From NCBI GenBank assembly GCA_015060445.1, contig SUYL01000046.1, forward strand, positions 1 to 61,847: a stretch of 61,847 nt of DNA, written 5' to 3'. This stretch comes from Bacteroidales bacterium (GTDB taxonomy: Bacteria; Bacteroidota; Bacteroidia; Bacteroidales; UBA932). The notes under the pieces are model-generated. The model did no database searches and was not told the DNA's origin. It saw nothing but the letters and a program-made list of their open reading frames with translations. Every line of letters begins with the position of its first letter. Within the stretch, counting starts at the first letter, position 1. The position numbers were made by a program, and so were the translations under genes. Positions 1 to 61,847 of the stretch are shown one piece after another.

Positions 1-764
1 TTAAAGTTGGTGACGAGGTTGAGGCAAGCATCCTTACCCTTGACAGAGAGGAGAGAAAGATGTCTCTTGGTATCAAACAGCTTAAAGCAGATCCATGGGC
101 TAACATCAGCGAGAAATATCCTGTAGGTTCAAAACACAGCGCAGTTGTAAGAAACTTCACAAACTTTGGTGTGTTTGTAGAGCTTGAGGAGGGTGTTGAC
201 GGTCTTGTACACATCAGCGACCTTTCATGGACCAAGAAAGTTAAACATCCATCTGAGTTCACTGCAATTGGTGAGAAACTTGAGGTAGTTGTTCTTGAGA
301 TTGATGCTGAGAACAGAAGATTGAGCCTTGGCCACAAACAGTTGGAGGAGAATCCTTGGGATGTATTTGAGACTGTATTCACTGTAGGTTCAGTTCACGA
401 GGGTACTGTAGTTTCATTCAACGAGAAAGGTGCAAATGTAGCACTTTCATACGGTATTGAGGGATTTGCTCCTGCAAAGGCTCTTGTTAAAGAGGACGGT
501 ACAACTGCAAAGGCAGAGGAGAAACTTGACTTCAAAGTTGTAGAGTTCAACAAATCAAACAAGAAAATTGTTCTTTCTCACTCAAGAATTGCAGAGGATG
601 CAAAGAAAGAGGTAGAGGCTAAAGAGAACAAGGAGAAGGCAGCAGAGGCTGAGTCAACTCAGAAGGCTGTTAAGAAAATCAAAGCCAACATTGAGAAAAC
701 TACTCTTGGTGACATTGACGCTCTTGCAGCTCTAAAAAGCGAGATGGAGAAATCTTCAAAATAA
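1..764 (+). CDS. rpsA: 30S ribosomal protein S1, C-terminal part (5' end outside the window)
   Basis: S1 binds mRNA on the 30S subunit during translation initiation. The reading frame is open from base 3, and the residues before the first in-window ATG (VGDEVEASILTLDREERK) are the end of an S1 repeat, so the gene is cut by the window edge. Two complete S1 (OB-fold) repeats follow, one around YPVGSKHSAVVRNFTNFGVF and one around FTVGSVHEGTVVSFNEKGAN. After them comes a Lys/Glu/Ala-rich tail of about 60 residues. The next gene starts 3 bases after the stop. Low-complexity charged tails are common on S1 proteins of this phylum. Confidence 0.95.
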   Translation, partial: KVGDEVEASILTLDREERKMSLGIKQLKADPWANISEKYPVGSKHSAVVRNFTNFGVFVELEEGVDGLVHISDLSWTKKVKHPSEFTAIGEKLEVVVLEIDAENRRLSLGHKQLEENPWDVFETVFTVGSVHEGTVVSFNEKGANVALSYGIEGFAPAKALVKEDGTTAKAEEKLDFKVVEFNKSNKKIVLSHSRIAEDAKKEVEAKENKEKAAEAESTQKAVKKIKANIEKTTLGDIDALAALKSEMEKSSK

Positions 765-767
765 TTG

Positions 768-1733
768 ATGGAATTTTCATTTCTGACAATGGGAACGGCT
801 TCGGCCCTTCCCACTGCCAACCGATACCCAAGCGCTCACATCCTTACGGTTCGTGAGCGCTTGTTCTTGATAGACTGCGGAGAGGGGGCTCAGATGCAGA
901 TGCGCAAGTTTGGGGTATCGTTTGCCAAGATAGACCACATATTCATTTCCCACCTCCACGGAGACCATCTGTTTGGCCTCTTCGGATTGTTGTCAACTAT
1001 GGCAATGGCGGGAAGGAGTGGTGATCTGCACATTTATGCACCTGAATCTTTCGGGAGGATACTCTCTTTCTTTATGGAAGAGTTTGGGGAGGGAATCAAA
1101 TATAAAATTGATTTCCATCCTGTAAAATGCAAGGAACCTGTGCAGATATTTGACTCCCGACAACTGGAAGTGTTTGCTTTCCCTCTGGTGCACAGGGGGG
1201 AGACATACGGTTTCATCTTTAAGGAGAAAACTCCGCAACTGAATGTGCATAAGCATCTTATTGGGCCTCACAATCTTTCCCTCTACGATATAGCAAGATT
1301 GAAGGAGGGAAATGACCTTGTACGCACTGCAACTTTTACAGATGAGGACGGTTCTGTAGTTGAGTATGAGGAGACATTGAAGAATGAGGATTTTACATAT
1401 CTTCCCTACAAGCCGCGCTCTTTTGCCTATTGTACAGACACTATGCCTTTCAGGAGGCTTGCCGGCTGGATAAAGGGTGTGGATATGATTTACCACGATT
1501 CAACCTATACAAAAGAGTATGAAGATCTGGCAAAATCCACTCTCCATTCAACTTCTGCGGCTGCCGCTTGTTGTGCTATAGAGGCAGGTGCTAAAAAACT
1601 TGTTCTCGGCCATTATTCATCCAGGTATAAATCTCTGGATACTATGTTGGAAGAGGCTAAAGCCATCTTCCCTGAGACATACCTTGCCAAGGAGGGTATG
1701 AAATTTGAAATAGAACTGGAAAAATTCAAATAG
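768..1733 (+). CDS. rnz: Ribonuclease Z (tRNA 3' endonuclease)
   Basis: Cuts the 3' trailer from tRNA precursors. The product is 321 residues, usual for the short RNase Z form. The metallo-beta-lactamase metal site is visible as SHLHGDHLFGL near residue 60; further metal ligands lie in YHDSTY and in LVLGHYSSRY near the C-terminus. I place the start at the ATG at 768, because a TTG one codon earlier would only add one Met-like residue directly abutting the rpsA stop. It follows rpsA by 3 bases and precedes the S41 protease by 9, so the three genes are probably co-transcribed. Confidence 0.95.
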   Translation: MEFSFLTMGTASALPTANRYPSAHILTVRERLFLIDCGEGAQMQMRKFGVSFAKIDHIFISHLHGDHLFGLFGLLSTMAMAGRSGDLHIYAPESFGRILSFFMEEFGEGIKYKIDFHPVKCKEPVQIFDSRQLEVFAFPLVHRGETYGFIFKEKTPQLNVHKHLIGPHNLSLYDIARLKEGNDLVRTATFTDEDGSVVEYEETLKNEDFTYLPYKPRSFAYCTDTMPFRRLAGWIKGVDMIYHDSTYTKEYEDLAKSTLHSTSAAAACCAIEAGAKKLVLGHYSSRYKSLDTMLEEAKAIFPETYLAKEGMKFEIELEKFK

Positions 1734-1742
1734 AGACATTAT

Positions 1743-3317
1743 ATGGTTAAGTCAGGTACAACTCTAATTCTTTTGATTGCGCTGTTATTTACGTTTTCAA
1801 GTGCAAATGGCCAGAGCAGTGTTTCAGCCAATGCCAACAAGATAGGTCAGACACTGTTTTATATTGAGAGGCTGTATCTCGACACGGCCAATATTGAGCG
1901 CCTTACAGACAATGCTCTGGTTTCCATAATGAAGGAACTGGATCCCCATTCCTCTTATATCTCAAAGAAGGATATACAGGCAATGAACGAGCCTCTGCAA
2001 GGAAATTTTGATGGTATTGGGGTTGAGTTTGCCCTTATTAATGACACCCTTACAATCAATTCAACAATTCCCGGTGGCCCATCAGAGAAGGTTGGCATTA
2101 GGGCTGGCGATAAGATTGTTGCAGTTGACGGTGAGGTGATATCGGGAACAGGTCTTACAATAGAGAGGGTACACAAATATCTGAGGGGGCCAAAAGGTAC
2201 CAAGGTTAAGGTTTCCGTTGTTAGGCGTGGTGTACAGGAGCCTCTGGAGTTTGTAATTACCAGAGACAAGATTCCTTTGAACAGCATTGATTCATATTAT
2301 ATGATTGGCGACGGTATAGTTTATCTGCGCCTTACCCGCTTTGCAGCCACTTCATATAAGGAAATGCTTGAAGCACTGAGTTCTTTGAAGGTTATGCCAA
2401 AGGGAATTATTCTTGATTTCAGAGGGAATCCCGGCGGCTATCTTATGGCAGCAATCCAGATTGCCAATGAGTTTCTGGAGGAAGGGGAGTTGATTGTATA
2501 TACCGAGGGGCGTACAGTAAAGAAAATGGAGGATCATGCCAACGGTAGCGGTATACTCCAGAATGTCCCTGTTGCAATACTTATAGATGAAAACTCTGCA
2601 TCTGCCAGCGAGATAGTTTCAGGGGCCATACAGGATTGGGACAGGGGTACCATTATTGGACGCAGGTCTTTTGGAAAAGGTCTGGTACAGCAGCAACTCC
2701 CTCTTCCCGACGGTTCTGCATTGAGACTCACCGTTGCCCGATACCATACTCCGAGTGGAAGGGTAATACAGAGTCCGTACGAGGAGGGGAAGAAGGATGA
2801 GTACTACAAAAAACTTATGGAAAGGTACAGCAGAGGGGAGAGTTTCAGCAAGGACAGCATCCATTTTGCAGATTCGCTTGTATTCAAGACACTTAAGAAG
2901 GGACGTACCGTGTATGGTGGAGGCGGCATTATGCCGGATATCTTCATTCCTCAGGATACATCGCACTATACCCCTTTCTATGGGGAGATTCTCCGTAAAG
3001 GGCTCCTTACAGACTATATGAATGAGTATTCCGACAAACACAGGAGTGATATCCTTAAGAAATACCCTTCATTCAGGTCCTTTGAGAACAAGTTTGTTGT
3101 TTCAGACAAGGATATTGCAGATTTCCTTGCCTATTGTGCATCCAAAGGGGTAAAACCTGCGGAGGGTGATATGGAAATTTCCGGCGCTGAGATAAGAAGG
3201 AATTTTAAAGGGCTGATAATACGCTCTGTATACAGTTTCAGCAATTTTATAGAGTTCCTTAACAAGGAGGACAAGGAGGTCCTTAAAGCGGTGGAGGTGC
3301 TTACCAAAGGGGAATAA
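1743..3317 (+). CDS. S41-family C-terminal processing protease (secreted, PDZ domain)
   Basis: A periplasmic carboxyl-terminal processing protease of 524 residues. It begins with a signal peptide (about residues 1-23, ending near ANGQ). A PDZ domain follows at roughly residues 85-175 (carboxylate-binding region near GIGVEFALINDTL). The catalytic domain has the serine in DENSASASEIVSGA and the lysine in RSFGKGLVQQ, the Ser-Lys dyad of the family. A C-terminal extension of about 150 residues follows. Such proteases trim or degrade envelope proteins; the substrate here is unknown. The gene lies 9 bases after rnz and its stop is directly followed by the terminator of the convergent SRP RNA gene. 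Confidence 0.9.
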   Translation: MVKSGTTLILLIALLFTFSSANGQSSVSANANKIGQTLFYIERLYLDTANIERLTDNALVSIMKELDPHSSYISKKDIQAMNEPLQGNFDGIGVEFALINDTLTINSTIPGGPSEKVGIRAGDKIVAVDGEVISGTGLTIERVHKYLRGPKGTKVKVSVVRRGVQEPLEFVITRDKIPLNSIDSYYMIGDGIVYLRLTRFAATSYKEMLEALSSLKVMPKGIILDFRGNPGGYLMAAIQIANEFLEEGELIVYTEGRTVKKMEDHANGSGILQNVPVAILIDENSASASEIVSGAIQDWDRGTIIGRRSFGKGLVQQQLPLPDGSALRLTVARYHTPSGRVIQSPYEEGKKDEYYKKLMERYSRGESFSKDSIHFADSLVFKTLKKGRTVYGGGGIMPDIFIPQDTSHYTPFYGEILRKGLLTDYMNEYSDKHRSDILKKYPSFRSFENKFVVSDKDIADFLAYCASKGVKPAEGDMEISGAEIRRNFKGLIIRSVYSFSNFIEFLNKEDKEVLKAVEVLTKGE

Positions 3318-3322
3318 AAAAA

Positions 3323-3419
3323 GGGTAAGCTTAATATATCGCACCGCTACAACCGCATACCCTTGCTGCCTTCCGGCCCTGGGGGAGTTTTGCAGGAGCT
3401 GGTCGTATATGACTTACCC
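3323..3419 (-). ncRNA. ffs: Signal recognition particle RNA, small bacterial type (4.5S)
   Basis: The minus strand carries the invariant SRP domain IV segment AGGGCCGGAAGGCAGCAAGG in a hairpin, including the GGAA tetraloop and the symmetric loop bound by the Ffh M domain. The ends GGGTAAG (3413-3419) and CTTACCC (3323-3329) pair to close a rod of about 97 nt. A run of T follows the 3' end on the minus strand. This is the short form without the Alu domain. The protein partner Ffh is encoded at 59344-60690. Ends are set from pairing and from the promoter, and are good to about 2 nt. Confidence 0.93.
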
Positions 3420-3424
3420 GGGCA

Positions 3425-3455
3425 CAAAGGTAAGAAAATTTATTAATATCCCAAA
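3425..3455 (-). promoter_or_regulatory. Promoter of the SRP RNA gene
   Basis: On the minus strand a TTTG (-33 box, 3452-3455) is separated by exactly 19 nt from TACCTTTG (-7 box, 3425-3432). This is the Bacteroidetes consensus. The RNA's first paired base is 3419, six bases beyond the box. This gives an internal ruler for transcript starts elsewhere in the window. Confidence 0.85.
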
Positions 3456-3465
3456 TGAAAAATAT

Positions 3466-3493
3466 CGGGTGACCTTTTTTGATTGGTCACCCG
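3466..3493 (-). terminator. Terminator-like hairpin after cdd
   Basis: Perfect 9-bp stem CGGGTGACC (3466-3474) / GGTCACCCG (3485-3493) with a 10-nt loop. It lies 40 bases after the cdd stop and just before the SRP RNA promoter on the same strand. It is followed on the minus strand by ATATTTTTC, so it probably ends cdd transcription. Confidence 0.7.
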
Positions 3494-3532
3494 TCCTGTT
3501 TTTTATACTTCGGCGTTTCCCGGGATTCCGTA

Positions 3533-4012
3533 TTATTGGGAAAGATTCCCGAAAGAGAATGGGAGCAATGTGTCAACAGAACCAAATACCTGTATCTTGC
3601 CGGCAGACCCTACAATTATTTTGATTGGACTGCCGGAGCGCTTCTGGCTCTCCACCATAACCTGTATGCATGCTGCGCAAGGGTATGTCAAATCTGCAGT
3701 AATTTTTCCATTCTGTTTTGCTGCAATTGCAATGGCCTTTACCGGTTCATTCGGGTACATGTGGTGAGCAGCAAAAAGGGCAACCCTCTCTGCACATAAT
3801 CCCGACGGAGATGCGGCATTTTCCTGGTTTGAACCTGTTACAACCTCTCCGTTGCCCATGAGGACAGCGGCACCTACATTGAATTTTGAGTATGGTGCAT
3901 ATGAGGATGATGTTGCCTGTATGGCCTTTTCAAGCAACGTCTTCTCCAATTGGGGCAGTTCTTCTGCGCAATTGTATTCAGTGTAGTTAATAATGATGTT
4001 TTTTTCTTCCAT
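3533..4012 (-). CDS. cdd: Cytidine deaminase
   Basis: Hydrolytically deaminates cytidine or deoxycytidine for pyrimidine salvage. About 159 residues. The substrate-binding segment YAPYSKFNVGAA, the catalytic CAER in SGLCAERVALFA, and the second zinc site PCAACIQVMVE are all present. The usual Arg-Gln after the last zinc cysteine (CRQ) is CIQ here, a mild departure. The frame extends to a TTG at 4033, but that codon is inside the -7 box TATCTTTG, so the ATG at 4012 is the likely start. It diverges from the glucosaminidase gene. Confidence 0.9.
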   Translation of the reverse strand: MEEKNIIINYTEYNCAEELPQLEKTLLEKAIQATSSSYAPYSKFNVGAAVLMGNGEVVTGSNQENAASPSGLCAERVALFAAHHMYPNEPVKAIAIAAKQNGKITADLTYPCAACIQVMVESQKRSGSPIKIIVGSAGKIQVFGSVDTLLPFSFGNLSQ

Positions 4013-4030
4013 ACCGCATTTCTCTTTGTA

Positions 4031-4057
4031 CAAAGATACATTTTATTATTACCTTTG
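4031..4057. promoter_or_regulatory. Divergent promoter pair, cdd (-) and glucosaminidase (+)
   Basis: The minus strand has TATCTTTG at 4031-4038 for cdd. The plus strand has TACCTTTG at 4050-4057 for the gene starting at 4063. By the SRP RNA ruler the plus-strand transcript would begin at or next to its ATG. Confidence 0.75.
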
Positions 4058-4062
4058 TTTGT

Positions 4063-4935
4063 ATGAGAACAAGAATTTTTATACTGTTTCTGCTCATGTA
4101 CATTTTACCTGTGCATGCATTGTATTCGCAGAAACTCACCAGAGCCCAGTACATAGAGAAATACAAGGATATTGCCATGCGTCAGATGCACAGGCACAAG
4201 ATACCTGCAAGCATTATACTTGCCCAGGGATGTCTTGAATCCAACAACGGCAATTCTGCCCTTGCCAGAAAGGCCAACAACCATTTTGGAATAAAGTGCC
4301 ATGACGGCTGGAAGGGGAAGAAATTCAAACAGGATGACGACAAGAGAAACGAGTGTTTCAGAAGGTATGACAATGCAATGGATTCCTATACAGACCATTC
4401 ATATTTTCTCACTTCCCGTTCCCGCTACAACTCCCTGTTTGATCTCCCAATTACAGACTACAAAGGGTGGGCACACGGCCTTAAGGCTGCCGGGTATGCT
4501 ACCAATCCCAAATATGCCCAACTCCTTATAGATATCATTGAGGAGTATAAACTATATAAATACGATACCGGCGAGGCTTATCATAAATCCAGGGGAGAGG
4601 CCAAGGCGGAAAAGAGGGCTGAAAAACTGCAGAAGAAGCGTCTGAGACTTGAGAGAAAGGCGGCAAAGGCAGCAAAGAGGGCCCAGAAGGCCAATTACAA
4701 ATATTACGAATTTACCGGTGAGACTCCTCAGACAACTGTAGAGACTCTTGAGAAGGCTGTCCAGCCCCCAAAAGGTGATCCCGTACCTGCTTCTGTCTCT
4801 TATAAGGTAAAGAAGGGGGATACCCTTTATTCCATTGCCCGTAAGCACGGTGTCTCTGTTGATGATATCAGCAGATTGAATCCGGGTATCAAGGCCAATG
4901 AACTTAAGATAGGTACTGAACTGAGAATCAAATGA
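4063..4935 (+). CDS. Secreted peptidoglycan N-acetylglucosaminidase (GH73) with LysM domain
   Basis: Predicted to cleave peptidoglycan glycan strands in the periplasm or at the cell surface. 290 residues. It has an N-terminal signal peptide (to about residue 23) and a GH73 domain at about residues 25-165, with the catalytic-region glutamate in AQGCLESNNGNSALA and the segments NNHFGIKCH and AGYATNPKYAQ. A Lys/Arg-rich linker at about 175-215 follows. The protein ends with a single LysM at about 245-290 (KKGDTLYSIARKHGVSVDDI) that should hold it to glycan. It overlaps mltG by 4 bases, which links two glycan-strand-cutting enzymes in one operon. Confidence 0.9.
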   Translation: MRTRIFILFLLMYILPVHALYSQKLTRAQYIEKYKDIAMRQMHRHKIPASIILAQGCLESNNGNSALARKANNHFGIKCHDGWKGKKFKQDDDKRNECFRRYDNAMDSYTDHSYFLTSRSRYNSLFDLPITDYKGWAHGLKAAGYATNPKYAQLLIDIIEEYKLYKYDTGEAYHKSRGEAKAEKRAEKLQKKRLRLERKAAKAAKRAQKANYKYYEFTGETPQTTVETLEKAVQPPKGDPVPASVSYKVKKGDTLYSIARKHGVSVDDISRLNPGIKANELKIGTELRIK

Positions 4936-5945
4936 AGAAGATAATTTTCTATATTGTTATAGGTGCAATCTTTGGTGCCGCAACATTCATTGTTCCCCGC
5001 TACCTTAATGAATCAAAAAAATCAGTAGGGGAGAAGAGTGTCCTCTTTATCCCTTTGGATGCATCTTATAGCCAGGTGCTGGATTCTGTTTCAACTGCAG
5101 TCATGCATATGGAATCATTCAATAAGGTAGCCTCCAGAGCCAATCTGGAGAGTACATTCAAACCGGGAAGATATGTTTTTACTCCCGACAATTCCAACAA
5201 GGATATTGTAAGGATGCTCCAGCACGGGTGGCAGTCCCCTATGATGCTTACGTTGAGTGGAAATATAAGGGGGATGGAGAAATTGTCGGGAATATTGGGG
5301 AAAAAACTTGCATGTGATTCTGCAGAGTTTGCACAATATTTTGCATCTGAAGAAGTATGGAAGGATAATGGTTTTGAAAAGGAGACTTTTATGGCAATGT
5401 TCCTTCCAAATACTTATGAAGTGTATTGGACAATCACTCCAGGGAAGTTTGTTGAGAGGATGAAGAAGGAGTATGACAAGTTCTGGAATGAGGGCCGTCT
5501 TGAAAAGGCAAAGGCAATTGGACTTTCGCCTGTGGAGGTTTCCATTTTGGCATCTATTGTGTGTGAGGAGACCAATTATACCCCTGAAATGCCCCGTGTG
5601 GCGGGTGTATATATGAACAGGCTTAATAAAGGGATGAAATTGGATGCAGACCCTACAGTTAAGTTTGCTTTGGGAGACCCTTCAATAAGGAGGATTTTGT
5701 TCAGACACCTTGAGGTTGATTCACCCTACAATACTTACCTTTATGCCGGTTTGCCTCCGGGGCCAATTACCATTCCAAGTATAAGGGGTATTGATGCGGT
5801 GCTTGATTATGAGCATCATAATTATTTGTATTTTTGTGCCAATGCCAATATGGACGGCACACACAAGTTTGCCGGGACCCTTAGTGAACACAACAGAAAT
5901 GCAAGGGCATACCAGGCGGCTTTGAATAAATTGAAGATAAGATAG
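4932..5945 (+). CDS. mltG: Endolytic murein transglycosylase MltG (YceG-like)
   Basis: An inner-membrane lytic transglycosylase that cuts nascent glycan strands and so terminates their polymerisation. 337 residues with an N-terminal membrane anchor (about residues 3-24), a LysM-like region and the YceG catalytic domain. The catalytic glutamate lies in [20 protein letters not shown], and the conserved motifs [11 protein letters not shown] and [16 protein letters not shown] are intact. The start overlaps the previous stop (ATGA) and mnmA begins 2 bases after its stop. Confidence 0.92.
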
Positions 5946-5947
5946 AT

Positions 5948-7222
5948 ATGAGAATAGCAGTAGGATTGTCGGGAGGAGTGGACTCCAGTGTTGCCGCCCT
6001 TTTGCTCAAGAGGGCAGGGCATGATGTGGTTGCTTTGTTTATGCAGAACTGGCATGACACAACAGGAACCCTCCATGGTGACTGTGAGTGGGAAGAGGAC
6101 CGTTTTGTGGCTGAAATGGTTGCCAAGAAACTGGATATCCCTTTCCACTTTGTGGATTTGAGCGACATTTACCGGCAGAAAGTGGTTGACTATATGTTCT
6201 CCGAATATGAGAAAGGGCGTACCCCCAATCCTGATGTGTTGTGCAACAGGGAGATAAAGTTTGATGCTTTCCTCAAATGTGCCCTCGACCTTAACGTAGA
6301 TTATGTGGCCACAGGGCATTACTGCAAGAAGGATGAGTTTGTAAATGAGAAAGGGGAGAAGATTTACAGGATTCTTGCAGGTGATGACAAGAACAAGGAT
6401 CAGAGTTATTTCCTTTGCCAACTCTCTCAGGAACAGTTGTCAAAGGCACTCTTCCCCATAGGTGATATAGATAAACCTGAGGTGCGCCGTCTTGCCAAGG
6501 AGGCCGGACTTCCAAGTGCCGAGAAAAAGGATTCACAGGGTATTTGCTTTGTGGGGAAAGTGGATTTGCCCGTATTTCTGCAGCAGAAACTCAAGGCTAA
6601 GGAGGGAAATGTTGTGGAGATTTTTGCAACACAGCAGGAGAGGGAGCCGTATACCCAGGCTGCCTTGAAAGCAGGGGATTGTGTGGCTGATCTTGAGGGA
6701 AATGTCATTGCCCGGACAAATGTGCTTGGTGAGAATTATGCCGATTATTCTTCTGAGGAACTTGTCTCTATGGCTGAACCGCACTGCTATACTCCAGAGG
6801 ATGGCAAAATTATAGGCAAACATACAGGAGCCCAATTCTATACAATAGGGCAGAGGAGAGGGTTGAATATTGGAGGGCATAAGGAGTCCATTTTCATTAT
6901 TTCAATTGATATTGAGTCCAATACAATTTATGTTGGTGAGGGACACTCTCATCCTGGACTTTACAGGAAGGGGTTGAAAATAGACAATTCCGAGATTCAT
7001 TGGATACGTGAGGATCTGGTCATGGAGATTGGAGAGCGCAGGAGGTACATGGTAAGGATACGTTACAGGCAGCCTCTCCAGCAGGCAACTCTCTACAGGG
7101 AGGAAGATGGTTTGTACATTATCTTTGACAAGCCTCAGAGGGGCATTTCTGCCGGACAGTTTGCTGCATGGTACACCCCTGGTGATGAAGAGATGATAGG
7201 AAGCGGTGTAATTTCCCGATAA
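5948..7222 (+). CDS. mnmA: tRNA-uridine 2-sulfurtransferase (2-thiouridine-34 synthase) MnmA
   Basis: Adenylates U34 of the Lys, Glu and Gln tRNAs and replaces the 2-oxygen by sulfur. The PP-loop is [15 protein letters not shown]. The two catalytic cysteines are in [13 protein letters not shown] and [10 protein letters not shown], and the C-terminal part starts near [19 protein letters not shown]. The protein is 424 residues, longer than the usual 350-370. Extra sequence lies between GNVVEI and [11 protein letters not shown] (about residues 222-290). That region has no repeats and looks lineage-specific rather than damaged. The start ATG is 2 bases after mltG. Confidence 0.93.
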
Positions 7223-7251
7223 GTCAAATGGGGAAGCCCAATCTGGCTTGT

Positions 7252-8043
7252 TCAGAATTCCAGTTGCAGACCGTCGTAGGCAGGAATGACATTGGCCGGC
7301 AGAGTTTCAAGCAGATCCTTGTGCCTTCCTATCTGGTGTGACATATGTGTGAGGCAGTTGCGTGGAGCGGCTGCCTTTTCAATTATTGCCAGTGCTTCCT
7401 GCAGTGAGAAATGGGAGATATGCTTCTCTTTCCTCACAGTGTTTATTATAAGGAGGTCCAGCCCCTGAAGTTTTTGAAATTCCTCTTGGGGTATGCTGCT
7501 CCCGTCTGTGATATATGCCATTTTCCCGAATCTGAATCCCAGGATTGGCAGTTTGTAGTGAAATACCCTTATTGGGGTTATTTCCAAGGTTTTTACAGTT
7601 CCGTCGGGAAGAGTCTTTGTTATTGTAAAAGGGTTTTCATCTATGGTGTGCAGGATGTAGTCGGGTACTCCAGGGTATTTGTATTCTGCAAATGCGTAGG
7701 AATATTCCATTTTAAGTGATTCCTGTACGAGGGTTTCTGCATATATTGGGAATGCGGCCTTGCGGAAGTAGTTGAATGCCCTTATGTCATCCAAACCCCC
7801 AGTGTGGTCTTTGTGCTGGTGTGTAAGGAGTACTGCATCAATGTCTGTGATGTTTTCACGCAGCATCTGCTGACGGAAGTCGGGACCGCAGTCTATAAGG
7901 ATGCGGAATCCCTCTGTCTCAACAAGTGCCGAGGTGCGGAGCCTGTTGTCCCTCGGGTCTTCTGATTTGCAAACATGGCAATTGCACCCTATCATGGGTA
8001 CGCCCTGTGATGTTCCTGTTCCTAAAAATGTGATTTTTCCCAT
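7252..8043 (-). CDS. Metallo-beta-lactamase-fold hydrolase (PhnP-like phosphodiesterase)
   Basis: 263 residues with the metal-binding motif THQHKDHTGGLDD near residue 76. The N-terminal signature GTGTSQGVPMIGCNC and a Cys pair (CNCHVC) resemble PhnP-type cyclic phosphodiesterases. Further ligands include CGPDFR and the C-terminal THMSHQIGRH. No phosphonate genes are nearby, so the true substrate is unknown; another small phosphodiester is possible. It converges with mnmA and diverges from the methylase at 8082. Its -7 box ends 4 bases before the ATG. Confidence 0.8.
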   Translation of the reverse strand: MGKITFLGTGTSQGVPMIGCNCHVCKSEDPRDNRLRTSALVETEGFRILIDCGPDFRQQMLRENITDIDAVLLTHQHKDHTGGLDDIRAFNYFRKAAFPIYAETLVQESLKMEYSYAFAEYKYPGVPDYILHTIDENPFTITKTLPDGTVKTLEITPIRVFHYKLPILGFRFGKMAYITDGSSIPQEEFQKLQGLDLLIINTVRKEKHISHFSLQEALAIIEKAAAPRNCLTHMSHQIGRHKDLLETLPANVIPAYDGLQLEF

Positions 8044-8047
8044 ACTG

Positions 8048-8075
8048 CAAAGTTAGATAATTTTCCCTACCTTTG
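8048..8075. promoter_or_regulatory. Divergent promoter pair with boxes almost touching both start codons
   Basis: TAACTTTG on the minus strand at 8048-8055 lies 4 nt from the ATG at 8043. TACCTTTG on the plus strand at 8068-8075 lies 6 nt from the ATG at 8082. Both transcripts should begin at or beside the start codon. Confidence 0.75.
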
Positions 8076-8081
8076 CCCCCT

Positions 8082-8789
8082 ATGAGCAGTGGAAAATTAT
8101 ATCTTATTCCATCCCCCCTGGGGGATAACGATCCTGCAGAGGTAATTCCCTCTTATGTGCTGGATCTTCTCAAGAATATTAACCATTATGTGGTTGAAGA
8201 GTTCAGAACTGTGCGCAGGTATCTTTCGAGGGCTGGTTTGCGCGGTTCCATTGAACAGTTGCAGATGTATGAACTTAATGAACATACTCCTGTTTCACAG
8301 ATAGAGAGTTATGTGAAGATTTTGCTTGATGGTAATGATGTGGGGCTGATTTCTGAAGCAGGTCTCCCTGCTGTAGCCGACCCCGGGGCCCAGTTGGTTG
8401 ACCTTGCCCATAGGCATGGTATTGAAGTATGCCCTTTGGTTGGCCCTTCTTCATTGATGATGGCCCTTATGGGGAGCGGCCTTAACGGACAGTGCTTTGC
8501 CTTTACCGGTTATCTTCCTGTCAAGCCTGAGGAACGCAAGGCAAAGATAAAATTGATTGAGAAAGTTTCTGTACAGTTGAAGCAGAGCCAGATAATTATT
8601 GAAACCCCTTACCGCAACGGACAATTGTTCTCGGATATGTTGGCTGTATGTTCTCCACGCACCCGCATTTGTGTTGCTGCAGATATAACTCTTCCAACTC
8701 AAACCATTGTAACTAAAGATGTTGCAGAGTGGCGTAAGGCTAAATTTGAAATAGGTAAGCGGCCTTGTGTTTTTGTTTTATTGGGATAA
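8082..8789 (+). CDS. SAM-dependent methyltransferase, RsmI/tetrapyrrole-methylase family
   Basis: 235 residues. It has the family motifs SEAGLPAVADPGAQLVDLA and GPSSLMMALMGSGLNGQCF (SAM-binding loops), FTGYLP, and IETPYRN. It is shorter than RsmI (16S rRNA C1402 2'-O-methyltransferase, about 280 residues) and lacks the usual N-terminal LYVVGTPIGN form, reading LYLIPSPLGD instead. This is the Bacteroidetes RsmI-like subgroup, and rRNA methylation is an inference. I use the ATG at 8082; an upstream CTG/TTG-type start would lie inside the -7 box. Confidence 0.8.
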   Translation: MSSGKLYLIPSPLGDNDPAEVIPSYVLDLLKNINHYVVEEFRTVRRYLSRAGLRGSIEQLQMYELNEHTPVSQIESYVKILLDGNDVGLISEAGLPAVADPGAQLVDLAHRHGIEVCPLVGPSSLMMALMGSGLNGQCFAFTGYLPVKPEERKAKIKLIEKVSVQLKQSQIIIETPYRNGQLFSDMLAVCSPRTRICVAADITLPTQTIVTKDVAEWRKAKFEIGKRPCVFVLLG

Positions 8790-8806
8790 AGTCGGTGACC
8801 GACTTT
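8788..8806. repeat. 19-bp palindrome AAAGTCGGTGACCGACTTT
   Basis: Perfect 9-bp arms around a single central base, overlapping the stop codon region of the methylase and followed by TTAAAAATAAATTTTTTT. It may act as a terminator. Near-identical palindromes occur at 23591-23624 and 55233-55251. Confidence 0.8.
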
Positions 8807-8841
8807 TAAAAATAAATTTTTTTATTTGAATTATTTTTTGT

Positions 8842-9195
8842 ATGAAAGATAGAGTAGAATTGGTAGGAATGCAGTTTTATGCTTACCATGGTTGTTTTGA
8901 AGAGGAGCAGCGGATTGGTAACAGGTTTGTAGTGAATTTTTGGGCAGAGGCGGATCTGTCACTTCCTGCCAGAACAGACAATATAGAGGATGCCCTCAAT
9001 TACCAGGAGGTTTATAATGTAATCAAGGGACAGATGGCAATTAAGTCCCATCTGTTGGAGAATGTTGCCAGGAGGATTCTTGATGCGGTAAAGGAGAGGT
9101 TCCCATACATAGAGAATGCACAGGTTCAGATAGACAAACTCAATCCTCCTTTGGGAGGTCAGGTATATGCCTCCAGAGTTACAATGAATTTATAG
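8842..9195 (+). CDS. folB: Dihydroneopterin aldolase
   Basis: Converts 7,8-dihydroneopterin to 6-hydroxymethyl-dihydropterin in folate synthesis. 117 residues, normal for FolB. The N-terminal segment MQFYAYHGCFEEEQRIGNRF holds the Tyr and the YHG/EE pterin-binding residues. LLENVARRILDAVKERFP and the C-terminal KLNPPLGGQVYASRV (with the catalytic-region lysine) are also typical. mtaB starts 23 bases downstream. The second folate gene in the window, folD, is 51 kb away. Confidence 0.93.
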   Translation: MKDRVELVGMQFYAYHGCFEEEQRIGNRFVVNFWAEADLSLPARTDNIEDALNYQEVYNVIKGQMAIKSHLLENVARRILDAVKERFPYIENAQVQIDKLNPPLGGQVYASRVTMNL

Positions 9196-9218
9196 TTAGG
9201 CAGCAGATGGAAGGTACA

Positions 9219-10475
9219 ATGAACAAGACAGTGGCTTTTGTAACCCTTGGTTGCAAACTCAATTTCTCCGAGACTTCTACCATTGCACAGCAATTCCTGG
9301 ATGCGGGGTATCTGAGGGTTCCACAGAGCAAACCTGCAGATATTTATGTAATCAATACCTGTAGCGTTACAGAACATGCAGACAAGAAATGCAGACAGGC
9401 AATAAGGAAACTCCATAAGCAGAACCCGCAGGCAATCATTGCTGTAACCGGTTGCTATGCACAGCTCAAACCAGCCGAAATCATGGCTATTGAGGGTGTT
9501 GATCTCGTTGTAGGGGCAGACCGTAAAGGTGATGTTTTCCAGTTGGTTAGCCAGTTGCCTGCAAAACAGGGGAGTGCCCGTTCCTACTCATGTGCAATAA
9601 ATGAGGTGGAGTCCATATTTCCGGCATATTCTCACGGGGAGCGCACCCGTTCTTTCCTTAAGGTACAGGATGGCTGCAATTATCATTGCTCTTATTGTAC
9701 AATTCCATTGGCCCGCGGTAAAAGCAGGAATCTCCCTATTTCTGTACTTGTTGGGGAGGCTGAGGCCATTGCCGCCAGCAGAATTAAGGAGATTGTCCTT
9801 ACTGGTGTAAATACTGGAGATTTTGGCCGTACTACAGGAGAGGATTTTCTGGATCTGCTCAAGGCCCTTAATGCGGTAGAAGGAATTGAACGTTACAGAA
9901 TCTCATCTATAGAGCCAAATTTGCTGAGAGAAGATATCATTGAGTGGATTGCAAGCGGCACAAAATTCCAGAACCATTTCCATATTCCGCTCCAGTGCGG
10001 TTCGGATGCAGTTCTTAAAGTTATGCGCCGACGCTATACAACTGCAATGTTTGCAGAAAAAATTGCCATGGTACGCCGCATAATGGGGGATGTTTTCTTT
10101 GGAATTGATGTTATTGTGGGATTCCCCGGAGAAACGGAAGAGGAGTTTAACAACTGCTACAATTTCCTTAAAGATACCATAAAACCTGCATTCATACATG
10201 TATTCCCTTATTCCCGACGGGCAAACACCCCTGCAGCCCAAATGCCGAACCAGGTGCACGAGGCAACCAAAACTGCACGAGTGGAGGCGTTGACCACCCT
10301 CTCAAACCAATTGCATGAGGAGTATGTTGCCCGCCATAAAGGAACTGTCCAGCAGGTACTGTTTGAATCAACCCAAAAAGGTGGTATGATGTACGGTTAT
10401 ACAGGCAACTACATAAGAGTTGAGCGCCCATATGACAAAAACAAGATTGGGAAAATAATTGAGGAAGTAATATAA
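9219..10475 (+). CDS. mtaB: tRNA (t6A37) methylthiotransferase MtaB
   Basis: A radical SAM enzyme that converts t6A37 to ms2t6A37 in ANN-decoding tRNAs. About 418 residues. The N-terminal cysteines for the auxiliary cluster are in TLGCKLNFSE, INTCSV and VTGCYAQL. The radical SAM motif is CNYHCSYC, and the C-terminal TRAM-like part follows VEALTTLSNQLHEEYV. I prefer the ATG at 9219 (MNKTVAFVTLGCKLN) to the ATG at 9207, because family members begin just before this segment. TsaD, which supplies the t6A substrate, is encoded at 12435-13460. Confidence 0.93.
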   Translation: MNKTVAFVTLGCKLNFSETSTIAQQFLDAGYLRVPQSKPADIYVINTCSVTEHADKKCRQAIRKLHKQNPQAIIAVTGCYAQLKPAEIMAIEGVDLVVGADRKGDVFQLVSQLPAKQGSARSYSCAINEVESIFPAYSHGERTRSFLKVQDGCNYHCSYCTIPLARGKSRNLPISVLVGEAEAIAASRIKEIVLTGVNTGDFGRTTGEDFLDLLKALNAVEGIERYRISSIEPNLLREDIIEWIASGTKFQNHFHIPLQCGSDAVLKVMRRRYTTAMFAEKIAMVRRIMGDVFFGIDVIVGFPGETEEEFNNCYNFLKDTIKPAFIHVFPYSRRANTPAAQMPNQVHEATKTARVEALTTLSNQLHEEYVARHKGTVQQVLFESTQKGGMMYGYTGNYIRVERPYDKNKIGKIIEEVI

Positions 10476-10482
10476 TGAGTAC

Positions 10483-10507
10483 CCCCGTTAGAGTATTTCT
10501 AACGGGG
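10483..10507 (+). terminator. Terminator hairpin after mtaB
   Basis: Perfect 10-bp stem CCCCGTTAGA (10483-10492) / TCTAACGGGG (10498-10507) with a 5-nt loop, followed by AGCATTTTTTTG. It lies 8 bases after the mtaB stop. Confidence 0.85.
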
Positions 10508-10607
10508 AGCATTTTTTTGTGGCGCTGGGGAACGCAGACGGGCAGATTTGTTCCCCGAGAGCATTTTTTGTGGTGTTGGGGAACGCAGACGGGCAGATTT
10601 GTTCCCC
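10508..10607. repeat. Two tandem 51-bp hairpin repeats (repeat locus 1)
   Basis: GGGGAAC occurs at 10527 and 10578, exactly 51 apart. In each unit GGGGAAC and GTTCCCC enclose the same 16-nt spacer (gcagacgggcagattt), and the linker is 21 nt containing a T-run. Sequence resembling one more linker (GAGCATTTTTTTGTGG) precedes the first unit, next to the mtaB terminator. It lies between convergent mtaB and the FAD dehydrogenase. It matches loci at 11480, 31523 and 48124 in architecture. Confidence 0.85.
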
Positions 10608-10621
10608 GGGTGGCAGTAGGG

Positions 10622-12349
10622 TTACTCTAAGGGGGTGCCGCCGGCAATCTTCATGGCGCAGTTAACTCCGTCCAGTGCAGATGAGACAATTCCCCCGGCG
10701 TATCCTGCCCCTTCTCCACAAGGGTAGATGCCTGGAAGATCCAGATGCTGAAGGGTTTCCTTGTCTCTTGGTATCCTTACTGGGGATGAGGTCCTGGATT
10801 CAACTGCCAGCAAAAGTGCCTTATTTGTATAGTATCCCCTCATTTTCTTGTTGAACTCCGGGAATGCTTTCTGGAGGCGGGTTGCTACAAAAGGAGGGAG
10901 CAGTTCATGCAGCGGGGCAGGGTAGGCCCCCGGTTTGTATGATGTCTCCGGAAGGTCTTTGGAAACGGTACCTTTGCAGAAATCCTCCATCCTCTGGGCC
11001 GGTGCCTTTATGCTGTTGCTGTATTCAAAGAGTTTCTTCTCTACTGATTGCTGGAATCTGAGTACCTGTAGTGGACCGAACTCTGCAAATTCAGGTACAT
11101 CTTCCGGGTTTACCTGTACTACAACTCCAGCATTTGCCCATTTTGAGTTGCGGGCAGAATTGCTCATTCCGTTGAGCACCATCTCCCCCCGGTCTGTTGC
11201 TGCCGGAACAAGAATTCCACCAGGGCACATGCAGAATGAAAATACTCCTCGCCCATCAACCTGTGTAACAAGGGAGTATTCTGCAGTAGGGAGATATGGC
11301 TGGTATTTCCCGTGGTACTGGATGTTGTTTATGAGTGTTTGCGGATGCTCTACACGCACTCCCAAAGCAAATCCTTTTGGCTCAATTGTCCACCCTTTTG
11401 CATGGAACAGTTCGTAGATGTCCCTGGCCGAGTGTCCGGTAGCAAGTATGATATTCTTTGCAGAATATGCTTTTCTTCCCGACAAATTCCCATTTTGTCC
11501 ACAAACGGGTGCCTCACCGTGGAGGGAAGTGCCAATTTGCGAATTTTGTCCACAAATGGATACCTCTCCGTGGACAGAGGTGCCTCCGTGGGCAGAAGTG
11601 TTTCCGGGGACAGAGGTGCCTCCGGGGATGGAAGTGCTGTCGGGAGTGTTGGAATCCTCAACAATTGCCTCCCAGCCGGTGGGGGTTTGGGTAAAATCCA
11701 CCACATGGGAGTTGAAATGTACCTGGCCGCCATGTGCTATGATGCAATTGCGCATATTTTCAATTACACGGGGGAGTTTGTCACTTCCAATGTGGGCGTG
11801 GGATTCTATTAGTATGGCGGGATCTGCCCCAAAATGTACGAACATATGGAGGATTTCCCTTATGTCTCCTTTTTTTGTGGAGCGGGTGTAGAGTTTGCCG
11901 TCGGAGAAGGTGCCGGCTCCACCCTCACCAAAGCAATAGTTTGAGTTGGGGTTGACAATCTGCTCTTTTGAGAGTTTGGCCATATCAAATTTGCGCTGGT
12001 GGACATCTTTTCCCCTCTCAAGAATTATTGGTTTGAGGCCAAGTTGTACCAGTTTTAGAGCTGCAAAGAGTCCTGCAGGTCCGCATCCTACCACAATTAC
12101 AGGCTCTGCATTGTGTACATCCTTGAATTCCTGAAGTTTGTATGGTTCAATTGGCTCCATTCCCCTTAGGGCTACATTAACTCTGTACCTGTATTTTATC
12201 TCCCCACCTCTGGCATCGAGTGAGCGTTTCCTTACCTCGTGAGAAATTACAGCACCCGGCCTTGCCCTGAGTACTTTTTCGCATGCTGCAACTATGTCTT
12301 TTTCTGTAGGATTGAACTTCGCAGGAAATACAACTTCTACCTCTTTCAT
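10622..12349 (-). CDS. FAD-dependent dehydrogenase (COG2509 family) with an in-frame repeat insert
   Basis: 575 residues. An N-terminal region of about 80 residues is followed by a Rossmann FAD-binding motif VVGCGPAGLFAALKL at about 87-101. GEGGAGTFSDGKLYTR follows, then NIILATGHSARD, and a C-terminal FAD motif GIYPCGEGAGYAGGIVSSA. This is the uncharacterised COG2509 dehydrogenase family; substrate unknown. Residues about 233-290 are a low-complexity insert (TSVPGN, TSVHGE, SICGQN types) encoded by 51-bp repeats. It sits in a loop between a beta strand and the conserved AYSAKNIILATG segment, so the enzyme may still fold. Transcribed convergently with mtaB and in the same direction as tsaD, 85 bases downstream of it. 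Confidence 0.85.
   Translation of the reverse strand: MKEVEVVFPAKFNPTEKDIVAACEKVLRARPGAVISHEVRKRSLDARGGEIKYRYRVNVALRGMEPIEPYKLQEFKDVHNAEPVIVVGCGPAGLFAALKLVQLGLKPIILERGKDVHQRKFDMAKLSKEQIVNPNSNYCFGEGGAGTFSDGKLYTRSTKKGDIREILHMFVHFGADPAILIESHAHIGSDKLPRVIENMRNCIIAHGGQVHFNSHVVDFTQTPTGWEAIVEDSNTPDSTSIPGGTSVPGNTSAHGGTSVHGEVSICGQNSQIGTSLHGEAPVCGQNGNLSGRKAYSAKNIILATGHSARDIYELFHAKGWTIEPKGFALGVRVEHPQTLINNIQYHGKYQPYLPTAEYSLVTQVDGRGVFSFCMCPGGILVPAATDRGEMVLNGMSNSARNSKWANAGVVVQVNPEDVPEFAEFGPLQVLRFQQSVEKKLFEYSNSIKAPAQRMEDFCKGTVSKDLPETSYKPGAYPAPLHELLPPFVATRLQKAFPEFNKKMRGYYTNKALLLAVESRTSSPVRIPRDKETLQHLDLPGIYPCGEGAGYAGGIVSSALDGVNCAMKIAGGTPLE
11480..11653 (-). repeat. Repeat array inside the FAD dehydrogenase gene (repeat locus 2)
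   Basis: TTTTGTCCACAAA occurs at 11493 and 11544, exactly 51 bases (17 codons) apart. On the minus strand GTCCAC and GTGGAC enclose a 16-nt spacer (ggagaggtatccattt), the same arm-spacer plan as the intergenic arrays. A second unit has CTCCAC/GTGGAC. Upstream in the protein, shorter 18-bp repeats encode TSxxGG-type hexapeptides. Confidence 0.8.
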
Positions 12350-12434
12350 AATTCTGTCATAATTTGGCTGCTCCCGGTCCGGTATTTGACTGCCTCAAAT
12401 TTTCAGCGCAAAAGCCGGGAACTGGGGCCAGTTC

Positions 12435-13460
12435 TCATTTCATGTCTGCAGCACGTGAAATAGGGGCCGCATCTATTGGACATGTCATCCCAAGACGGAA
12501 TTTGCACAGTCCGCTTATTGCAATCATGGCTGCATTGTCTGTGGTGAACTTGAACTCAGGGATAAAGGTTTCCCAACCCCTTTTTACCCCTTCATTGTAT
12601 ATTCTCTCCCTAAGTCCGGAGTTGGCGGAAACTCCACCGCCAATGGTAATCTGTTTGATTCCGGTCTCCTTTACGGCCTTAACCAGTTTGTCAAGAAGAA
12701 TGTCAATCAGATGTTTCTGGAACGAAGCGCATATGTCTGCCTTGTTCTCTTCAATGAAATTTTCATTTTCCTTCAACTGGTCCCTCAAGAAGTAAAGAAG
12801 GGATGTCTTTATTCCGCTGAAACTGTAGTCAAGCCCCTGGATATGCGGTTTTGAGAACTTGAATTTTCCGGCATCTCCCTCCTTGGCAAGTTTGTCAATG
12901 ACCGGACCTCCCGGATATCCCAATCCCATCATTTTGGCGCATTTGTCAAATGCCTCGCCTACAGCATCATCTATTGTGTGTCCAATAACTTCAAAACTGA
13001 GGTAGTCTGTAACTTTCACTATCTGGGTGTGTCCTCCCGATACAAGCAGAGAGAGGAACGGGAACTGAGGAGCCCTGTTCTCTTTCCCTTCCTGTTTTAT
13101 GAAGTGTGAAAGTATATGCCCCTGAAGGTGGTTTACTTCAACAAGAGGTTTTCCAGTTGATATTGACAACCCTTTGGCAAAGGATGTCCCAACAAGAAGG
13201 GACCCAAGAAGTCCCGGTCCTCTTGTGAATGCAATTGCATCAATTTCAGCCATTGTTACCCCTGCCTGTTTGAGGGCCTGGTCAACTACAGGCAATATAT
13301 TCTGCTGGTGAGCCCTTGAAGCAAGTTCAGGGATCACTCCTCCGTAATTTCTGTGAACATCCTGGCTCGCCATTACGTTTGAGAGAAGATACTCGTCACG
13401 TATTACAGCGGCTGATGTGTCGTCACAGGATGACTCTATACCTAAAATAAGATAACTCAT
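12435..13460 (-). CDS. tsaD: tRNA N6-adenosine threonylcarbamoyltransferase TsaD
   Basis: Transfers the threonylcarbamoyl group to A37 of tRNAs. 341 residues, normal length. The N-terminal GIESSCDDTSAAV, the metal-binding histidines in NHLQGHILSHF, SLLVSGGHTQIVKV, and the C-terminal GGGVSANSGLR of the ASKHA fold are all present. The product t6A is the substrate of MtaB at 9219. It diverges from the tamB-like gene across overlapping promoters. Confidence 0.96.
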   Translation of the reverse strand: MSYLILGIESSCDDTSAAVIRDEYLLSNVMASQDVHRNYGGVIPELASRAHQQNILPVVDQALKQAGVTMAEIDAIAFTRGPGLLGSLLVGTSFAKGLSISTGKPLVEVNHLQGHILSHFIKQEGKENRAPQFPFLSLLVSGGHTQIVKVTDYLSFEVIGHTIDDAVGEAFDKCAKMMGLGYPGGPVIDKLAKEGDAGKFKFSKPHIQGLDYSFSGIKTSLLYFLRDQLKENENFIEENKADICASFQKHLIDILLDKLVKAVKETGIKQITIGGGVSANSGLRERIYNEGVKRGWETFIPEFKFTTDNAAMIAISGLCKFRLGMTCPIDAAPISRAADMK

Positions 13461-13479
13461 AAAGATTTTTATATAATTG

Positions 13480-13510
13480 CAAATCTACTCAGTTTTTTTG
13501 ATTAAATTTG
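13480..13510. promoter_or_regulatory. Divergent promoter pair, tsaD (-) and tamB-like gene (+)
   Basis: TAGATTTG on the minus strand at 13480-13487 serves tsaD. TAAATTTG on the plus strand at 13503-13510 serves the tamB-like gene. The two promoters must overlap upstream. Confidence 0.65.
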
Positions 13511-13578
13511 CTAATTGGAGATACTAAAACGAGAATTTTATAAAAAAGTACTTAAAAATATTTGTAGCCCTGCTGGTG

Positions 13579-16500
13579 ATGCTTGTTTGCGTGCAAGTTG
13601 CCTCACTTATCATTCTCCAGTTTCCGGGAGTGCAGACTTTTGCTGTACAGAAAGTTGCCGGAGCAGTGTCGGACAAGTTGGATGGCAGAATCTCCATAGG
13701 CAAGGTCTATTTTGTGTTTTTCAACAAACTTATTTTAAAGGATATCTCCATTGTTTCAAACTCCCAGTCACCGCTACTCGACTCCCTGGAGACGAATTGC
13801 GGTTACTCAGATACACTTCTCAGATGCAACAAGTTGTCATTGTCGCTTGATGTGCAGCATCTGATTGATGCCAAAATAAAAATAAATAAGATCTCCCTTT
13901 CAGACGGTGAGTTCAATCTCCAGACAGAGGCTTTTAAGAGGACCAATCTCGACAGGATTTTCAGGCTCTCCAAGGATGCGCCAAAGGATACAGCAAAGAA
14001 GGGCAACCTGAACCTTCTTGCCAATACCCTTAAGGTAAATGATTTCAGGTTTACAATGAAGAACCATACCAAGTATGTGTTCAAGGGGGACAGTACGGCA
14101 AATTTTGCGGATCTTGATGTAAGAGATATATCAATAGACATTTCTGATGTGCATCTTAAATCAGATACTCTCTATGCTCAGATAAACTGCATCAAAGGAC
14201 GGGACAAGAGTGGGCTTAAGATAGGAACTTTAAGCGGAAAGGCCAGGGTTTGCGGAACTGAAGCACTTGTGAGTGACTTTTATCTGGCAGACAGTTATTC
14301 TGTTCTCAGTTCCCGATATTTCTATTTCAGATACTCCTCGCCAAAGGATTTTGCAGATTTTACCCAAAAGGTGAAGATGGGCATCAGCCTTCAGAATGCG
14401 TTTATTAACTTCAGAACCATTGGCAAAATTGCCCCAACACTGTTTGACAGCAGACTTGCATTTTATATCAATGGAGAGATAACAGGTACAGTTAAGGACA
14501 TTGATGCCAGAAATCTTGTTGCAACTTCGGAATCGGGACTCTCATTCATCAATCTCAATGCAAGGATAAACGGTCTTCCCGACATCTCCAGAACTATGGC
14601 TATTGCAGAGATTAAGGGGAGTTCAACCATTTTTACTGATTTGGCCAGGATCATCTCTTCCATTAACAATACACCGCTCAACAGCAAACTTGCTTCCCTT
14701 GCACCGCTTACCCATTTTGAGTTCAAGGGGAACCTTATGGGATTGTTGGATGATTTTGTGGCGGATGGTCTCATTACTTCTCCGTCGGGAAGAGTATCAG
14801 TTGACCTTCTGTTCAGGAATGAACGCAATGCCGGTTCCAGATTCAATGGAACCGTGGCTCTTGAAAATGTGGATGCGGGGGCTCTCCTCTCAAATGACAA
14901 GTTTGGCAAAGCATCTGCATTTGCAGACTTTGATGCCCTTTTCAGAAGGGATGGAGGCGGTATAGAACTCACTTTGGATACCCTCGGCATTTCAAGTTTT
15001 GGGTTCAATGGGTATGACTTCAGCGGCATTGAGGCTAAAGGAACATATGCTGACAATGCTTTTAGAGGAAATGTTGTATCAACAGATCCGAATTTCAATT
15101 TTTCATACAATGGACTATTCTCTTTTGTTCCCGATTTTGCCGATGAGAGCCAGTATGATTTTATTGCAGAAGTTGGCAATATAAATCTTGCTGCAATAAA
15201 TGTTGACAGGTCCAATCCTGTTTCACAACTCAGTCTTGTTGCTTCCGCCAATGTAAAGAATACGGGTGACGGGTATGTGAACGGGAAGATTGACATTTCA
15301 GATGTTGTATACAAAGGACCCAAAGGGATTTACAATATTGGAGATATAAATATCAAGTCGCTCAATTCAAGTGATGTATATACTGCAACCCTCAGGTCCC
15401 CTTTTGCCGAAGTTGAGTATTCGGGGCCTGCTCCAATATACCATTTTGCGGGCAAATTTGCAGATATGGTATTGGCGCACAATATGGACAACTGGTTCGT
15501 TAGGGATACCTCACGCGTTTATGCCGATGGATTGTATAATTTCAATATGCAGACATTCAATACCATGCCTGTTTTTGAGATTCTCAATAAGGATTATTAC
15601 ATAAGTGACGGTACCCGTGCGAGTGTTATGATAGGCAGGGACAATGTGCTTGAGGGGAAGGTTTTGTCGGGAAGATTGGCAAAAGGGGTAGATTTCTTTA
15701 AGGGGCTTGAACTCCGGTTGGGGTCAGACTATACACATGGAACAAGGGCTGTTCTCCATTCTGAAAATGTGAAACTGGCGGGTATGTTGATGGACAGTGT
15801 TTCCCTTAATGTTGACGCCCATTCAAATGTTCTTGGGCTTGAATTCAGTTTTATGAATGATACAACTGCCAGCAACAGTGCCACCATTTTGGGAAATGTT
15901 GAACTGCTACAGGGTAGGGGACTCCAGGCAAATCTGCTTGATGGTTCACATATAAACATTGAGGGTGAACACTGGAAGTTCAGCCCGGCTGAGTTGTCTG
16001 TATCAGACTCTTTATTTTCAGTACAAGGATTCAATCTCTATAATGGAGGGCAGAGCCTCTCAATGCAGGGAGCAATGTCAAGATATTCAGATGACTCAAT
16101 TAATTTCAGACTGGATAATTTCAACGTGGGGATATTTAACATTTTCCTGAACAAGTCCTTTAATTTCCAGGGATATTTTTCCGGCAACGGAATAGTATCT
16201 GACCTTTACAGGGCCCCTAAAGTTTTCTTTGACATTACCGGCAATGACGTTTCTGTTTATGGGAATGAGGTTGGCTCATTGAAGATGATGAGCAAATGGA
16301 ATGATGTTGACAAGGAGTTGAACCTCTATCTGAAATCAAGTTTGAACAACCGGAGGACTTTCCTTGCTACAGGATATTTCAAGCCTGAGACCTCATGGCT
16401 CAACCTCAATGCTTCCCTTGAGGATTTGTCTGTAAGTTATTTTGAGCCGTTCCTGGCAGATATAATCTCCAAGTCAAGTGGAAGTATGTCGGGAGATTTG

Positions 16501-18081
16501 AGCCTCTCCGGTACACTGGACAAATTGGCCCTTACAGGTTCAGACTGCCGTTTCAACAAACTGGGTTTTCTGCTCAATTTTACGCAGGTCCCATATACTA
16601 TTGACGGCCCGTTTGAACTTACCGAAAAAGGCATTTTCTTCAAGAATCTCCCTTTGTATGACAGGTTTGGTTCAAGAGGTATAATTAATGGCAAACTTGG
16701 ATATGATTATTTCCGGGACCTAACATTGGATACAAGGGTAACCTTCTCAAATCTCCAGTGTCTGAATACAAACGAGCATGATAATGAGTTTTTCTATGGC
16801 AGTGCCTTTGCAACCGGTTCCCTGCTGTTGAAAGGTCCCCTTAACAATATTGACCTGCAGATAGATGCCGTTTCAAATAAAAGGACATCTATCCATGTAC
16901 CTTTGTCAAATTCAGCAACTGCTACAAGGGTCAATCTGCTCACTTTTGTTGAAAATGATCAGGACAGATGGATTGACCCATACGATACCCTCTCTATTAA
17001 CAGAAAAGAGGTTGCCAGGAAGAGTTCAAATCTGAAAGTGGATATTGCGGCTCAAGTTACCCCTGATGCAGAGATAATGATTGAAATTGATAAATCTGTG
17101 GGGGATGTGATAAGGGCAAAAGGGAATGGAGTGATTAATCTTGACATTGATCCTTCCAGAGAGGTTTTTGACATTTTTGGAGATTACCATGTAACCGACG
17201 GAAGTTACAAGTTTGTATTGGCCGGCATTGCGTCGAGGGATTTTATTCTGCAACCCGGAGGTACAATTGTTTTCAATGGAGACATTGCCAATACCAATCT
17301 TAGCCTTGATGCCCTTTACAGTACCAAAACGAGCATTAATCCACTCATTGCTGATACCAGCAGCATCTCTACCAGGAGGAATGTAAACTGTATCATAGGG
17401 ATGCAGGGAAAGATGATGAACCCACAACTCAACTTTGAGATTGATATACCGGATCTTGACCCTACCACCAAAATAAGGGTTGAGAGTGCCCTCAATACCC
17501 AGGGGAAGATTCAGAAGCAGTTTATGGCAATCCTTGTGTCGGGCGGTTTTATTCCCGACGAGCAGAGCGGTATTGCAAACAACTCTTCAATACTCTATTC
17601 CAATGCATCTGAGATGTTGAGCAACCAGATAAGCAATATTTTCCACCAGTTGGGAATTCCTTTGGACCTGGGTCTCAACTACCAGCCTGGAGAGCGGGGA
17701 ACAGATATCTTTGATGTTGCTGTTTCAACCCAATTGTTCAACAACAGGGTAATAATTAACGGAAATATTGGCAATGATCCTTATGCCCAGAACAACAGGG
17801 ATGTGATAGGAAACATAGATGTGGAGGTAAAACTGGATAATCCGGGTAATATAAGGCTCGACCTTTTCTCCCATGCAGAGGACCAGTACTCTTCCTACAA
17901 CAACAATAACAACAGCCAACGGAGCGGAATAGGTATAGTTTATCAGAAGGAGTTCAATTCTTTCAAGAGCCTTCTAAGGGGAAAATCCAAGGCCCAGAAA
18001 GCCTACGAAAAGCAGGAGAGGCTCAGGAGAAAGGCCCAGAAACGTTTGCAGAAAGAGCTGAAAAAGCCTGAGAACCAATAA
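13579..18081 (+). CDS. TamB-like translocation and assembly module protein (DUF490)
   Basis: About 1500 residues. It has an N-terminal hydrophobic anchor (about residues 1-20) followed by a very long beta-rich body and the TamB C-terminal domain (about 1100-1480). Recognisable pieces are GGTIVFNGDIANTNLSLDAL, TTKIRVESALNTQGKIQKQF and LGIPLDLGLNYQPGERG. The last 45 residues are basic (KSKAQKAYEKQERLRRKAQK). These bridge-like proteins are anchored in the inner membrane and reach the outer membrane for protein or lipid transfer. The start is uncertain: GTG at 13576 and ATG at 13579 are the only canonical in-frame starts, yet the frame stays open to 13528 and encodes FIKKYLKIFVALLV just upstream, which looks like a natural anchor. 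Confidence 0.85.
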   Translation: MLVCVQVASLIILQFPGVQTFAVQKVAGAVSDKLDGRISIGKVYFVFFNKLILKDISIVSNSQSPLLDSLETNCGYSDTLLRCNKLSLSLDVQHLIDAKIKINKISLSDGEFNLQTEAFKRTNLDRIFRLSKDAPKDTAKKGNLNLLANTLKVNDFRFTMKNHTKYVFKGDSTANFADLDVRDISIDISDVHLKSDTLYAQINCIKGRDKSGLKIGTLSGKARVCGTEALVSDFYLADSYSVLSSRYFYFRYSSPKDFADFTQKVKMGISLQNAFINFRTIGKIAPTLFDSRLAFYINGEITGTVKDIDARNLVATSESGLSFINLNARINGLPDISRTMAIAEIKGSSTIFTDLARIISSINNTPLNSKLASLAPLTHFEFKGNLMGLLDDFVADGLITSPSGRVSVDLLFRNERNAGSRFNGTVALENVDAGALLSNDKFGKASAFADFDALFRRDGGGIELTLDTLGISSFGFNGYDFSGIEAKGTYADNAFRGNVVSTDPNFNFSYNGLFSFVPDFADESQYDFIAEVGNINLAAINVDRSNPVSQLSLVASANVKNTGDGYVNGKIDISDVVYKGPKGIYNIGDINIKSLNSSDVYTATLRSPFAEVEYSGPAPIYHFAGKFADMVLAHNMDNWFVRDTSRVYADGLYNFNMQTFNTMPVFEILNKDYYISDGTRASVMIGRDNVLEGKVLSGRLAKGVDFFKGLELRLGSDYTHGTRAVLHSENVKLAGMLMDSVSLNVDAHSNVLGLEFSFMNDTTASNSATILGNVELLQGRGLQANLLDGSHINIEGEHWKFSPAELSVSDSLFSVQGFNLYNGGQSLSMQGAMSRYSDDSINFRLDNFNVGIFNIFLNKSFNFQGYFSGNGIVSDLYRAPKVFFDITGNDVSVYGNEVGSLKMMSKWNDVDKELNLYLKSSLNNRRTFLATGYFKPETSWLNLNASLEDLSVSYFEPFLADIISKSSGSMSGDLSLSGTLDKLALTGSDCRFNKLGFLLNFTQVPYTIDGPFELTEKGIFFKNLPLYDRFGSRGIINGKLGYDYFRDLTLDTRVTFSNLQCLNTNEHDNEFFYGSAFATGSLLLKGPLNNIDLQIDAVSNKRTSIHVPLSNSATATRVNLLTFVENDQDRWIDPYDTLSINRKEVARKSSNLKVDIAAQVTPDAEIMIEIDKSVGDVIRAKGNGVINLDIDPSREVFDIFGDYHVTDGSYKFVLAGIASRDFILQPGGTIVFNGDIANTNLSLDALYSTKTSINPLIADTSSISTRRNVNCIIGMQGKMMNPQLNFEIDIPDLDPTTKIRVESALNTQGKIQKQFMAILVSGGFIPDEQSGIANNSSILYSNASEMLSNQISNIFHQLGIPLDLGLNYQPGERGTDIFDVAVSTQLFNNRVIINGNIGNDPYAQNNRDVIGNIDVEVKLDNPGNIRLDLFSHAEDQYSSYNNNNNSQRSGIGIVYQKEFNSFKSLLRGKSKAQKAYEKQERLRRKAQKRLQKELKKPENQ

Positions 18082-18096
18082 TTCCCAGGCTTTTTT
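18061..18096 (+). terminator. Terminator overlapping the end of the tamB-like gene
   Basis: AAAAAGCCTG (18061-18070) pairs with CAGGCTTTTT ending near 18095, across a 15-nt loop containing the stop codon, and is followed by more T. The last coding codons form its left arm. Confidence 0.75.
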
Positions 18097-18112
18097 ACTT
18101 GTTGCTTAAATG

Positions 18113-20044
18113 CTATTTTATTTTCACTGAAGGGACTTCAATAACAGTTTTTACAGGAGCCATGCAGATATTTGCATCACAACACTGGTATTCTACATTT
18201 ACTTTAATACCCTCTTTGTCATCTCCAATAATTGGGAGAACAAATTTTGCTTCACCTTTATAGATTGTAGTACCGTCATTTGCATAGAAATCTGATGCCG
18301 GCATTTCCATTTCACTTTCAATTTTATATCCTGCAGGAAGTTCAATATCAACTTTGCAAGGGACAAAAGGGTGTTCGTTACCTGCAGTTGCATATACATG
18401 GTAACCCTCCTCAATTTTCATCTTTACAATCAGATACTGTCTTCCTCCATCTATTGTAATGTGTTTTGCAGCCACTTTTACAGGCTCAGCATGTGAAGTT
18501 TCACCAATCTCCATATCCCTGAAAGCAAGATACAGTTTCTTCTCCTTGTAGTTGTTGCCTGGAACCTCAGGATCCTTGTCATTTACAAGGAATACAAATC
18601 CGCCGGCTTCGGTAAAGAAGAGTTTGTCTTTGTATGTTTCATACCAGTTTCTCCACTGCTCAGGTTTTTCAAATGTGCAGAGGGTATAACGGTCAAGTAT
18701 TCTCTGTGCTTTTGCAACATCTTCTGCAGTTTTCCCCTTTTCAAGGAGTGTAATGGCCTTGTCCAGGAGTTTTTTGTCTGAATTTGCACATTTGAGGCTC
18801 TTTACATCTTCATCTATGATAAGGTTATAGAACATCTCCGCTCCATAGAAGTAAGGGTAGTTCTCCTCCATATATTTGTGGTATGATTTAAAGCTCTCGC
18901 CAAAATCCATCCCCTTCATTCTTACCTGTTTTTTTATGTATTCTGCTTTTGTTGGAGGGGTATAACTGTCGGGAAGATTCATTTTAAGATATGCCTCCTC
19001 AATACGGTTCAATGTTTCACCCTTTTCCTTTTTTGCCAAAGCATCCCTTTTTATTTGTGCATTCCTTTCAAAGGATTTTTTGCCGTCTTCCACAACTGCC
19101 TTATACCCCTCTTCAGATACAAGGGCCATTTTCTCATGTGCATACTTTTTAGTTGCAGCCCTGTCATAATATCTCCTTGCAATTATACGCTCACCTTTAA
19201 GGGTAGAAGTATAAACCACTGCATTGGCAAACACATCTTTGGCCTCATCTGTCATGTATGCAGGGGAGGCAGAGAAGCCCCAGAAGAAGAAGTTGGCATG
19301 GCGTCCTATTGCAATTGCATCTGCACTTTTCTGGCTTACTCCTCCCGATATTATTTCTGTTTCGGGAGAATCGAGGAATCCTGCAGGACGGGAAACCAGC
19401 CCCACTTTAAACCCTTTGTCGGTCATATATCCTTTTGTCTGGACCTTCCACATATCTACCATTTCCGGAAGTCCTCCGGTCCTGTAAAGTGCCTCATATT
19501 GTTTTGCCCCTTCAGGAACAGGCTGGCTGGACAAGGTGATTTCTGTTTTGAAAGGCCCTTTGAAGATCTGGTGTTCAAGGTTCATTCCGTAAGCATTTGC
19601 ATCAAGGCACAGGCAGTACCAGTCTATTTTGCACCCTATTGCCCTTGTGTTACGTTCTGCCGATTCCCCAATCAGTATTGTAGGGTAACTGTAATCCTCT
19701 GTAAGAGGAGACCTCCTGTTGAAGTATTTCTCTTCTCCCGACGGATGTTTTCTCCATATTGCCGGCTGTACCTGCGGAAGTGTTCCATCCAGAATTGTTA
19801 CATCATATCCAGCAGATATCTCCGGCTTGTATTCATTAGCCTTAATGTATGATACTTCTGTAAAATAATCTTTAAGATATGTAACAAAAGCATTGTGCCT
19901 TTCCTGAATTTTTTCCGGGGTGGACTCTTCCCAATCTGAATTGTTGCCACCTACATACAGAACTTTAAGGTTCTGTTTTTCCTGTGCATTCATTACAGAA
20001 ACAAACAACAGGAGGATCAATGATAGAATTATCTTCCTTTTCAT
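18113..20044 (-). CDS. Secreted protein with C-terminal DsbD-N (thiol:disulfide interchange) domain
   Basis: About 643 residues; the ATG at 20044 gives a clean signal peptide (MKRKIILSLILLLFVSVMNA). The segment after it (LKVLYVGGNNSDWEE, YDVTILDGTLPQVQPAIW) looks like a ThuA or class-I amidotransferase-like alpha/beta fold, a weak assignment. The middle is helical and charged. The last ~140 residues match the DsbD N-terminal immunoglobulin-like domain: YHVYATAGNEHPFVPC, then VEYQCCDANICMAPVKTVIE with the paired cysteines. In DsbD that domain passes electrons to periplasmic proteins; here no membrane domain is attached. An initiation codon further upstream (20080) would add an unlikely MYIYIYKLICTN leader. 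Confidence 0.6.
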   Translation of the reverse strand: MKRKIILSLILLLFVSVMNAQEKQNLKVLYVGGNNSDWEESTPEKIQERHNAFVTYLKDYFTEVSYIKANEYKPEISAGYDVTILDGTLPQVQPAIWRKHPSGEEKYFNRRSPLTEDYSYPTILIGESAERNTRAIGCKIDWYCLCLDANAYGMNLEHQIFKGPFKTEITLSSQPVPEGAKQYEALYRTGGLPEMVDMWKVQTKGYMTDKGFKVGLVSRPAGFLDSPETEIISGGVSQKSADAIAIGRHANFFFWGFSASPAYMTDEAKDVFANAVVYTSTLKGERIIARRYYDRAATKKYAHEKMALVSEEGYKAVVEDGKKSFERNAQIKRDALAKKEKGETLNRIEEAYLKMNLPDSYTPPTKAEYIKKQVRMKGMDFGESFKSYHKYMEENYPYFYGAEMFYNLIIDEDVKSLKCANSDKKLLDKAITLLEKGKTAEDVAKAQRILDRYTLCTFEKPEQWRNWYETYKDKLFFTEAGGFVFLVNDKDPEVPGNNYKEKKLYLAFRDMEIGETSHAEPVKVAAKHITIDGGRQYLIVKMKIEEGYHVYATAGNEHPFVPCKVDIELPAGYKIESEMEMPASDFYANDGTTIYKGEAKFVLPIIGDDKEGIKVNVEYQCCDANICMAPVKTVIEVPSVKIK

Positions 20045-20111
20045 ATTAGTGCATATTAGTTTATATATATATATATACACTTGAGATGGCGTTTACCCTA
20101 AAAAGCAATAA

Positions 20112-20143
20112 AAAAGAGGTTGTTTTACCAAACAACCTCTTTT
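20112..20143. terminator. Bidirectional terminator hairpin after slyD
   Basis: Perfect 14-bp stem, AAAAGAGGTTGTTT (20112-20125) with AAACAACCTCTTTT (20130-20143), and a 4-nt loop. It lies 17 bases after the slyD stop on the minus strand. Confidence 0.85.
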
Positions 20144-20159
20144 CTTAATGTCCTGCAGA

Positions 20160-20708
20160 TTAGTGGCAGCCGCCGCAACCGCATGAAGAGCAGTCGGAAC
20201 CGCAACCGTCACCGCATGAGTGCTGAACCTTCTCATTGAAAAGGCCGTTTGTAAGTTCAGTCTCTGTAGCCTCCCTAATAGCCTCAACTTTACCTGTAAA
20301 GTGTAGTGCAGCACCTGCAAGAGGGTGGTTGAAGTTCATTACAACTGTTTCATCCTTAACCTCGTCAATTGCACCGTTAAGTCTGTTGCCCTCTGAATCC
20401 ATCATAGGGAGAACATTGCCTACTGTAAGAAGCCCCTCCTCAATTTTGCCCTCAACTTCAAAAAGTTTTTTAGGTAGTTCTACAATCGCATCAGGGTTAA
20501 CTTTGCCGTAACCCTCCTCCTCTGTAAGTGTAAACTCAAAAGTGTCACCAACTTTCTTGCCAGCAATATACTCCTCAAATTTTGGAAGGAGGTAACCGGT
20601 GCCAAAGATGAACATCATTGGTTTCTCAGCCGCTACAGTCTCAATAACATCGCCATCTACTTCCAAAGTATATGATAACGAAACTACTTTGTTAACATTA
20701 ATTTCCAT
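20160..20708 (-). CDS. slyD: FKBP-type peptidyl-prolyl isomerase SlyD
   Basis: A cytoplasmic prolyl isomerase and metallochaperone of 182 residues. FKBP core segments are VVSLSYTLEVDGDVIE and FEEYIAGKKVGDTFEFTLTEEEGYG. The inserted flap domain covers about residues 70-130 (MDSEGNRLNGAIDEV, FNHPLAGAALHFTGKV). The tail HSCGDGCGSDCSSCGCGGCH is rich in Cys and His and would bind nickel or similar metals, as in enterobacterial SlyD. No hydrogenase or urease genes are in the window to show a client. Confidence 0.93.
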   Translation of the reverse strand: MEINVNKVVSLSYTLEVDGDVIETVAAEKPMMFIFGTGYLLPKFEEYIAGKKVGDTFEFTLTEEEGYGKVNPDAIVELPKKLFEVEGKIEEGLLTVGNVLPMMDSEGNRLNGAIDEVKDETVVMNFNHPLAGAALHFTGKVEAIREATETELTNGLFNEKVQHSCGDGCGSDCSSCGCGGCH

Positions 20709-20779
20709 TTTTTCTATAATTAAATTCTTACTTGATTATTGTCTGCAAATTTGCCTTAAATTTTCCATTATCACAAATT

Positions 20780-22225
20780 TCAACCCTTTTTATTTACCGG
20801 TTTGCCAAAACGGTTGATCTTGTAGCCGATTGCCGCCACAATTATTGATACAACCGGAGAAAGGATGTTGAAGAAACAGTAAGGAAGGTATGTAAGTGTT
20901 GCCACGCCAAGTACACTGCTCTGCATTGCCGCACATGAGTTCCATGGTATAAGTACTGATGTTACTGTTGCAGAATCCTCCAGAGAGCGGCTCAACAACT
21001 GCGGCTCATATCCTTCTTTTCTGTAAATGTCTGCAAACATCTTGCCCGGAATTATGATTGACATGTACTGGTCAGACATTGTAAGGTTGCTGACAATACA
21101 TGTGCCAATTGTTGTACCAACCAATGATGTACGCCCCTTTATTACCTGAATGAGTTGCTCTGTTATAGCATCAAGGAATCCTCCTGCCTCCATAATTCCG
21201 CCGAATGCACATACGCACATAATCAGCCATACTGTATTGAGCATACCGGCCATGCCGCTTGTACTTGCCAGTTCTGTAAGCATGGCACTTTCTGCAGTTA
21301 TCTCTACAGGCATGGAAAGCATCTTTAGCGGTGCGTATATGAATGTTTCAATTGAGTTTACAGCATAAGGGGTAATCTGTCCAATTATCTGCGGCTGAAC
21401 AAACACTGCAATTATTGAACTCAAAATTGCAGATATGAACAGAGTAAGGAATGCCGGAACCTTCTTGTAGATCATAAATATTGTTGCTGCAGGTATCAGA
21501 AGCAGCCATAGGGAGATATTGAAGGTATTCTCAATTACAGCGCACTCTGCTGCTACATCAAGGTGGTCAGATGAAGGAATCATAAAACCGGCAACTGTAA
21601 AGATGATTGCGCAAATGAAAACTGTAGGGATATTTGTAATGAGCATATATTTCACATGCTTGTACAGATCTACACCTGAGATGCTTGCTGCAAGGTTTGT
21701 GGTATCTGAAAGAGGGGAAATCTTGTCACCGAAGTATGCTCCCGATATTATTGCACCTGCAAGCCATCCTGTGCTGAACCCCATTATTTCACCAGCACTC
21801 AGCATGGCAATGCCAATAGTCCCTATAGTTGTCCAGGAACTGCCCAATACCAGAGATATGAGGGCAGTAAAAACAAATATTACCAGCAGGAATATTGCGG
21901 GATTTATCATTTTCAGTCCATAATAGATTAATGTTGGCACTACTCCCGACAACATCCAGGTGGAGGTGAGTGCACCAATTGAAAGAAGTATGAAGAAAAC
22001 ACCGGCAGATTTGCTGAAGTTGTCTGCCATCCCCTCCTCTAGTTTCTCCCATGAGATTTTCTGTCTTGCCATTGCTATGAATGCTGCAACAAGTGCTGCA
22101 CCAAGAAGGGCAATCTGTGATGGACCTGATGTAAGTTCATCACCGAAAAGTATTGAGCCTATAACAATAAGTGTTACAAGCACTATAATTGGCAAACATG
22201 CCAATCCCAATGTCATTTTTTTCAT
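20780..22225 (-). CDS. nhaC: Na+/H+ antiporter, NhaC family
   Basis: About 481 residues with roughly 11-12 hydrophobic segments. Conserved polar stretches include SGAYFGDKISPLSDTTNLAA and GMAGMLNTVWLIMCVCAFGG; SNLTMSDQYMSIIIPGKMF and DSATVTSVLIPWNSCAA are also typical of NhaC. It would extrude Na+ in exchange for protons. The frame opens at a TTG at 22231, but the ATG at 22225 (MKKMTLGLA) lies 2 bases after the pmbA-type stop and is the better start. It is the last gene of a same-strand run with M14 peptidase, TldD and PmbA. Confidence 0.9.
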   Translation of the reverse strand: MKKMTLGLACLPIIVLVTLIVIGSILFGDELTSGPSQIALLGAALVAAFIAMARQKISWEKLEEGMADNFSKSAGVFFILLSIGALTSTWMLSGVVPTLIYYGLKMINPAIFLLVIFVFTALISLVLGSSWTTIGTIGIAMLSAGEIMGFSTGWLAGAIISGAYFGDKISPLSDTTNLAASISGVDLYKHVKYMLITNIPTVFICAIIFTVAGFMIPSSDHLDVAAECAVIENTFNISLWLLLIPAATIFMIYKKVPAFLTLFISAILSSIIAVFVQPQIIGQITPYAVNSIETFIYAPLKMLSMPVEITAESAMLTELASTSGMAGMLNTVWLIMCVCAFGGIMEAGGFLDAITEQLIQVIKGRTSLVGTTIGTCIVSNLTMSDQYMSIIIPGKMFADIYRKEGYEPQLLSRSLEDSATVTSVLIPWNSCAAMQSSVLGVATLTYLPYCFFNILSPVVSIIVAAIGYKINRFGKPVNKKG

Positions 22226-22227
22226 TA

Positions 22228-23574
22228 TCAAATTCCGGTAAAATCTACATTTTCAAAAGCAAGAGAAGGGATGAGCCACCTTGAACAGGTTCTGGCATCA
22301 TTCCCTATCATTGCCACATTATTCCACAAAGATACTATATTGCCGCTTATATTCATTTCCCTTACAGGAAATAATACCTCACCATTTTCAAAATAGAATC
22401 CTTCTATTCCATAAGAGAAGTCGCCTGTGAGGCCGTTGCAGTTTCCTCCGTTGAATCCGGTAACCAGTATCCCTTTCCCCATAAGTTTCATCATGTCACA
22501 ATGATTGAGGTTTCTCATGTTGTCGGGAAACTCCTCAAGTGAAAAATGTGGTACAGATGCACTCTCTACGGTAGGGGATACCCCCATCTTGTTTGCCGAG
22601 TATGTATTTATGAAGTAGGTTTCCACTACTCCGTTGCGGATTATCTCCATGGGTCTTGTGGCAATGCCGTCACCGTCGAAGTACCGGCTGCCGCTCATTC
22701 CAACCCAGTGGGGATTATCCTTGAGTGTGAGATTGTCGGAGAATACCTTTTCCCCTTTCCTCTCCATGAGGAAAGAGTTCCTTTGCTGTATGTTGCTTCC
22801 GTTAAGTGCCTGGAAAATAGGGGATACAAGTCTGCTTGAGCAGGTATTGTCAACTATCATGTTCATACTTCCCCCCTTCATCTCCCTTGGGTTGAGTTTT
22901 TCCAATGCTCTTTTCAGTGCGGTCTCTCCGCAACCTTTGTATGTGAACTCATTGAAATGCAATGCAGATTCGTACCACCATCCCTCACTTCTGGCATAAC
23001 CTCTCCCTTTTACGGAACACTCTGCACTTACGGTAAAGTTACTCTGCAGGGAATCCCCCTCAAACCCCTGGGAATCTACCATATACTGGTATTCAAGCAT
23101 ATCTCCGTATTCTGTGTTTACGGAAACAATCTTCCTGTTTTTCCCATGTATTTCCTCCATCACCTCAAAGGCAATATCCTTCTTTTGTGCCGGGTCCATT
23201 TCCAGTATGAAATTGTCATACTGGTTAAGGTTGTCCTCTTTTCCAAACCAGCACAACTCCTTGGGCGGGAGGGTGCGTGCAGGATCCGGAGCAAGGTATC
23301 CGTTGGTGTGTATCGCCTCCTTTATGAACATCTCCAGTTCCTTGCTGTTGAGTCTGTTGGTTGAGTACGCACCGTATCTTCCATCAGAAATTATCTGTAT
23401 GTACAGATTGCTGTCATTGGCGTTTTGCAGGTTCTCCAATTTGCCGTCCAGGGCCGAAAACGAATTCTGTATCCCAAAATTCATTGTTACCCTACAGGCC
23501 TGTGCCCCATGCTTCATCACCATCTCCAATGCCGCCCGGGCTGCATCCTTATATTGGTTTCTATCTATTTCCAT
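22228..23574 (-). CDS. pmbA: TldD/PmbA family protein, PmbA-like subunit
   Basis: 448 residues. It lacks the HExxxH metal site, as PmbA/TldE proteins do, and is the partner of the TldD at 23637. Typical PmbA-like stretches are GMSGSRYFDGDGIATRP, VTGFNGGNCNGLTGDFSYGI, and LWNNVAMIGNDARTCSRWLIP. TldD/E heterodimers are metallopeptidases that degrade unfolded or leader peptides and mature some microcins. Spacing to nhaC is 2 bases. The tldD gene ends 62 bases upstream, across a hairpin. Confidence 0.9.
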   Translation of the reverse strand: MEIDRNQYKDAARAALEMVMKHGAQACRVTMNFGIQNSFSALDGKLENLQNANDSNLYIQIISDGRYGAYSTNRLNSKELEMFIKEAIHTNGYLAPDPARTLPPKELCWFGKEDNLNQYDNFILEMDPAQKKDIAFEVMEEIHGKNRKIVSVNTEYGDMLEYQYMVDSQGFEGDSLQSNFTVSAECSVKGRGYARSEGWWYESALHFNEFTYKGCGETALKRALEKLNPREMKGGSMNMIVDNTCSSRLVSPIFQALNGSNIQQRNSFLMERKGEKVFSDNLTLKDNPHWVGMSGSRYFDGDGIATRPMEIIRNGVVETYFINTYSANKMGVSPTVESASVPHFSLEEFPDNMRNLNHCDMMKLMGKGILVTGFNGGNCNGLTGDFSYGIEGFYFENGEVLFPVREMNISGNIVSLWNNVAMIGNDARTCSRWLIPSLAFENVDFTGI

Positions 23575-23590
23575 AATTACACTTATTTAA

Positions 23591-23624
23591 AAGTCGGTCC
23601 CCGAGTTAAGTCGGGGACCGACTT
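23591..23624. repeat. Paired AAAGTCGGT palindromes forming a 14-bp hairpin
   Basis: AAGTCGGTCCCCGA (23591-23604) and TCGGGGACCGACTT (23611-23624) are perfect complements around a 6-nt loop. The structure reads as two head-to-head copies of the 19-bp palindrome seen at 8788 and 55233. It sits between tldD and pmbA and may weaken read-through. Confidence 0.8.
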
Positions 23625-23636
23625 CCTAAAATAGTA

Positions 23637-25064
23637 TCAGTTATTTCCGCCTACTACCAGTTTTTTTACCAGTACGCTGGCCATGCCGCACGATACCGGA
23701 ACATACTGTCCTTTCCCGCAGGTCCAGGTGGCATTTTCCATGCGGGAGTTGTTTGCAACGCCTATAATGTCCTTAAGTGCTTTGGGTCCATTGCCTATTA
23801 TGTTCACATCTTTTATAGGTTGTGTAAGGCGTCCTTTTTCTATCAGGTAACCGCTTTTTACGTAGAATGTGAAGTCTCCTGCTCCAATCTGTACCTGGCC
23901 GTTGCTGAAATTATCTACATATATCCCTTTTTTTACTTGGGATATAAGTTCTTCTTCTGTCATATTGCCGTTTTCCATGTAGGTGGCCCTCATGCGGGGG
24001 ATAGGCATGTATCTGAATGATTCTCTGCGGCCGTTGCCGGTAGGGGATACTCCGTAGAATTTTGCACTTATACGGTCATGCAGGTAGGAATTAAGGATTC
24101 CGTCTTTTACAAGATATGTCTTTTGACCTGCAATACCTTCGTCATCATAGTTGCAACTGCCACGGTTGCCGGCAATTGTTCCGTCATCTACTATGTTTAT
24201 GGTAGTGTCGCATATCTGTTTCCCCATCATATCTGAGAATATGGATGTCCCTTTGCGGTTGAAATCTGCCTCAAAGGCGTGTCCTACTGCTTCGTGCAGA
24301 AGAATTCCGCTTCCTCCGGCTCCCATTACCACTGGCATGGAACCCCCTTTTGGCTGTGATGCTTCAAACAGGAATGCAGTTTTTGAAACCAGTTCATTGG
24401 CTATATCCTCCATCAGTTCATCGGTCAGTAGTTCAAATCCAATTCTGTAACTGCGGGAAACACCGCTTGTCTCAGAGCGCCCTTTACCATCTTCCATAAC
24501 GCAGTTTGCAACCACATTAATCATTGGCCTCTCATCTGTAAACGCTTCTCCCAAAGAGTTGTAGAACAGAACAAGTGTATTTGAATCGGCAATTTTCCCT
24601 ATTGCCTTCACAGTCCTTCTGTCCTTTGAGAATATTTTCCCATTCAAACTTTGCAGGTATAGAATCTTGTACTCTATTCCTGTCTCATCCCAGTTCTTCC
24701 CGATAGGATACAGTTTTCCCTTTTCCAGAATCTTTATTCCTTGCGGAATAGCCATAACTGCACTCTTTTCTTCTGCAATCTGTGCTGCTGTAAGAGCCGC
24801 CTTGCGCATTAGGGGCATGGTTGTAACCTCAGAGTATGCATATCCGGTTTTCTCTCCCTTCACTACCCTTATCCCCACACCGTAATCTATGTGTGTTCCG
24901 GCTGCATTTACCTCCCCGTCGCGTAGGGTAAGTTCATTTATTACAGAGTGTTCAAAAAAGAGGTCTGCATATTCCCCTCCCTTTGAAAGGGCAATTGAAA
25001 TGAGCTCCTTCAGATTTTCCTCAGTAACTCCAAAGAAGCTCATGTATTTGTTGAAATCAAGCAT
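23637..25064 (-). CDS. tldD: TldD metallopeptidase (TldD/PmbA family)
   Basis: 475 residues. The zinc site HEAVGH is in GILLHEAVGHAFEADFNRKG (about residue 255). The rest of the family signature includes IVDDGTIAGNRGSCNYDDEG and VQIGAGDFTFYVKSGYLIE. It would form a heterodimer with the downstream PmbA-like protein. The gene is 14 bases downstream of the M14 peptidase, and the order M14-tldD-pmbA-nhaC suggests one transcriptional unit, possibly for periplasmic or intracellular peptide turnover. Confidence 0.93.
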   Translation of the reverse strand: MLDFNKYMSFFGVTEENLKELISIALSKGGEYADLFFEHSVINELTLRDGEVNAAGTHIDYGVGIRVVKGEKTGYAYSEVTTMPLMRKAALTAAQIAEEKSAVMAIPQGIKILEKGKLYPIGKNWDETGIEYKILYLQSLNGKIFSKDRRTVKAIGKIADSNTLVLFYNSLGEAFTDERPMINVVANCVMEDGKGRSETSGVSRSYRIGFELLTDELMEDIANELVSKTAFLFEASQPKGGSMPVVMGAGGSGILLHEAVGHAFEADFNRKGTSIFSDMMGKQICDTTINIVDDGTIAGNRGSCNYDDEGIAGQKTYLVKDGILNSYLHDRISAKFYGVSPTGNGRRESFRYMPIPRMRATYMENGNMTEEELISQVKKGIYVDNFSNGQVQIGAGDFTFYVKSGYLIEKGRLTQPIKDVNIIGNGPKALKDIIGVANNSRMENATWTCGKGQYVPVSCGMASVLVKKLVVGGNN

Positions 25065-25078
25065 ATTGTTTTATGTGA

Positions 25079-26617
25079 TTATTTCCTCTTGAGCAGCAGA
25101 TTGTCTACAAGTTCACCCTCTTTTGCAGTGTAGGTGTATTTGATTTTCCTGCCACCGTTGTGTTTCATCTCTCCAACCTTAACCCATTCGTTCTCTCCCT
25201 CTTTGCTCACTCTTATGTTGTCTCCGGCGGCCCATTTGTATACTTCATATGTACCGACAGGGAGGTCAACACCCTCTGCTTTTCCGTTGAATAGATATTT
25301 CACCTTTGCCCCCTCTTTGGAAGCCTTAAGGTAACTCTCTCCAAAATAGAACTTGCTGTTGTCAGTCATTGTCTGGAAACCTTTTGCCGCGGCAGGTTCA
25401 CTGATGTTTATCCTGTATGGGGCTCCTGCCTGAAGGTAGTCTCCAAGGGCAATAAGGCTGCAGTCACCAAATTTCTGCAGATTCTCAATACTTACCCATT
25501 CACCCTCCTTGTTCTGGCTGTAGTATGTGTATGGAGTCTCAAATGTAACGGCAAGGGTTCTGTCACCTGCATTGTTCCAGAACCAACCTTCGCAATATCT
25601 GCTGCCCATCTTTGAGAAACAGAGGTCTTTTTTTGCAAAGTAAGGGTTGTCCTGCATGGTAAGGTTTGCAAGAACCATAATGTTTCTGTAGAGTTTGTCA
25701 GATGATGTTTCTGCAGTATGTACCCAATATGTTGCCTGGTGCATGCTCTGTGAGTGCATGTTAAGGAATACATCAACATCTCCCTTGGCAAGCAGCGATT
25801 GCAGGAATGCCCTCATGTTCTTCACCTCTTTGGTGGTTACCTCTTCAGGGTCGTCCCAGTTTACCTCCATGTTCACTCCGTTGGCATTTGAACGGCTGTT
25901 GCCCTCTACAACACCGTCGGGATTAGTAAAAGGAAGGATGTAATAAATTGCATTCTCCCTAAGTGCGTGTGCATATGGGGTATCTGCCACCAACTGGTCA
26001 ATCATCCTCTCAAGGTGCCAGGTGCCGGGAGTTTCGCTGGTATGTACGCGGCCATGGATATACACCACTTTCTTTCCCTCTTTGCCGTTCTTGTTGGTAA
26101 TGGTAAGCAGCGGCATGTTCCTTCCGTGTTCACTCTCTCCAATTGAACTCAGGTCTACCCAATTGTACTGCACCCATTCCTGAATTTTTCCAAGAAGTCT
26201 GCTGTAGGTATAAGGGATATAGTATGCAATATAAACAGTATCCTGGGTGTATTTCTTTATTATTGTCTTCTCATCTGGTGACTCAGTTTCTGAGAATCTT
26301 GTCCAGTTCTCATTGTCATAACTGTAGTACGGGCGTCGTGCATCCGAATTCTTTACATTGAGAATAATCTCCTTGTCCTTTACCCCATCCATGCGGAAAT
26401 AGTACCATCTTGCACTTGGAGCAAGGGTAGGGCGTGCAGGATTTGCAGGGTCAAACCTGCTGTAAAAATTATAGGTATAACTCTCTGTACCGTTCTTGTT
26501 CTCCTGTGATACAAGTTCTGCTTTCTCCATTGATCCGCTCTCAAAATCTGCAGAGAACCTGATCTGTGCTGTTGCGCTTGTTGCAATGAACAGCAAAATA
26601 ATTACTAACTTTTTCAT
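25079..26617 (-). CDS. Secreted M14 zinc carboxypeptidase
   Basis: About 512 residues with an N-terminal signal peptide (MKKLVIILLFIATSATAQ). The M14 domain lies at about residues 125-365. The zinc ligands are in YIHGRVHTSETPGTWHLE (HxxE type) and the later histidine in FLNMHSQSMHQATYWVH. NPDGVVEGNSRSNANGVNME is the substrate-binding region, and the catalytic glutamate is likely in AVTFETPYTYYSQ. An N-terminal beta domain (FSADFESGSMEKAEL) is also found in cytosolic-carboxypeptidase-like M14 members. The ATG at 26617 is chosen; longer forms put extra residues before the signal peptide. Confidence 0.85.
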   Translation of the reverse strand: MKKLVIILLFIATSATAQIRFSADFESGSMEKAELVSQENKNGTESYTYNFYSRFDPANPARPTLAPSARWYYFRMDGVKDKEIILNVKNSDARRPYYSYDNENWTRFSETESPDEKTIIKKYTQDTVYIAYYIPYTYSRLLGKIQEWVQYNWVDLSSIGESEHGRNMPLLTITNKNGKEGKKVVYIHGRVHTSETPGTWHLERMIDQLVADTPYAHALRENAIYYILPFTNPDGVVEGNSRSNANGVNMEVNWDDPEEVTTKEVKNMRAFLQSLLAKGDVDVFLNMHSQSMHQATYWVHTAETSSDKLYRNIMVLANLTMQDNPYFAKKDLCFSKMGSRYCEGWFWNNAGDRTLAVTFETPYTYYSQNKEGEWVSIENLQKFGDCSLIALGDYLQAGAPYRINISEPAAAKGFQTMTDNSKFYFGESYLKASKEGAKVKYLFNGKAEGVDLPVGTYEVYKWAAGDNIRVSKEGENEWVKVGEMKHNGGRKIKYTYTAKEGELVDNLLLKRK

Positions 26618-26632
26618 AATCACGACGTGATT
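26618..26632. promoter_or_regulatory. Palindrome abutting the M14 peptidase start codon
   Basis: AATCACG and CGTGATT are perfect 7-base arms around one central base, immediately upstream of the ATG at 26617. Position and symmetry suit an operator or translation-control site. Function is inferred only. Confidence 0.4.
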
Positions 26633-26683
26633 TTGTACAAACAATTGATTTTCAGTATCTATTTTTAATTTATTTTTACACTA

Positions 26684-27427
26684 TTATTTTATGCTGGCAG
26701 CGTAGGCAAAGAGGGCAAAATCGCCCTTGCAAGGGTCGCCGGGGAAGACTCTGCTCAAGAAGCGGGTGATTTCCATGGCGGTGGTTATGTCTGCGCTGTT
26801 GCGGGAGGTGATTCCAAGGTTGCGGGAACTCCTGTGGACATGCACATCCAGAGGTATTACAAGTGAAGCAGGGGAGGTGCTTTTCCAGAGCCCAAGATCC
26901 ACTATGCCGTCATTGCGCACCATCCAGCGGCGCATCATGTGAATCTTTTTGTTGGCAGCCTTTGGGTCGCTTTTCTGTCCGTAAATCCTTACGCGGATTT
27001 CGTCGGGAGTAAGAATTTCCAGAGAGGGTGCTTTGGTGTAGAACTCTTTCAAACGTGTGCAGATTGCTGCAAATTCACTCCATTTTATTGTACGGTGCAG
27101 GCTGGCATCTTCATTCCTGTAGGACCCCGACATTATGTATTTGTATGGTTGCCAGTTCATTTCATCAAATGCCCTCTTGCAGTCGCGCACTATCATATCG
27201 CGGCGTCCCCAGGCAAGGTGTGCGGCAATTACAGCAGCAATCTCCACATCCTGCAGGGTATATTTTATTCCCGACAATTCTCCTTTGCCTCCCAACCCCT
27301 CTATGCCACTTTCCCCAAGCATTATTCTTGCGAAATGTTTGGGAAAAATTATTGGGTCACCCCTGAAATATTCTTCATTATTGTATTGCTCTGCAAGGGA
27401 GCGTATTATCTCTTTTTTTACCTCCAT
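26684..27427 (-). CDS. TIGR02757 family protein (DUF2400)
   Basis: 247 residues. Family stretches are PIIFPKHFARIM, VEIAAVIAAHLAWGRRDMIV and RRWMVRNDGIVDLGLWK. LVIPLDVHVHRSSRNLGITS follows, then MEITRFLSRVFPGDPCKGDF and a final FALF. The alpha-helical fold resembles HhH-type DNA glycosylases, but no activity is established. The -7 box TATCTTTG (27435-27442, minus) ends 7 bases before the ATG, so the mRNA is probably leaderless. Confidence 0.85.
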   Translation of the reverse strand: MEVKKEIIRSLAEQYNNEEYFRGDPIIFPKHFARIMLGESGIEGLGGKGELSGIKYTLQDVEIAAVIAAHLAWGRRDMIVRDCKRAFDEMNWQPYKYIMSGSYRNEDASLHRTIKWSEFAAICTRLKEFYTKAPSLEILTPDEIRVRIYGQKSDPKAANKKIHMMRRWMVRNDGIVDLGLWKSTSPASLVIPLDVHVHRSSRNLGITSRNSADITTAMEITRFLSRVFPGDPCKGDFALFAYAASIK

Positions 27428-27434
27428 ATTATTG

Positions 27435-27442
27435 CAAAGATA
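27435..27442 (-). promoter_or_regulatory. -7 box of the TIGR02757 gene
   Basis: TATCTTTG on the minus strand with 7 nt to the ATG at 27427. Confidence 0.7.
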
Positions 27443-27487
27443 CTCAATATTTTTATGATAACGGTATGATTTTCGCCGGTTTTGATA

Positions 27488-27518
27488 TTTGCATTTTGAT
27501 GCAGATTTTATAAATTTG
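27488..27518 (+). promoter_or_regulatory. Promoter of the DUF3332 lipoprotein gene
   Basis: TTTG at 27488-27491, 19 nt, then TAAATTTG at 27511-27518. This is a canonical Bacteroidetes promoter and leaves a leader of about 23 nt. Confidence 0.8.
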
Positions 27519-27546
27519 TATCAAAACCAATTTAAAAATATCTATT

Positions 27547-28089
27547 ATGAAAAAGAACATTAAAAACTTGGCTTTGCTGCTCTCTGCAGCCCTTATTCTC
27601 TCTTCTTGTATAGGTTCTTTCCAGTTGACAAACAAAATCAAGAACTGGAACGACAATATTGGAGACAAATGGATTAACGAGGTAGTATTCCTTGCATTCC
27701 ACATTGTACCTGTGTATGAGGTTTGTATTTTTGCTGATGCAGTTGTCTTCAACTCTGTAGAATTCTGGACAGGTGAGAGACTCGTTGCAAGTTCCGGAGA
27801 GAGAAAAATGATCAAGAACAGTTTTGGCAAAGATGTAGAGATAAAGACTTTGAACAACGGCTATCTCTTCTCCGACGGCAATTCTTCAATTAAGGTTATC
27901 TATGATGCAGACCAGAAGACATGGAAAGCCGAGATAGACAACAAATCAACCGACCTTATCAAATTTGTAGATGACAACAATGCACAGTTGTTCATGGCAG
28001 ATGGTGAGGTTCTTGATGTAACCCTTGACGAGCAGGGTGTTGAGATGGCACGCGCCCATATTGCAAACTCAATTTCAATGGGCAAATAA
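27547..28089 (+). CDS. DUF3332 family lipoprotein
   Basis: 180 residues. The signal peptide ends in a lipobox (ILSSCIGS), with the lipidated cysteine at about residue 22, so it should be anchored in a membrane facing the periplasm or surface. Conserved DUF3332 residues follow: FQLTNKIKNWNDNIGDKWIN and VFLAFHIVPVYEVCIFADA, the latter hydrophobic enough to be a membrane segment. VFNSVEFWTG comes next. The C-terminal half is a predicted beta domain. Function is unknown. Monocistronic, between a canonical promoter and a strong bidirectional terminator. Confidence 0.85.
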   Translation: MKKNIKNLALLLSAALILSSCIGSFQLTNKIKNWNDNIGDKWINEVVFLAFHIVPVYEVCIFADAVVFNSVEFWTGERLVASSGERKMIKNSFGKDVEIKTLNNGYLFSDGNSSIKVIYDADQKTWKAEIDNKSTDLIKFVDDNNAQLFMADGEVLDVTLDEQGVEMARAHIANSISMGK

Positions 28090-28110
28090 TCTTCTATTAA
28101 CCTAAAAAGA

Positions 28111-28135
28111 AAAAGCAGCCCATAAGGCTGCTTTT
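28111..28135. terminator. Bidirectional terminator between DUF3332 gene and rpmE2
   Basis: AAAAGCAGCC (28111-28120) and GGCTGCTTTT (28126-28135) with a 5-nt loop. Flanking A- and T-runs (from 28104 and to about 28143) extend the stem and give U-tracts both ways. Confidence 0.88.
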
Positions 28136-28154
28136 CTTTTTTCCTTTACAAGGA

Positions 28155-28400
28155 TTATTTCTTTTTGTAACGGCTGTAGAACTTATCAACTCTACCTGCA
28201 GTATCAACAAGTTTCATCTTACCAGTGTAGAATGGGTGAGATGTGTTTGAAATCTCCATTTTCATTACAGGGTAAGTTACACCGTCAATCTCAATTGTCT
28301 CTTTAGTGTTTACACATGAACGTGTAATAAATACGTGGTCATTTGACATATCCTTGAAAGCCACTAGTCTATAACTTTCGGGATGAATACCTTGTTTCAT
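28155..28400 (-). CDS. rpmE2: 50S ribosomal protein L31 type B
   Basis: 81 residues, normal for type B. The start MKQGIHPESYRLVAFKDMSN and the C-terminal ISNTSHPFYTGKMKLVDTAG identify it. The zinc-binding CxxC motifs of type A L31 are absent (only one cysteine, in TRSCVNTK), so this is the zinc-independent form. It has its own canonical promoter and is closed by the bidirectional terminator at 28111. Confidence 0.96.
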   Translation of the reverse strand: MKQGIHPESYRLVAFKDMSNDHVFITRSCVNTKETIEIDGVTYPVMKMEISNTSHPFYTGKMKLVDTAGRVDKFYSRYKKK

Positions 28401-28435
28401 TTCTATTATTGTTTTAAAAATTAATTTTCAGCGTG

Positions 28436-28466
28436 CAAATGTAGCAATTCATTTTGTTATAGCAAA
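28436..28466 (-). promoter_or_regulatory. Promoter of rpmE2
   Basis: TTTG (28463-28466) and TACATTTG (28436-28443) on the minus strand with a 19-nt spacer. Confidence 0.8.
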
Positions 28467-28482
28467 ATATTTTGCCGTTAAA

Positions 28483-29235
28483 TTACTCCCTATTTGCAAA
28501 TTTTGCCAATAATTTGAGCAATTCAAGGTATAGCCATACCAAAGTTACAGTAAGGCCGAATGCCCCGTACCACTCCATATATTTGGGAGCACCTGCAGCA
28601 GATGCCTGGCGGATAAATTCATAATCCATAAGCAGACTGAATGCTGCCACCGCAACTATTACAAGGCTGATACCAATACTTAGAGGACTGCTGTTGTGCA
28701 ACATGCTCAAATTAACCCCAAACAGTGATACAATCCAACTTCCTATATAGAACACCATTATTGAAATGAGGGCAATGCTCAGGACCTTCATGAATGTGCC
28801 GTTAACTTTAATGAGTCCTGTTGCGTAAACACTGTACATTACCAGTGCTGTAACCAAAGTAAGTGCAACTGCATGAATTACAATATTTGGTGCGGTAAGT
28901 GCAAACTGCTCATTGAAGATGGCAGAGATACCTCCCAATGCAAGCCCTTCACCTGCAGCATAGATAGGGGAGAGGAACTGGGCTGTCTTTGGCTTGAATG
29001 ATATTATCATTGCCATTACAAAGGCCCCTATAAGTCCGCCCCACATCCAGCCGGCAATAGCCTGCGGATTTGCAGCGGCATAATAAAGTTTCCATGTATA
29101 TGCAGCACCTGCCACTACCATAAACAGCAGCAGTAATGTCTTTACTGCAGTACCTCCAACTGTCATAACACCTGTGTTGCCGTAAGCAACATTCTCTTTT
29201 CTGAATACGTTCTCGTTCAATACCGGATTTGCCAT
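28483..29235 (-). CDS. Bax inhibitor-1/YccA family membrane protein
   Basis: 250 residues from the ATG at 29235 (MANPVLNENVFRKEN). The frame remains open further up into the namZ end, but that extension is not membrane-like and overlaps namZ. Seven hydrophobic segments are visible, with an aspartate-containing C-terminal helix region (SLLMDYEFIRQASAAGAPKYMEWYGAFG). This subgroup is the ~250-residue bacterial form (PF12811). Bacterial members have been linked to calcium leak and membrane-protein quality control; the role here is inferred at most. It follows namZ on the same strand by about 34 bases. Confidence 0.85.
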   Translation of the reverse strand: MANPVLNENVFRKENVAYGNTGVMTVGGTAVKTLLLLFMVVAGAAYTWKLYYAAANPQAIAGWMWGGLIGAFVMAMIISFKPKTAQFLSPIYAAGEGLALGGISAIFNEQFALTAPNIVIHAVALTLVTALVMYSVYATGLIKVNGTFMKVLSIALISIMVFYIGSWIVSLFGVNLSMLHNSSPLSIGISLVIVAVAAFSLLMDYEFIRQASAAGAPKYMEWYGAFGLTVTLVWLYLELLKLLAKFANRE

Positions 29236-29269
29236 AATTCCTTTAATTATTAATATTTGTCGGGAAGCA

Positions 29270-30496
29270 TCATTTAATCCTGAACAACTGTTCATCCTCG
29301 TACAGCAATGCCTTTTTGGCCTTGCGTATCCATTTCTGCTCCTCTACCTTTATATGCTCTTTAATATCGTGCCAATCTCCATTTCCTGCCACAAAGTCAA
29401 TCAGTTCCTTATCTCCCAGCAGCAGTTCTATTGCCGTTCTGTCATTCCCTGCCTCATATTTGCCGGGGCGGAATTCAAAACCGGGACATGTGTCATGCAC
29501 GAATCTCATCACGCGCAAATTGTGTGCCAGTGCATGGTACTGCATGTTTGGATTAGGGAGGAACTGGAATCCGAAACAGCACTCATCCTTCCATTTGTGG
29601 AAAGTAGGGATGAACCTGAGCCACCTTACCCATACACCCTCATCTGCAATAGGGGAGTTTGCATCATTCCACCCCTGCAGACCATGTTCCTTGCAGTATC
29701 CCGACAACTCCTCCATATAAGGTGCCCCGAACATCTCAAACGGACGGGTTGTACCCCTTCCCTCGCTCACATTTGTCCCCTCCCACAAGCATTGTCCGCT
29801 GTAGAAATGGGCTGTGAACAAGCCAGGGAAGTTTGGAGAAGGGGGGATGCTCCAAGGCATAAGGTCCTTGTTTACAGCAGATGCCTTGTATGAGATTATA
29901 TGGAGAGGAAACTTTGCATTAATCTCATTGTAAAGCATATATGAAATCTCTCCAATTGTGAGTCCATGACGGTGCACAATACCCTCAATTCCAATGAAAG
30001 AACGGTATCCTGCCCTTAATGCAGTACCCTCCACCTGCCTTCCAGCCGGGTTGATGCGGTCTATTATATATACCGGCAAATCTATATCGTTTGCCTTAAG
30101 CACCTTGAACAGGTTGAATATGGTAGAGAGATAAGTATAATATCTGCACCCCACATCCTGCAACTCCACAATTAGTGCGTCTATCTCTGTAAGATCCTTG
30201 AGGCTTGCTGCCAAAGACTCCTCCTTACTCCCGTAAAGGGAGATGAACTCCACCCCCTCAAGAAGTTTGCTGTAACTGTCACCACTATTGAGTTTAACCT
30301 GGTCCTGCAACTCCCCGAACAGCCCATGCTCCGGCATAAACACCTTTGTAAGGTTCCCCATCCTGGCAACTGTCTCAAAAAGGTATTCTCCCGTACTCGG
30401 ATGCCACGCTGTCTGGTTGCACAAAACTCCCAACTTGCCCCTCTTGAGAACAAGATCCGGCTGCTCAAAAAATGATGTTGTCCTGAATGAAAACAT
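29270..30496 (-). CDS. namZ: Exo-beta-N-acetylmuramidase NamZ (DUF1343)
   Basis: NamZ-type enzymes release N-acetylmuramic acid from the end of peptidoglycan fragments. 408 residues, usual for the family. Family stretches are GKLGVLCNQTAWHPSTGEYL, MPEHGLFGELQDQVK, IDALIVELQDVGCRYYTYLS, and IDRINPAGRQVEG. GTNVSEGRGTTRPFEMFGAP is also present. No signal peptide is evident in this version, so it may act in the cytoplasm or its start may lie elsewhere. Muramic acid recycling genes are not adjacent. Marks the left edge of the accessory island. Confidence 0.88.
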   Translation of the reverse strand: MFSFRTTSFFEQPDLVLKRGKLGVLCNQTAWHPSTGEYLFETVARMGNLTKVFMPEHGLFGELQDQVKLNSGDSYSKLLEGVEFISLYGSKEESLAASLKDLTEIDALIVELQDVGCRYYTYLSTIFNLFKVLKANDIDLPVYIIDRINPAGRQVEGTALRAGYRSFIGIEGIVHRHGLTIGEISYMLYNEINAKFPLHIISYKASAVNKDLMPWSIPPSPNFPGLFTAHFYSGQCLWEGTNVSEGRGTTRPFEMFGAPYMEELSGYCKEHGLQGWNDANSPIADEGVWVRWLRFIPTFHKWKDECCFGFQFLPNPNMQYHALAHNLRVMRFVHDTCPGFEFRPGKYEAGNDRTAIELLLGDKELIDFVAGNGDWHDIKEHIKVEEQKWIRKAKKALLYEDEQLFRIK

Positions 30497-30536
30497 AAAT
30501 TATTTATTATATATCAAGCATTGATTACATATCAAT

Positions 30537-30875
30537 TTATTTAAGAAGATGATGCGCAATGATATGATTATTTCCTAAATATCTAATGAGAAAAATTGTT
30601 TCTCCTTTCTGCTCATGAATACTATAGAACACATACCAAGTTGTATTTTTATTCTTGCTAAATGAGGAATAAAATAAATCTTTGCCATATTTCTTAAAAT
30701 ATGAAGGAGCATGCTTCTTCATTTTAAGCGGTAAGTTTGTTTGAATATCCTTGAATAATTGTTCTGAATACTCTATTGCAGCATCTTTAAATCCCATATA
30801 ACGCTTGTTATACAGTATTTCTGCAAGTTCTAGAAACTGGTTGACGACTTCTGGAAGAAATAATACTTTTATCAT
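30537..30875 (-). CDS. RelE/ParE-superfamily toxin
   Basis: 112 residues; translated from an ATG that overlaps the antitoxin stop by 4 bases. Small beta-alpha-beta fold indicated by MIKVLFLPEVVNQFLELAEI at the start and the strand-rich DLFYSSFSKNKNTTWYVFYS and GETIFLIRYLGNNHIIAHHL at the end. The terminal HHLLK is frequent in such toxins. RelE-type members cut ribosome-bound mRNA, while ParE types act on gyrase; I cannot tell which applies. The region looks more AT-rich than its neighbours, consistent with acquisition. Confidence 0.75.
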   Translation of the reverse strand: MIKVLFLPEVVNQFLELAEILYNKRYMGFKDAAIEYSEQLFKDIQTNLPLKMKKHAPSYFKKYGKDLFYSSFSKNKNTTWYVFYSIHEQKGETIFLIRYLGNNHIIAHHLLK

Positions 30876-31108
30876 GCTATGTTGTGGCCCTCCTTACGCT
30901 CAAACATCTCATTCAACCCTTCACGCACTCGAGCAAGGACCTCATCAACTGTAATAGCACGATTTAAATCTTCATTTGAAGTAACATTCTGTGCAACAAG
31001 AACAAATGTTTCATTCTTGCCTCTCTGGATTACAACCTTTTCATTCTTTGCTATATCCAGATACTTTTTCATATTATTACGCAATTCTGCGGAACTGATT
31101 ATAACCAT
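30872..31108 (-). CDS. Phd/YefM-type antitoxin
   Basis: 78 residues. The N-terminal part (MVIISSAELRNNMKKYLDIA, KNEKVVIQRGKNETFVLVA) is the Phd/YefM DNA-binding fold. The C-terminal, acidic part (AITVDEVLARVREGLNEMFE) would wrap the toxin. It is upstream of the toxin and overlaps it by 4 bases, the normal order. A palindromic site over its promoter suits autoregulation. Confidence 0.8.
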   Translation of the reverse strand: MVIISSAELRNNMKKYLDIAKNEKVVIQRGKNETFVLVAQNVTSNEDLNRAITVDEVLARVREGLNEMFERKEGHNIA

Positions 31109-31118
31109 AATTACTAAT

Positions 31119-31146
31119 CAAATGTACATTATAGTGTACAAATATA
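31119..31146 (-). promoter_or_regulatory. Promoter and operator of the toxin-antitoxin operon
   Basis: TATATTTG at 31139-31146 (minus) is a -7 box. Two TGTACA sites at 31123-31128 and 31135-31140 form an inverted repeat covering the expected transcript start. A second possible box, TACATTTG, is at 31119-31126. Confidence 0.65.
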
Positions 31147-31162
31147 AGATTAAAAAGTTAAA

Positions 31163-31432
31163 TTACAATACAATTGCACCGCATTCAACTAGTTTGCTAA
31201 TCCATACTTCTGCATCTTTATTTGCTAAAGCAGTTTCAATCCCATATCTGTTTTGCAAAAAAACTGCTGCATCTTCTGATGTAAATTCCTTGCCGCTGAA
31301 CTCCTCCCAAAGCGCTGATGCACTCTCATTGAATGAGATGATCTTTGTCATATCTACGCCGTGGGTACCCTGCTTAACCACAATCTTCTCACCGGCTATT
31401 TCCCTTAAAATATAATTGTTGCTGAGTCTCAT
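31163..31432 (-). CDS. PqqD-like small protein (RiPP recognition element fold)
   Basis: 89 residues from the ATG at 31432 (MRLSNNYILREIAGEKIVVK). The pattern of an N-terminal beta hairpin, TKIISFNESASALWEEFSGK, then a helical EFTSEDAAVFLQNRYG and a C-terminal helix, is that of PqqD/RRE proteins. These bind leader peptides of ribosomally made modified peptides. It diverges from the cluster at 31877-35917, separated by a 52-bp repeat array. In other bacteria such PqqD-like genes are found with HPr-kinase-like and nucleotidyltransferase genes (the so-called HPr-rel-A arrangement), which supports a joint function. Confidence 0.8.
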   Translation of the reverse strand: MRLSNNYILREIAGEKIVVKQGTHGVDMTKIISFNESASALWEEFSGKEFTSEDAAVFLQNRYGIETALANKDAEVWISKLVECGAIVL

Positions 31433-31462
31433 CTTCTTAAGTATTATTTGTAATTCTAGACG

Positions 31463-31470
31463 CAAATGTA
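31463..31470 (-). promoter_or_regulatory. -7 box of the PqqD-like gene
   Basis: TACATTTG on the minus strand, about 30 nt from the ATG at 31432. Confidence 0.6.
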
Positions 31471-31522
31471 CTAAGAATTGTGCTCAATTGAAAGTCATAT
31501 GTGGGGCCTTGCTGTTGCTTCT

Positions 31523-31705
31523 GTCCCCGTTTGGGGTATCTTTTCGGGAGGAGTGACTGCTGGAGGATGCTTTTCTCCCCGAATGGGGTATCTTTTGGGG
31601 AGGAGTGACTGCTGGAAATTGCTTTTCTCCCCGTATTGGGGTATCTTTTGGGGAGGAATGTCTGCTGGGGCTGCATTTCTCCCCGAATGGGGTATCTTGG
31701 CAGAA
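31523..31705. repeat. Four tandem 52-bp hairpin repeats (repeat locus 3)
   Basis: Left arms begin at 31523, 31575, 31627 and 31679, exactly 52 apart. The two central units have perfect arms CTCCCC / GGGGAG. The spacer is gaatggggtatctttt (16 nt) in the second unit and one base longer in the third. The first unit has one arm mismatch and the last is truncated. This array fills most of the ~445-base gene-free stretch between the PqqD-like gene and the nucleotidyltransferase gene. A G-run (9 G) follows near 31722. Confidence 0.88.
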
Positions 31706-31848
31706 TTTAAAATACCTGGGGGGGGGTAACAACCTAAAAACAGTAACATACAATTGTGTATTTGGCATGGGAAAGTAACAGGAGATTGTGTAAAATCATC
31801 TTGTTATATTATTTTACATTTTACTGTTTTTTTTTGGCGAGTTCTTGT

Positions 31849-31856
31849 TATTTTTG
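31849..31856 (+). promoter_or_regulatory. Probable -7 box of the nucleotidyltransferase operon
   Basis: TATTTTTG, 20 nt before the ATG at 31877. No -33 box is seen at the usual 19-nt distance, so this is tentative. Confidence 0.4.
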
Positions 31857-31876
31857 TAATTGTAATTTCTTGTTTT

Positions 31877-32998
31877 ATGGTTCTGAAGAGAAGTGAGCAG
31901 ATGCTTTTTGCCCTTTTGAGGAGTTCCCTGCATAATGTGCAGCCCGATTCTTTTACGTTTGAGGGTATTACTGGGGCTGATTGGAAGGAGTGTTATAACA
32001 TTGCTTCCCACCAAGGTGTCCTTGCCTTGGCGTGGGAGGGGGTTCTGCTTTTGCCTAAGGAACTGCAACCTCCCAAGCCGCTTATGTTGCAGTGGGGGCT
32101 TTCTGTTGAGAAGTATGAGGCCAAGCATCGGAGGTATTGTGCTGTTGCTGAGGAACTGCAGCAGTTGTACAGGGAGCATGGTATTGCGTGCGTGCAGTTG
32201 AAAGGTGTTGGCTTTTCAGCAAATTACAATGTGCCGGCACATAGGGAGGGGGGAGATATTGATATTTTCACTTTTTCTGCCGATACTTCAAAAATGAGTC
32301 ATGCCCAGGCCAATCTTTTGGCTAATTCCCTTATGCGGCAGCAGGGTATTGAGGTTGATATGCACGGGTACAAGCACAGCAATTTCTTTTACAAGGGTAT
32401 TCCGGTTGAGAATCATAAGTTTTTGCTTAATGTTCAGATAAACAGAAAGTTCATGCCAATGCTGGATAATCTGCTCCGTAAATTGCTCAATCCTGTGGAA
32501 GTGGAGATGTATGGGGGTGAGTACAGAATTGTTGTCCCTTCTGCTGAGTTCAATATGCTGTTTTTAAGTTGTCATGCTTTCCAGCATTACGGGAGCGGTA
32601 TTGCGCTGCATCATTTGTATGATTGGGCGGTGTTGCTCAAGAATTATGGTCTGGCAATTCCTCAGGAGGTGCAGAACAGGAAGTTCCTGAGGGCAATTGC
32701 AGCATTTACCCATTTGTGCAATACCCATCTTGGAACACAGGTTAATCTGGATTCTTTTCCCGATGGTTATGAAGATTTGTCGGGAGAAATGTTAAAGGAG
32801 ATATTTTACCCTGTATATACTAAATATGTCCCGTACAGCAATAAGGCAATGATTTTCCTTTATAAGACAAGGAAGGTGCTACGGAGTGCCAAGTTGGCCA
32901 ATGATGTTTTTGGTGCGTCTGTTTTTGGACGTTTATATGATTCTTTTATTGCACATGTAAAGGCACCTGAAACAATTTTCAGCAGAGGAGACAAATGA
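31877..32998 (+). CDS. NTP_transf_5-type nucleotidyltransferase family protein
   Basis: 373 residues from the ATG at 31877 (MVLKRSEQMLFALLRSSL); a longer frame to 31754 encodes implausible hydrophobic residues. The nucleotidyltransferase core reads CVQLKGVGFSANYN and then REGGDIDIF, where the DID acids would bind metal. Later segments (HKFLLNVQINRKFMP, FLSCHAFQHYGSGIALHHLYDW) match this family (PF14907). Relatives accompany lasso-peptide and exopolysaccharide loci; a modifying role on a peptide or glycan is inferred. The ABC exporter starts 1 base after the stop. Confidence 0.8.
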   Translation: MVLKRSEQMLFALLRSSLHNVQPDSFTFEGITGADWKECYNIASHQGVLALAWEGVLLLPKELQPPKPLMLQWGLSVEKYEAKHRRYCAVAEELQQLYREHGIACVQLKGVGFSANYNVPAHREGGDIDIFTFSADTSKMSHAQANLLANSLMRQQGIEVDMHGYKHSNFFYKGIPVENHKFLLNVQINRKFMPMLDNLLRKLLNPVEVEMYGGEYRIVVPSAEFNMLFLSCHAFQHYGSGIALHHLYDWAVLLKNYGLAIPQEVQNRKFLRAIAAFTHLCNTHLGTQVNLDSFPDGYEDLSGEMLKEIFYPVYTKYVPYSNKAMIFLYKTRKVLRSAKLANDVFGASVFGRLYDSFIAHVKAPETIFSRGDK

Positions 32999-32999
32999 T

Positions 33000-34634
33000 A
33001 TGGTAAAAAGGGTTCTAAATCTGCTGCTTCCCCAGGAGAGGAAGAAACTGGTAAAGGTTGTTGTTTCAATCTTTATCAATGCTTTGCTTGATTTTGCAAG
33101 TCTGGCTTCCCTTATGCCGTTGCTGTTTTTCCTTTTGGAGGGTACCAATGAGGTTAAGGCTATCCTGGGGTTCTCCATGATTGCCTTTCTGCTGGTTTCC
33201 GTTAAAGGACTTGTTTCCATAAAGTTGGGCAAGTATCAGGCCTCCTATACCATGTCTTTGTACAAGAGACTCAGTTCAAGTTTGTTTTCAAATTATTACA
33301 ATAACGGGTTGTTGTTCATTAAAGAGCAGGGGTACAGCAGTTTGGGACATTCTGTCAATTATATGTGCTATACTTTCAGCCAGGGAATCATATTTCCCCT
33401 GATGAAGATTCTGGCAGATTTCCTCCTTATTCTGCTGGTTACTGTGGCAATGCTTGTTTATGAGTGGAAGACAGTTCTTGTACTCTATTTGTCATTTCTC
33501 CCTTTTATGGCCGCATACCTTTTCTTTGTGAGGGACCGGTTGAAGATTTATGCAAAAGAGGATTTCAATGCAAAGAAAATGCAGGCAAGGATTGTTTCAG
33601 ATGCCTTCCGAGGGTATCAGGACCTTGAAATAAACAACTCTTTTGGAGTGATGCTTAAATCCTTTAATGCCGGACTGGATACTATATCCACCAACCGGGC
33701 AAAAATGGATACTCTGCAGAGGATACCGCTTTTTATCTCAGAGTTTGCAATTATTGCAGGATTTCTTATTATGCTTCTGATTGGTGGAGGCAACACTTCC
33801 ATAATCCTTGGCATTTTTGCAGTAGCGGCCTTCAGACTCATTCCTGCTTTGAGGGGGATACTTACCGGTTATAATACTATACAGAACTCACTTCCATGTA
33901 TTGATGTAATTGAGAAGGGGTTGGAGAGTTGTAAAGTTGAATGTTCCAACGAGCAGCATATTCCGTTCAGCAATAATATACGGGTGTCTGACCTTGTTTT
34001 CAATTATGGGAATTCCCCTATAAATTTTGGCAGTTTTACCATTAGGAAGGGGGAATATGTGGGATTCAGAGGTTACAGCGGTATTGGCAAAACTACCCTG
34101 TTCAATCTTATTCTCGGGTTCCTTTCCCCTACAGCGGGAAAAATTGAGATAGACGGTAAATCTCTCACCCCTGCCAACAGGGCATTCTGGTTGCATAATA
34201 TAGGTTATGTGCCGCAGGACCCTTATATCTTTGAGGGAACAGTTGCGCAGAATATTGCACTTGGAAAAGAGGATGCATCGCCAGAAAGAGTCCTGGAGGT
34301 ACTTGAGAAGGTAAGATTGTTGGAATGGGTAAATTCTCTTCCCGACAGTATCAATACCACTTTGGGTGAAGGGGGAAGCAGATTGTCGGGAGGACAGAAA
34401 CAGAGGATTGCCATAGCAAGGGCATTGTACAAGGGTGCCAGGGTACTTCTTTTGGATGAGGCAACCTCTTCTGTAGATATTGCTGCAGAGAGGGAGATCA
34501 ATACCATGCTTTGTGAGTTGAAGAGTGTGCAGAATGACCTTACAATCCTTTCAATTGCCCACAGGGAGAGCACTTTGGCATTCTGCGACAGAATTATTGA
34601 TTTGGAGGAAGTTGACCATGATACTCAAGTATAG
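33000..34634 (+). CDS. ABC exporter, fused membrane and ATPase domains
   Basis: 544 residues. The N-terminal half has about six membrane segments (residues ~15-285). The ATPase half has Walker A in GYSGIGKTTLFNLILGF, the signature LSGGQKQRIAIARALY, Walker B in RVLLLDEATSSVD, and the switch histidine in SIAHRESTLAFC. There is no N-terminal C39 peptidase domain, so it would not cleave a leader itself; the signal-peptidase-like protein three genes on could do that. The arrangement matches lasso-peptide and exopolysaccharide exporters. The stop overlaps the kinase gene by 17 bases. Confidence 0.9.
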   Translation: MVKRVLNLLLPQERKKLVKVVVSIFINALLDFASLASLMPLLFFLLEGTNEVKAILGFSMIAFLLVSVKGLVSIKLGKYQASYTMSLYKRLSSSLFSNYYNNGLLFIKEQGYSSLGHSVNYMCYTFSQGIIFPLMKILADFLLILLVTVAMLVYEWKTVLVLYLSFLPFMAAYLFFVRDRLKIYAKEDFNAKKMQARIVSDAFRGYQDLEINNSFGVMLKSFNAGLDTISTNRAKMDTLQRIPLFISEFAIIAGFLIMLLIGGGNTSIILGIFAVAAFRLIPALRGILTGYNTIQNSLPCIDVIEKGLESCKVECSNEQHIPFSNNIRVSDLVFNYGNSPINFGSFTIRKGEYVGFRGYSGIGKTTLFNLILGFLSPTAGKIEIDGKSLTPANRAFWLHNIGYVPQDPYIFEGTVAQNIALGKEDASPERVLEVLEKVRLLEWVNSLPDSINTTLGEGGSRLSGGQKQRIAIARALYKGARVLLLDEATSSVDIAAEREINTMLCELKSVQNDLTILSIAHRESTLAFCDRIIDLEEVDHDTQV

Positions 34635-35472
34635 AGTTGCTGACCATATTTTTGCCGTATGCGGCAATGAATTGTGTGAACGCCTCTCCAAGATTGGCGG
34701 ATTTGCCCCTTTCCAGGTATCTGAGGATTTCCCGGATGAGTTCTCTTTTCATTTTGCTTCGGATTTTCCTGTTGGAGGGAATTTGCAATACAAGTTTGAT
34801 TATGAGGATGTAGTTGGAGAATTTGGTACCGCAGGAGACGGATTTTTCTTAAGGCTGAAACCCCATCAGGAGGACCCCTTGCATTTGTGGTGCAGTTGGG
34901 GAGATACCAGAGTGTATATGTATGGGAATTTCTCTGTAAGGCTTTTCCGGTTTGCCCTTTGGATTGGATACGGGCTCATGACATGCAATAAGGGTACAAT
35001 TGCAATCCACAGCAGTTGTATTGCAGCAAACGGTTCTGCTGTAATCTTTTTGGGAGAGAGCGGTACTGGAAAGAGTACACATACCCGTTTGTGGAGGGAG
35101 AATATTCCTGGAGCATTCCTGTTGAATGATGACAGCCCCATTGTGAGGGTTTTTGAAAACGGCAACGTTTGGGTATATGGAAGCCCCTGGAGCGGGAAGA
35201 CACCTTGTTACAGGCAGGAGAGATACCCGTTGGCAGCGTGTGTCCGTTTGAGCCAGGCACCATACAACAAGATACAAAAACTGCATGTTATTAAAGGTTA
35301 CGCAGCATTGCACCCTTCATGCCCACCTGAGTTTGCGTATGATGAGAGAATTTATTCCCATATAAGCGCAACTTTGGGATTGCTTTTAAAAGTGGTCCCT
35401 TGCTGGCATCTTGAGTGCCTTCCTGATGCTGATGCTGCCCTGTTGTCACACAATTCAATTTTTGAACGGTAG
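34618..35472 (+). CDS. HPr-kinase-like protein (HprK-related kinase)
   Basis: 284 residues from the ATG at 34618 (MILKYRVADHIFAVCGNEL), which lies within the ABC gene's end. Walker A is FLGESGTGKSTHTRLW, followed by LLNDDSPIVRVF (an acidic metal-binding strand) and the WVYGSPWSGKTPC loop. The HprK-related kinases of PqqD-containing clusters carry a similar GTPWSGK loop. True HPr kinase/phosphatase hallmarks are not present as far as I can see. In lasso-peptide clusters a related kinase phosphorylates the peptide's C-terminus (PadeK/ThcoK type); the substrate here is unknown. Confidence 0.8.
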   Translation: MILKYRVADHIFAVCGNELCERLSKIGGFAPFQVSEDFPDEFSFHFASDFPVGGNLQYKFDYEDVVGEFGTAGDGFFLRLKPHQEDPLHLWCSWGDTRVYMYGNFSVRLFRFALWIGYGLMTCNKGTIAIHSSCIAANGSAVIFLGESGTGKSTHTRLWRENIPGAFLLNDDSPIVRVFENGNVWVYGSPWSGKTPCYRQERYPLAACVRLSQAPYNKIQKLHVIKGYAALHPSCPPEFAYDERIYSHISATLGLLLKVVPCWHLECLPDADAALLSHNSIFER

Positions 35473-35473
35473 A

Positions 35474-35917
35474 ATGAAAATAATCCCTAATGACATATTT
35501 TTTGCCCAGATAGAATCTGAATTGGCTGCCGGCAGGAGTGTATCTTTTAAAGTCAAAGGAAATTCCATGTTCCCTTTTTTGCGTAACGGCAAGGATACCG
35601 TTCATGTATCACCGGTAAAACGGCAACCGGTTGCAGGAGATGTTGTATTGTTCAAATACAAAGGACATCATGTACTCCATAGAATCATTAAAATTGAGGG
35701 AGACATTCATGTTATTCAGGGAGACGGAATTTATGCTTCCCAAGAGTGCTGCGGTAAAGAGGATATTGTAGGGTTGGTTACCCATATTTCCAGAAATGGT
35801 GGAGAACCTTTTTCCGTTGATTCCTTCTGTTGGCGGTTATGTTCCCAATTGTGGAGTATCTTTTCTTTTGCCAGAAGGTATCTGCTTATTTTTTTACGTT
35901 GTCTTTTTGTACAATAG
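35474..35917 (+). CDS. S24/S26 signal-peptidase-like protein, His-type
   Basis: 147 residues from the ATG at 35474 (MKIIPNDIFFAQIE), one base after the kinase stop. The nucleophile serine is in SFKVKGNSMFPFLRNGKD. The second catalytic position reads GHHVLHRIIKIEGD, that is a His before Arg as in the SipW/ER-type peptidases rather than the Lys of ordinary bacterial SPase I. The C-terminus (FSFARRYLLIFLRCLFVQ) is one hydrophobic segment, so it is a C-tail-anchored protein. The last six codons are inside the left arm of a 25-bp inverted repeat. Confidence 0.78.
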   Translation: MKIIPNDIFFAQIESELAAGRSVSFKVKGNSMFPFLRNGKDTVHVSPVKRQPVAGDVVLFKYKGHHVLHRIIKIEGDIHVIQGDGIYASQECCGKEDIVGLVTHISRNGGEPFSVDSFCWRLCSQLWSIFSFARRYLLIFLRCLFVQ

Positions 35918-36020
35918 TCTCATTATAAGTGAGTTAAAAAAACAAGAGTGATGGTAACCCATCACTCTTGTTTTATAAGTTATTAATATTCAGTTTATTG
36001 TACAAAAAGACAACGTAAAA
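35892..36020. repeat. 25-bp perfect inverted repeat between the island and the V-ATPase operon
   Basis: Bases 35892-35916 are the exact reverse complement of 35996-36020. The left arm contains the last codons and two bases of the stop codon of the signal-peptidase-like gene. The right arm ends directly at the stop codon of atpK. The 79 bases between hold a terminator hairpin. Confidence 0.9.
35941..35972. terminator. Bidirectional terminator between the peptidase gene and atpK
   Basis: 14-bp arms AACAAGAGTGATGG (35941-35954) and CCATCACTCTTGTT (35959-35972), with a 4-nt loop and flanking A- and T-runs. Confidence 0.85.
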
Positions 36021-36491
<471 letters not shown>

Positions 36492-36502
36492 TTATAATTC
36501 AG

Positions 36503-38299
36503 TTAGTTATTGTTCTCTTTCTTTAATGGGTTATAAGCCCTTCCGCCACCCTCAAATCCTGCATTCTTGTAGAACTCAATGAAAGTGAGTCGAAGCGGAT
36601 GTACAAATGCTCCAAGGCATGAGAGCAGTAGAACAAATATATGTCCCACTACAAGCATGATTACCATAAGGAGCCAGCCTGCATATGGAATTTCTGCAAG
36701 GTTCATTGCAATGGAATTTACTACAAATCCCAGGATTCCTCCCGACGTTCCCAAACCGAATAGTCGGATATATGAGAGTACGTCTCCAAATACACCTGTA
36801 GAATCGTAAAGCGATGTAACACCTTTGAATAACCTTACAAATGGATTCCTTGCGTCTGAACTGAAGAACAGGATAAGAACAAGTCCGGCCAAGGCAACAT
36901 AATTGATCCATGCAGGATATGTGAAACCTGCTTCCATTGATGCATATGCCAATGTTGCCCAAGCTATCCCTATCATCCAGCCGAAGCCACTGAGTGCAGC
37001 ATTATAATTTTTCTTTATAAGGCAATATACAGCCTGAATACCTCTTGCAAAGATGATTTGGAAAATACCAAACAGGATTGCAAACCAGAACATCTGCATG
37101 TCGTTGAACAGCAAATCTGTAATATTCTGTGGCATAGGTACCAGTTCGTATATCTTTGCTCCGAATACTGTACCGTTAAGGGCGGGCATTATTACAGCAC
37201 CGAGTCCAAGCCATGCTATCAGTTTGCCATAGTTTGCAAATGCCTTTACCTTAAAGTTTACTATGAGTCCGGTGATTATCAGTACAAGTCCGTATCCCAT
37301 ATCTCCCAGACAAAGTCCGAAGAAGAGCATATAGAATGGTGCAAAGAAGACTGTAAGGTCCAATTCGCCATATTTAGGGAGCATGTACAGATCTCCAATA
37401 GGCTCATAAAGTTTTGCAAAGAAATTGTTCTTGAGTTTGATAGGAGGGTTGTCCTCCTCTTTTGCTGCCTCCATAAGGTAATAGACGTTGTTGCTCTCAA
37501 GGAACTCAACAACCTGTTTGTCTATATCTGTAGGGGCAAATGCCTCAAATATTACAATTGTCTCATCTGCCTTTTTCTGTGAAGCCTCACTTGCAAGGTA
37601 TAGGTCAAGGTTCTCAAACAGTTTTTCTTTCTGCTGTTTGAGGTCATCTATGCAGTTGGTCAGTGCAAGGATGTTCCCCTCTGTTGCCTGCGCCAGATCT
37701 TCACATTCCTTTATCTCCTTTTCAAGTATGTCAGCCGAAACGGCAGGGAATGCAGCCTCCTGCAGTTTCATCTTTGGCTTCTCATTTCCCTCCATCAGTA
37801 CTGTAAAGTATGTTTTTCCTTCATACTCATTAAGTACATAGATAGGGTAGAGGTTCTCCCACTCCTTGTCGTATTTCTGGGTAGAAACAGCATAGAAGTA
37901 TGGAGTATATCCAAGAGACTTGAGGTTCTCAAGGTCCTGTTCTGTAAAGGAACCCCAAGGCAAGGCAAGAGCATATTCCCCCTTGAGGGCGAACAGCCTG
38001 TTCTTGAGTGTTTCCTTCTGTGCAACCTGGCTGTTGAAGAATGACAGCAGATTATCCTGTTCAGGTTTTCCTGAAGGTATCTCCACGTTTTTCTTCAAGG
38101 CCTCTTCCTTAATTCTCTTGAGTTGGTTGACCGCGGCATTGTATTGTGCTATCTCTTCAAACTTCTCCATTGAGAATGAGTCAATTGCACGTTTCTGCCT
38201 GGTAACGTCTACAACACCTATTTCCTGGAGATTTTTCAGAAAATCTTCCACCTCCTTGTGGAATACCACAAAAGAGTATTTTGTCATTTTCTTAATCAT
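36503..38299 (-). CDS. atpI: V-type ATP synthase subunit I (stator, membrane)
   Basis: About 598 residues. The N-terminal cytosolic half is a long coiled coil (YNAAVNQLKRIKEEALK, ECEDLAQATEGNILALTNCI). The C-terminal half has about seven membrane segments, with FFAPFYMLFFGLCLGDMGYG at their start and SYIRLFGLGTSGGILGFVVN carrying the arginine of the ion path. I start at the ATG at 38299 (MIKKMTKYSFVVFHKEVE), overlapping the subunit D stop; the longer frame adds MKRRRRT from the acidic tail region of subunit D in another frame. Confidence 0.9.
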   Translation of the reverse strand: MIKKMTKYSFVVFHKEVEDFLKNLQEIGVVDVTRQKRAIDSFSMEKFEEIAQYNAAVNQLKRIKEEALKKNVEIPSGKPEQDNLLSFFNSQVAQKETLKNRLFALKGEYALALPWGSFTEQDLENLKSLGYTPYFYAVSTQKYDKEWENLYPIYVLNEYEGKTYFTVLMEGNEKPKMKLQEAAFPAVSADILEKEIKECEDLAQATEGNILALTNCIDDLKQQKEKLFENLDLYLASEASQKKADETIVIFEAFAPTDIDKQVVEFLESNNVYYLMEAAKEEDNPPIKLKNNFFAKLYEPIGDLYMLPKYGELDLTVFFAPFYMLFFGLCLGDMGYGLVLIITGLIVNFKVKAFANYGKLIAWLGLGAVIMPALNGTVFGAKIYELVPMPQNITDLLFNDMQMFWFAILFGIFQIIFARGIQAVYCLIKKNYNAALSGFGWMIGIAWATLAYASMEAGFTYPAWINYVALAGLVLILFFSSDARNPFVRLFKGVTSLYDSTGVFGDVLSYIRLFGLGTSGGILGFVVNSIAMNLAEIPYAGWLLMVIMLVVGHIFVLLLSCLGAFVHPLRLTFIEFYKNAGFEGGGRAYNPLKKENNN

Positions 38300-38903
38300 T
38301 GTTCTCCTCCTCCTCTTCAATTAAGTGTCGGGTTTTTACTATCTTCTGAGATGCCTTTGAAAGATTTTCCTCATCTTCCATGTATCTCTTTATTTTCCTG
38401 ATTGCCTCCTGATAACCTGGAATCTGTACCTTTTCATATAGATTCACCTTCTGGGTGGTCTTTTTACGGGTGAAGTCGAGTATCCTCATCTTCTCCCTGT
38501 AAATTTCAGATTCAATTCCAATCTGGGCAAGTTGCTGTAGAATGTCAACTCCGTCTGAATACCATAGCGGTCTCTTGAAGATGTCAAATTCGTTTACGGT
38601 ATATTTCACCTCCACAAGGGCAGGGGTCTTTACACCGGCTACTTTCTCAATCTTAAGAACTACATCATCTACTTTTATCAGACCTGGAGTAAATTCATTC
38701 CACAATGCTGCCAGATACTCATAGGCTTTTAGTGAGGCATCAAGTTTTTCCATAAGTTCATCACTGGTTGCTTTGGCACGCTTTACCTCAAGCCTGAGGG
38801 CGCTCTCCTTGTTCTTGAGGGTAGGGAGGGCGTTCTTCCTTATCTTGAGTTGCTTGTTCAACTCATTCAGTGATGTCTTGTTATATTGGAATTTGATTGC
38901 CAT
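38292..38903 (-). CDS. atpD: V-type ATP synthase subunit D (central stalk)
   Basis: 203 residues. Mostly alpha-helical, with the two ends forming the antiparallel coiled coil that turns inside the A3B3 head (KTSLNELNKQLKIRKNALPT at the start; RKTTQKVNLYEKVQIPGYQE near the end). It lies 4 bases after subunit B and overlaps the start of subunit I. The C-terminal acidic tail (EEEEENND) is unremarkable. Confidence 0.9.
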   Translation of the reverse strand: MAIKFQYNKTSLNELNKQLKIRKNALPTLKNKESALRLEVKRAKATSDELMEKLDASLKAYEYLAALWNEFTPGLIKVDDVVLKIEKVAGVKTPALVEVKYTVNEFDIFKRPLWYSDGVDILQQLAQIGIESEIYREKMRILDFTRKKTTQKVNLYEKVQIPGYQEAIRKIKRYMEDEENLSKASQKIVKTRHLIEEEEENND

Positions 38904-38906
38904 ACG

Positions 38907-40229
38907 TTAGTTGCCTTTCCAGTATTTGTCAACAAGGTTCTGTTTGATACCCAACTCTTCCGGTTTGAAATATTTGCCGAACAAGTCCCATGCGGTATCA
39001 AGCATCTGGTCAATTTTAATGTTTACATCAATAGCCAAAAGTTTGTTTGAGTAGTCTTTTGCATAGTCGAGACAACGCAAATCGTAGTCACTCAAATCAA
39101 AACCGTTCTCCAGTTTGGTCTTGGCATTTGCAGCATCGGCATACAGACGTACACCTGTATTCATAACCTGGCCGTGGTCTTCTCTTGTCTGCTTCCCGAT
39201 AACCAACTGTTTCAGACGTGACAGTGAACGGAATGGGTCAATGATAACCTTTCCTGTGTCGGTATCGGTCCTGAGGAACAACTGTCCTTCAGTGATATAA
39301 CCTGTGTTGTCCGGAATTGCGTGGGTAATGTCACCGTCGTTCAGAGTGGTTACTGCAATGATGGTTATTGAACCGCCGTCGGGAAGCTGTACTGCCTTCT
39401 CGTAGATCTTTGCAAGGTCTGAGTAAAGTGAACCCGGCATTGAGTCCTTTGAAGGGATCTGGTCCATACGGTTACTTACAATTGAAAGGGCATCCGCATA
39501 AAGGGTCATGTCTGTAAGAAGTACAAGAACCTTCTCGTTTTTGTCAACTGCAAAATACTCTGCTGCTGTAAGTGCCATGTCAGGAATAAGAAGACGCTCT
39601 ACTGGAGGCTGCTCGGTAGTATTTACAAAACTGATGATCTTGTTCAATGCACCTGCGTTCTCAAACATCTGCTTGAAGTAGAGGTAGTCATCATTTGTAA
39701 GTCCCATTCCTCCAAGGATGATCTTGTCTACATCTGCTCTAAGTGCCACATTAGCCATTACCTGGTTATAAGGCTGGTCTGCGTTGGCAAAGAACGGAAT
39801 TTTCTGGCCCGACACAAGGGTGTTGTTAAGGTCAATACCTGCAATTCCTGTAGGGATAAGTTGTGATGGCTGTTTTCTTCTGTATGGGTTTACTGAAGGT
39901 CCGCCAATGAACCTTTTCTCACCCTCTACTTTAGGGCCATTGTCAATAGGTTCACCGTAGGCGTTGAAGAAACGGCCAGCAAGATCCTCACTTACATTAA
40001 GTGAAGGTGCTTCACCAAAAAATATCACCTCAGAGTCTGTAGGGATACCCTCTGTGCCTGAGAAAACCTGCAATGTAACCAGGTCTCCCTTAATTTTTAC
40101 AACTTGAGCCAACCTGCCGTCCACGGTAGCCAACTCATCGTTGGATACACCCTGTGCCTTAAGTGCAACGGTAGCCTTGGTAATGGCCTCCAATTGGGTG
40201 TATATTCTTTGAAATGCTTTAGTTGTCAT
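38907..40229 (-). CDS. atpB: V-type ATP synthase subunit B
   Basis: 440 residues, the non-catalytic nucleotide-binding subunit. ERFIGGPSVNPYRRKQPSQL-like sequence and GQKIPFFANADQPYNQVMAN replace the Walker A of subunit A, as expected. Later parts include LADMTLYADALSIVSN-type and MPGSLYSDLAKIYEKA. It overlaps subunit A by 11 bases, which argues for translational coupling in the operon. Confidence 0.93.
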   Translation of the reverse strand: MTTKAFQRIYTQLEAITKATVALKAQGVSNDELATVDGRLAQVVKIKGDLVTLQVFSGTEGIPTDSEVIFFGEAPSLNVSEDLAGRFFNAYGEPIDNGPKVEGEKRFIGGPSVNPYRRKQPSQLIPTGIAGIDLNNTLVSGQKIPFFANADQPYNQVMANVALRADVDKIILGGMGLTNDDYLYFKQMFENAGALNKIISFVNTTEQPPVERLLIPDMALTAAEYFAVDKNEKVLVLLTDMTLYADALSIVSNRMDQIPSKDSMPGSLYSDLAKIYEKAVQLPDGGSITIIAVTTLNDGDITHAIPDNTGYITEGQLFLRTDTDTGKVIIDPFRSLSRLKQLVIGKQTREDHGQVMNTGVRLYADAANAKTKLENGFDLSDYDLRCLDYAKDYSNKLLAIDVNIKIDQMLDTAWDLFGKYFKPEELGIKQNLVDKYWKGN

Positions 40230-41970
40230 GGTTGATCACTTTATTTAGTTGCTCAAGATATTTCTCAAAATCTGCGCTCTTGTACTGTGCATAGTTCATC
40301 TGGCGCATTATGTTAATTATATTCTTATAGTATGCGCTGCACTCCTCAAATGTCTCAAAATCTACAGGAGCATCACATACCTCAAGTACTTTGTTTAGCA
40401 TGAACTCCTGACGGTCCATTGGGGTAGAACAGTCAATGCTGTCAAATGCATCCTGCTGGAGGATAATGAAGTCTATAAGTTCGCTCTTCCAGTATCTGTT
40501 GTGGTACTCCATAGGAACTCCGTCATCACCAAGGATGTTGATCTGCTCATAAGCCTCTTTACCCCTGAGGATGTAGTTCTTTGCCTTGTTCACTTTCTCA
40601 ACCCACTGAGGGTCAACCTTTGCATTAAGGTATTCAGCAATCTCGGGATACTCAAGATATTTCGAGTATGAATCAATAGGGTCAACAGCAGGGTATCTCT
40701 TGCGGTCCGCACGGCTCTGATTAAGTGCGTAGAAACATCTTGCAGCCTTCTTTGTTGATTCAGTTACAGGCTCCTTAAGGTTACCGCCGGCAGGTGATAC
40801 AGTACCTATAAATGTTACAGAACCTGTTTCACCGTTGTTGAGTTTTACAATACCTGCCCTTGCGTAGAAGTTTGAGATGATTGCAGGAAGGTCAACAGGG
40901 AATGCATCTGCACCAGGCAACTCCTCCATACGGTTACTCATCTCACGGAGAGCCTGAGCCCAACGTGAAGTTGAGTCTGCAAGAAGAAGCACCTTCAGTC
41001 CCATTGCCCTGTAATACTCACCAATTGTCATTGCTGTATATACAGAAGCCTCACGTGCCGCAACCGGCATGTTTGAAGTATTACAGATAATGGTTGTACG
41101 CTCACTCAATTTTCTTCCTGTTCTGGCGTCTATAAGTTCAGGGAACTCAGCAAAGATCTCCACAACCTCATTGGCACGCTCACCGCAGGCAGCCATAATG
41201 ATTACATCAGCCTCTCCCTGTTTTGCAATTGCATGCTGGAGCACTGTCTTACCGCAACCGAAAGGTCCAGGGATGAATCCTGTACCTCCTTCAGCCATAG
41301 GGTTAAGTGTATCAATACACCTTACACCTGTCTCCATAATTTTATATGGCCTTGGTTTCTCTTTGTATCCTCCAATGGCAACCTTTACCGGCCATTTCTG
41401 TACCATTGTCACATTGTGGTCTTCACCATCTGCATCAGTTACAACTGCAATTGTATCAGATGCCTTGTAGTTTCCAGCACTTACAATTGATTTTACTGTA
41501 TAGTCACCCTTGAATCCGAAAGGAACCATAATTTTGTGAGGCAGCCATCCTTCTTTCACCTCACCAAGCCAGTCTGCTGCAATTACCTTGTCTCCAACTT
41601 TTGCAATTGGTGTGAATTCCCATTCCTTCTCCAAATCAATAGGGGAGGTGTACTCTCCTCTCTGCAGGAACACTCCTGTCATTGTAGCCAGGTTGTTCTG
41701 CAAGCCGTCATAGTTGCTGGAAAGAAGACCGGGACCCAGTGTAGCCTCGAGCATAAAGCCCATAAACTCCACATCATTTCCTTTCCTAACACCACGAGTG
41801 CTCTCATAAACCTGAACGGATGCCATTTTTCCGTTCACCTTTATGACCTCTGCCATCAGCCTGGTGTCACCAAGTTTGATGTAGCATATTTCATTTTGTG
41901 CAACAGGACCATTTACCTCTACTGTCACCAGGTTGGCAATGATACCTGTAACTTTTCCTGTGGTACTCAT
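40219..41970 (-). CDS. atpA: V-type ATP synthase subunit A (catalytic)
   Basis: 583 residues. The P-loop is GPFGCGKTVLQHAIAKQ, where the usual GSGKT reads GCGKT. The catalytic-site glutamate lies in ACGERANEVVEIF, and LLADSTSRWAQALREMSNR is the family signature. With subunit B it makes the A3B3 head. Starts 16 bases after the DUF2764 gene. The operon E-DUF2764-A-B-D-I-K runs 43214 to 36021. Confidence 0.95.
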   Translation of the reverse strand: MSTTGKVTGIIANLVTVEVNGPVAQNEICYIKLGDTRLMAEVIKVNGKMASVQVYESTRGVRKGNDVEFMGFMLEATLGPGLLSSNYDGLQNNLATMTGVFLQRGEYTSPIDLEKEWEFTPIAKVGDKVIAADWLGEVKEGWLPHKIMVPFGFKGDYTVKSIVSAGNYKASDTIAVVTDADGEDHNVTMVQKWPVKVAIGGYKEKPRPYKIMETGVRCIDTLNPMAEGGTGFIPGPFGCGKTVLQHAIAKQGEADVIIMAACGERANEVVEIFAEFPELIDARTGRKLSERTTIICNTSNMPVAAREASVYTAMTIGEYYRAMGLKVLLLADSTSRWAQALREMSNRMEELPGADAFPVDLPAIISNFYARAGIVKLNNGETGSVTFIGTVSPAGGNLKEPVTESTKKAARCFYALNQSRADRKRYPAVDPIDSYSKYLEYPEIAEYLNAKVDPQWVEKVNKAKNYILRGKEAYEQINILGDDGVPMEYHNRYWKSELIDFIILQQDAFDSIDCSTPMDRQEFMLNKVLEVCDAPVDFETFEECSAYYKNIINIMRQMNYAQYKSADFEKYLEQLNKVINHDN

Positions 41971-41985
41971 AAATATTTATACTGT

Positions 41986-42591
41986 TTAAAATTTTTCTAC
42001 TCCTTTGAAGGTTCCCCTCACTTCATCTACCAGCCTGCGGAACATCTCTTCACCCATCTGCCGGTCGAGTTTGTTCCATCTGTCAATCAGTTTGCCTTTT
42101 GCAAGGAATGCAAGGATGACATCCATATTGAAAGTGCCGTATGGGTTCATATCTGTAATGTAGTCCCATTTGAATTTGTCGAGCAACTGTTCCTTTTCAA
42201 GAATATTCCTGTTCTCAAATATTGTCTGCAATCTCTGCAACTGCTCCTCATTCAAATCGAGTACTGCATTATTGTTCACCTGAATCTTGTATTTTGCACC
42301 GTCCCTCTCCATTTTACCTGCCACAAAATCAACTTTGCGGTTTCTGATTTCCAGGTCAAGGGCAAAGTATTGCCTTATGAATGCATTTCTGCTGTTCATG
42401 GCAGCCCTGTAGAAGTGGGGATTCAGATTCTCCTCATTTGTCCCAAAGTCAAACCACTCTATCAGGCGGCGGTCTTTTTCATCGCTGCTCCAATAGATGG
42501 ATTCCCTCACTGAATCGTATGAGAATCCCTTGTTGTCTGCATTAAGAACAAGTTCAGGAAGTCCTGCAATAATGTAATGATAATTTCCCAT
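41986..42591 (-). CDS. DUF2764 protein of the V-type ATPase operon
   Basis: 201 residues of helical sequence, starting MGNYHYIIAGLPELVLNAD, with FDFGTNEENLNPHFYRAAMN and RNAFIRQYFALDLEIRNRKV. It occupies the place where subunit C is found in other V-type operons (between E and A), and family members are known mainly from V-ATPase operons of this phylum. A role as a subunit-C stand-in, linking stator and rotor parts, is inference. Gap to subunit E is 14 bases. Confidence 0.8.
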   Translation of the reverse strand: MGNYHYIIAGLPELVLNADNKGFSYDSVRESIYWSSDEKDRRLIEWFDFGTNEENLNPHFYRAAMNSRNAFIRQYFALDLEIRNRKVDFVAGKMERDGAKYKIQVNNNAVLDLNEEQLQRLQTIFENRNILEKEQLLDKFKWDYITDMNPYGTFNMDVILAFLAKGKLIDRWNKLDRQMGEEMFRRLVDEVRGTFKGVEKF

Positions 42592-42605
42592 TATCTTTTT
42601 CAGGT

Positions 42606-43214
42606 TTAGTCAAAAAGGAGAGTTCTGGTTTTAGGTCTCAGATACTCGGAAATGATGTTCTCAAAATCCTTGTCTGTAAAACTCAACATATAACCTTCAC
42701 CCTTAGGGGCAATCTTGAATCCTCCCTGGATATTTTTGCTGAACTGTACGTCAACACCTGCAGAGCAGATTTTAGCAAGGCTCTCCTGGGCAAATTTGTC
42801 AAGTTCATCTTTTTTTGCGGCTGGGAGGATAACCTCAAGTGCAACAGAATCTGTATTTGAAGGGTTGAAGGCAGCAACAATTGCCTTAACAATCTCTTTA
42901 AGGAACTCAGTTTCTGATACTGCACCCTTTACTGGAGCAAGTGTTCTGGTTACAATGGCATTCTCAATCTGCTGTTTTACTGCTGTAAATGTCTGTGCAG
43001 AAGCCATCTTTACATCATTCTCGGTTTTGGATTTTAGTTCAGCAGCCTCGGCCTGTGCTTTTGCCAGAATTTCCTGAGCCTGTTCCTTTGCTTGTGCAAT
43101 GATCTGTGCAGCCTCATTTTTTGCATTTGCCTTCAACTGCTCAGCCTCCTGCTTTCCTTTTGACAGCCCCTCATTGTAGAGTTTGTCTGTCAATTCTTGC
43201 AACTTGTTTTGCAT
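42606..43214 (-). CDS. atpE: V-type ATP synthase subunit E (peripheral stalk)
   Basis: 202 residues. The first ~85 residues are a long charged coiled coil (KLYNEGLSKGKQEAEQLKAN, KNEAAQIIAQAKEQAQEILA), followed by a globular C-terminal domain. This is the normal shape of subunit E. It is the first gene of the V-ATPase operon, with a -7 box TAACTTTG upstream. Confidence 0.88.
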   Translation of the reverse strand: MQNKLQELTDKLYNEGLSKGKQEAEQLKANAKNEAAQIIAQAKEQAQEILAKAQAEAAELKSKTENDVKMASAQTFTAVKQQIENAIVTRTLAPVKGAVSETEFLKEIVKAIVAAFNPSNTDSVALEVILPAAKKDELDKFAQESLAKICSAGVDVQFSKNIQGGFKIAPKGEGYMLSFTDKDFENIISEYLRPKTRTLLFD

Positions 43215-43253
43215 ATATATATTCTCCTATTAATTTTTAAGAAAAATGACTAC

Positions 43254-43261
43254 CAAAGTTA
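43254..43261 (-). promoter_or_regulatory. -7 box of the V-type ATPase operon
   Basis: TAACTTTG on the minus strand, 39 nt before the subunit E ATG at 43214. No clear -33 box is seen. Confidence 0.55.
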
Positions 43262-43325
43262 TGCAATTTTATCCAAAATCCGCCCTTTCAGTTAAATTAT
43301 TTATGTTTATTTTCAATTATTTTTA

Positions 43326-43353
43326 TCCCGACAAACTATTGTACCTGTCGGGA
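43326..43353. repeat. Inverted pair of the TGTCGGGA motif
   Basis: TCCCGACA (43326-43333) and TGTCGGGA (43346-43353) form an 8-bp stem with a 12-nt loop in the intergenic space. Both arms are copies of the heptamer GTCGGGA that is over-represented in the window. Confidence 0.8.
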
Positions 43354-43360
43354 ATAAAAA

Positions 43361-43384
43361 AAACCGGGCCTTTCGACCCGGTTT
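43361..43384 (-). terminator. Terminator of the methylmalonyl-CoA decarboxylase operon
   Basis: AAACCGGG (43361-43368) and CCCGGTTT (43377-43384) form an 8-bp stem, with an A-run on the plus strand that gives a U-tract for minus-strand transcription. It lies 25 bases after the beta-subunit stop. Confidence 0.85.
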
Positions 43385-43408
43385 CTATAGAAATATGTTG
43401 GTTTCCAA

Positions 43409-44560
43409 TTATGCAAGGAATGCAAGAAGGATACCTGCAGCAACTGCACTGCCGATAACACCTGCAACGTTAGGACCCATAGCATGCATCAACAGGAAGT
43501 TTGATTTGTCAAACTCCTGACCTACATTGTTTGATACACGTGCTGCATCAGGAACTGCAGAAACACCTGCGTTACCGATAAGTGGGTTGATCTTGTTGCC
43601 CTCTTTGAGGAACAGGTTGAAGAACTTCACGAACAATACACCGGCAAATGTAGCAATTACAAATGAGAATGCACCAAGGATGAAGATCTTAACTGAACTC
43701 CACTGAAGGAATTTGTCTGCCTGAGTTGAAGCTCCTACAGTAATACCGATAAGGATTGTTACAACATCAATTAGCGGACCGCTTGCAGTTGTAGCAAGGC
43801 GTTTGGTTACGCCAGACTCCTTAATGAGGTTACCGAAGAACAACATACCCAAGAGTGGAATACCTGAAGGTACAATGAATGCTGTAAGCAAGAAACCTAC
43901 AATTGGGAACAGACGTTTCTCGGTTGGAGTAACAGCCCTTGGAGGTTTCATCTTAATAAGTCTCTCTTTCTCAGTTGTAAGCAACTTCATGATAGGAGGC
44001 TGGATAACTGGTACAAGAGCCATATAAGAGTATGCAGATACCGCAATTGCACCCATCAAATCTGGAGCAAGTCTACCTGAAAGGAAGATTGCTGTAGGAC
44101 CGTCAGCACCACCAATGATACCTATTGCACCTGCCTCTGTAGGACTGAAGCCCAAAGCAAGAGCAACAATGTATGCACCAAAGATACCGAACTGTGCAGC
44201 AGCACCAATAAGCATAAGTTTAGGATTTGAAATCAATGCCGAGAAATCTGTCATTGCTCCAATTCCCAAGAAAATCAACGGTGGATACCAACCCTGGCTA
44301 ACACCTCCATAAAGGATGTTTAGTACAGAGTTCTGTTCATAAACACCTACCTGTAGTCCTGGAAACAAAGGAATGTTTCCAATAAGGATACCAAAGCCAA
44401 TAGGGATAAGAAGCATAGGCTCCCAATCCCTTGTGATGGCAAGGTATATGAAAACCAATCCTATTAATATCATAAGGAGATGGCCAAGTGTTACATTGGC
44501 AAATCCTGTGTACATAAAGAACTGGCCCAAGTTGTCTAATATACTAGCTTCGTAAACCAT
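43409..44560 (-). CDS. mmdB: Na+-pumping decarboxylase beta subunit
   Basis: The membrane subunit that decarboxylates carboxybiotin and exports Na+. 383 residues with about 9 or more helices. The sodium-path aspartate is in IGIIGGADGPTAIFLSGRL, and NAGVSAVPDAARVSN is the second re-entrant conserved region. Given the adjacent epimerase and the alpha subunit type, methylmalonyl-CoA is the likely substrate, although oxaloacetate or glutaconyl-CoA enzymes share this subunit. It lies 2 bases after the biotin carrier gene. Confidence 0.92.
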   Translation of the reverse strand: MVYEASILDNLGQFFMYTGFANVTLGHLLMILIGLVFIYLAITRDWEPMLLIPIGFGILIGNIPLFPGLQVGVYEQNSVLNILYGGVSQGWYPPLIFLGIGAMTDFSALISNPKLMLIGAAAQFGIFGAYIVALALGFSPTEAGAIGIIGGADGPTAIFLSGRLAPDLMGAIAVSAYSYMALVPVIQPPIMKLLTTEKERLIKMKPPRAVTPTEKRLFPIVGFLLTAFIVPSGIPLLGMLFFGNLIKESGVTKRLATTASGPLIDVVTILIGITVGASTQADKFLQWSSVKIFILGAFSFVIATFAGVLFVKFFNLFLKEGNKINPLIGNAGVSAVPDAARVSNNVGQEFDKSNFLLMHAMGPNVAGVIGSAVAAGILLAFLA

Positions 44561-44562
44561 AA

Positions 44563-44997
44563 TTAACCGATTATTACAAGTGGAGCACCCTCAAGTACTG
44601 AATCTCCTTTACCAACTTTAATTGCAGTTACTGTACCGTCTGCAGTAGCCTCAATAACGTTCTCCATTTTCATGGCCTCAAGAACCATTACTTTCTGGCC
44701 TCTCTTCACTGCATCACCCTCTTTAACGCAAACTTCAAGGATTACGCCTGGAAGTGGAGATGTTACAGCCTGGCCTGCACCACCTGCAGCAGCAGGTTTG
44801 TTTACTTTCACCTCAGGAGCGCCTGATGATTTTGCTACCGGTTTAGCAACAGGGGCTGCAGCAGCTTTCTTGATTGGTTTCTCAAACTCAACTTTAAATG
44901 GAGTTCCATTTACCTCCACCTCTGCAACTGAGCCATCTACCTCGTTAACGGTAACAGCATAATCGTTACCATTAATTTTCAATTTATATTCTTTCAT
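44563..44997 (-). CDS. mmdC: Biotin carrier subunit of the decarboxylase
   Basis: 144 residues. The N-terminal part (MKEYKLKINGNDYAVTVNEV) is followed by an Ala/Pro/Lys-rich linker (about residues 40-75). The biotinyl domain at 75-144 contains the biotin-attachment lysine in VLEAMKMENVIEATADGTV. The arm carries CO2 from the alpha subunit to the membrane beta subunit. It sits between the OadG-like gene and the beta gene. Confidence 0.93.
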   Translation of the reverse strand: MKEYKLKINGNDYAVTVNEVDGSVAEVEVNGTPFKVEFEKPIKKAAAAPVAKPVAKSSGAPEVKVNKPAAAGGAGQAVTSPLPGVILEVCVKEGDAVKRGQKVMVLEAMKMENVIEATADGTVTAIKVGKGDSVLEGAPLVIIG

Positions 44998-45020
44998 TAT
45001 CTTTAATCTCTTTTAATGAT

Positions 45021-46007
45021 TTATTTTTTTAATTGTGGAGTCTCTCTTAGTGTGTAAATCTTAGAACTCCAAGGTGAGTAAGATTTAGATACTTTATTAA
45101 TGGTAAGTACTGTATACTCAACGTCATGTGCCTCATTGTCCTGCATGAACAAGTGAATGGCCATAGAGATAGCCGCATAAGTCTCTGCCGATACCTGACC
45201 AGATGTATCCGCTTTTTCCTTGCGCGAAGTTCCCTCCATAGCTTTGACAGCGTTCTCTGATTTTTTCCTGATATGGAATTTGCCAATTTGTTTGAATACA
45301 AGGAACAATATTGCCAAAGCAAGGAATGTAACACTCATTGCAGTCAAAGTAAGGAAGATACCGTTAGGGTCAACTTTTGACATTACTGCAGATTTTGACT
45401 CTCCATCCAATGTAGCGTTATTTGTACTTGGAGTAGGATTGTCCATGTTTATCCAACCGAATTTGGTTGTTTTGTCAGCCTTTGCTGCAGCATCTGCCTT
45501 TGAGTTTCTATAAGAAGTATAGAATGTTCCAAGTTCGCTGGCAGAACCTTGACCATCCATTTTTCTTCCATAGGACTTGTTTGGCTCCAATGCAGGAAAT
45601 TCAACTCTGTCAATGATGGTTCTTCCATCAGCAGCAGTGAAAATTACCTCATTTGCACCATCCAATGTAAATCCAAGGTGGAAAGTACCTCTGTTGGCAA
45701 TGCCGTCTGCCCAGAACAGAATGTGCTGGCGAGGCTGTACTTTGGTAAGGACATCCCCTTTAGGGATTCTGTACATTGTAAGGTTATTGGGATCTGTAGA
45801 GAGATAACAGCCCGCAATATCCACTGTACCATATGATGTGTTGAACAGTTCAATCCAACCGCTTCTGTAGCCATAATCATCCTCAAACCCCTCAGTATTG
45901 GTAACCAGTACCTCATTGAGACGCATGTCGGACATATTCTGGGCATTCAGATTAGAAGCGCAGACAAGAACTCCCAACAACAATATAAAACTGTAAAATT
46001 TCTTCAT
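45021..46007 (-). CDS. OadG-like small subunit fused to a lamin-tail-type secreted domain
   Basis: 328 residues. A signal peptide (MKKFYSFILLLGVLVCASNLNA) is followed by a lamin-tail-like beta domain at about 25-165 (MRLNEVLVTNTEGFEDDYGY, RSGWIELFNTSYGTVDIAG). One membrane segment follows at about 217-240 (GIFLTLTAMSVTFLALAILF), then a cytosolic tail with the short OadG-type region (AISMAIHLFMQDN). The single helix and operon place match the gamma/delta subunit that holds alpha and beta together. The periplasmic domain is an unusual addition; similar fusions are annotated in this phylum. Its ligand is unknown. Confidence 0.78.
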   Translation of the reverse strand: MKKFYSFILLLGVLVCASNLNAQNMSDMRLNEVLVTNTEGFEDDYGYRSGWIELFNTSYGTVDIAGCYLSTDPNNLTMYRIPKGDVLTKVQPRQHILFWADGIANRGTFHLGFTLDGANEVIFTAADGRTIIDRVEFPALEPNKSYGRKMDGQGSASELGTFYTSYRNSKADAAAKADKTTKFGWINMDNPTPSTNNATLDGESKSAVMSKVDPNGIFLTLTAMSVTFLALAILFLVFKQIGKFHIRKKSENAVKAMEGTSRKEKADTSGQVSAETYAAISMAIHLFMQDNEAHDVEYTVLTINKVSKSYSPWSSKIYTLRETPQLKK

Positions 46008-46024
46008 TTTTTTTGTTGTTTTAA

Positions 46025-47578
46025 TTATAGAGGAAGGTTGTCGTGCTTCTTCGCAGGGTTTACAAGTTTCTTGGTCTGAAGCTCCTGAAGGGCTCTGATG
46101 ATACGGAAACGAGTATTTCTTGGCTCAATTACATCGTCAATGTAGCCATATTTTGCAGCGTTGTAAGGATTTGCAAATGCATCTCTGTACTCCTGCTCTT
46201 TCTCTTTTGCAAAAGCTTTAGGATCAGCAGCCTCTTTCATCTCCTTACCGTAAAGAACCTCAATTGCTCCTGAAGGTCCCATTACTGCAATCTCACCTGT
46301 AGGCCATGCATAGTTGATGTCACCACGGAGATGTTTAGAACTCATCACACAGTATGCACCACCGTATGCTTTTCTAAGAACAACTGTAACTTTTGGAACA
46401 GTAGCCTCACCGTAAGCATATAGAAGTTTTGCACCGTGAAGAATGATTCCGCCGTACTCCTGCTGTGTACCAGGCAAGAAACCAGGAACGTCAACAAGTG
46501 TTACCAATGGAATGTTGAAAGCGTCGCAGAAACGTACGAAACGTGCAGCCTTTCTTGAAGAGTTGTTGTCAAGAACACCTGCCAATGCTTTAGGCTGGTT
46601 AGCCACGATACCAACTGACTGGCCGTTGAAACGGGCGAAACCTACTACAATATTCTTTGCATAGTCTTTGTGTACCTCAAGGAATTTACCCTCGTCAACG
46701 ATAGCACCAATTACCTCATATACATCGTATGGTTTGTTAGGATCATCTGGAATAATCTCATTCAATGAATCCTCAAGTCTGTCGATAGGGTCGTTTGTCT
46801 CAACATATGGAGCCTCCTCAAGGTTGTTCTGAGGAATATAACTCAATAGAGCCTTGATAACCTCAAGACCTTCCTCCTCATTGTCAACTGCAAAGTGAGC
46901 AACACCACTCTTTGAAGCGTGAACGCTTGCACCACCAAGCTGCTCCTGGGTAACATCCTCACCTGTAACTGATTTTACAACTTTAGGACCTGTAAGGAAC
47001 ATGTAACTTGTACCTCTGGTCATAATGTTGAAGTCAGTAAGTGCAGGAGAATACACAGCACCACCGGCACATGGACCGAAGATTGCAGATATCTGAGGGA
47101 TAACACCTGATGCAAGGATATTTCTCTGGAAAATCTCAGTATAACCGGCAAGAGCATTAACACCCTCCTGAATACGTGCTCCACCTGAGTCGTTAAGACC
47201 GATAACTGGGGCACCCATTCTCATACCTTTATCCATTACTTTACAGATCTTCATTGCAAAGCTCTCTGAAAGGGAACCTCCGAATACTGTGAAGTCCTGT
47301 GCAAATACGTAAACCATACGGCCGTCAATTGTACCTCTACCGGTTACAACACCGTCACCAAGGAATACGTTCTTCTCCATACCAAAGTTTGTACAACGGT
47401 GTGTAACAAACATATCGAACTCCTCAAAACTTCCCTCATCAAGAAGCATATTGATCCTTTCACGAGCAGTATATTTGCCTTTTTCGTGCTGTGAGTCAAT
47501 TCTTTTCTGACCACCGCCAATGCGTGCTTTCTCACGTAGAGAAATCAGCGCTTTTACTTGTTCGAGTTGATTGCTCAT
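46025..47578 (-). CDS. mmdA: Methylmalonyl-CoA decarboxylase alpha / acyl-CoA carboxylase beta-type carboxyltransferase
   Basis: 517 residues. Carboxyltransferase of the crotonase-like fold, with both acyl-CoA pocket regions: [20 protein letters not shown] and [20 protein letters not shown] in the N-terminal half, and [20 protein letters not shown] and [14 protein letters not shown] in the C-terminal half. It would move the carboxyl of (S)-methylmalonyl-CoA to biotin. Propionyl-CoA carboxylase is the reverse reading, but the Na+-pump subunits downstream favour decarboxylation. Confidence 0.92.
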
Positions 47579-47608
47579 TTTTATAAATTATGTTAGGTTT
47601 AAATTAAA

Positions 47609-48022
47609 TTACATTTTTGACGGATCCTCGCAAAGTTCTGTAAGAACGCCGCAGGTTGATTTTGGATGAAGGAATGCAATGTTCAAACCCTCAGCACCTT
47701 TTCTAGGGGCTTTGTCAATAAGTTGAACCTCTTTGGCAGCCAACTCATCAAGAGATGCCTGTACGCCGTTTGTTGCAAATGCAATGTGGTGTACGCCCTC
47801 ACCTTTCTTCTCAATGAATTTTGCAATTGTACCCTCTGGAGATGTGCTCTCAAGAAGTTCAAGTTTGGTCTGTCCAATCTTGAAGAAAGCGGTTTTAACT
47901 TTCTGGTCTGCTACTTCCTCAATTGCGTAGCATTTCAAACCAAGTTTCTCCTCATAATAAGGAATGGCAGTCTCCAAAGATTTAACTGCAATGCCAATGT
48001 GCTCAATATGTGTTAGTTCCAT
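47609..48022 (-). CDS. mce: Methylmalonyl-CoA epimerase
   Basis: 137 residues, normal for the family. It interconverts (R)- and (S)-methylmalonyl-CoA in the succinate-propionate pathway. Glyoxalase-fold metal ligands are in LTHIEHIGIAVKSLE, GEGVHHIAFATNGV and the C-terminal GVLTELCE. First gene of the operon. Its promoter box TACATTTG is at 48066-48073 (minus). Confidence 0.95.
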   Translation of the reverse strand: MELTHIEHIGIAVKSLETAIPYYEEKLGLKCYAIEEVADQKVKTAFFKIGQTKLELLESTSPEGTIAKFIEKKGEGVHHIAFATNGVQASLDELAAKEVQLIDKAPRKGAEGLNIAFLHPKSTCGVLTELCEDPSKM

Positions 48023-48065
48023 ATCAATATGTTTTTAAATGTTAGAATATGTGCATATTATCTTG

Positions 48066-48073
48066 CAAATGTA
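48066..48073 (-). promoter_or_regulatory. -7 box of the mce-mmd operon
   Basis: TACATTTG on the minus strand, about 43 nt upstream of the mce ATG at 48022. Confidence 0.6.
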
Positions 48074-48123
48074 ATAAATATTCAAACCTTTTCCCAAAAA
48101 ACACAATTAAATTTCTCCCGACA

Positions 48124-48255
48124 GGGGAACATTTTCAGACACTTTTGTTCCTCGAGGTGGATTTTTCTGCGGTAGGGGAACATTTTCAGACACTTTTGTC
48201 CCCCGAGGCAACATTTTTCTTCGTAGGGGAACATTTCGGGGTATTTTTGTTCCCC
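48124..48255. repeat. Three tandem 51-bp hairpin repeats (repeat locus 4)
   Basis: GGGGAAC starts at 48124, 48175 and 48226, exactly 51 apart. Each unit has GGGGAAC, a 16-nt spacer (attttcagacactttt twice, then atttcggggtattttt), and a right arm GTTCCTC, GTCCCCC or GTTCCCC. The linkers are 21 nt and contain a T-run (GAGGnnnnATTTTTCTnCGTA type). It takes up most of the ~320-base gene-free stretch between mce and yebC. Confidence 0.9.
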
Positions 48256-48273
48256 GGAGAGGGGTAGTTATAA

Positions 48274-48308
48274 AAAAAGAGTCTGGGATAGGATCCCGGA
48301 CTCTTTTT
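48274..48308 (-). terminator. Terminator after yebC
   Basis: A 16-bp stem with one G-U pair: AAAAAGAGTCTGGGAT (48274-48289) and ATCCCGGACTCTTTTT (48293-48308), with a 3-nt loop and T-run. It lies about 35 bases after the yebC stop. Confidence 0.88.
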
Positions 48309-48341
48309 CAGTTGTATGCTGATTCAATTGTATGCTGAGTT

Positions 48342-49070
48342 TTACTCAGACATGTCCATAGTGTGGTACACGTTCTGAACATCGTCATCTTCCTCAAGTT
48401 TGGCAAGAAGTTTCTCAACATCTGCCTTCTCCTCTGCAGAGAGTTTCTTTGGCTCTGAGGTAGGGATTCTTTCAAACTGACCCGATTTTATTTCAAATGT
48501 GTTTGCCTCAAGGTATTTCTGGATTTCTCCGAAAGATTCAAATGCACCGTATATGGTAATAGTATTCTCTTCCTCGTCTCTAAAAATCTCATCTACTCCG
48601 TAGTCAATCATCTCAAGTTCCAGCTCTTCCATATCCAGACCCTCTTTGTTCACAACATTGAACACACATTTGCGCTCGAACATGAAGTCAACAGAACCGG
48701 ATGTACCCAATGAACCGCCAAATTTGTTGAAGTAACTTCTTACGTTTGCTACAGTCCTGTTGTTGTTGTCTGTTGCTGTCTCTACAAGCACTGCAATTCC
48801 GTGAGGTGCGTAACCTTCGTAAACAATCTCCTTATAATCTGCTGTGTCTTTCTCAACTGCACGTTTGATAGCCCTGTCAATGTTGTCTTTAGGCATATTC
48901 TCACTTTTTGCAGTCTGGATGAGAGTACGGAGTCTTGGGTTAGTGTCGGGATCCGGACCACCTGATTTTGCACAAATGGTTATCTCCTTGCCAAGTCTTG
49001 TAAATACGCGGGCCATATTTCCCCAGCGTTTCAGTTTTCTCTCTTTTCTGAACTCAAATGCTCTTCCCAT
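48342..49070 (-). CDS. yebC: YebC/PmpR family DNA- or ribosome-associated regulator
   Basis: About 242 residues from the ATG at 49070 (MGRAFEFRKERKLKRWGNMA). A longer frame to 49088 lacks a fitting N-terminus. The family regions GPDPDTNPRLRTLIQTAKSE, MPKDNIDRAIKRAVEK and YEGYAPHGIAVLVETATDNN are intact. Members are described as transcription regulators or, more recently, as factors relieving ribosome stalling. A strong hairpin precedes it. Confidence 0.93.
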   Translation of the reverse strand: MGRAFEFRKERKLKRWGNMARVFTRLGKEITICAKSGGPDPDTNPRLRTLIQTAKSENMPKDNIDRAIKRAVEKDTADYKEIVYEGYAPHGIAVLVETATDNNNRTVANVRSYFNKFGGSLGTSGSVDFMFERKCVFNVVNKEGLDMEELELEMIDYGVDEIFRDEEENTITIYGAFESFGEIQKYLEANTFEIKSGQFERIPTSEPKKLSAEEKADVEKLLAKLEEDDDVQNVYHTMDMSE

Positions 49071-49089
49071 ATTGTCTGTTGTTTTCAAT

Positions 49090-49123
49090 CAGCCGCCGCT
49101 GTTGCCCAGCCGGGGCTGACTGT
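49090..49123. other. GC-rich hairpin upstream of yebC
   Basis: TCAGCC and GCTG pair with CAGC and GGCTGA across a 5-nt loop, with a 3x3 internal mismatch. It lies between the TPR gene and yebC and has no T-run, so it could be a terminator, a leader structure of yebC, or neither. Confidence 0.45.
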
Positions 49124-49153
49124 ATGTTTGTCATTAATAATGAGTCTGTTTAT

Positions 49154-49828
49154 TTATTTTGCGTTCTGGATGCGTGAGATATATTTGTTGATCTCATATC
49201 CCTCTGGAGACTGTGAATATTTTGTTTTTATCTCCTCGTACAGTTTCAATGCCTCAGCCGGTTTGCCCATTTCCTCACAGATGATGCCTGCTTTAAGCAG
49301 ATAGTTTGCTGCAAGAACATTGTCTGAAGCGGCTGCAGCAGACTTGTAACTGTTGAGTGCGCTCTCAAGGTTGTTCATTGCTGCGTATGCGTCACCAATG
49401 CATGCAAGTGCTCTGGCAGAGAGAATCTCATCTTTGCCGTTGTATTTCTTGAGGTTTGAAATGGCCTCATCATAGTTGCCCAACTGCAAGTTGCAGATAC
49501 CTGCATAGAAATATACTGCCTCACCCGATTTTGTACCGTAATCGCTGATAATCTGGTTGAATCCAAGAGCATTTCCATCTCCATTGAGCGCTTTCTCAAA
49601 GTCTCCGTTTCTGAAATACTGCTCAGCAGTGAATGTCTGTGCCATAGCCTCCTGTTGTGCAGGAAGTGTTACAAAGTTGTGGTACAAAAGTACTGCGGCT
49701 ACAATAGCAATAACTGCTGCTGAACCGTAAATGATGTGGTTTTTGTAGGTTTCAAAGAATTTCTCGGTCTTTGAGAGAGCCTCCGATACATTAATTTCAG
49801 GCTCCTGAACGTTCTTGTTAGTTGACAT
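49154..49828 (-). CDS. Membrane-anchored TPR protein (YfgM-like)
   Basis: 224 residues. A cytoplasmic N-terminal part of about 32 residues is followed by one membrane helix (IIYGSAAVIAIVAAVLLYHN, about 33-52). At least three TPR-like helix pairs cover 70-210 (GEAVYFYAGICNLQLGNYDE, ARALACIGDAYAAMNNLESA, NYLLKAGIICEEMGKPAEAL). The topology matches YfgM-type proteins that act with the Sec or envelope chaperone systems; a function in this organism is not shown. A -7 box TAAATTTG lies at 49863-49870 (minus). Confidence 0.78.
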   Translation of the reverse strand: MSTNKNVQEPEINVSEALSKTEKFFETYKNHIIYGSAAVIAIVAAVLLYHNFVTLPAQQEAMAQTFTAEQYFRNGDFEKALNGDGNALGFNQIISDYGTKSGEAVYFYAGICNLQLGNYDEAISNLKKYNGKDEILSARALACIGDAYAAMNNLESALNSYKSAAAASDNVLAANYLLKAGIICEEMGKPAEALKLYEEIKTKYSQSPEGYEINKYISRIQNAK

Positions 49829-49911
49829 ATGTATAGTTTTTTCTTATTTTCAAAACAGGGTGCAAATTTACAATAATTTGCCAAATGACAAAGTTTAATT
49901 TGAACATATTG

Positions 49912-50202
49912 TCATTTAAGTATAAGTTTATGCACCAATACTCCACCCAGCATCTTGTTAAGGTTGTGGATTATCTCCTCTTTCCTGTAGTACATCTGGG
50001 TGCGGAGGATTGAGGAGTTTACTGCGCAGTAAAGTACTCCATCCCTGAAAAACTTGTTGGTTGTGGCCCTTGCGCCGTTTTCCCCCACAACAATATCCCA
50101 CGCCTTGAATATTCTGGCCCGTTGTAGCCCCTCTTCAAGACGCTCCTCCTTTATGAATTCCGCAATTACGGCAGATATCAGTTGTGTATTTTCCCTTTTC
50201 AT
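49912..50202 (-). CDS. DUF721 (DciA-like) protein
   Basis: 96 residues. Conserved segment ARIFKAWDIVVGENGARATT and the C-terminal ILRTQMYYRKEEIIHNLNKM. DUF721 proteins related to DciA load the replicative helicase in many bacteria, and position next to recF is common. The start overlaps the recF stop by 4 bases. Confidence 0.85.
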   Translation of the reverse strand: MKRENTQLISAVIAEFIKEERLEEGLQRARIFKAWDIVVGENGARATTNKFFRDGVLYCAVNSSILRTQMYYRKEEIIHNLNKMLGGVLVHKLILK

Positions 50203-51296
50203 CCCTGAGTGCTGAAATTGCCTGCCGAAACTTCAAACGAGCGGCATTCATCAGTAAATCTCTCCACAATGTTCTCCATCCTCACCTTATTGCTGTCCGA
50301 AATGAAAATCTGGCCAAAATGGTCTCCTGCAACAAGGCTCAGAAGGTATTCTACCCTCTGCATGTCAAGTTTGTCAAACACATCATCAAGCAGCAGGATA
50401 GGGGCTACACCGTGAAGTTGTTTCATTATATCAAACTGTGCAAGTTTCAGTGCAACGAGGAAACTCTTCTGCTGCCCTTGGGAGCCGCATCTTTTGAGGG
50501 GCATATCATTAATTGTGAAATCAATCTCATCTTTGTGTACTCCCGACGAGGTGTATTTTAACATTGCATCCTTCTGACGGTCACCTTTGAGCAGATTTTC
50601 AAGGGTATCTTCCTGCAGATGAGATATGTATCTGAGTTTTACCCTCTCCCTGCTTCCGCTGAGTGCCGCATAGTACCCATATACCTTCTCTTCAAGGTTC
50701 CTGCACAGTTCATCCCTTTTCCTGTATATGTAATCTGCATTTGTGGAGAGTTGCCAGTCAATTGTATCAAGAAGTTCCCAGCAGATGCTATCCATTTTCA
50801 GCAGTCTGTTCCTCTGCATGAGCAACTGGTTGTACTGCTGCATCCTCTTCAGGTATTCCTTGTCTATCTGTGAGAGTATGAGGGTAAGGAACTTGCGTCT
50901 CTCTTCACCGGCTCCGTTTACCAGAACGGTATCGGCAGGTGAGACCATTACAATAGGATATCTCCCTATATGCTCGGATATCCTTTTATATACTTTGGAA
51001 TTTTTCTTTACAATTTTCTCCAAATCCCTTTTCATCCCGATAGATATGAGATCTTCTGTATTGTCATCCAATACATAGGAACCGTTAAGGGCTGCACATT
51101 CCTCACCAAACTTGAAAGTATAGGCATCCGTACTGGAGAAAAAACTCTTTGTCATGGACAAATAATAGATTGCATCCAGCAGGTTGGTCTTTCCCTCACC
51201 GTTGTTCCCCGATATGCAGTTGATCTTCCGGGAAAATTCCAAATTGCCTTCCCGGATATTCTTGAAGTTTGTGACCGATATTCTCCTTAAATACAT
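50199..51296 (-). CDS. recF: DNA replication and repair protein RecF
   Basis: 365 residues. Walker A is GNNGEGKTNLLDAIYYLS. The ABC-type signature lies around RCGSQGQQKSFLVALKLAQF and Walker B is PILLLDDVFDKLD. RecF helps load RecA at gaps. Its -7 box TATATTTG (51304-51311, minus) ends 7 bases before the ATG, so the mRNA is probably leaderless. It is upstream of and overlaps the DUF721 gene. Confidence 0.95.
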   Translation of the reverse strand: MYLRRISVTNFKNIREGNLEFSRKINCISGNNGEGKTNLLDAIYYLSMTKSFFSSTDAYTFKFGEECAALNGSYVLDDNTEDLISIGMKRDLEKIVKKNSKVYKRISEHIGRYPIVMVSPADTVLVNGAGEERRKFLTLILSQIDKEYLKRMQQYNQLLMQRNRLLKMDSICWELLDTIDWQLSTNADYIYRKRDELCRNLEEKVYGYYAALSGSRERVKLRYISHLQEDTLENLLKGDRQKDAMLKYTSSGVHKDEIDFTINDMPLKRCGSQGQQKSFLVALKLAQFDIMKQLHGVAPILLLDDVFDKLDMQRVEYLLSLVAGDHFGQIFISDSNKVRMENIVERFTDECRSFEVSAGNFSTQG

Positions 51297-51303
51297 AACG
51301 GTG

Positions 51304-51311
51304 CAAATATA
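51304..51311 (-). promoter_or_regulatory. -7 box of recF
   Basis: TATATTTG on the minus strand, 7 nt before the recF start codon. Confidence 0.7.
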
Positions 51312-51348
51312 CTTCTTTTTTGGATATCCGGGAATTGCAATCTGAATC

Positions 51349-53640
51349 CTACAGACTGAGTTTTACCCCAAAGTAGAGGCTCCTTGGCATCATAGGGCCG
51401 TAAATGTATCCTGAGTCCCTGTCAACTCCGCTGTCAAAGTCGTCCTGGAATGAGTTGAAGATGTTCATCATTCCCCCGTTAACTTCCATATTTACACCTG
51501 GATATATTGAAAATTCTTTAGAGATTTTCAGGTTTGCATCAAAGAATGACGGTGTCTTTACAGCCATGTCAACATTTGTTCCAGAACTCTCCATGTGCTG
51601 AACCAGCATCTCTCCCGAGTAGGTTCCGGTAAGTGATATGGAGAATTTTTTAGTTGGGGTATACTGCATTGTAAAATATCCGTAAATGTCGGGAGTACGG
51701 AACATCCTTTTCTCTGGGGCAACATCAGGGTTCTCGCTCCACTCTTCTGGCTGTTTGTATCTGCTCCTTTGGTATGTGAGGCCAGCCTGAAGCATAAAAT
51801 CTGAACTGAATACCGCTTTTCCCTCAAGGTTCATTCCCGCTACTGTTGCACCGCTGCCGTTGTAGCGCTCCTGTACCTGATTCCCTTTAGCGTCAAATTC
51901 TTCAAGCATCCTTATTGTAAACACATCCTTCAGTTCTGTGTAGAAGAGCTCCATCATTATGTTTGTCTGTACAGATGCAAAATTGTGATACCAGTCTGTA
52001 GAGAAACTGAAACTGTTGGAACTTTCTTCCTTAAGGTCATCTGCCAAAACGGTGACAACCCTCTCTCCACCTACAATTGCTATGTGGAAATCCTCATCAA
52101 ACGCTTGTGGAGCCCTGAATCCTGTTGAGTATGAAAGGCGGAAGTTGAGCATTTTTGAAGGGTTGTACCTTATGTTTGCCCTTGGTGAGACAATTGCGTT
52201 GTCAACAAGAGAGTGCTTGTCTATTCTGGCACCAAGGAGGAATCCCCATTTGTCTGTTCTCCACTCGTTCTGCAGAAATGCAGAGTAAATGTTCACCTTT
52301 TGTGTTACATCATGTTCATACCCAATTGTTATATCATTAAGGTAGTTGTAGTTGTATTCCAGACCTGCTGTAAGTTCTGCAGGCATGAACCAGAGTTTTG
52401 TAAAAGAATGTACATACTGTCCTCCACCTACAACTACAATGTCATGGGTACTGCCGTAGGCATTCGGGTCCATGTTGCTTCCGTAGTAACTGTCGCGTTT
52501 TGTATCTCTCAATGCGGCATATACATTGTATTTGTTCTTGTAGTCCTTTGACCATGCGTCATAAGTAATGTTTCCGGCATTTATGTTGTGGTCTGTCTGT
52601 TCTGCAATATATGACTGGTGTGCAGGTACATCCAACTGGTCGCCTCCACGTCTGAACTCGTTTGTTGAACTGTATTCTGCCCTAAGTTTTGAGTTCTGAG
52701 TAAGGTTATAGAAAGAGTTGATTCCCAAAGTTTTGGCATCTATGGTACCTATCTCTGTAAAACCGTCACCATTGTGGTCATAAGCCTCCCTGTTCCTGCT
52801 CTGTCCGTAAATGAAGAGTCCGGATTTTCCGTTACCGTTCACTACCGATGCATTTGCGGTAGTGTTGTTGTCAAATGAACCGCTGTTTCCAATAGAAACA
52901 ATATTGTGGCTCACCTCTGCAGAGTTTGTTACAGGGTCCTTTGTAATGATGTTGATTGTCCCTCCAATGGAAGAAGAACCGAACAGCGCCGAGCCGCCGC
53001 CCCTCATTACCTCAACCCTGTCAATCATCGTTGCAGGAATATGTTCAAGACCATATACACCTGCCAATGCGGAGAACACCGGTTTTGAGTTCATTAGAAT
53101 CTGTGAGTAGTGCCCGTCGAGGCCGTTTATCCTTACCTGGGTAAATCCGCAGTTCTGGCAGTCGTTCTCTACCCTTACCCCAGGCTGGTAATTGAGTCCG
53201 TCTGCAAGTGAAGATGCACTTACAAGTTCAAATATCTCCCTGTTCACAACATTTACAAGAGTGGCGCTGTGCCTTTTCTTTGTTTCGCTCCTGTTTCCGG
53301 TTACAACTACCTGTTCCAGTTGCAAGTTGTCTTCCTGTATCTCAAAATTTACATTATATGTACTGTTGCCGCTAAGGGTGATTTCCTTTATTTCTGAAAT
53401 GTATCCTATTCCTGATGCTTCAATTTCAAATGTGCCGGAAGGTATGTTTGTGAGTTTGTAGTGTCCGCTTGCATCTGTGCTGGTGATAATGTTTGTCCCT
53501 ACAAGCCTTACATATATATATGGTATGTGTTCCTGTGTCTTTTTGTCTATAACATGGCCTATAATGTGTGAATCGTTTTGAGCCACGCCAAAGGTGCATG
53601 CTGCCAATACGGCCAGCAATGCAAATATCATTTTTTTCAT
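51349..53640 (-). CDS. TonB-dependent outer-membrane receptor
   Basis: 763 residues. The order is signal peptide (to about 20), carboxypeptidase-like regulatory domain (25-105; IPYIYVRLVGTNIITSTDAS), plug domain (115-230; LNYQPGVRVENDCQNCGFTQ, MRGGGSALFGSSSIGGTINI), and a 22-strand beta barrel ending SLYFGVKLSL. The cysteine pair NDCQNC is in the plug near the binding face. The substrate is unknown. A His-rich small membrane protein is encoded just upstream on the same strand, which hints at metal or a metal complex rather than glycans, because no SusD-like gene is present. Confidence 0.88.
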   Translation of the reverse strand: MKKMIFALLAVLAACTFGVAQNDSHIIGHVIDKKTQEHIPYIYVRLVGTNIITSTDASGHYKLTNIPSGTFEIEASGIGYISEIKEITLSGNSTYNVNFEIQEDNLQLEQVVVTGNRSETKKRHSATLVNVVNREIFELVSASSLADGLNYQPGVRVENDCQNCGFTQVRINGLDGHYSQILMNSKPVFSALAGVYGLEHIPATMIDRVEVMRGGGSALFGSSSIGGTINIITKDPVTNSAEVSHNIVSIGNSGSFDNNTTANASVVNGNGKSGLFIYGQSRNREAYDHNGDGFTEIGTIDAKTLGINSFYNLTQNSKLRAEYSSTNEFRRGGDQLDVPAHQSYIAEQTDHNINAGNITYDAWSKDYKNKYNVYAALRDTKRDSYYGSNMDPNAYGSTHDIVVVGGGQYVHSFTKLWFMPAELTAGLEYNYNYLNDITIGYEHDVTQKVNIYSAFLQNEWRTDKWGFLLGARIDKHSLVDNAIVSPRANIRYNPSKMLNFRLSYSTGFRAPQAFDEDFHIAIVGGERVVTVLADDLKEESSNSFSFSTDWYHNFASVQTNIMMELFYTELKDVFTIRMLEEFDAKGNQVQERYNGSGATVAGMNLEGKAVFSSDFMLQAGLTYQRSRYKQPEEWSENPDVAPEKRMFRTPDIYGYFTMQYTPTKKFSISLTGTYSGEMLVQHMESSGTNVDMAVKTPSFFDANLKISKEFSIYPGVNMEVNGGMMNIFNSFQDDFDSGVDRDSGYIYGPMMPRSLYFGVKLSL

Positions 53641-53715
53641 TGATTTCTGCGTTAATGGTTACAACAATAAGTAGGATGCCCCCTTTAAGGTTGCATCAGA
53701 CGGTATGTATATGCT

Positions 53716-54042
53716 TTAGCAGAAATATGGAGGTGCTCTGGAAGAGTTGTCTGTTAAAAGTGCATCTGTGTAATTGTCAATTATTTTAAAATCAATAACT
53801 GAAATTACATTAGTGTAGAGCAGAGGCAGGGTAGTCTCTTCCTGTGCAATTCCGGCGGCGGTATTGAACAGGAGAATTGTACGTGCCTCGTCGGGATTAT
53901 GGTCATTGCTCTTGAATGGGTGGGCGTGTGAAATGCTCTCTCCATCAATCACGTGATTGTGGAGGAATGCCCCGTTGAACACAAAGTGCAGAGCCAGGTA
54001 TATGAATAATGCGCACCTTATGTATGTGACCTTTTTTCCCAT
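53716..54042 (-). CDS. Small membrane or secreted protein with His-rich loop
   Basis: About 108 residues from the ATG at 54042 (MGKKVTYIRCALFIYLALHF), which leaves a promoter box TACTTTTG at 54061-54068. A hydrophobic N-terminus (residues ~8-25) is followed by a histidine-rich stretch, FLHNHVIDGESISHAHPFK then SNDHNPDEA, which could bind metal. The C-terminal half has no recognised fold. It is 75 bases upstream of the TonB receptor on the same strand. Likely an accessory or sensing protein for that receptor, by position only. Not recognised as a named family. Confidence 0.6.
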   Translation of the reverse strand: MGKKVTYIRCALFIYLALHFVFNGAFLHNHVIDGESISHAHPFKSNDHNPDEARTILLFNTAAGIAQEETTLPLLYTNVISVIDFKIIDNYTDALLTDNSSRAPPYFC

Positions 54043-54115
54043 GTTTTTGCTTAAGGAGTGCAAAAGTAGTGTTATTTTATTTGATAAAAAAATCTTTTTA
54101 GTGCCGTTTTTTAGG

Positions 54116-54123
54116 TATTTTTG
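54116..54123 (+). promoter_or_regulatory. -7 box of the thioesterase-pdxB operon
   Basis: TATTTTTG, 20 nt before the ATG at 54144. It lies back to back with TACTTTTG (54061-54068, minus) for the divergent His-rich gene. Confidence 0.6.
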
Positions 54124-54143
54124 CTTTAATTTAAATATGCATT

Positions 54144-54884
54144 ATGAGAGAAAAATATACTGAAAAACGTATTGTGAGTTGTTATGAGGCCAATGCAAAC
54201 CATCTGTTGCGACCTGCAGCAATGCTGGATATAATGCAGGAGGCTGCCGGAAGGGATGCTGCAAATCTCGGTTTCGGATATGATGATATGATTGCGGGCA
54301 ATACTGCTTGGGTATTGTCGAGAATAAAACTGATATTTCACAATTACCCCAAGTGGAGGGATGAGGTAACTCTTAAGACATGGCACAAGGGTGCCAACAG
54401 AATCTTTTACCTGAGGGATTTCCAATTGGAAGATTCTGTGGGGAATGTTGCTGTTTCCGCAACCACATCATGGCTTATCATAGATCTTGCTTCCCGACGG
54501 ATGGTGAGAAATTCCACTCTTGCCGAGAATTTTGACAATTCAGCGATGGGAGATGCAATTGCCGAGCAGGCGGAGAAGGTTTCTTTGCCAAAAGGTGCAG
54601 AGCCGGAACTTGTTGATACACATAAAGTGGTATGGAGCGACATTGATACAAACGGTCATGTAAATAATGTGAAATATGTTGTATGGGCGCTGGATTCGCT
54701 TGATTATGACTTGGTTGCGTCCAAATCTGTAAAGGAACTCCTTGTAAATTATGATTGTGAAGTGCTTCCTGGACAAAGTGTTGATCTCTACAGGTTTGTT
54801 GAATCAGGAGACAATTGTATTTCATGTTATGTTGTTGGAAAAGTAGGGGAGAAGTGCGCATTCAGTGTAAAAATGATATTTTGA
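54144..54884 (+). CDS. Acyl-ACP thioesterase (FatA/FatB type, hotdog fold)
   Basis: 246 residues with two hotdog domains. The first contains LRPAAMLDIMQEAAGRDAAN. The second carries the family catalytic-type residues in VVWSDIDTNGHVNNVKYVVW (Asn/His) and the later YDCEVLPGQSVDLYR. It releases free fatty acids from acyl-ACP. Cytoplasmic. One base separates it from pdxB. Confidence 0.88.
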   Translation: MREKYTEKRIVSCYEANANHLLRPAAMLDIMQEAAGRDAANLGFGYDDMIAGNTAWVLSRIKLIFHNYPKWRDEVTLKTWHKGANRIFYLRDFQLEDSVGNVAVSATTSWLIIDLASRRMVRNSTLAENFDNSAMGDAIAEQAEKVSLPKGAEPELVDTHKVVWSDIDTNGHVNNVKYVVWALDSLDYDLVASKSVKELLVNYDCEVLPGQSVDLYRFVESGDNCISCYVVGKVGEKCAFSVKMIF

Positions 54885-54885
54885 G

Positions 54886-55965
54886 ATGAAGATAGTTGTA
54901 GATAAGGATATCCCTTTTATTTGGGGAGTGCTTGAGGAGTTTGCACAGGTGGTTTATCTGCCGGGGAAAGAGATTGTACCCGAGGTGGTTAAGGATGCTG
55001 ATGCCCTTGTTGTGCGTACACGCACAAAATGCAATGCCTCTTTGCTTGAAGGTTCCTCTGTAAAGTTCATTGCAACGGCTACTATTGGTACAGACCATAT
55101 TGACCTTGAATATTGTGCTGCAGCAGGGATTGCAGTGAAGAATGCTGCAGGTTGCAACTCGGGTGGAGTTATGCAATATGTCTTCACATCTTTATTTGCA
55201 TTGGCCCGGAAAAATGATATTATTTTAACCGGAAAGTCGGTCCCCGACTTTAAAATTGGAATCATTGGTGTTGGCAACGTTGGCACAAAAGTTGCAGCAT
55301 TTGGTGAATATCTTGGTTTTGAGGTTTTAAGATGCGATCCAAATAAAGAGAGAGAGCAAACTTTGGCTTTCAACAGAGGTGAAATTCCACTTAAAGATTT
55401 TAAGGATTTTTACTCTTTGGAGTATGTTCTTAAACAATCAGACATTATCACTTTACACACAGATCTTAACCCAAGCAGCAGAGGATTGGCAGGGGAGGAG
55501 TTCTTCTCCAAAATGAAGGAAGGTGCAATCTTTATAAATTCTTCAAGGGGAGAGGTTGTACATGATAAAGCATTGAAGAAATACAGGAATAAATTGAAGG
55601 GATTGATATTGGATGTATGGAATGGCGAACCTGATATTGACCTCGATCTTCTGAATATGGCAGATATTGCCACTCCACATATTGCCGGGTACTCTTATGA
55701 GGGAAAAGTTAATGGTACTACAATGGCTGTTAAAGCACTTGCAGAGTATTTTAATATTGAACCTCTGAAAAATTTCAGGATTACACCTCCCGACAGAAAT
55801 ACAAATTTCTTCAATAAGGAGAATCTCACTCAAAATCAAATTAGTGAATATTTTGAGAATATTTTTCCTATCTTTGAACATTGTGCGGATTTGAAGCGGA
55901 ACCCGCAGGATTTTGAAAAATTAAGATCAAATTTTAAATACAGGAGAGAATTTTATGTTATCTGA
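54886..55965 (+). CDS. pdxB: Erythronate-4-phosphate dehydrogenase (PdxB)
   Basis: 359 residues. Oxidises 4-phosphoerythronate in pyridoxal-phosphate synthesis. NAD motif GIIGVGNVGTKVAAFGEYLG; catalytic Arg in FINSSRGEVVHDKAL, Glu in LDVWNGEPDIDLD, His in ATPHIAGYSYEGK. Immediately before the NAD strand the protein reads LTGKSVPDFKIGIIG, where relatives read GKTIGIVGVG. Those extra residues are encoded by a 19-bp palindrome copy (55233-55251). The family's C-terminal dimerisation domain is present. Confidence 0.9.
   Translation: MKIVVDKDIPFIWGVLEEFAQVVYLPGKEIVPEVVKDADALVVRTRTKCNASLLEGSSVKFIATATIGTDHIDLEYCAAAGIAVKNAAGCNSGGVMQYVFTSLFALARKNDIILTGKSVPDFKIGIIGVGNVGTKVAAFGEYLGFEVLRCDPNKEREQTLAFNRGEIPLKDFKDFYSLEYVLKQSDIITLHTDLNPSSRGLAGEEFFSKMKEGAIFINSSRGEVVHDKALKKYRNKLKGLILDVWNGEPDIDLDLLNMADIATPHIAGYSYEGKVNGTTMAVKALAEYFNIEPLKNFRITPPDRNTNFFNKENLTQNQISEYFENIFPIFEHCADLKRNPQDFEKLRSNFKYRREFYVI
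55233..55251 (+). repeat. 19-bp palindrome AAAGTCGGTCCCCGACTTT inside pdxB
   Basis: Differs in two central bases from the copy at 8788-8806. Perfect 8-bp arms. It is in frame and adds about five residues (SVPDF) in front of the Rossmann motif. Confidence 0.8.
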
Positions 55966-57403
55966 AACTCAAAAACAACAGATTGAGGCCAGAGGTATCT
56001 CAGTTGATACTTTCCAGGCCCAGTTGGAGAACTTTAAAACAGGTTTCCCATTCCTTACAATTGAAGCTGCCGCTACACCTGCCAAAGGTATAAAGGTGCT
56101 TTCTGCAGATGAGCAGGCAAAATATATTTCAGTTGCTGAAGGTTATAAAGGAAACGTTTGCAAATTTGTACCTGCTTCAGGTGCTGCAACCAGAATGTTC
56201 AAGGATTTGTTTGAGGCTGCAGATGCCCTTAAAGCCGGTGAGAAACTTAAAGAGGGTTCTCCTGCTGCAAAATTTGTTGAGAATATTACTTCATTCCCTT
56301 TCTTTGATGCAAAGGCTATCCTTAACCTTACTCTATTAGACAAGGCATGGAACTATGGTGCTATGCCTAAGGGGCTTATCCAGTTCCATAAATATGAGAA
56401 CGAGAACAGGACTCCATTTGAGGAGCATCTTGTAGAGGGCGCCCTGTATGCAAAAGATGCCAATGGTGATGTAAGGATGGTAGTTACTGTTTCAGTTGAG
56501 CACCAGAAAGGTTTTGAGGACCTTTACGCACAGGTTAAAGAGAAATATGAGAAACGTTTCGGCTGCAAATATCATGTGACTTTCACTAACCAGTCTCCTG
56601 CTACTGATATAGTTGCAGTTGATATGGAGAACAATCCGTTTACCAAAGATGACGGTTCATTGCTGTTCCGTCCTGGCGGACACGGTGCCCTCCTTACCAA
56701 TTTGAATGACATTGATGCTGATGTTCTTGTAATAAAGAATATTGACAACGTTGTAAAGGAGTCTTTGCTGGATGAAACTATCCGCTGGAAGAAGATTCTT
56801 GTAGGTAAGGCAACAGAACTTCAGGAGAAAGTTTTCGGATATCTCAAACAGTTGGATGAGAAAGGTGCAGATGCCCCTCTTGCTGAGATTAAGGCATTTA
56901 TGGAGGAAGAGTTCTGCGTTTCTGTGCCACAGATGCCTGAAGCAGAACTTGTTGCTGTACTTAAGGCAAAATTGGACCGTCCTGTACGTGTTTGCGGTAT
57001 GGTAAAGAATGAGGGTGAGCCTGGCGGTGGCCCTTATGTAATAAAGGATGAAGATGGTACTACTTCGCTCCAGATTCTTGAGGCAGCCCAGATTGACAAG
57101 AAGAACCCTCAGGCTGTAAATGCAATGCAGGGTGCAACCCACTTCAATCCGGTTGATCTTGTTTGTGCTGTGAAGAACTATAAGGGTGAGAAATATGACC
57201 TTCTCAAACATACAGACCCTAAGACAGGCTTCATATCAGAAAAGAGTTTCCAGGGAAGACCTCTCAAGGCTCAAGAACTTCCTGGTTTGTGGAACGGTGC
57301 AATGAGCGACTGGAATACCCAGTTTGTAGAAACACCTCTCATTACCTTCAACCCTGTAAAGACAGTGCTTGACCTATTGAGGGAGCAGCACTGTAACAGA
57401 TAG
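55955..57403 (+). CDS. DUF4301 family protein
   Basis: 482 residues, a family known almost only from Bacteroidetes. Start MLSETQKQQIEARGISVDTF overlaps the pdxB stop by 11 bases. Conserved stretches include CKFVPASGAATRMFKDLFEA and FRPGGHGALLTNLNDIDADV, together with GMVKNEGEPGGGPYVIKDED. The SGAATRM and GGHGALL loops resemble the nucleotide-sugar-transferase-like fold of UDP-sugar pyrophosphorylases. A sugar-nucleotide transferase activity is only a guess. Operon place after pdxB may be incidental. Confidence 0.8.
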   Translation: MLSETQKQQIEARGISVDTFQAQLENFKTGFPFLTIEAAATPAKGIKVLSADEQAKYISVAEGYKGNVCKFVPASGAATRMFKDLFEAADALKAGEKLKEGSPAAKFVENITSFPFFDAKAILNLTLLDKAWNYGAMPKGLIQFHKYENENRTPFEEHLVEGALYAKDANGDVRMVVTVSVEHQKGFEDLYAQVKEKYEKRFGCKYHVTFTNQSPATDIVAVDMENNPFTKDDGSLLFRPGGHGALLTNLNDIDADVLVIKNIDNVVKESLLDETIRWKKILVGKATELQEKVFGYLKQLDEKGADAPLAEIKAFMEEEFCVSVPQMPEAELVAVLKAKLDRPVRVCGMVKNEGEPGGGPYVIKDEDGTTSLQILEAAQIDKKNPQAVNAMQGATHFNPVDLVCAVKNYKGEKYDLLKHTDPKTGFISEKSFQGRPLKAQELPGLWNGAMSDWNTQFVETPLITFNPVKTVLDLLREQHCNR

Positions 57404-57423
57404 AGGTTAAGTGCAATTATATT

Positions 57424-57453
57424 TGAGGGCATTCTTTTATAGGATTGCCCTCA
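57424..57453 (+). terminator. Terminator after the DUF4301 gene
   Basis: TGAGGGCA (57424-57431) and TGCCCTCA (57446-57453) form an 8-bp stem with a 14-nt loop, followed by TTTTAATTT. Confidence 0.7.
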
Positions 57454-57493
57454 TTTTAATTTGTCGGGAGTGTAATTATTACACTTTTTTTGC

Positions 57494-57501
57494 TATTTTT
57501 G
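57494..57501 (+). promoter_or_regulatory. -7 box of lysA
   Basis: TATTTTTG, about 47 nt before the lysA ATG at 57549. Confidence 0.5.
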
Positions 57502-57548
57502 CAGATTATAGGAAAATTAAAAATTAATCGATTAAAATATAAGAAACT

Positions 57549-58706
57549 ATGATTACAGCATCTGCTATTTCAGCTTTCCAGAGCATTGAGACTCCTTTCT
57601 ACTACTATGATATGGAGTTGTTGGACAAAACTTTGGACATTTACACACAACAGATTAAGAAATATGGCTATCATGCGCATTTTGCCCTTAAAGCTAATGC
57701 CAATCCAAGAATTCTTGAGAAGATAAAGAATGCAGGTCTTGGTGCAGACTGTGTTAGCGGTAATGAGGTTGCTTTGGCCATCAAGTCAGGCTTTGGCGCT
57801 GAGAATGTTGTTTATGCAGGTGTAGGTAAATCAGATAAAGAGATTAAGACAGCCCTAAAGGCCGGTATCTTCAGTTTCAATTGTGAGTCAGTTCCTGAGG
57901 TTAAAGTTATCAATGACCTTGCTGCAGGTATGGGTAAAGTTGCAAAGATTGCTTTGCGTATCAACCCTGATATTGATGCCCATACCCACAAATATATCTC
58001 TACTGGACTTAAAGAGAACAAGTTTGGTGTAAGCCCTTGGATGTTTGAGGATTTTGCAAACCTTTTCAAAGAGTGCAAGAATGTTGAACTTATTGGTCTC
58101 CACTTCCATGTAGGATCACAGATTTTGGACCTTGGTGTTTTCAAGACCCTTTGCGGCAGAATTGCTGAACTCCAGAAATGGTTTACAGACAGGGGTATGA
58201 ATATTGCCAACCTTAACCTTGGCGGTGGCTTGGGCGTTGATTATGTAAATCCTAATGAGAACCCTATTGCTTCATTTGAGGAGTACTTCAAACTTATCAA
58301 CGAGAATCTGATTGTTGCGCCAGGCCAGAATGTACACTTTGAGCCAGGTAGGGCAATTGTTGCACAGTGCGGTCACCTTATTTCAAGGGTTCTTTATGTT
58401 AAAGTTGGACAGAAAAAGAAATTTGCAATTCTTGATGCAGGTATGAATGACCTTATCCGTCCTGCTTTGTATCAGGCTCACCATGCAATTGAGAACCTTA
58501 CTTCCCCTTACAAACGTAAGATGAGATATGATGTTGTAGGCCCTGTTTGCGAGAGCAGCGACCAGTGGGGCAAGAACATTATGCTTCCTCAGACAAGCAG
58601 AGGTGACCTTGTTGCCCTTCATACTGCTGGTGCTTATGGTCAGGTTATGGCTATGAAATATAACCAGAGGGATATTGCAAAAGCGTACTATTCAGACGAA
58701 CTGTAA
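57549..58706 (+). CDS. lysA: Diaminopimelate decarboxylase
   Basis: Makes lysine from meso-diaminopimelate. 385 residues. PLP lysine is in HAHFALKANANPRIL (about residue 50). Other conserved parts are GLHFHVGSQI, LNLGGGLGVDYV, VHFEPGRAIVA, and GPVCESSDQWGKN, where the substrate-binding cysteine sits. LHTAGAYGQVMAMKYN carries the catalytic tyrosine region. The length is a little shorter than the ~415-residue enterobacterial form. A TetR gene starts 3 bases after the stop. Confidence 0.92.
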   Translation: MITASAISAFQSIETPFYYYDMELLDKTLDIYTQQIKKYGYHAHFALKANANPRILEKIKNAGLGADCVSGNEVALAIKSGFGAENVVYAGVGKSDKEIKTALKAGIFSFNCESVPEVKVINDLAAGMGKVAKIALRINPDIDAHTHKYISTGLKENKFGVSPWMFEDFANLFKECKNVELIGLHFHVGSQILDLGVFKTLCGRIAELQKWFTDRGMNIANLNLGGGLGVDYVNPNENPIASFEEYFKLINENLIVAPGQNVHFEPGRAIVAQCGHLISRVLYVKVGQKKKFAILDAGMNDLIRPALYQAHHAIENLTSPYKRKMRYDVVGPVCESSDQWGKNIMLPQTSRGDLVALHTAGAYGQVMAMKYNQRDIAKAYYSDEL

Positions 58707-58709
58707 TTC

Positions 58710-59318
58710 ATGCCACGCGTTAGTTCTAAAGACAAATATACAGAACAGGTTTTTGAATTGTTCAAGCGTCGTGGGCTAATGCTCAATATGGAGCAGATAG
58801 CCCACGAACTTGGACTTACCAAGAAGACACTATACAACAATTTCAACAGCAAGCCTGAACTCATTGGAACTGTTTTGCATTACTTCTACTCCAAACTTGA
58901 AAAGGAGATCAATTGTGCCTCAGTCAAAAGTGAAAATGCAATTGAGGCTCTTTTCAAAGTATCGGCAGTTATTGCAGAGGAGATTTCCAAATTGGGCAAT
59001 TTGTTGCTGAAAGATATCTCATTATACCAGTCATGTCCTGCCATTTTTGCCTTTACTGACAGGATGAATTTCTATTCCCGCCTTATTCAGGAGAATCTCA
59101 AGTCTGGAATAGAGGAGGGGGTATACAGGGAGACACTCAATATAGAGTTTTCTACACTTTTCTATACATCTGCCATAGATTTGTTCTACAGATGGGATAA
59201 TGAGCATGGTTTCAAGTATTTTGAAGATACTATACTCTTCCATAAGGAACTTGTTGCACATCATCTGCATTCTGTTGTAAATGAACGGGGCTTGAAATTG
59301 TTGGAGAAGTATAAATAA
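58710..59318 (+). CDS. TetR/AcrR family transcription regulator
   Basis: 202 residues. The N-terminal helix-turn-helix reads LNMEQIAHELGLTKKTLYNN at about residues 29-48, after a basic start. The helical C-terminal ligand domain has no named subfamily. It lies between lysA and ffh, 3 bases after lysA, so it is probably co-transcribed. A link to lysine biosynthesis is not supported by anything else. Other alternatives are fatty-acid or envelope regulators. Confidence 0.85.
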   Translation: MPRVSSKDKYTEQVFELFKRRGLMLNMEQIAHELGLTKKTLYNNFNSKPELIGTVLHYFYSKLEKEINCASVKSENAIEALFKVSAVIAEEISKLGNLLLKDISLYQSCPAIFAFTDRMNFYSRLIQENLKSGIEEGVYRETLNIEFSTLFYTSAIDLFYRWDNEHGFKYFEDTILFHKELVAHHLHSVVNERGLKLLEKYK

Positions 59319-59343
59319 TAGTAATGGAGGAAGTTTAAATAAT

Positions 59344-60690
59344 ATGTTTGAAAATTTAATTGATAGATTGGAGAGTTCCTTCAAGATCCTTAAAGGTGAG
59401 GGAAAGATTACTGAGATTAATGTCGCTGAAACCCTTAAGGATGTAAGGAAGGCTTTGTTGGATGCGGATGTCAGTTATAAGATTGCCAAAACATTTTGTG
59501 ATGATGTAAAGAAGATAGCACTTGGCCAGAATGTCCTTAAAGCGGTTAAGCCAAGCCAGATGATGGTTAAGATAGTTCATGATGAACTTACAAAACTTAT
59601 GGGATCTGAGGCTACCGACATTAATATAAAGGGTGAGCCTGGTATTGTGCTTGTTGCAGGTCTTCAGGGTTCCGGTAAGACAACTTTTTCAGGCAAATTG
59701 GCCCTGAACTGCAAGACAAAGAGGTCCAAGAAGGTACTTCTTGTTGCCGGTGACGTTTACAGACCTGCCGCTATTGACCAGTTGAAGGTTCTTGGTGAGC
59801 AGATTGGGGTTACTGTTTACACAGAAGAGGGTTCTAAAGATCCTGTATCAATTGCACGCAATGCTGTATCAAAGGCAAAGTCGGAGGGTTATTCCCTTGT
59901 TATTGTAGATACGGCAGGACGTTTGGCTGTTGATGAGCAGATGATGGATGAGATTGCGGCCATAAAGAATGCAGTGAATCCTACAGAGACCCTGTTTGTT
60001 GTTGACTCAATGACCGGTCAGGATGCTGTAGAAACAGCCAAGGCATTCAATGACAGGCTCGATTTTGATGGTGTTGTACTTACAAAACTCGACGGTGATA
60101 CCAGAGGTGGTGCTGCACTTTCCATAAGAGCAGTTGTAAACAAGCCTATCAAGTTCATTAGTGCAGGCGAGAAGATGGAAGCCCTTGATGTCTTCCACCC
60201 AAAACGTATTGCAGACAGAATTCTTGGAATGGGTGACGTGGTTACCCTGGTAGAGAAGGCTCAGGAACAGTTTGACGAGGAAGAGGCCAAGAAACTCCAT
60301 AAAAAACTTATAAAGGATCAGTTTACCCTTTCTGATTTCTATGACCAGATTCAGCAGATAAAGAAGATGGGCAACATTAAGGACCTTGCTTCAATGCTCC
60401 CGGGTGTGGGCAAGGCTTTGAGGGATGTTGATCTTGACAACTCTGCCTTTAAGAGTGTAGAGGCAATAATCCTCTCCATGACACCATATGAGCGCAATAA
60501 TCCCAATGTTATAAATGGAAGCAGAAGGAGGAGGATTGCAGAGGGTAGTGGAACTTCAATTGTGGAGGTGAACAGACTTTTGAAACAATTTGAAGACACA
60601 AGGAAAGTTATGAAGGTTATGGCAGGTGGCGGTGCCAAAAACAAGGCTATGAATGCCATGAAGGCTATGCAGGGGATGAGGAGACGTTAA
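59344..60690 (+). CDS. ffh: Signal recognition particle GTPase Ffh
   Basis: 448 residues. Order N-G-M. The G domain has LQGSGKTTFSGKLAL, DTAGRL and TKLDGDTRGGAAL. The M domain (about 325-448) includes MTPYERNNPNVINGSRRRRI for SRP RNA binding and ends in a Met-rich, GMRRR tail. With the RNA at 3323-3419 it makes up the complete small SRP. Cytosolic, targeting nascent membrane proteins. The ATG at 59344 lies 25 bases after the TetR gene. Confidence 0.97.
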   Translation: MFENLIDRLESSFKILKGEGKITEINVAETLKDVRKALLDADVSYKIAKTFCDDVKKIALGQNVLKAVKPSQMMVKIVHDELTKLMGSEATDINIKGEPGIVLVAGLQGSGKTTFSGKLALNCKTKRSKKVLLVAGDVYRPAAIDQLKVLGEQIGVTVYTEEGSKDPVSIARNAVSKAKSEGYSLVIVDTAGRLAVDEQMMDEIAAIKNAVNPTETLFVVDSMTGQDAVETAKAFNDRLDFDGVVLTKLDGDTRGGAALSIRAVVNKPIKFISAGEKMEALDVFHPKRIADRILGMGDVVTLVEKAQEQFDEEEAKKLHKKLIKDQFTLSDFYDQIQQIKKMGNIKDLASMLPGVGKALRDVDLDNSAFKSVEAIILSMTPYERNNPNVINGSRRRRIAEGSGTSIVEVNRLLKQFEDTRKVMKVMAGGGAKNKAMNAMKAMQGMRRR

Positions 60691-60711
60691 TTTAACAACA
60701 GATTTTCAAAT

Positions 60712-61584
60712 ATGGTTATTCTAGATGGTAAGGCAACTTCAGAGAAAATCAAACTGGAGATTGCCCAATTGGTTAAGGAAAAAGTTGCTGCAGGCGGTAA
60801 AAGGCCTCATTTGGCAGCCATTCTTGTAGGTAATGACGGAGCGAGCCAGACATATGTAGGCAACAAGGAGAGGGCATGTGCGCAGGTTGGCTTCAATTCC
60901 ACATTGCACAGATTTCCTGCTGAGATTTCCCAGGAAGAACTTATAAAGAAGATTCAAGAGATAAACGGAAACGATGATGTTGACGGTCTTATTGTACAAC
61001 TTCCTCTTCCAGAACATATAGATGAAGATGCTATTATCAATGCTATTGACCCTTCAAAGGATGTGGATGGATTCCATCCTGTGAATGTGGGTAAAATGAC
61101 ATTGGGGCTCCCTACATTTTTACCTGCTACACCATATGGAATTCTCAGACTGCTTGATGAGTATGGTATTGAGACTTCAGGCAAACATTGTGTGATTATT
61201 GGACGTAGCAATATAGTGGGTAGACCTTTGGCAAACCTGATGTCATTGAAGGACTATCCCGGTGACTGCACAGTTACAATTTGTCATAGCCGTACCAAGA
61301 ATATTGACAACTATACAAAACAGGCTGATATAATAATTGCCGCTCTTGGTTCTCCTGGTTTTGTTAAAGGTGATATGGTAAGGGAAGGAGCTGTTGTAGT
61401 TGATGTAGGTATAACCAGAGTTGCTGACACTTCAAAGAAATCAGGTTACAGGCTTGAGGGCGATGTTGATTTTGAATCAGTAGCATCAAAGGCATCCTAT
61501 ATTACACCTGTTCCCGGTGGTGTTGGCCCAATGACAATTGTCTCGTTGATGGTTAATACCCTAAAGGCAGCAGAAGGTAAATAA
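60712..61584 (+). CDS. folD: Bifunctional methylenetetrahydrofolate dehydrogenase/cyclohydrolase FolD
   Basis: 290 residues. Interconverts 5,10-methylene-, methenyl- and 10-formyl-tetrahydrofolate. The catalytic Tyr/Lys are in [62 protein letters not shown], and [12 protein letters not shown] are all intact. It follows ffh by 21 bases and is the last complete gene before the insertion sequence end. Confidence 0.96.
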
Positions 61585-61666
61585 AGAGAAGAGTTTACAA
61601 AAGTTTAATGGGGATGTGACTCAAATTCCCCGTTTGTGAATAAGTAACCCCCGTCAGAATTAGTGA

Positions 61667-61847
61667 TGTGACCCCCAAAAGTTGGACGGTTTAACATTAT
61701 TAAGATGCAGACTTAGATTGGAATAGAGCTCGGTATTGTACCGGGCTCATTCCTTTTAGCCTCAGTTTGATTCTATCATTATTGTAGTAGCGTATGTACT
61801 TAACCAGTTCTTTTGCGAACTGCTCTATACTATCCCACTCCTGCAAA
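61667..61847 (-). mobile_element. End of an IS3-family insertion sequence (IS150-like), cut by the window
   Basis: The left boundary is probably at 61667-61669, where TGTGACCCCCAAAAGTTGG begins. Similar ends are typical of IS3/IS150-group elements. The transposase C-terminus is within. The other end lies beyond the window, so target duplication cannot be checked. The ~80 bases between folD and this end hold nothing recognisable except a weak GGGGA/TCCCC hairpin at about 61607. Confidence 0.8.
61700..61847 (-). CDS. IS3-family transposase (OrfB), C-terminal fragment
   Basis: The minus strand encodes LQEWDSIEQFAKELVKYIRY, then NNDRIKLRLKGMSPVQYRAL and a stop at 61700-61702. The RYYNNDRIKxRLKGMSPVQYR block is the hallmark end of IS150-type DDE transposases of the IS3 family. 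The N-terminal and catalytic part are outside the window. Whether the complete gene is intact cannot be told. Confidence 0.85.
   Translation of the reverse strand, partial: LQEWDSIEQFAKELVKYIRYYNNDRIKLRLKGMSPVQYRALFQSKSAS

Follow-up and report, generated by a model that had tools for sequence, protein, structure and literature searches.

The window, i.e. the whole stretch of 61,847 bp analysed here, is contig C36 of a 2.18-Mb genome in 67 contigs that is 87% complete. The array under study (array D) and its two neighbouring genes are listed in Table 1 together with the other tandem arrays. The first-pass annotation had described array D as three units with a 51-bp period, and the units indeed start at 48124, 48175 and 48226, a spacing of exactly 51 bp. 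Its count of four window loci with tandem 51- or 52-bp units is likewise correct, as arrays A, B and D have a period of 51 bp and array C one of 52 bp. Within one window array the units match at 85-94%. The 'GGGGTATnTTTT' loop, which was said to be shared, is found in the third D unit and at locus C but not in D units 1 and 2, nor in arrays A and B.

Table 1. Array D, its neighbours and the other tandem arrays of the window.
Feature	Positions	Strand	Remarks
Array A	10507..10608	+	two alpha units; hairpins 10527-10556 and 10578-10607, 51 bp apart
Array B	11497..11575	.	two GTCCAC-16-GTGGA(G/C) hairpins; 11497-11524 and 11548-11575, 51 bp apart
Array C	31514..31698	+	52-bp period, 3.6 units, CTCCCC/GGGGAG arms, 16-base loop
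Glyoxalase-superfamily gene	47609..48022	-	left neighbour of array D
Word TCCCGACA	48116..48123	+	abuts first arm of array D; over-represented in window and genome
Unit D1	48124..48174	+	7-16-7 hairpin (48124-48153) and 21-bp linker; alpha family, 46.8 bits
Unit D2	48175..48225	+	alpha family, 43.7 bits
Unit D3, hairpin	48226..48255	+	perfect 8-bp arms, linker unrepeated; 34.5 bits
yebC/TACO1 gene	48342..49088	-	right neighbour of array D

When single units were folded as single-stranded DNA (n = 4), two of them beat most shuffles (8/200 and 2/200 shuffles as good) while the other two were not better (81/200 and 19/200). The whole 132-nt array D folds better than shuffles on either strand, with 4/200 and 1/200 as good. 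The nearest named relatives of YebC are from Bacteroidales, 75% and 77% identical at best, and goat-cecum and sheep-rectum genomes are among these.

Array A lies between a radical-SAM gene and the gene of a FAD-dependent oxidoreductase (10622-12349, minus strand). Array B is located within the open frame of the latter, where it is followed by 18-bp repeats up to 11637. Arrays A and D form one family (alpha) with the GGGCAC arrays found genome-wide, and array B represents a second one (GTCCAC, beta). In the case of array C, the alpha model gave 6.5 bits (E 4.6) and the locus was set apart; no partner gene was identified for it and its exact unit pattern is absent from the 260 loci examined.

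The word next to array D belongs to a wider pattern. TCCCGAC has 40 sites in the window, for instance at 1155, 5183, 11477, 43326 and 48116, and 25 copies of TCCCGACA, partly in inverted pairs, are distributed over both strands where 0.83 would be expected. TTCCCGACA is present in 498 genome copies compared to 30 for its reversed control; some other species of this genus show a comparable enrichment and others do not. The word resembles an uptake-signal or HIP1-like word. TTCCCGACA was considered as an array-specific boundary and rejected, being an over-represented genomic word instead; near array edges it is in modest excess (10/49 within 100 bp vs 6.5% expected). The window also holds a 130-bp MITE-like element (35892-36020) with 50-nt inverted arms (82% complementary) around an inner perfect 16-bp hairpin, and similar stretches are seen on many contigs of the relatives G007 and G009.

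Repeat families and pairing of the arms

Five genomic sites fit GGGGAAC-N(12 to 20)-GTTCCCC, while its reversed control has 0 occurrences genome-wide; hence the hairpin plan of the window is not due to chance. All five hairpins have 16 bases between the arms, and two of them, on contig C31, are also 51 bp apart. A genome-wide, structure-aware search for further copies had been proposed, and it did reveal them. Indeed, a covariance model built on 25 units (R1) gave at least 123 matches at E<=10 and at least 63 at E<=0.001 when the best 150 candidates were scored, both counts being lower bounds in which some matches are the two strands of one hairpin. The 63 matches at E<=0.001 are spread over 22 places and repeat every 51 or 93 bp (51+42), and the arms of the alpha family are GGGGAAC, GGGCAC and variants. 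Within the genus, 7/39 genomes show alpha matches. Contigs C10, C23 and C31 of the present genome end in alpha arrays.

Complementary arms had been reported with at most one mismatch in most units, which describes the good pairing within the window but is not universal. Among 24 distinct alpha units 86.4% of cells pair, yet pair 5:26 is broken in 16/24 units and pair 1:30 in 8/23; furthermore, the arms of L153 are weak (4/7 pairs) and some arrays have no exact 6-base arms. The proposed covariation of the arms was seen between families and is weak within alpha. Between ten arm families, own arms form 6.2/7 Watson-Crick pairs compared to 2.9/7 for swapped arms, and 0/20000 permutations reach this. 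The units of this test, one from each array, were picked by hand in the 7-16-7 register, which favours pairing. Within alpha, two of five covariation measures are not above shuffles (460/500 and 483/500 reach them) and one pair is mostly broken, as given above. The fixed 16-base loop holds for all five GGGGAAC hairpins but not throughout, since it is 17 bases in a distant subgroup and, by eye, 19 in L173 and ~24 in G063.

We compiled our own list of 28 arrays in the present genome. ORFs span 4/28 of them, namely a glycerate kinase, a FAD-dependent oxidoreductase, an O6-methylguanine methyltransferase-domain ORF and a helix-hairpin-helix ORF. Copies of the alpha and beta repeats are also found elsewhere in the genome. 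Two identities were tried and rejected. A structured RNA of known family is not indicated, as Rfam gave no array match at gathering score and some arrays lie inside ORFs. A GTAG-tagged REP does not fit either, GT[AG]G being found near the hairpin foot, in array orientation, in only 7/56 alpha hairpins (the family in which it was counted). The only window match to Rfam at gathering score is a Bacteroidales small SRP RNA at 3319-3426 on the minus strand (RF04183, 107.1 bits).

HUH/Y1 genes between the arrays

Five diverged members of one protein family are encoded in the present genome, and each of the five genes is flanked on both sides by a repeat of its own type, two of them by 51/52-bp hairpin arrays. 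P0001, a 339-aa ORF on contig C4, lies between beta arrays with GTCCAC/GTGGAC arms, as in window array B, and the gene at C3:27.6k is flanked by TTGTCAC-16-GTGACAA units of 51 bp. The genes at C3:74.9k, C22 and C27 have other repeats, which are longer at C3:74.9k and C22. Next to the C27 gene there is also a 26-bp tandem repeat (L150:1188-1400, G000:C27), distinct from the repeat common to its flanks. Another observation in the window is a palindrome at 23591-23624 (AAGTCGGTCCCCGAGTT/AAGTCGGGGACCGACTT), like the palindromes flanking another Y1 gene of the same genome (L013:265-1191); it perhaps represents a further, non-tandem REP-like family.

The other four members are 25-45% identical to P0001. 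An alignment of 22 proteins (A2; five from the present genome, 15 from the 28 loci of relatives with 13 omitted, plus L188 and L189) shows H83, H85 and Y141 to be invariant in 22/22, corresponding to the HUH motif and the catalytic tyrosine. Pfam Y1_Tnp and NCBIfam REP_Tyr_transpos each match 14/22 members at E<=0.1. For P0001 itself Pfam gave nothing and NCBIfam a weak match (E 0.0024). The matches to solved-structure profiles are weak as well (E 0.12-0.52), five of the six being to chains called transposases. Judged by these sequence features, the family is a divergent branch of the Y1/HUH (IS200-like) nuclease superfamily. Apart from the partial L170, its ORFs are 284-353 aa long. Among the 22 aligned proteins there is no conserved W between H85 and Y141, N145 is invariant with the following P not conserved (motif Y..[RMK]N), and the W[QE] and Y..NP motifs of RAYT class 2 are absent. 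All 12 members of the closer subgroup have [LM]FP near the C-terminus, a sequence which resembles a putative sliding-clamp motif.

Homologs of P0001 were found in 20/61 genomes searched, all 20 among the 37 of the same genus, and 58/295 genomes of the order match the family profile. Among the matches listed, a full-length match is seen only in the present genome and in G063, the rest covering the N-terminal Y1 part. G063 belongs to another genus of the same family, and its long protein lies between 52-bp arrays on both sides. The profile also reaches shorter Bacteroidales proteins (best E 7e-18), and 6/10 of those scanned are Pfam Y1_Tnp at E<=0.001.

The association of genes and arrays was then quantified in the genus at 33 HUH loci, five of the present genome and 28 of relatives including the partial L170, after a search with 53 homolog matches. 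Flanks of 1500 bp show, on one or both sides, lags of 50-53, 91-95 or 101-105 bp at 24/33 loci and no such lag at 9/33; two of the 24 are questionable, C27 with its 26-bp repeat and L159 with its low complexity. In comparison, 3/41 window segments of 1500 bp show any lag and these three hold the arrays described here, and such lags are present at 3/28 loci of shorter Y1-like genes elsewhere in the order, scanned whole. The left and right flanks of one gene are alike in 22/33 loci (20 direct, 2 inverted) and show no match in 11/33, in a set of 33 without L157 and L170 and with L188 and L232. Among unlike flank pairs 33/1056 match, the longest (up to 1177 bp) being probably shared neighbourhoods. 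The arms differ gene by gene (TTGTGCA, TGGTGCA, CATCCAC, GTCCAC, TTGTCAC and others), and the arrays around HUH genes run head to tail instead of forming inverted pairs.

The present assembly, at its 87% completeness, yielded no alpha-type HUH gene. However, alpha has a partner gene in relatives, as indicated by open HUH ORFs between alpha arrays in G007 (C28) and G009 (C57). The first of these lies at the site of array D. Indeed, window positions 48102-48327 (226 bp) correspond to 2307 bp on contig C28 of G007, where an open HUH ORF of 304 aa lies between alpha units that all run in one direction, and the 4.7 kb left of the site are 94% identical. The ORF has two in-frame TAA, its own stop and a second one behind. 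At the same site G006, G016 and G009 have 45, 31 and 81 bp with no array and no gene in the sequence viewed. Among 15 loci compared, the array at the G007 site is the best match for D units 1 and 2 (38/51 and 35/51) but not for D unit 3, with 25/30 compared to 26 for two other loci.

The other sites vary too. A comparison of copy number between strains had been suggested, and array presence differs among relatives at sites D, A, B and the glycerate kinase. Array B is common to G007 and the present genome, the G007 stretch matching three times over, and is absent by gap lengths in G006, G009, G016 and G023. Array A is absent in G006 and G023 by the same measure. The glycerate kinase (L015:5028-5410, G000:C31) carries an in-frame hairpin-repeat insert of ~125 codons in an open frame, and the kinase profile resumes behind it; this array is shorter in G007 and G006 and absent, by gap lengths, in G009, G012, G016 and G023.

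Relation to known repeat systems

In REP/RAYT systems, as described in PMC6006769 and PMC3116915, hairpin repeats specific to a Y1/HUH gene lie in its flanks and are also dispersed, mostly between genes; a genome has several such families, and every family has a separate gene. The arrays studied here are similar to these TnpA-REP 'REPtrons' in that both flanks of the gene carry its repeat (22/33 loci), which has copies elsewhere. They differ in having no conserved GTAG guide, units that follow head to tail with a constant 51/52-bp spacing and do not form inverted pairs (REPIN/BIME), loops of 14-16 bases, and a protein with a long C-terminal part and without the W[QE] and Y..NP motifs.

Another related system is the Bacteroidetes TnpA-Y1 subclass 2.6 (RAYT group 5), whose genes, according to PMC6006769, have 'atypical secondary structures' in their flanks that lack GT[AG]G and recur elsewhere in the genome; a table in that paper gives a median of 179 aa and the motifs WQ and YIH[QN]NP. 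The host group, the repeat-flanked gene without GT[AG]G and the copies elsewhere are the same here, and the two are set apart by protein length and motifs, the present family having 284-353 aa, Y..[RMK]N and no conserved W. Ordered tandem REP arrays (GI-GIII, in which 112 and 72 bp alternate) are described for Pseudomonas fluorescens SBW25 in PMC3116915, as are REPIN clusters next to RAYT genes. Such arrays are an exception among doublets in SBW25, whereas tandem units with 51 and 51+42 periods are the common arrangement in the present genus.

Palindromic repeats lying in frame within ORFs are a feature of the Rickettsia palindromic elements. The in-frame repeats inside ORFs seen here are similar to these by description. 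RPE-4 and RPE-6 are equated in PMC3733652 with CGTC repeats, which that paper describes as mostly head-to-head dimers with no associated transposase gene. REP/RAYT as a kind, the Bacteroidetes subclass 2.6 with atypical repeats and the SBW25 tandem REP arrays are already on record. Among the open-licence papers listed, none describes by title or abstract such arrays with such genes in Bacteroidetes.

Origin and multiplication of the arrays

We propose that a divergent family of Y1/HUH nucleases acting on single-stranded DNA has these arrays as its REP-like partner sequences, a reading to which we give a probability of about 0.77 and which draws on sequence comparison. Binding sites for a protein family and an element that multiplies in tandem had been offered as separate readings at the outset; with HUH/Y1 genes between arrays of their own arms and a presence that varies, the two would hold together, and structured RNA is left without support. 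The statement that no named family fits is right as regards the GTAG guide and inverted pairing but REP/RAYT does fit in plan. The anatomy is that of a REPtron, i.e. a gene with its repeats. We do not file it as a RAYT, since tests for three marks of class 2, the GTAG guide, the inverted pairing and the W/Y motifs, came out negative, but as far as the anatomy goes it would work like one.

In such a system the protein would bind its own hairpin arms where the DNA is single-stranded, which may be at the replication fork. By nicking and rejoining the hairpin it could set 51-nt units beside old ones and seed arrays at new sites, a step modelled on TnpA-REP, for which cutting and rejoining of REPs is described (PMC6006769). 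Recombination between direct flanking arrays would delete the gene and leave a solo array, much as solo LTRs arise. Array D would be a solo array that either has lost its gene in this way or was seeded with no gene involved. Since 51, 42 and 93 can all be divided by three, some genes may tolerate arrays.

The arrays could instead be the ends of a composite mobile element, arrays and HUH gene moving whole in an IS200-like manner, with solo arrays as leftovers that are not mobile alone. The array-gene-array arrangement in G007, missing from three relatives at the same site, would suit this, and direct flanking arrays would permit gene deletion. We nevertheless regard it as unlikely, given that the gene copies are diverged paralogs and not recent, and that 28 arrays are listed in the present genome compared to five HUH genes. 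An IS200/IS605 insertion sequence proper was rejected on the same divergence, the gene copies not being near-identical; in a table of PMC6006769, IS200 transposase genes within one genome are 99.4% identical.

Minisatellite DNA would need no partner protein at all: polymerase slippage would duplicate a hairpin-prone sequence, and genes beside arrays would be coincidence or insertions into repeats. Slippage surely contributes to length changes and could lengthen arrays without a protein, in line with the likeness of units within an array (85-94%) and the fast change in array length, as in the tripled array B region of G007. As the sole explanation it appears very improbable, as it leaves unexplained why one unit family is found at 22 places, why the same period recurs with different arms beside 24/33 homologous loci, and why left and right flanks match. 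Least probable, in our estimate, are functional sites of the host (nucleoid or regulator binding, RNA structures in transcripts) onto which HUH genes land. Such sites would agree with the 24/28 arrays not spanned by an ORF, the covariation of arms between families and the excess of the over-represented word near some array edges. However, arrays are missing at corresponding sites of relatives, some lie inside coding genes, alpha matches are confined to 7/39 genus genomes, and genes with arms of their own are not predicted by a common host factor.

Beyond the partnership of nuclease and repeat, we tentatively consider a maker of bacterial satellite DNA, in which lineage-specific HUH nucleases might cut and rejoin single-stranded DNA and in this way build head-to-tail satellites of 51-nt units from single hairpins. 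Protein and arms would co-diversify into orthogonal pairs, and the satellites would enter metabolic genes as in-frame peptide inserts; this wider proposal is somewhat less likely to be right than wrong.

With many protein-hairpin pairs of different arms on one plan in one genus, the system bears on how REP-type repeats multiply, and given these pairs arm recognition is testable by swapping. Furthermore, one corresponding site offers the empty, solo-array and array-gene-array states. The repeats of this lineage are, moreover, uniform satellites and enter genes in frame.
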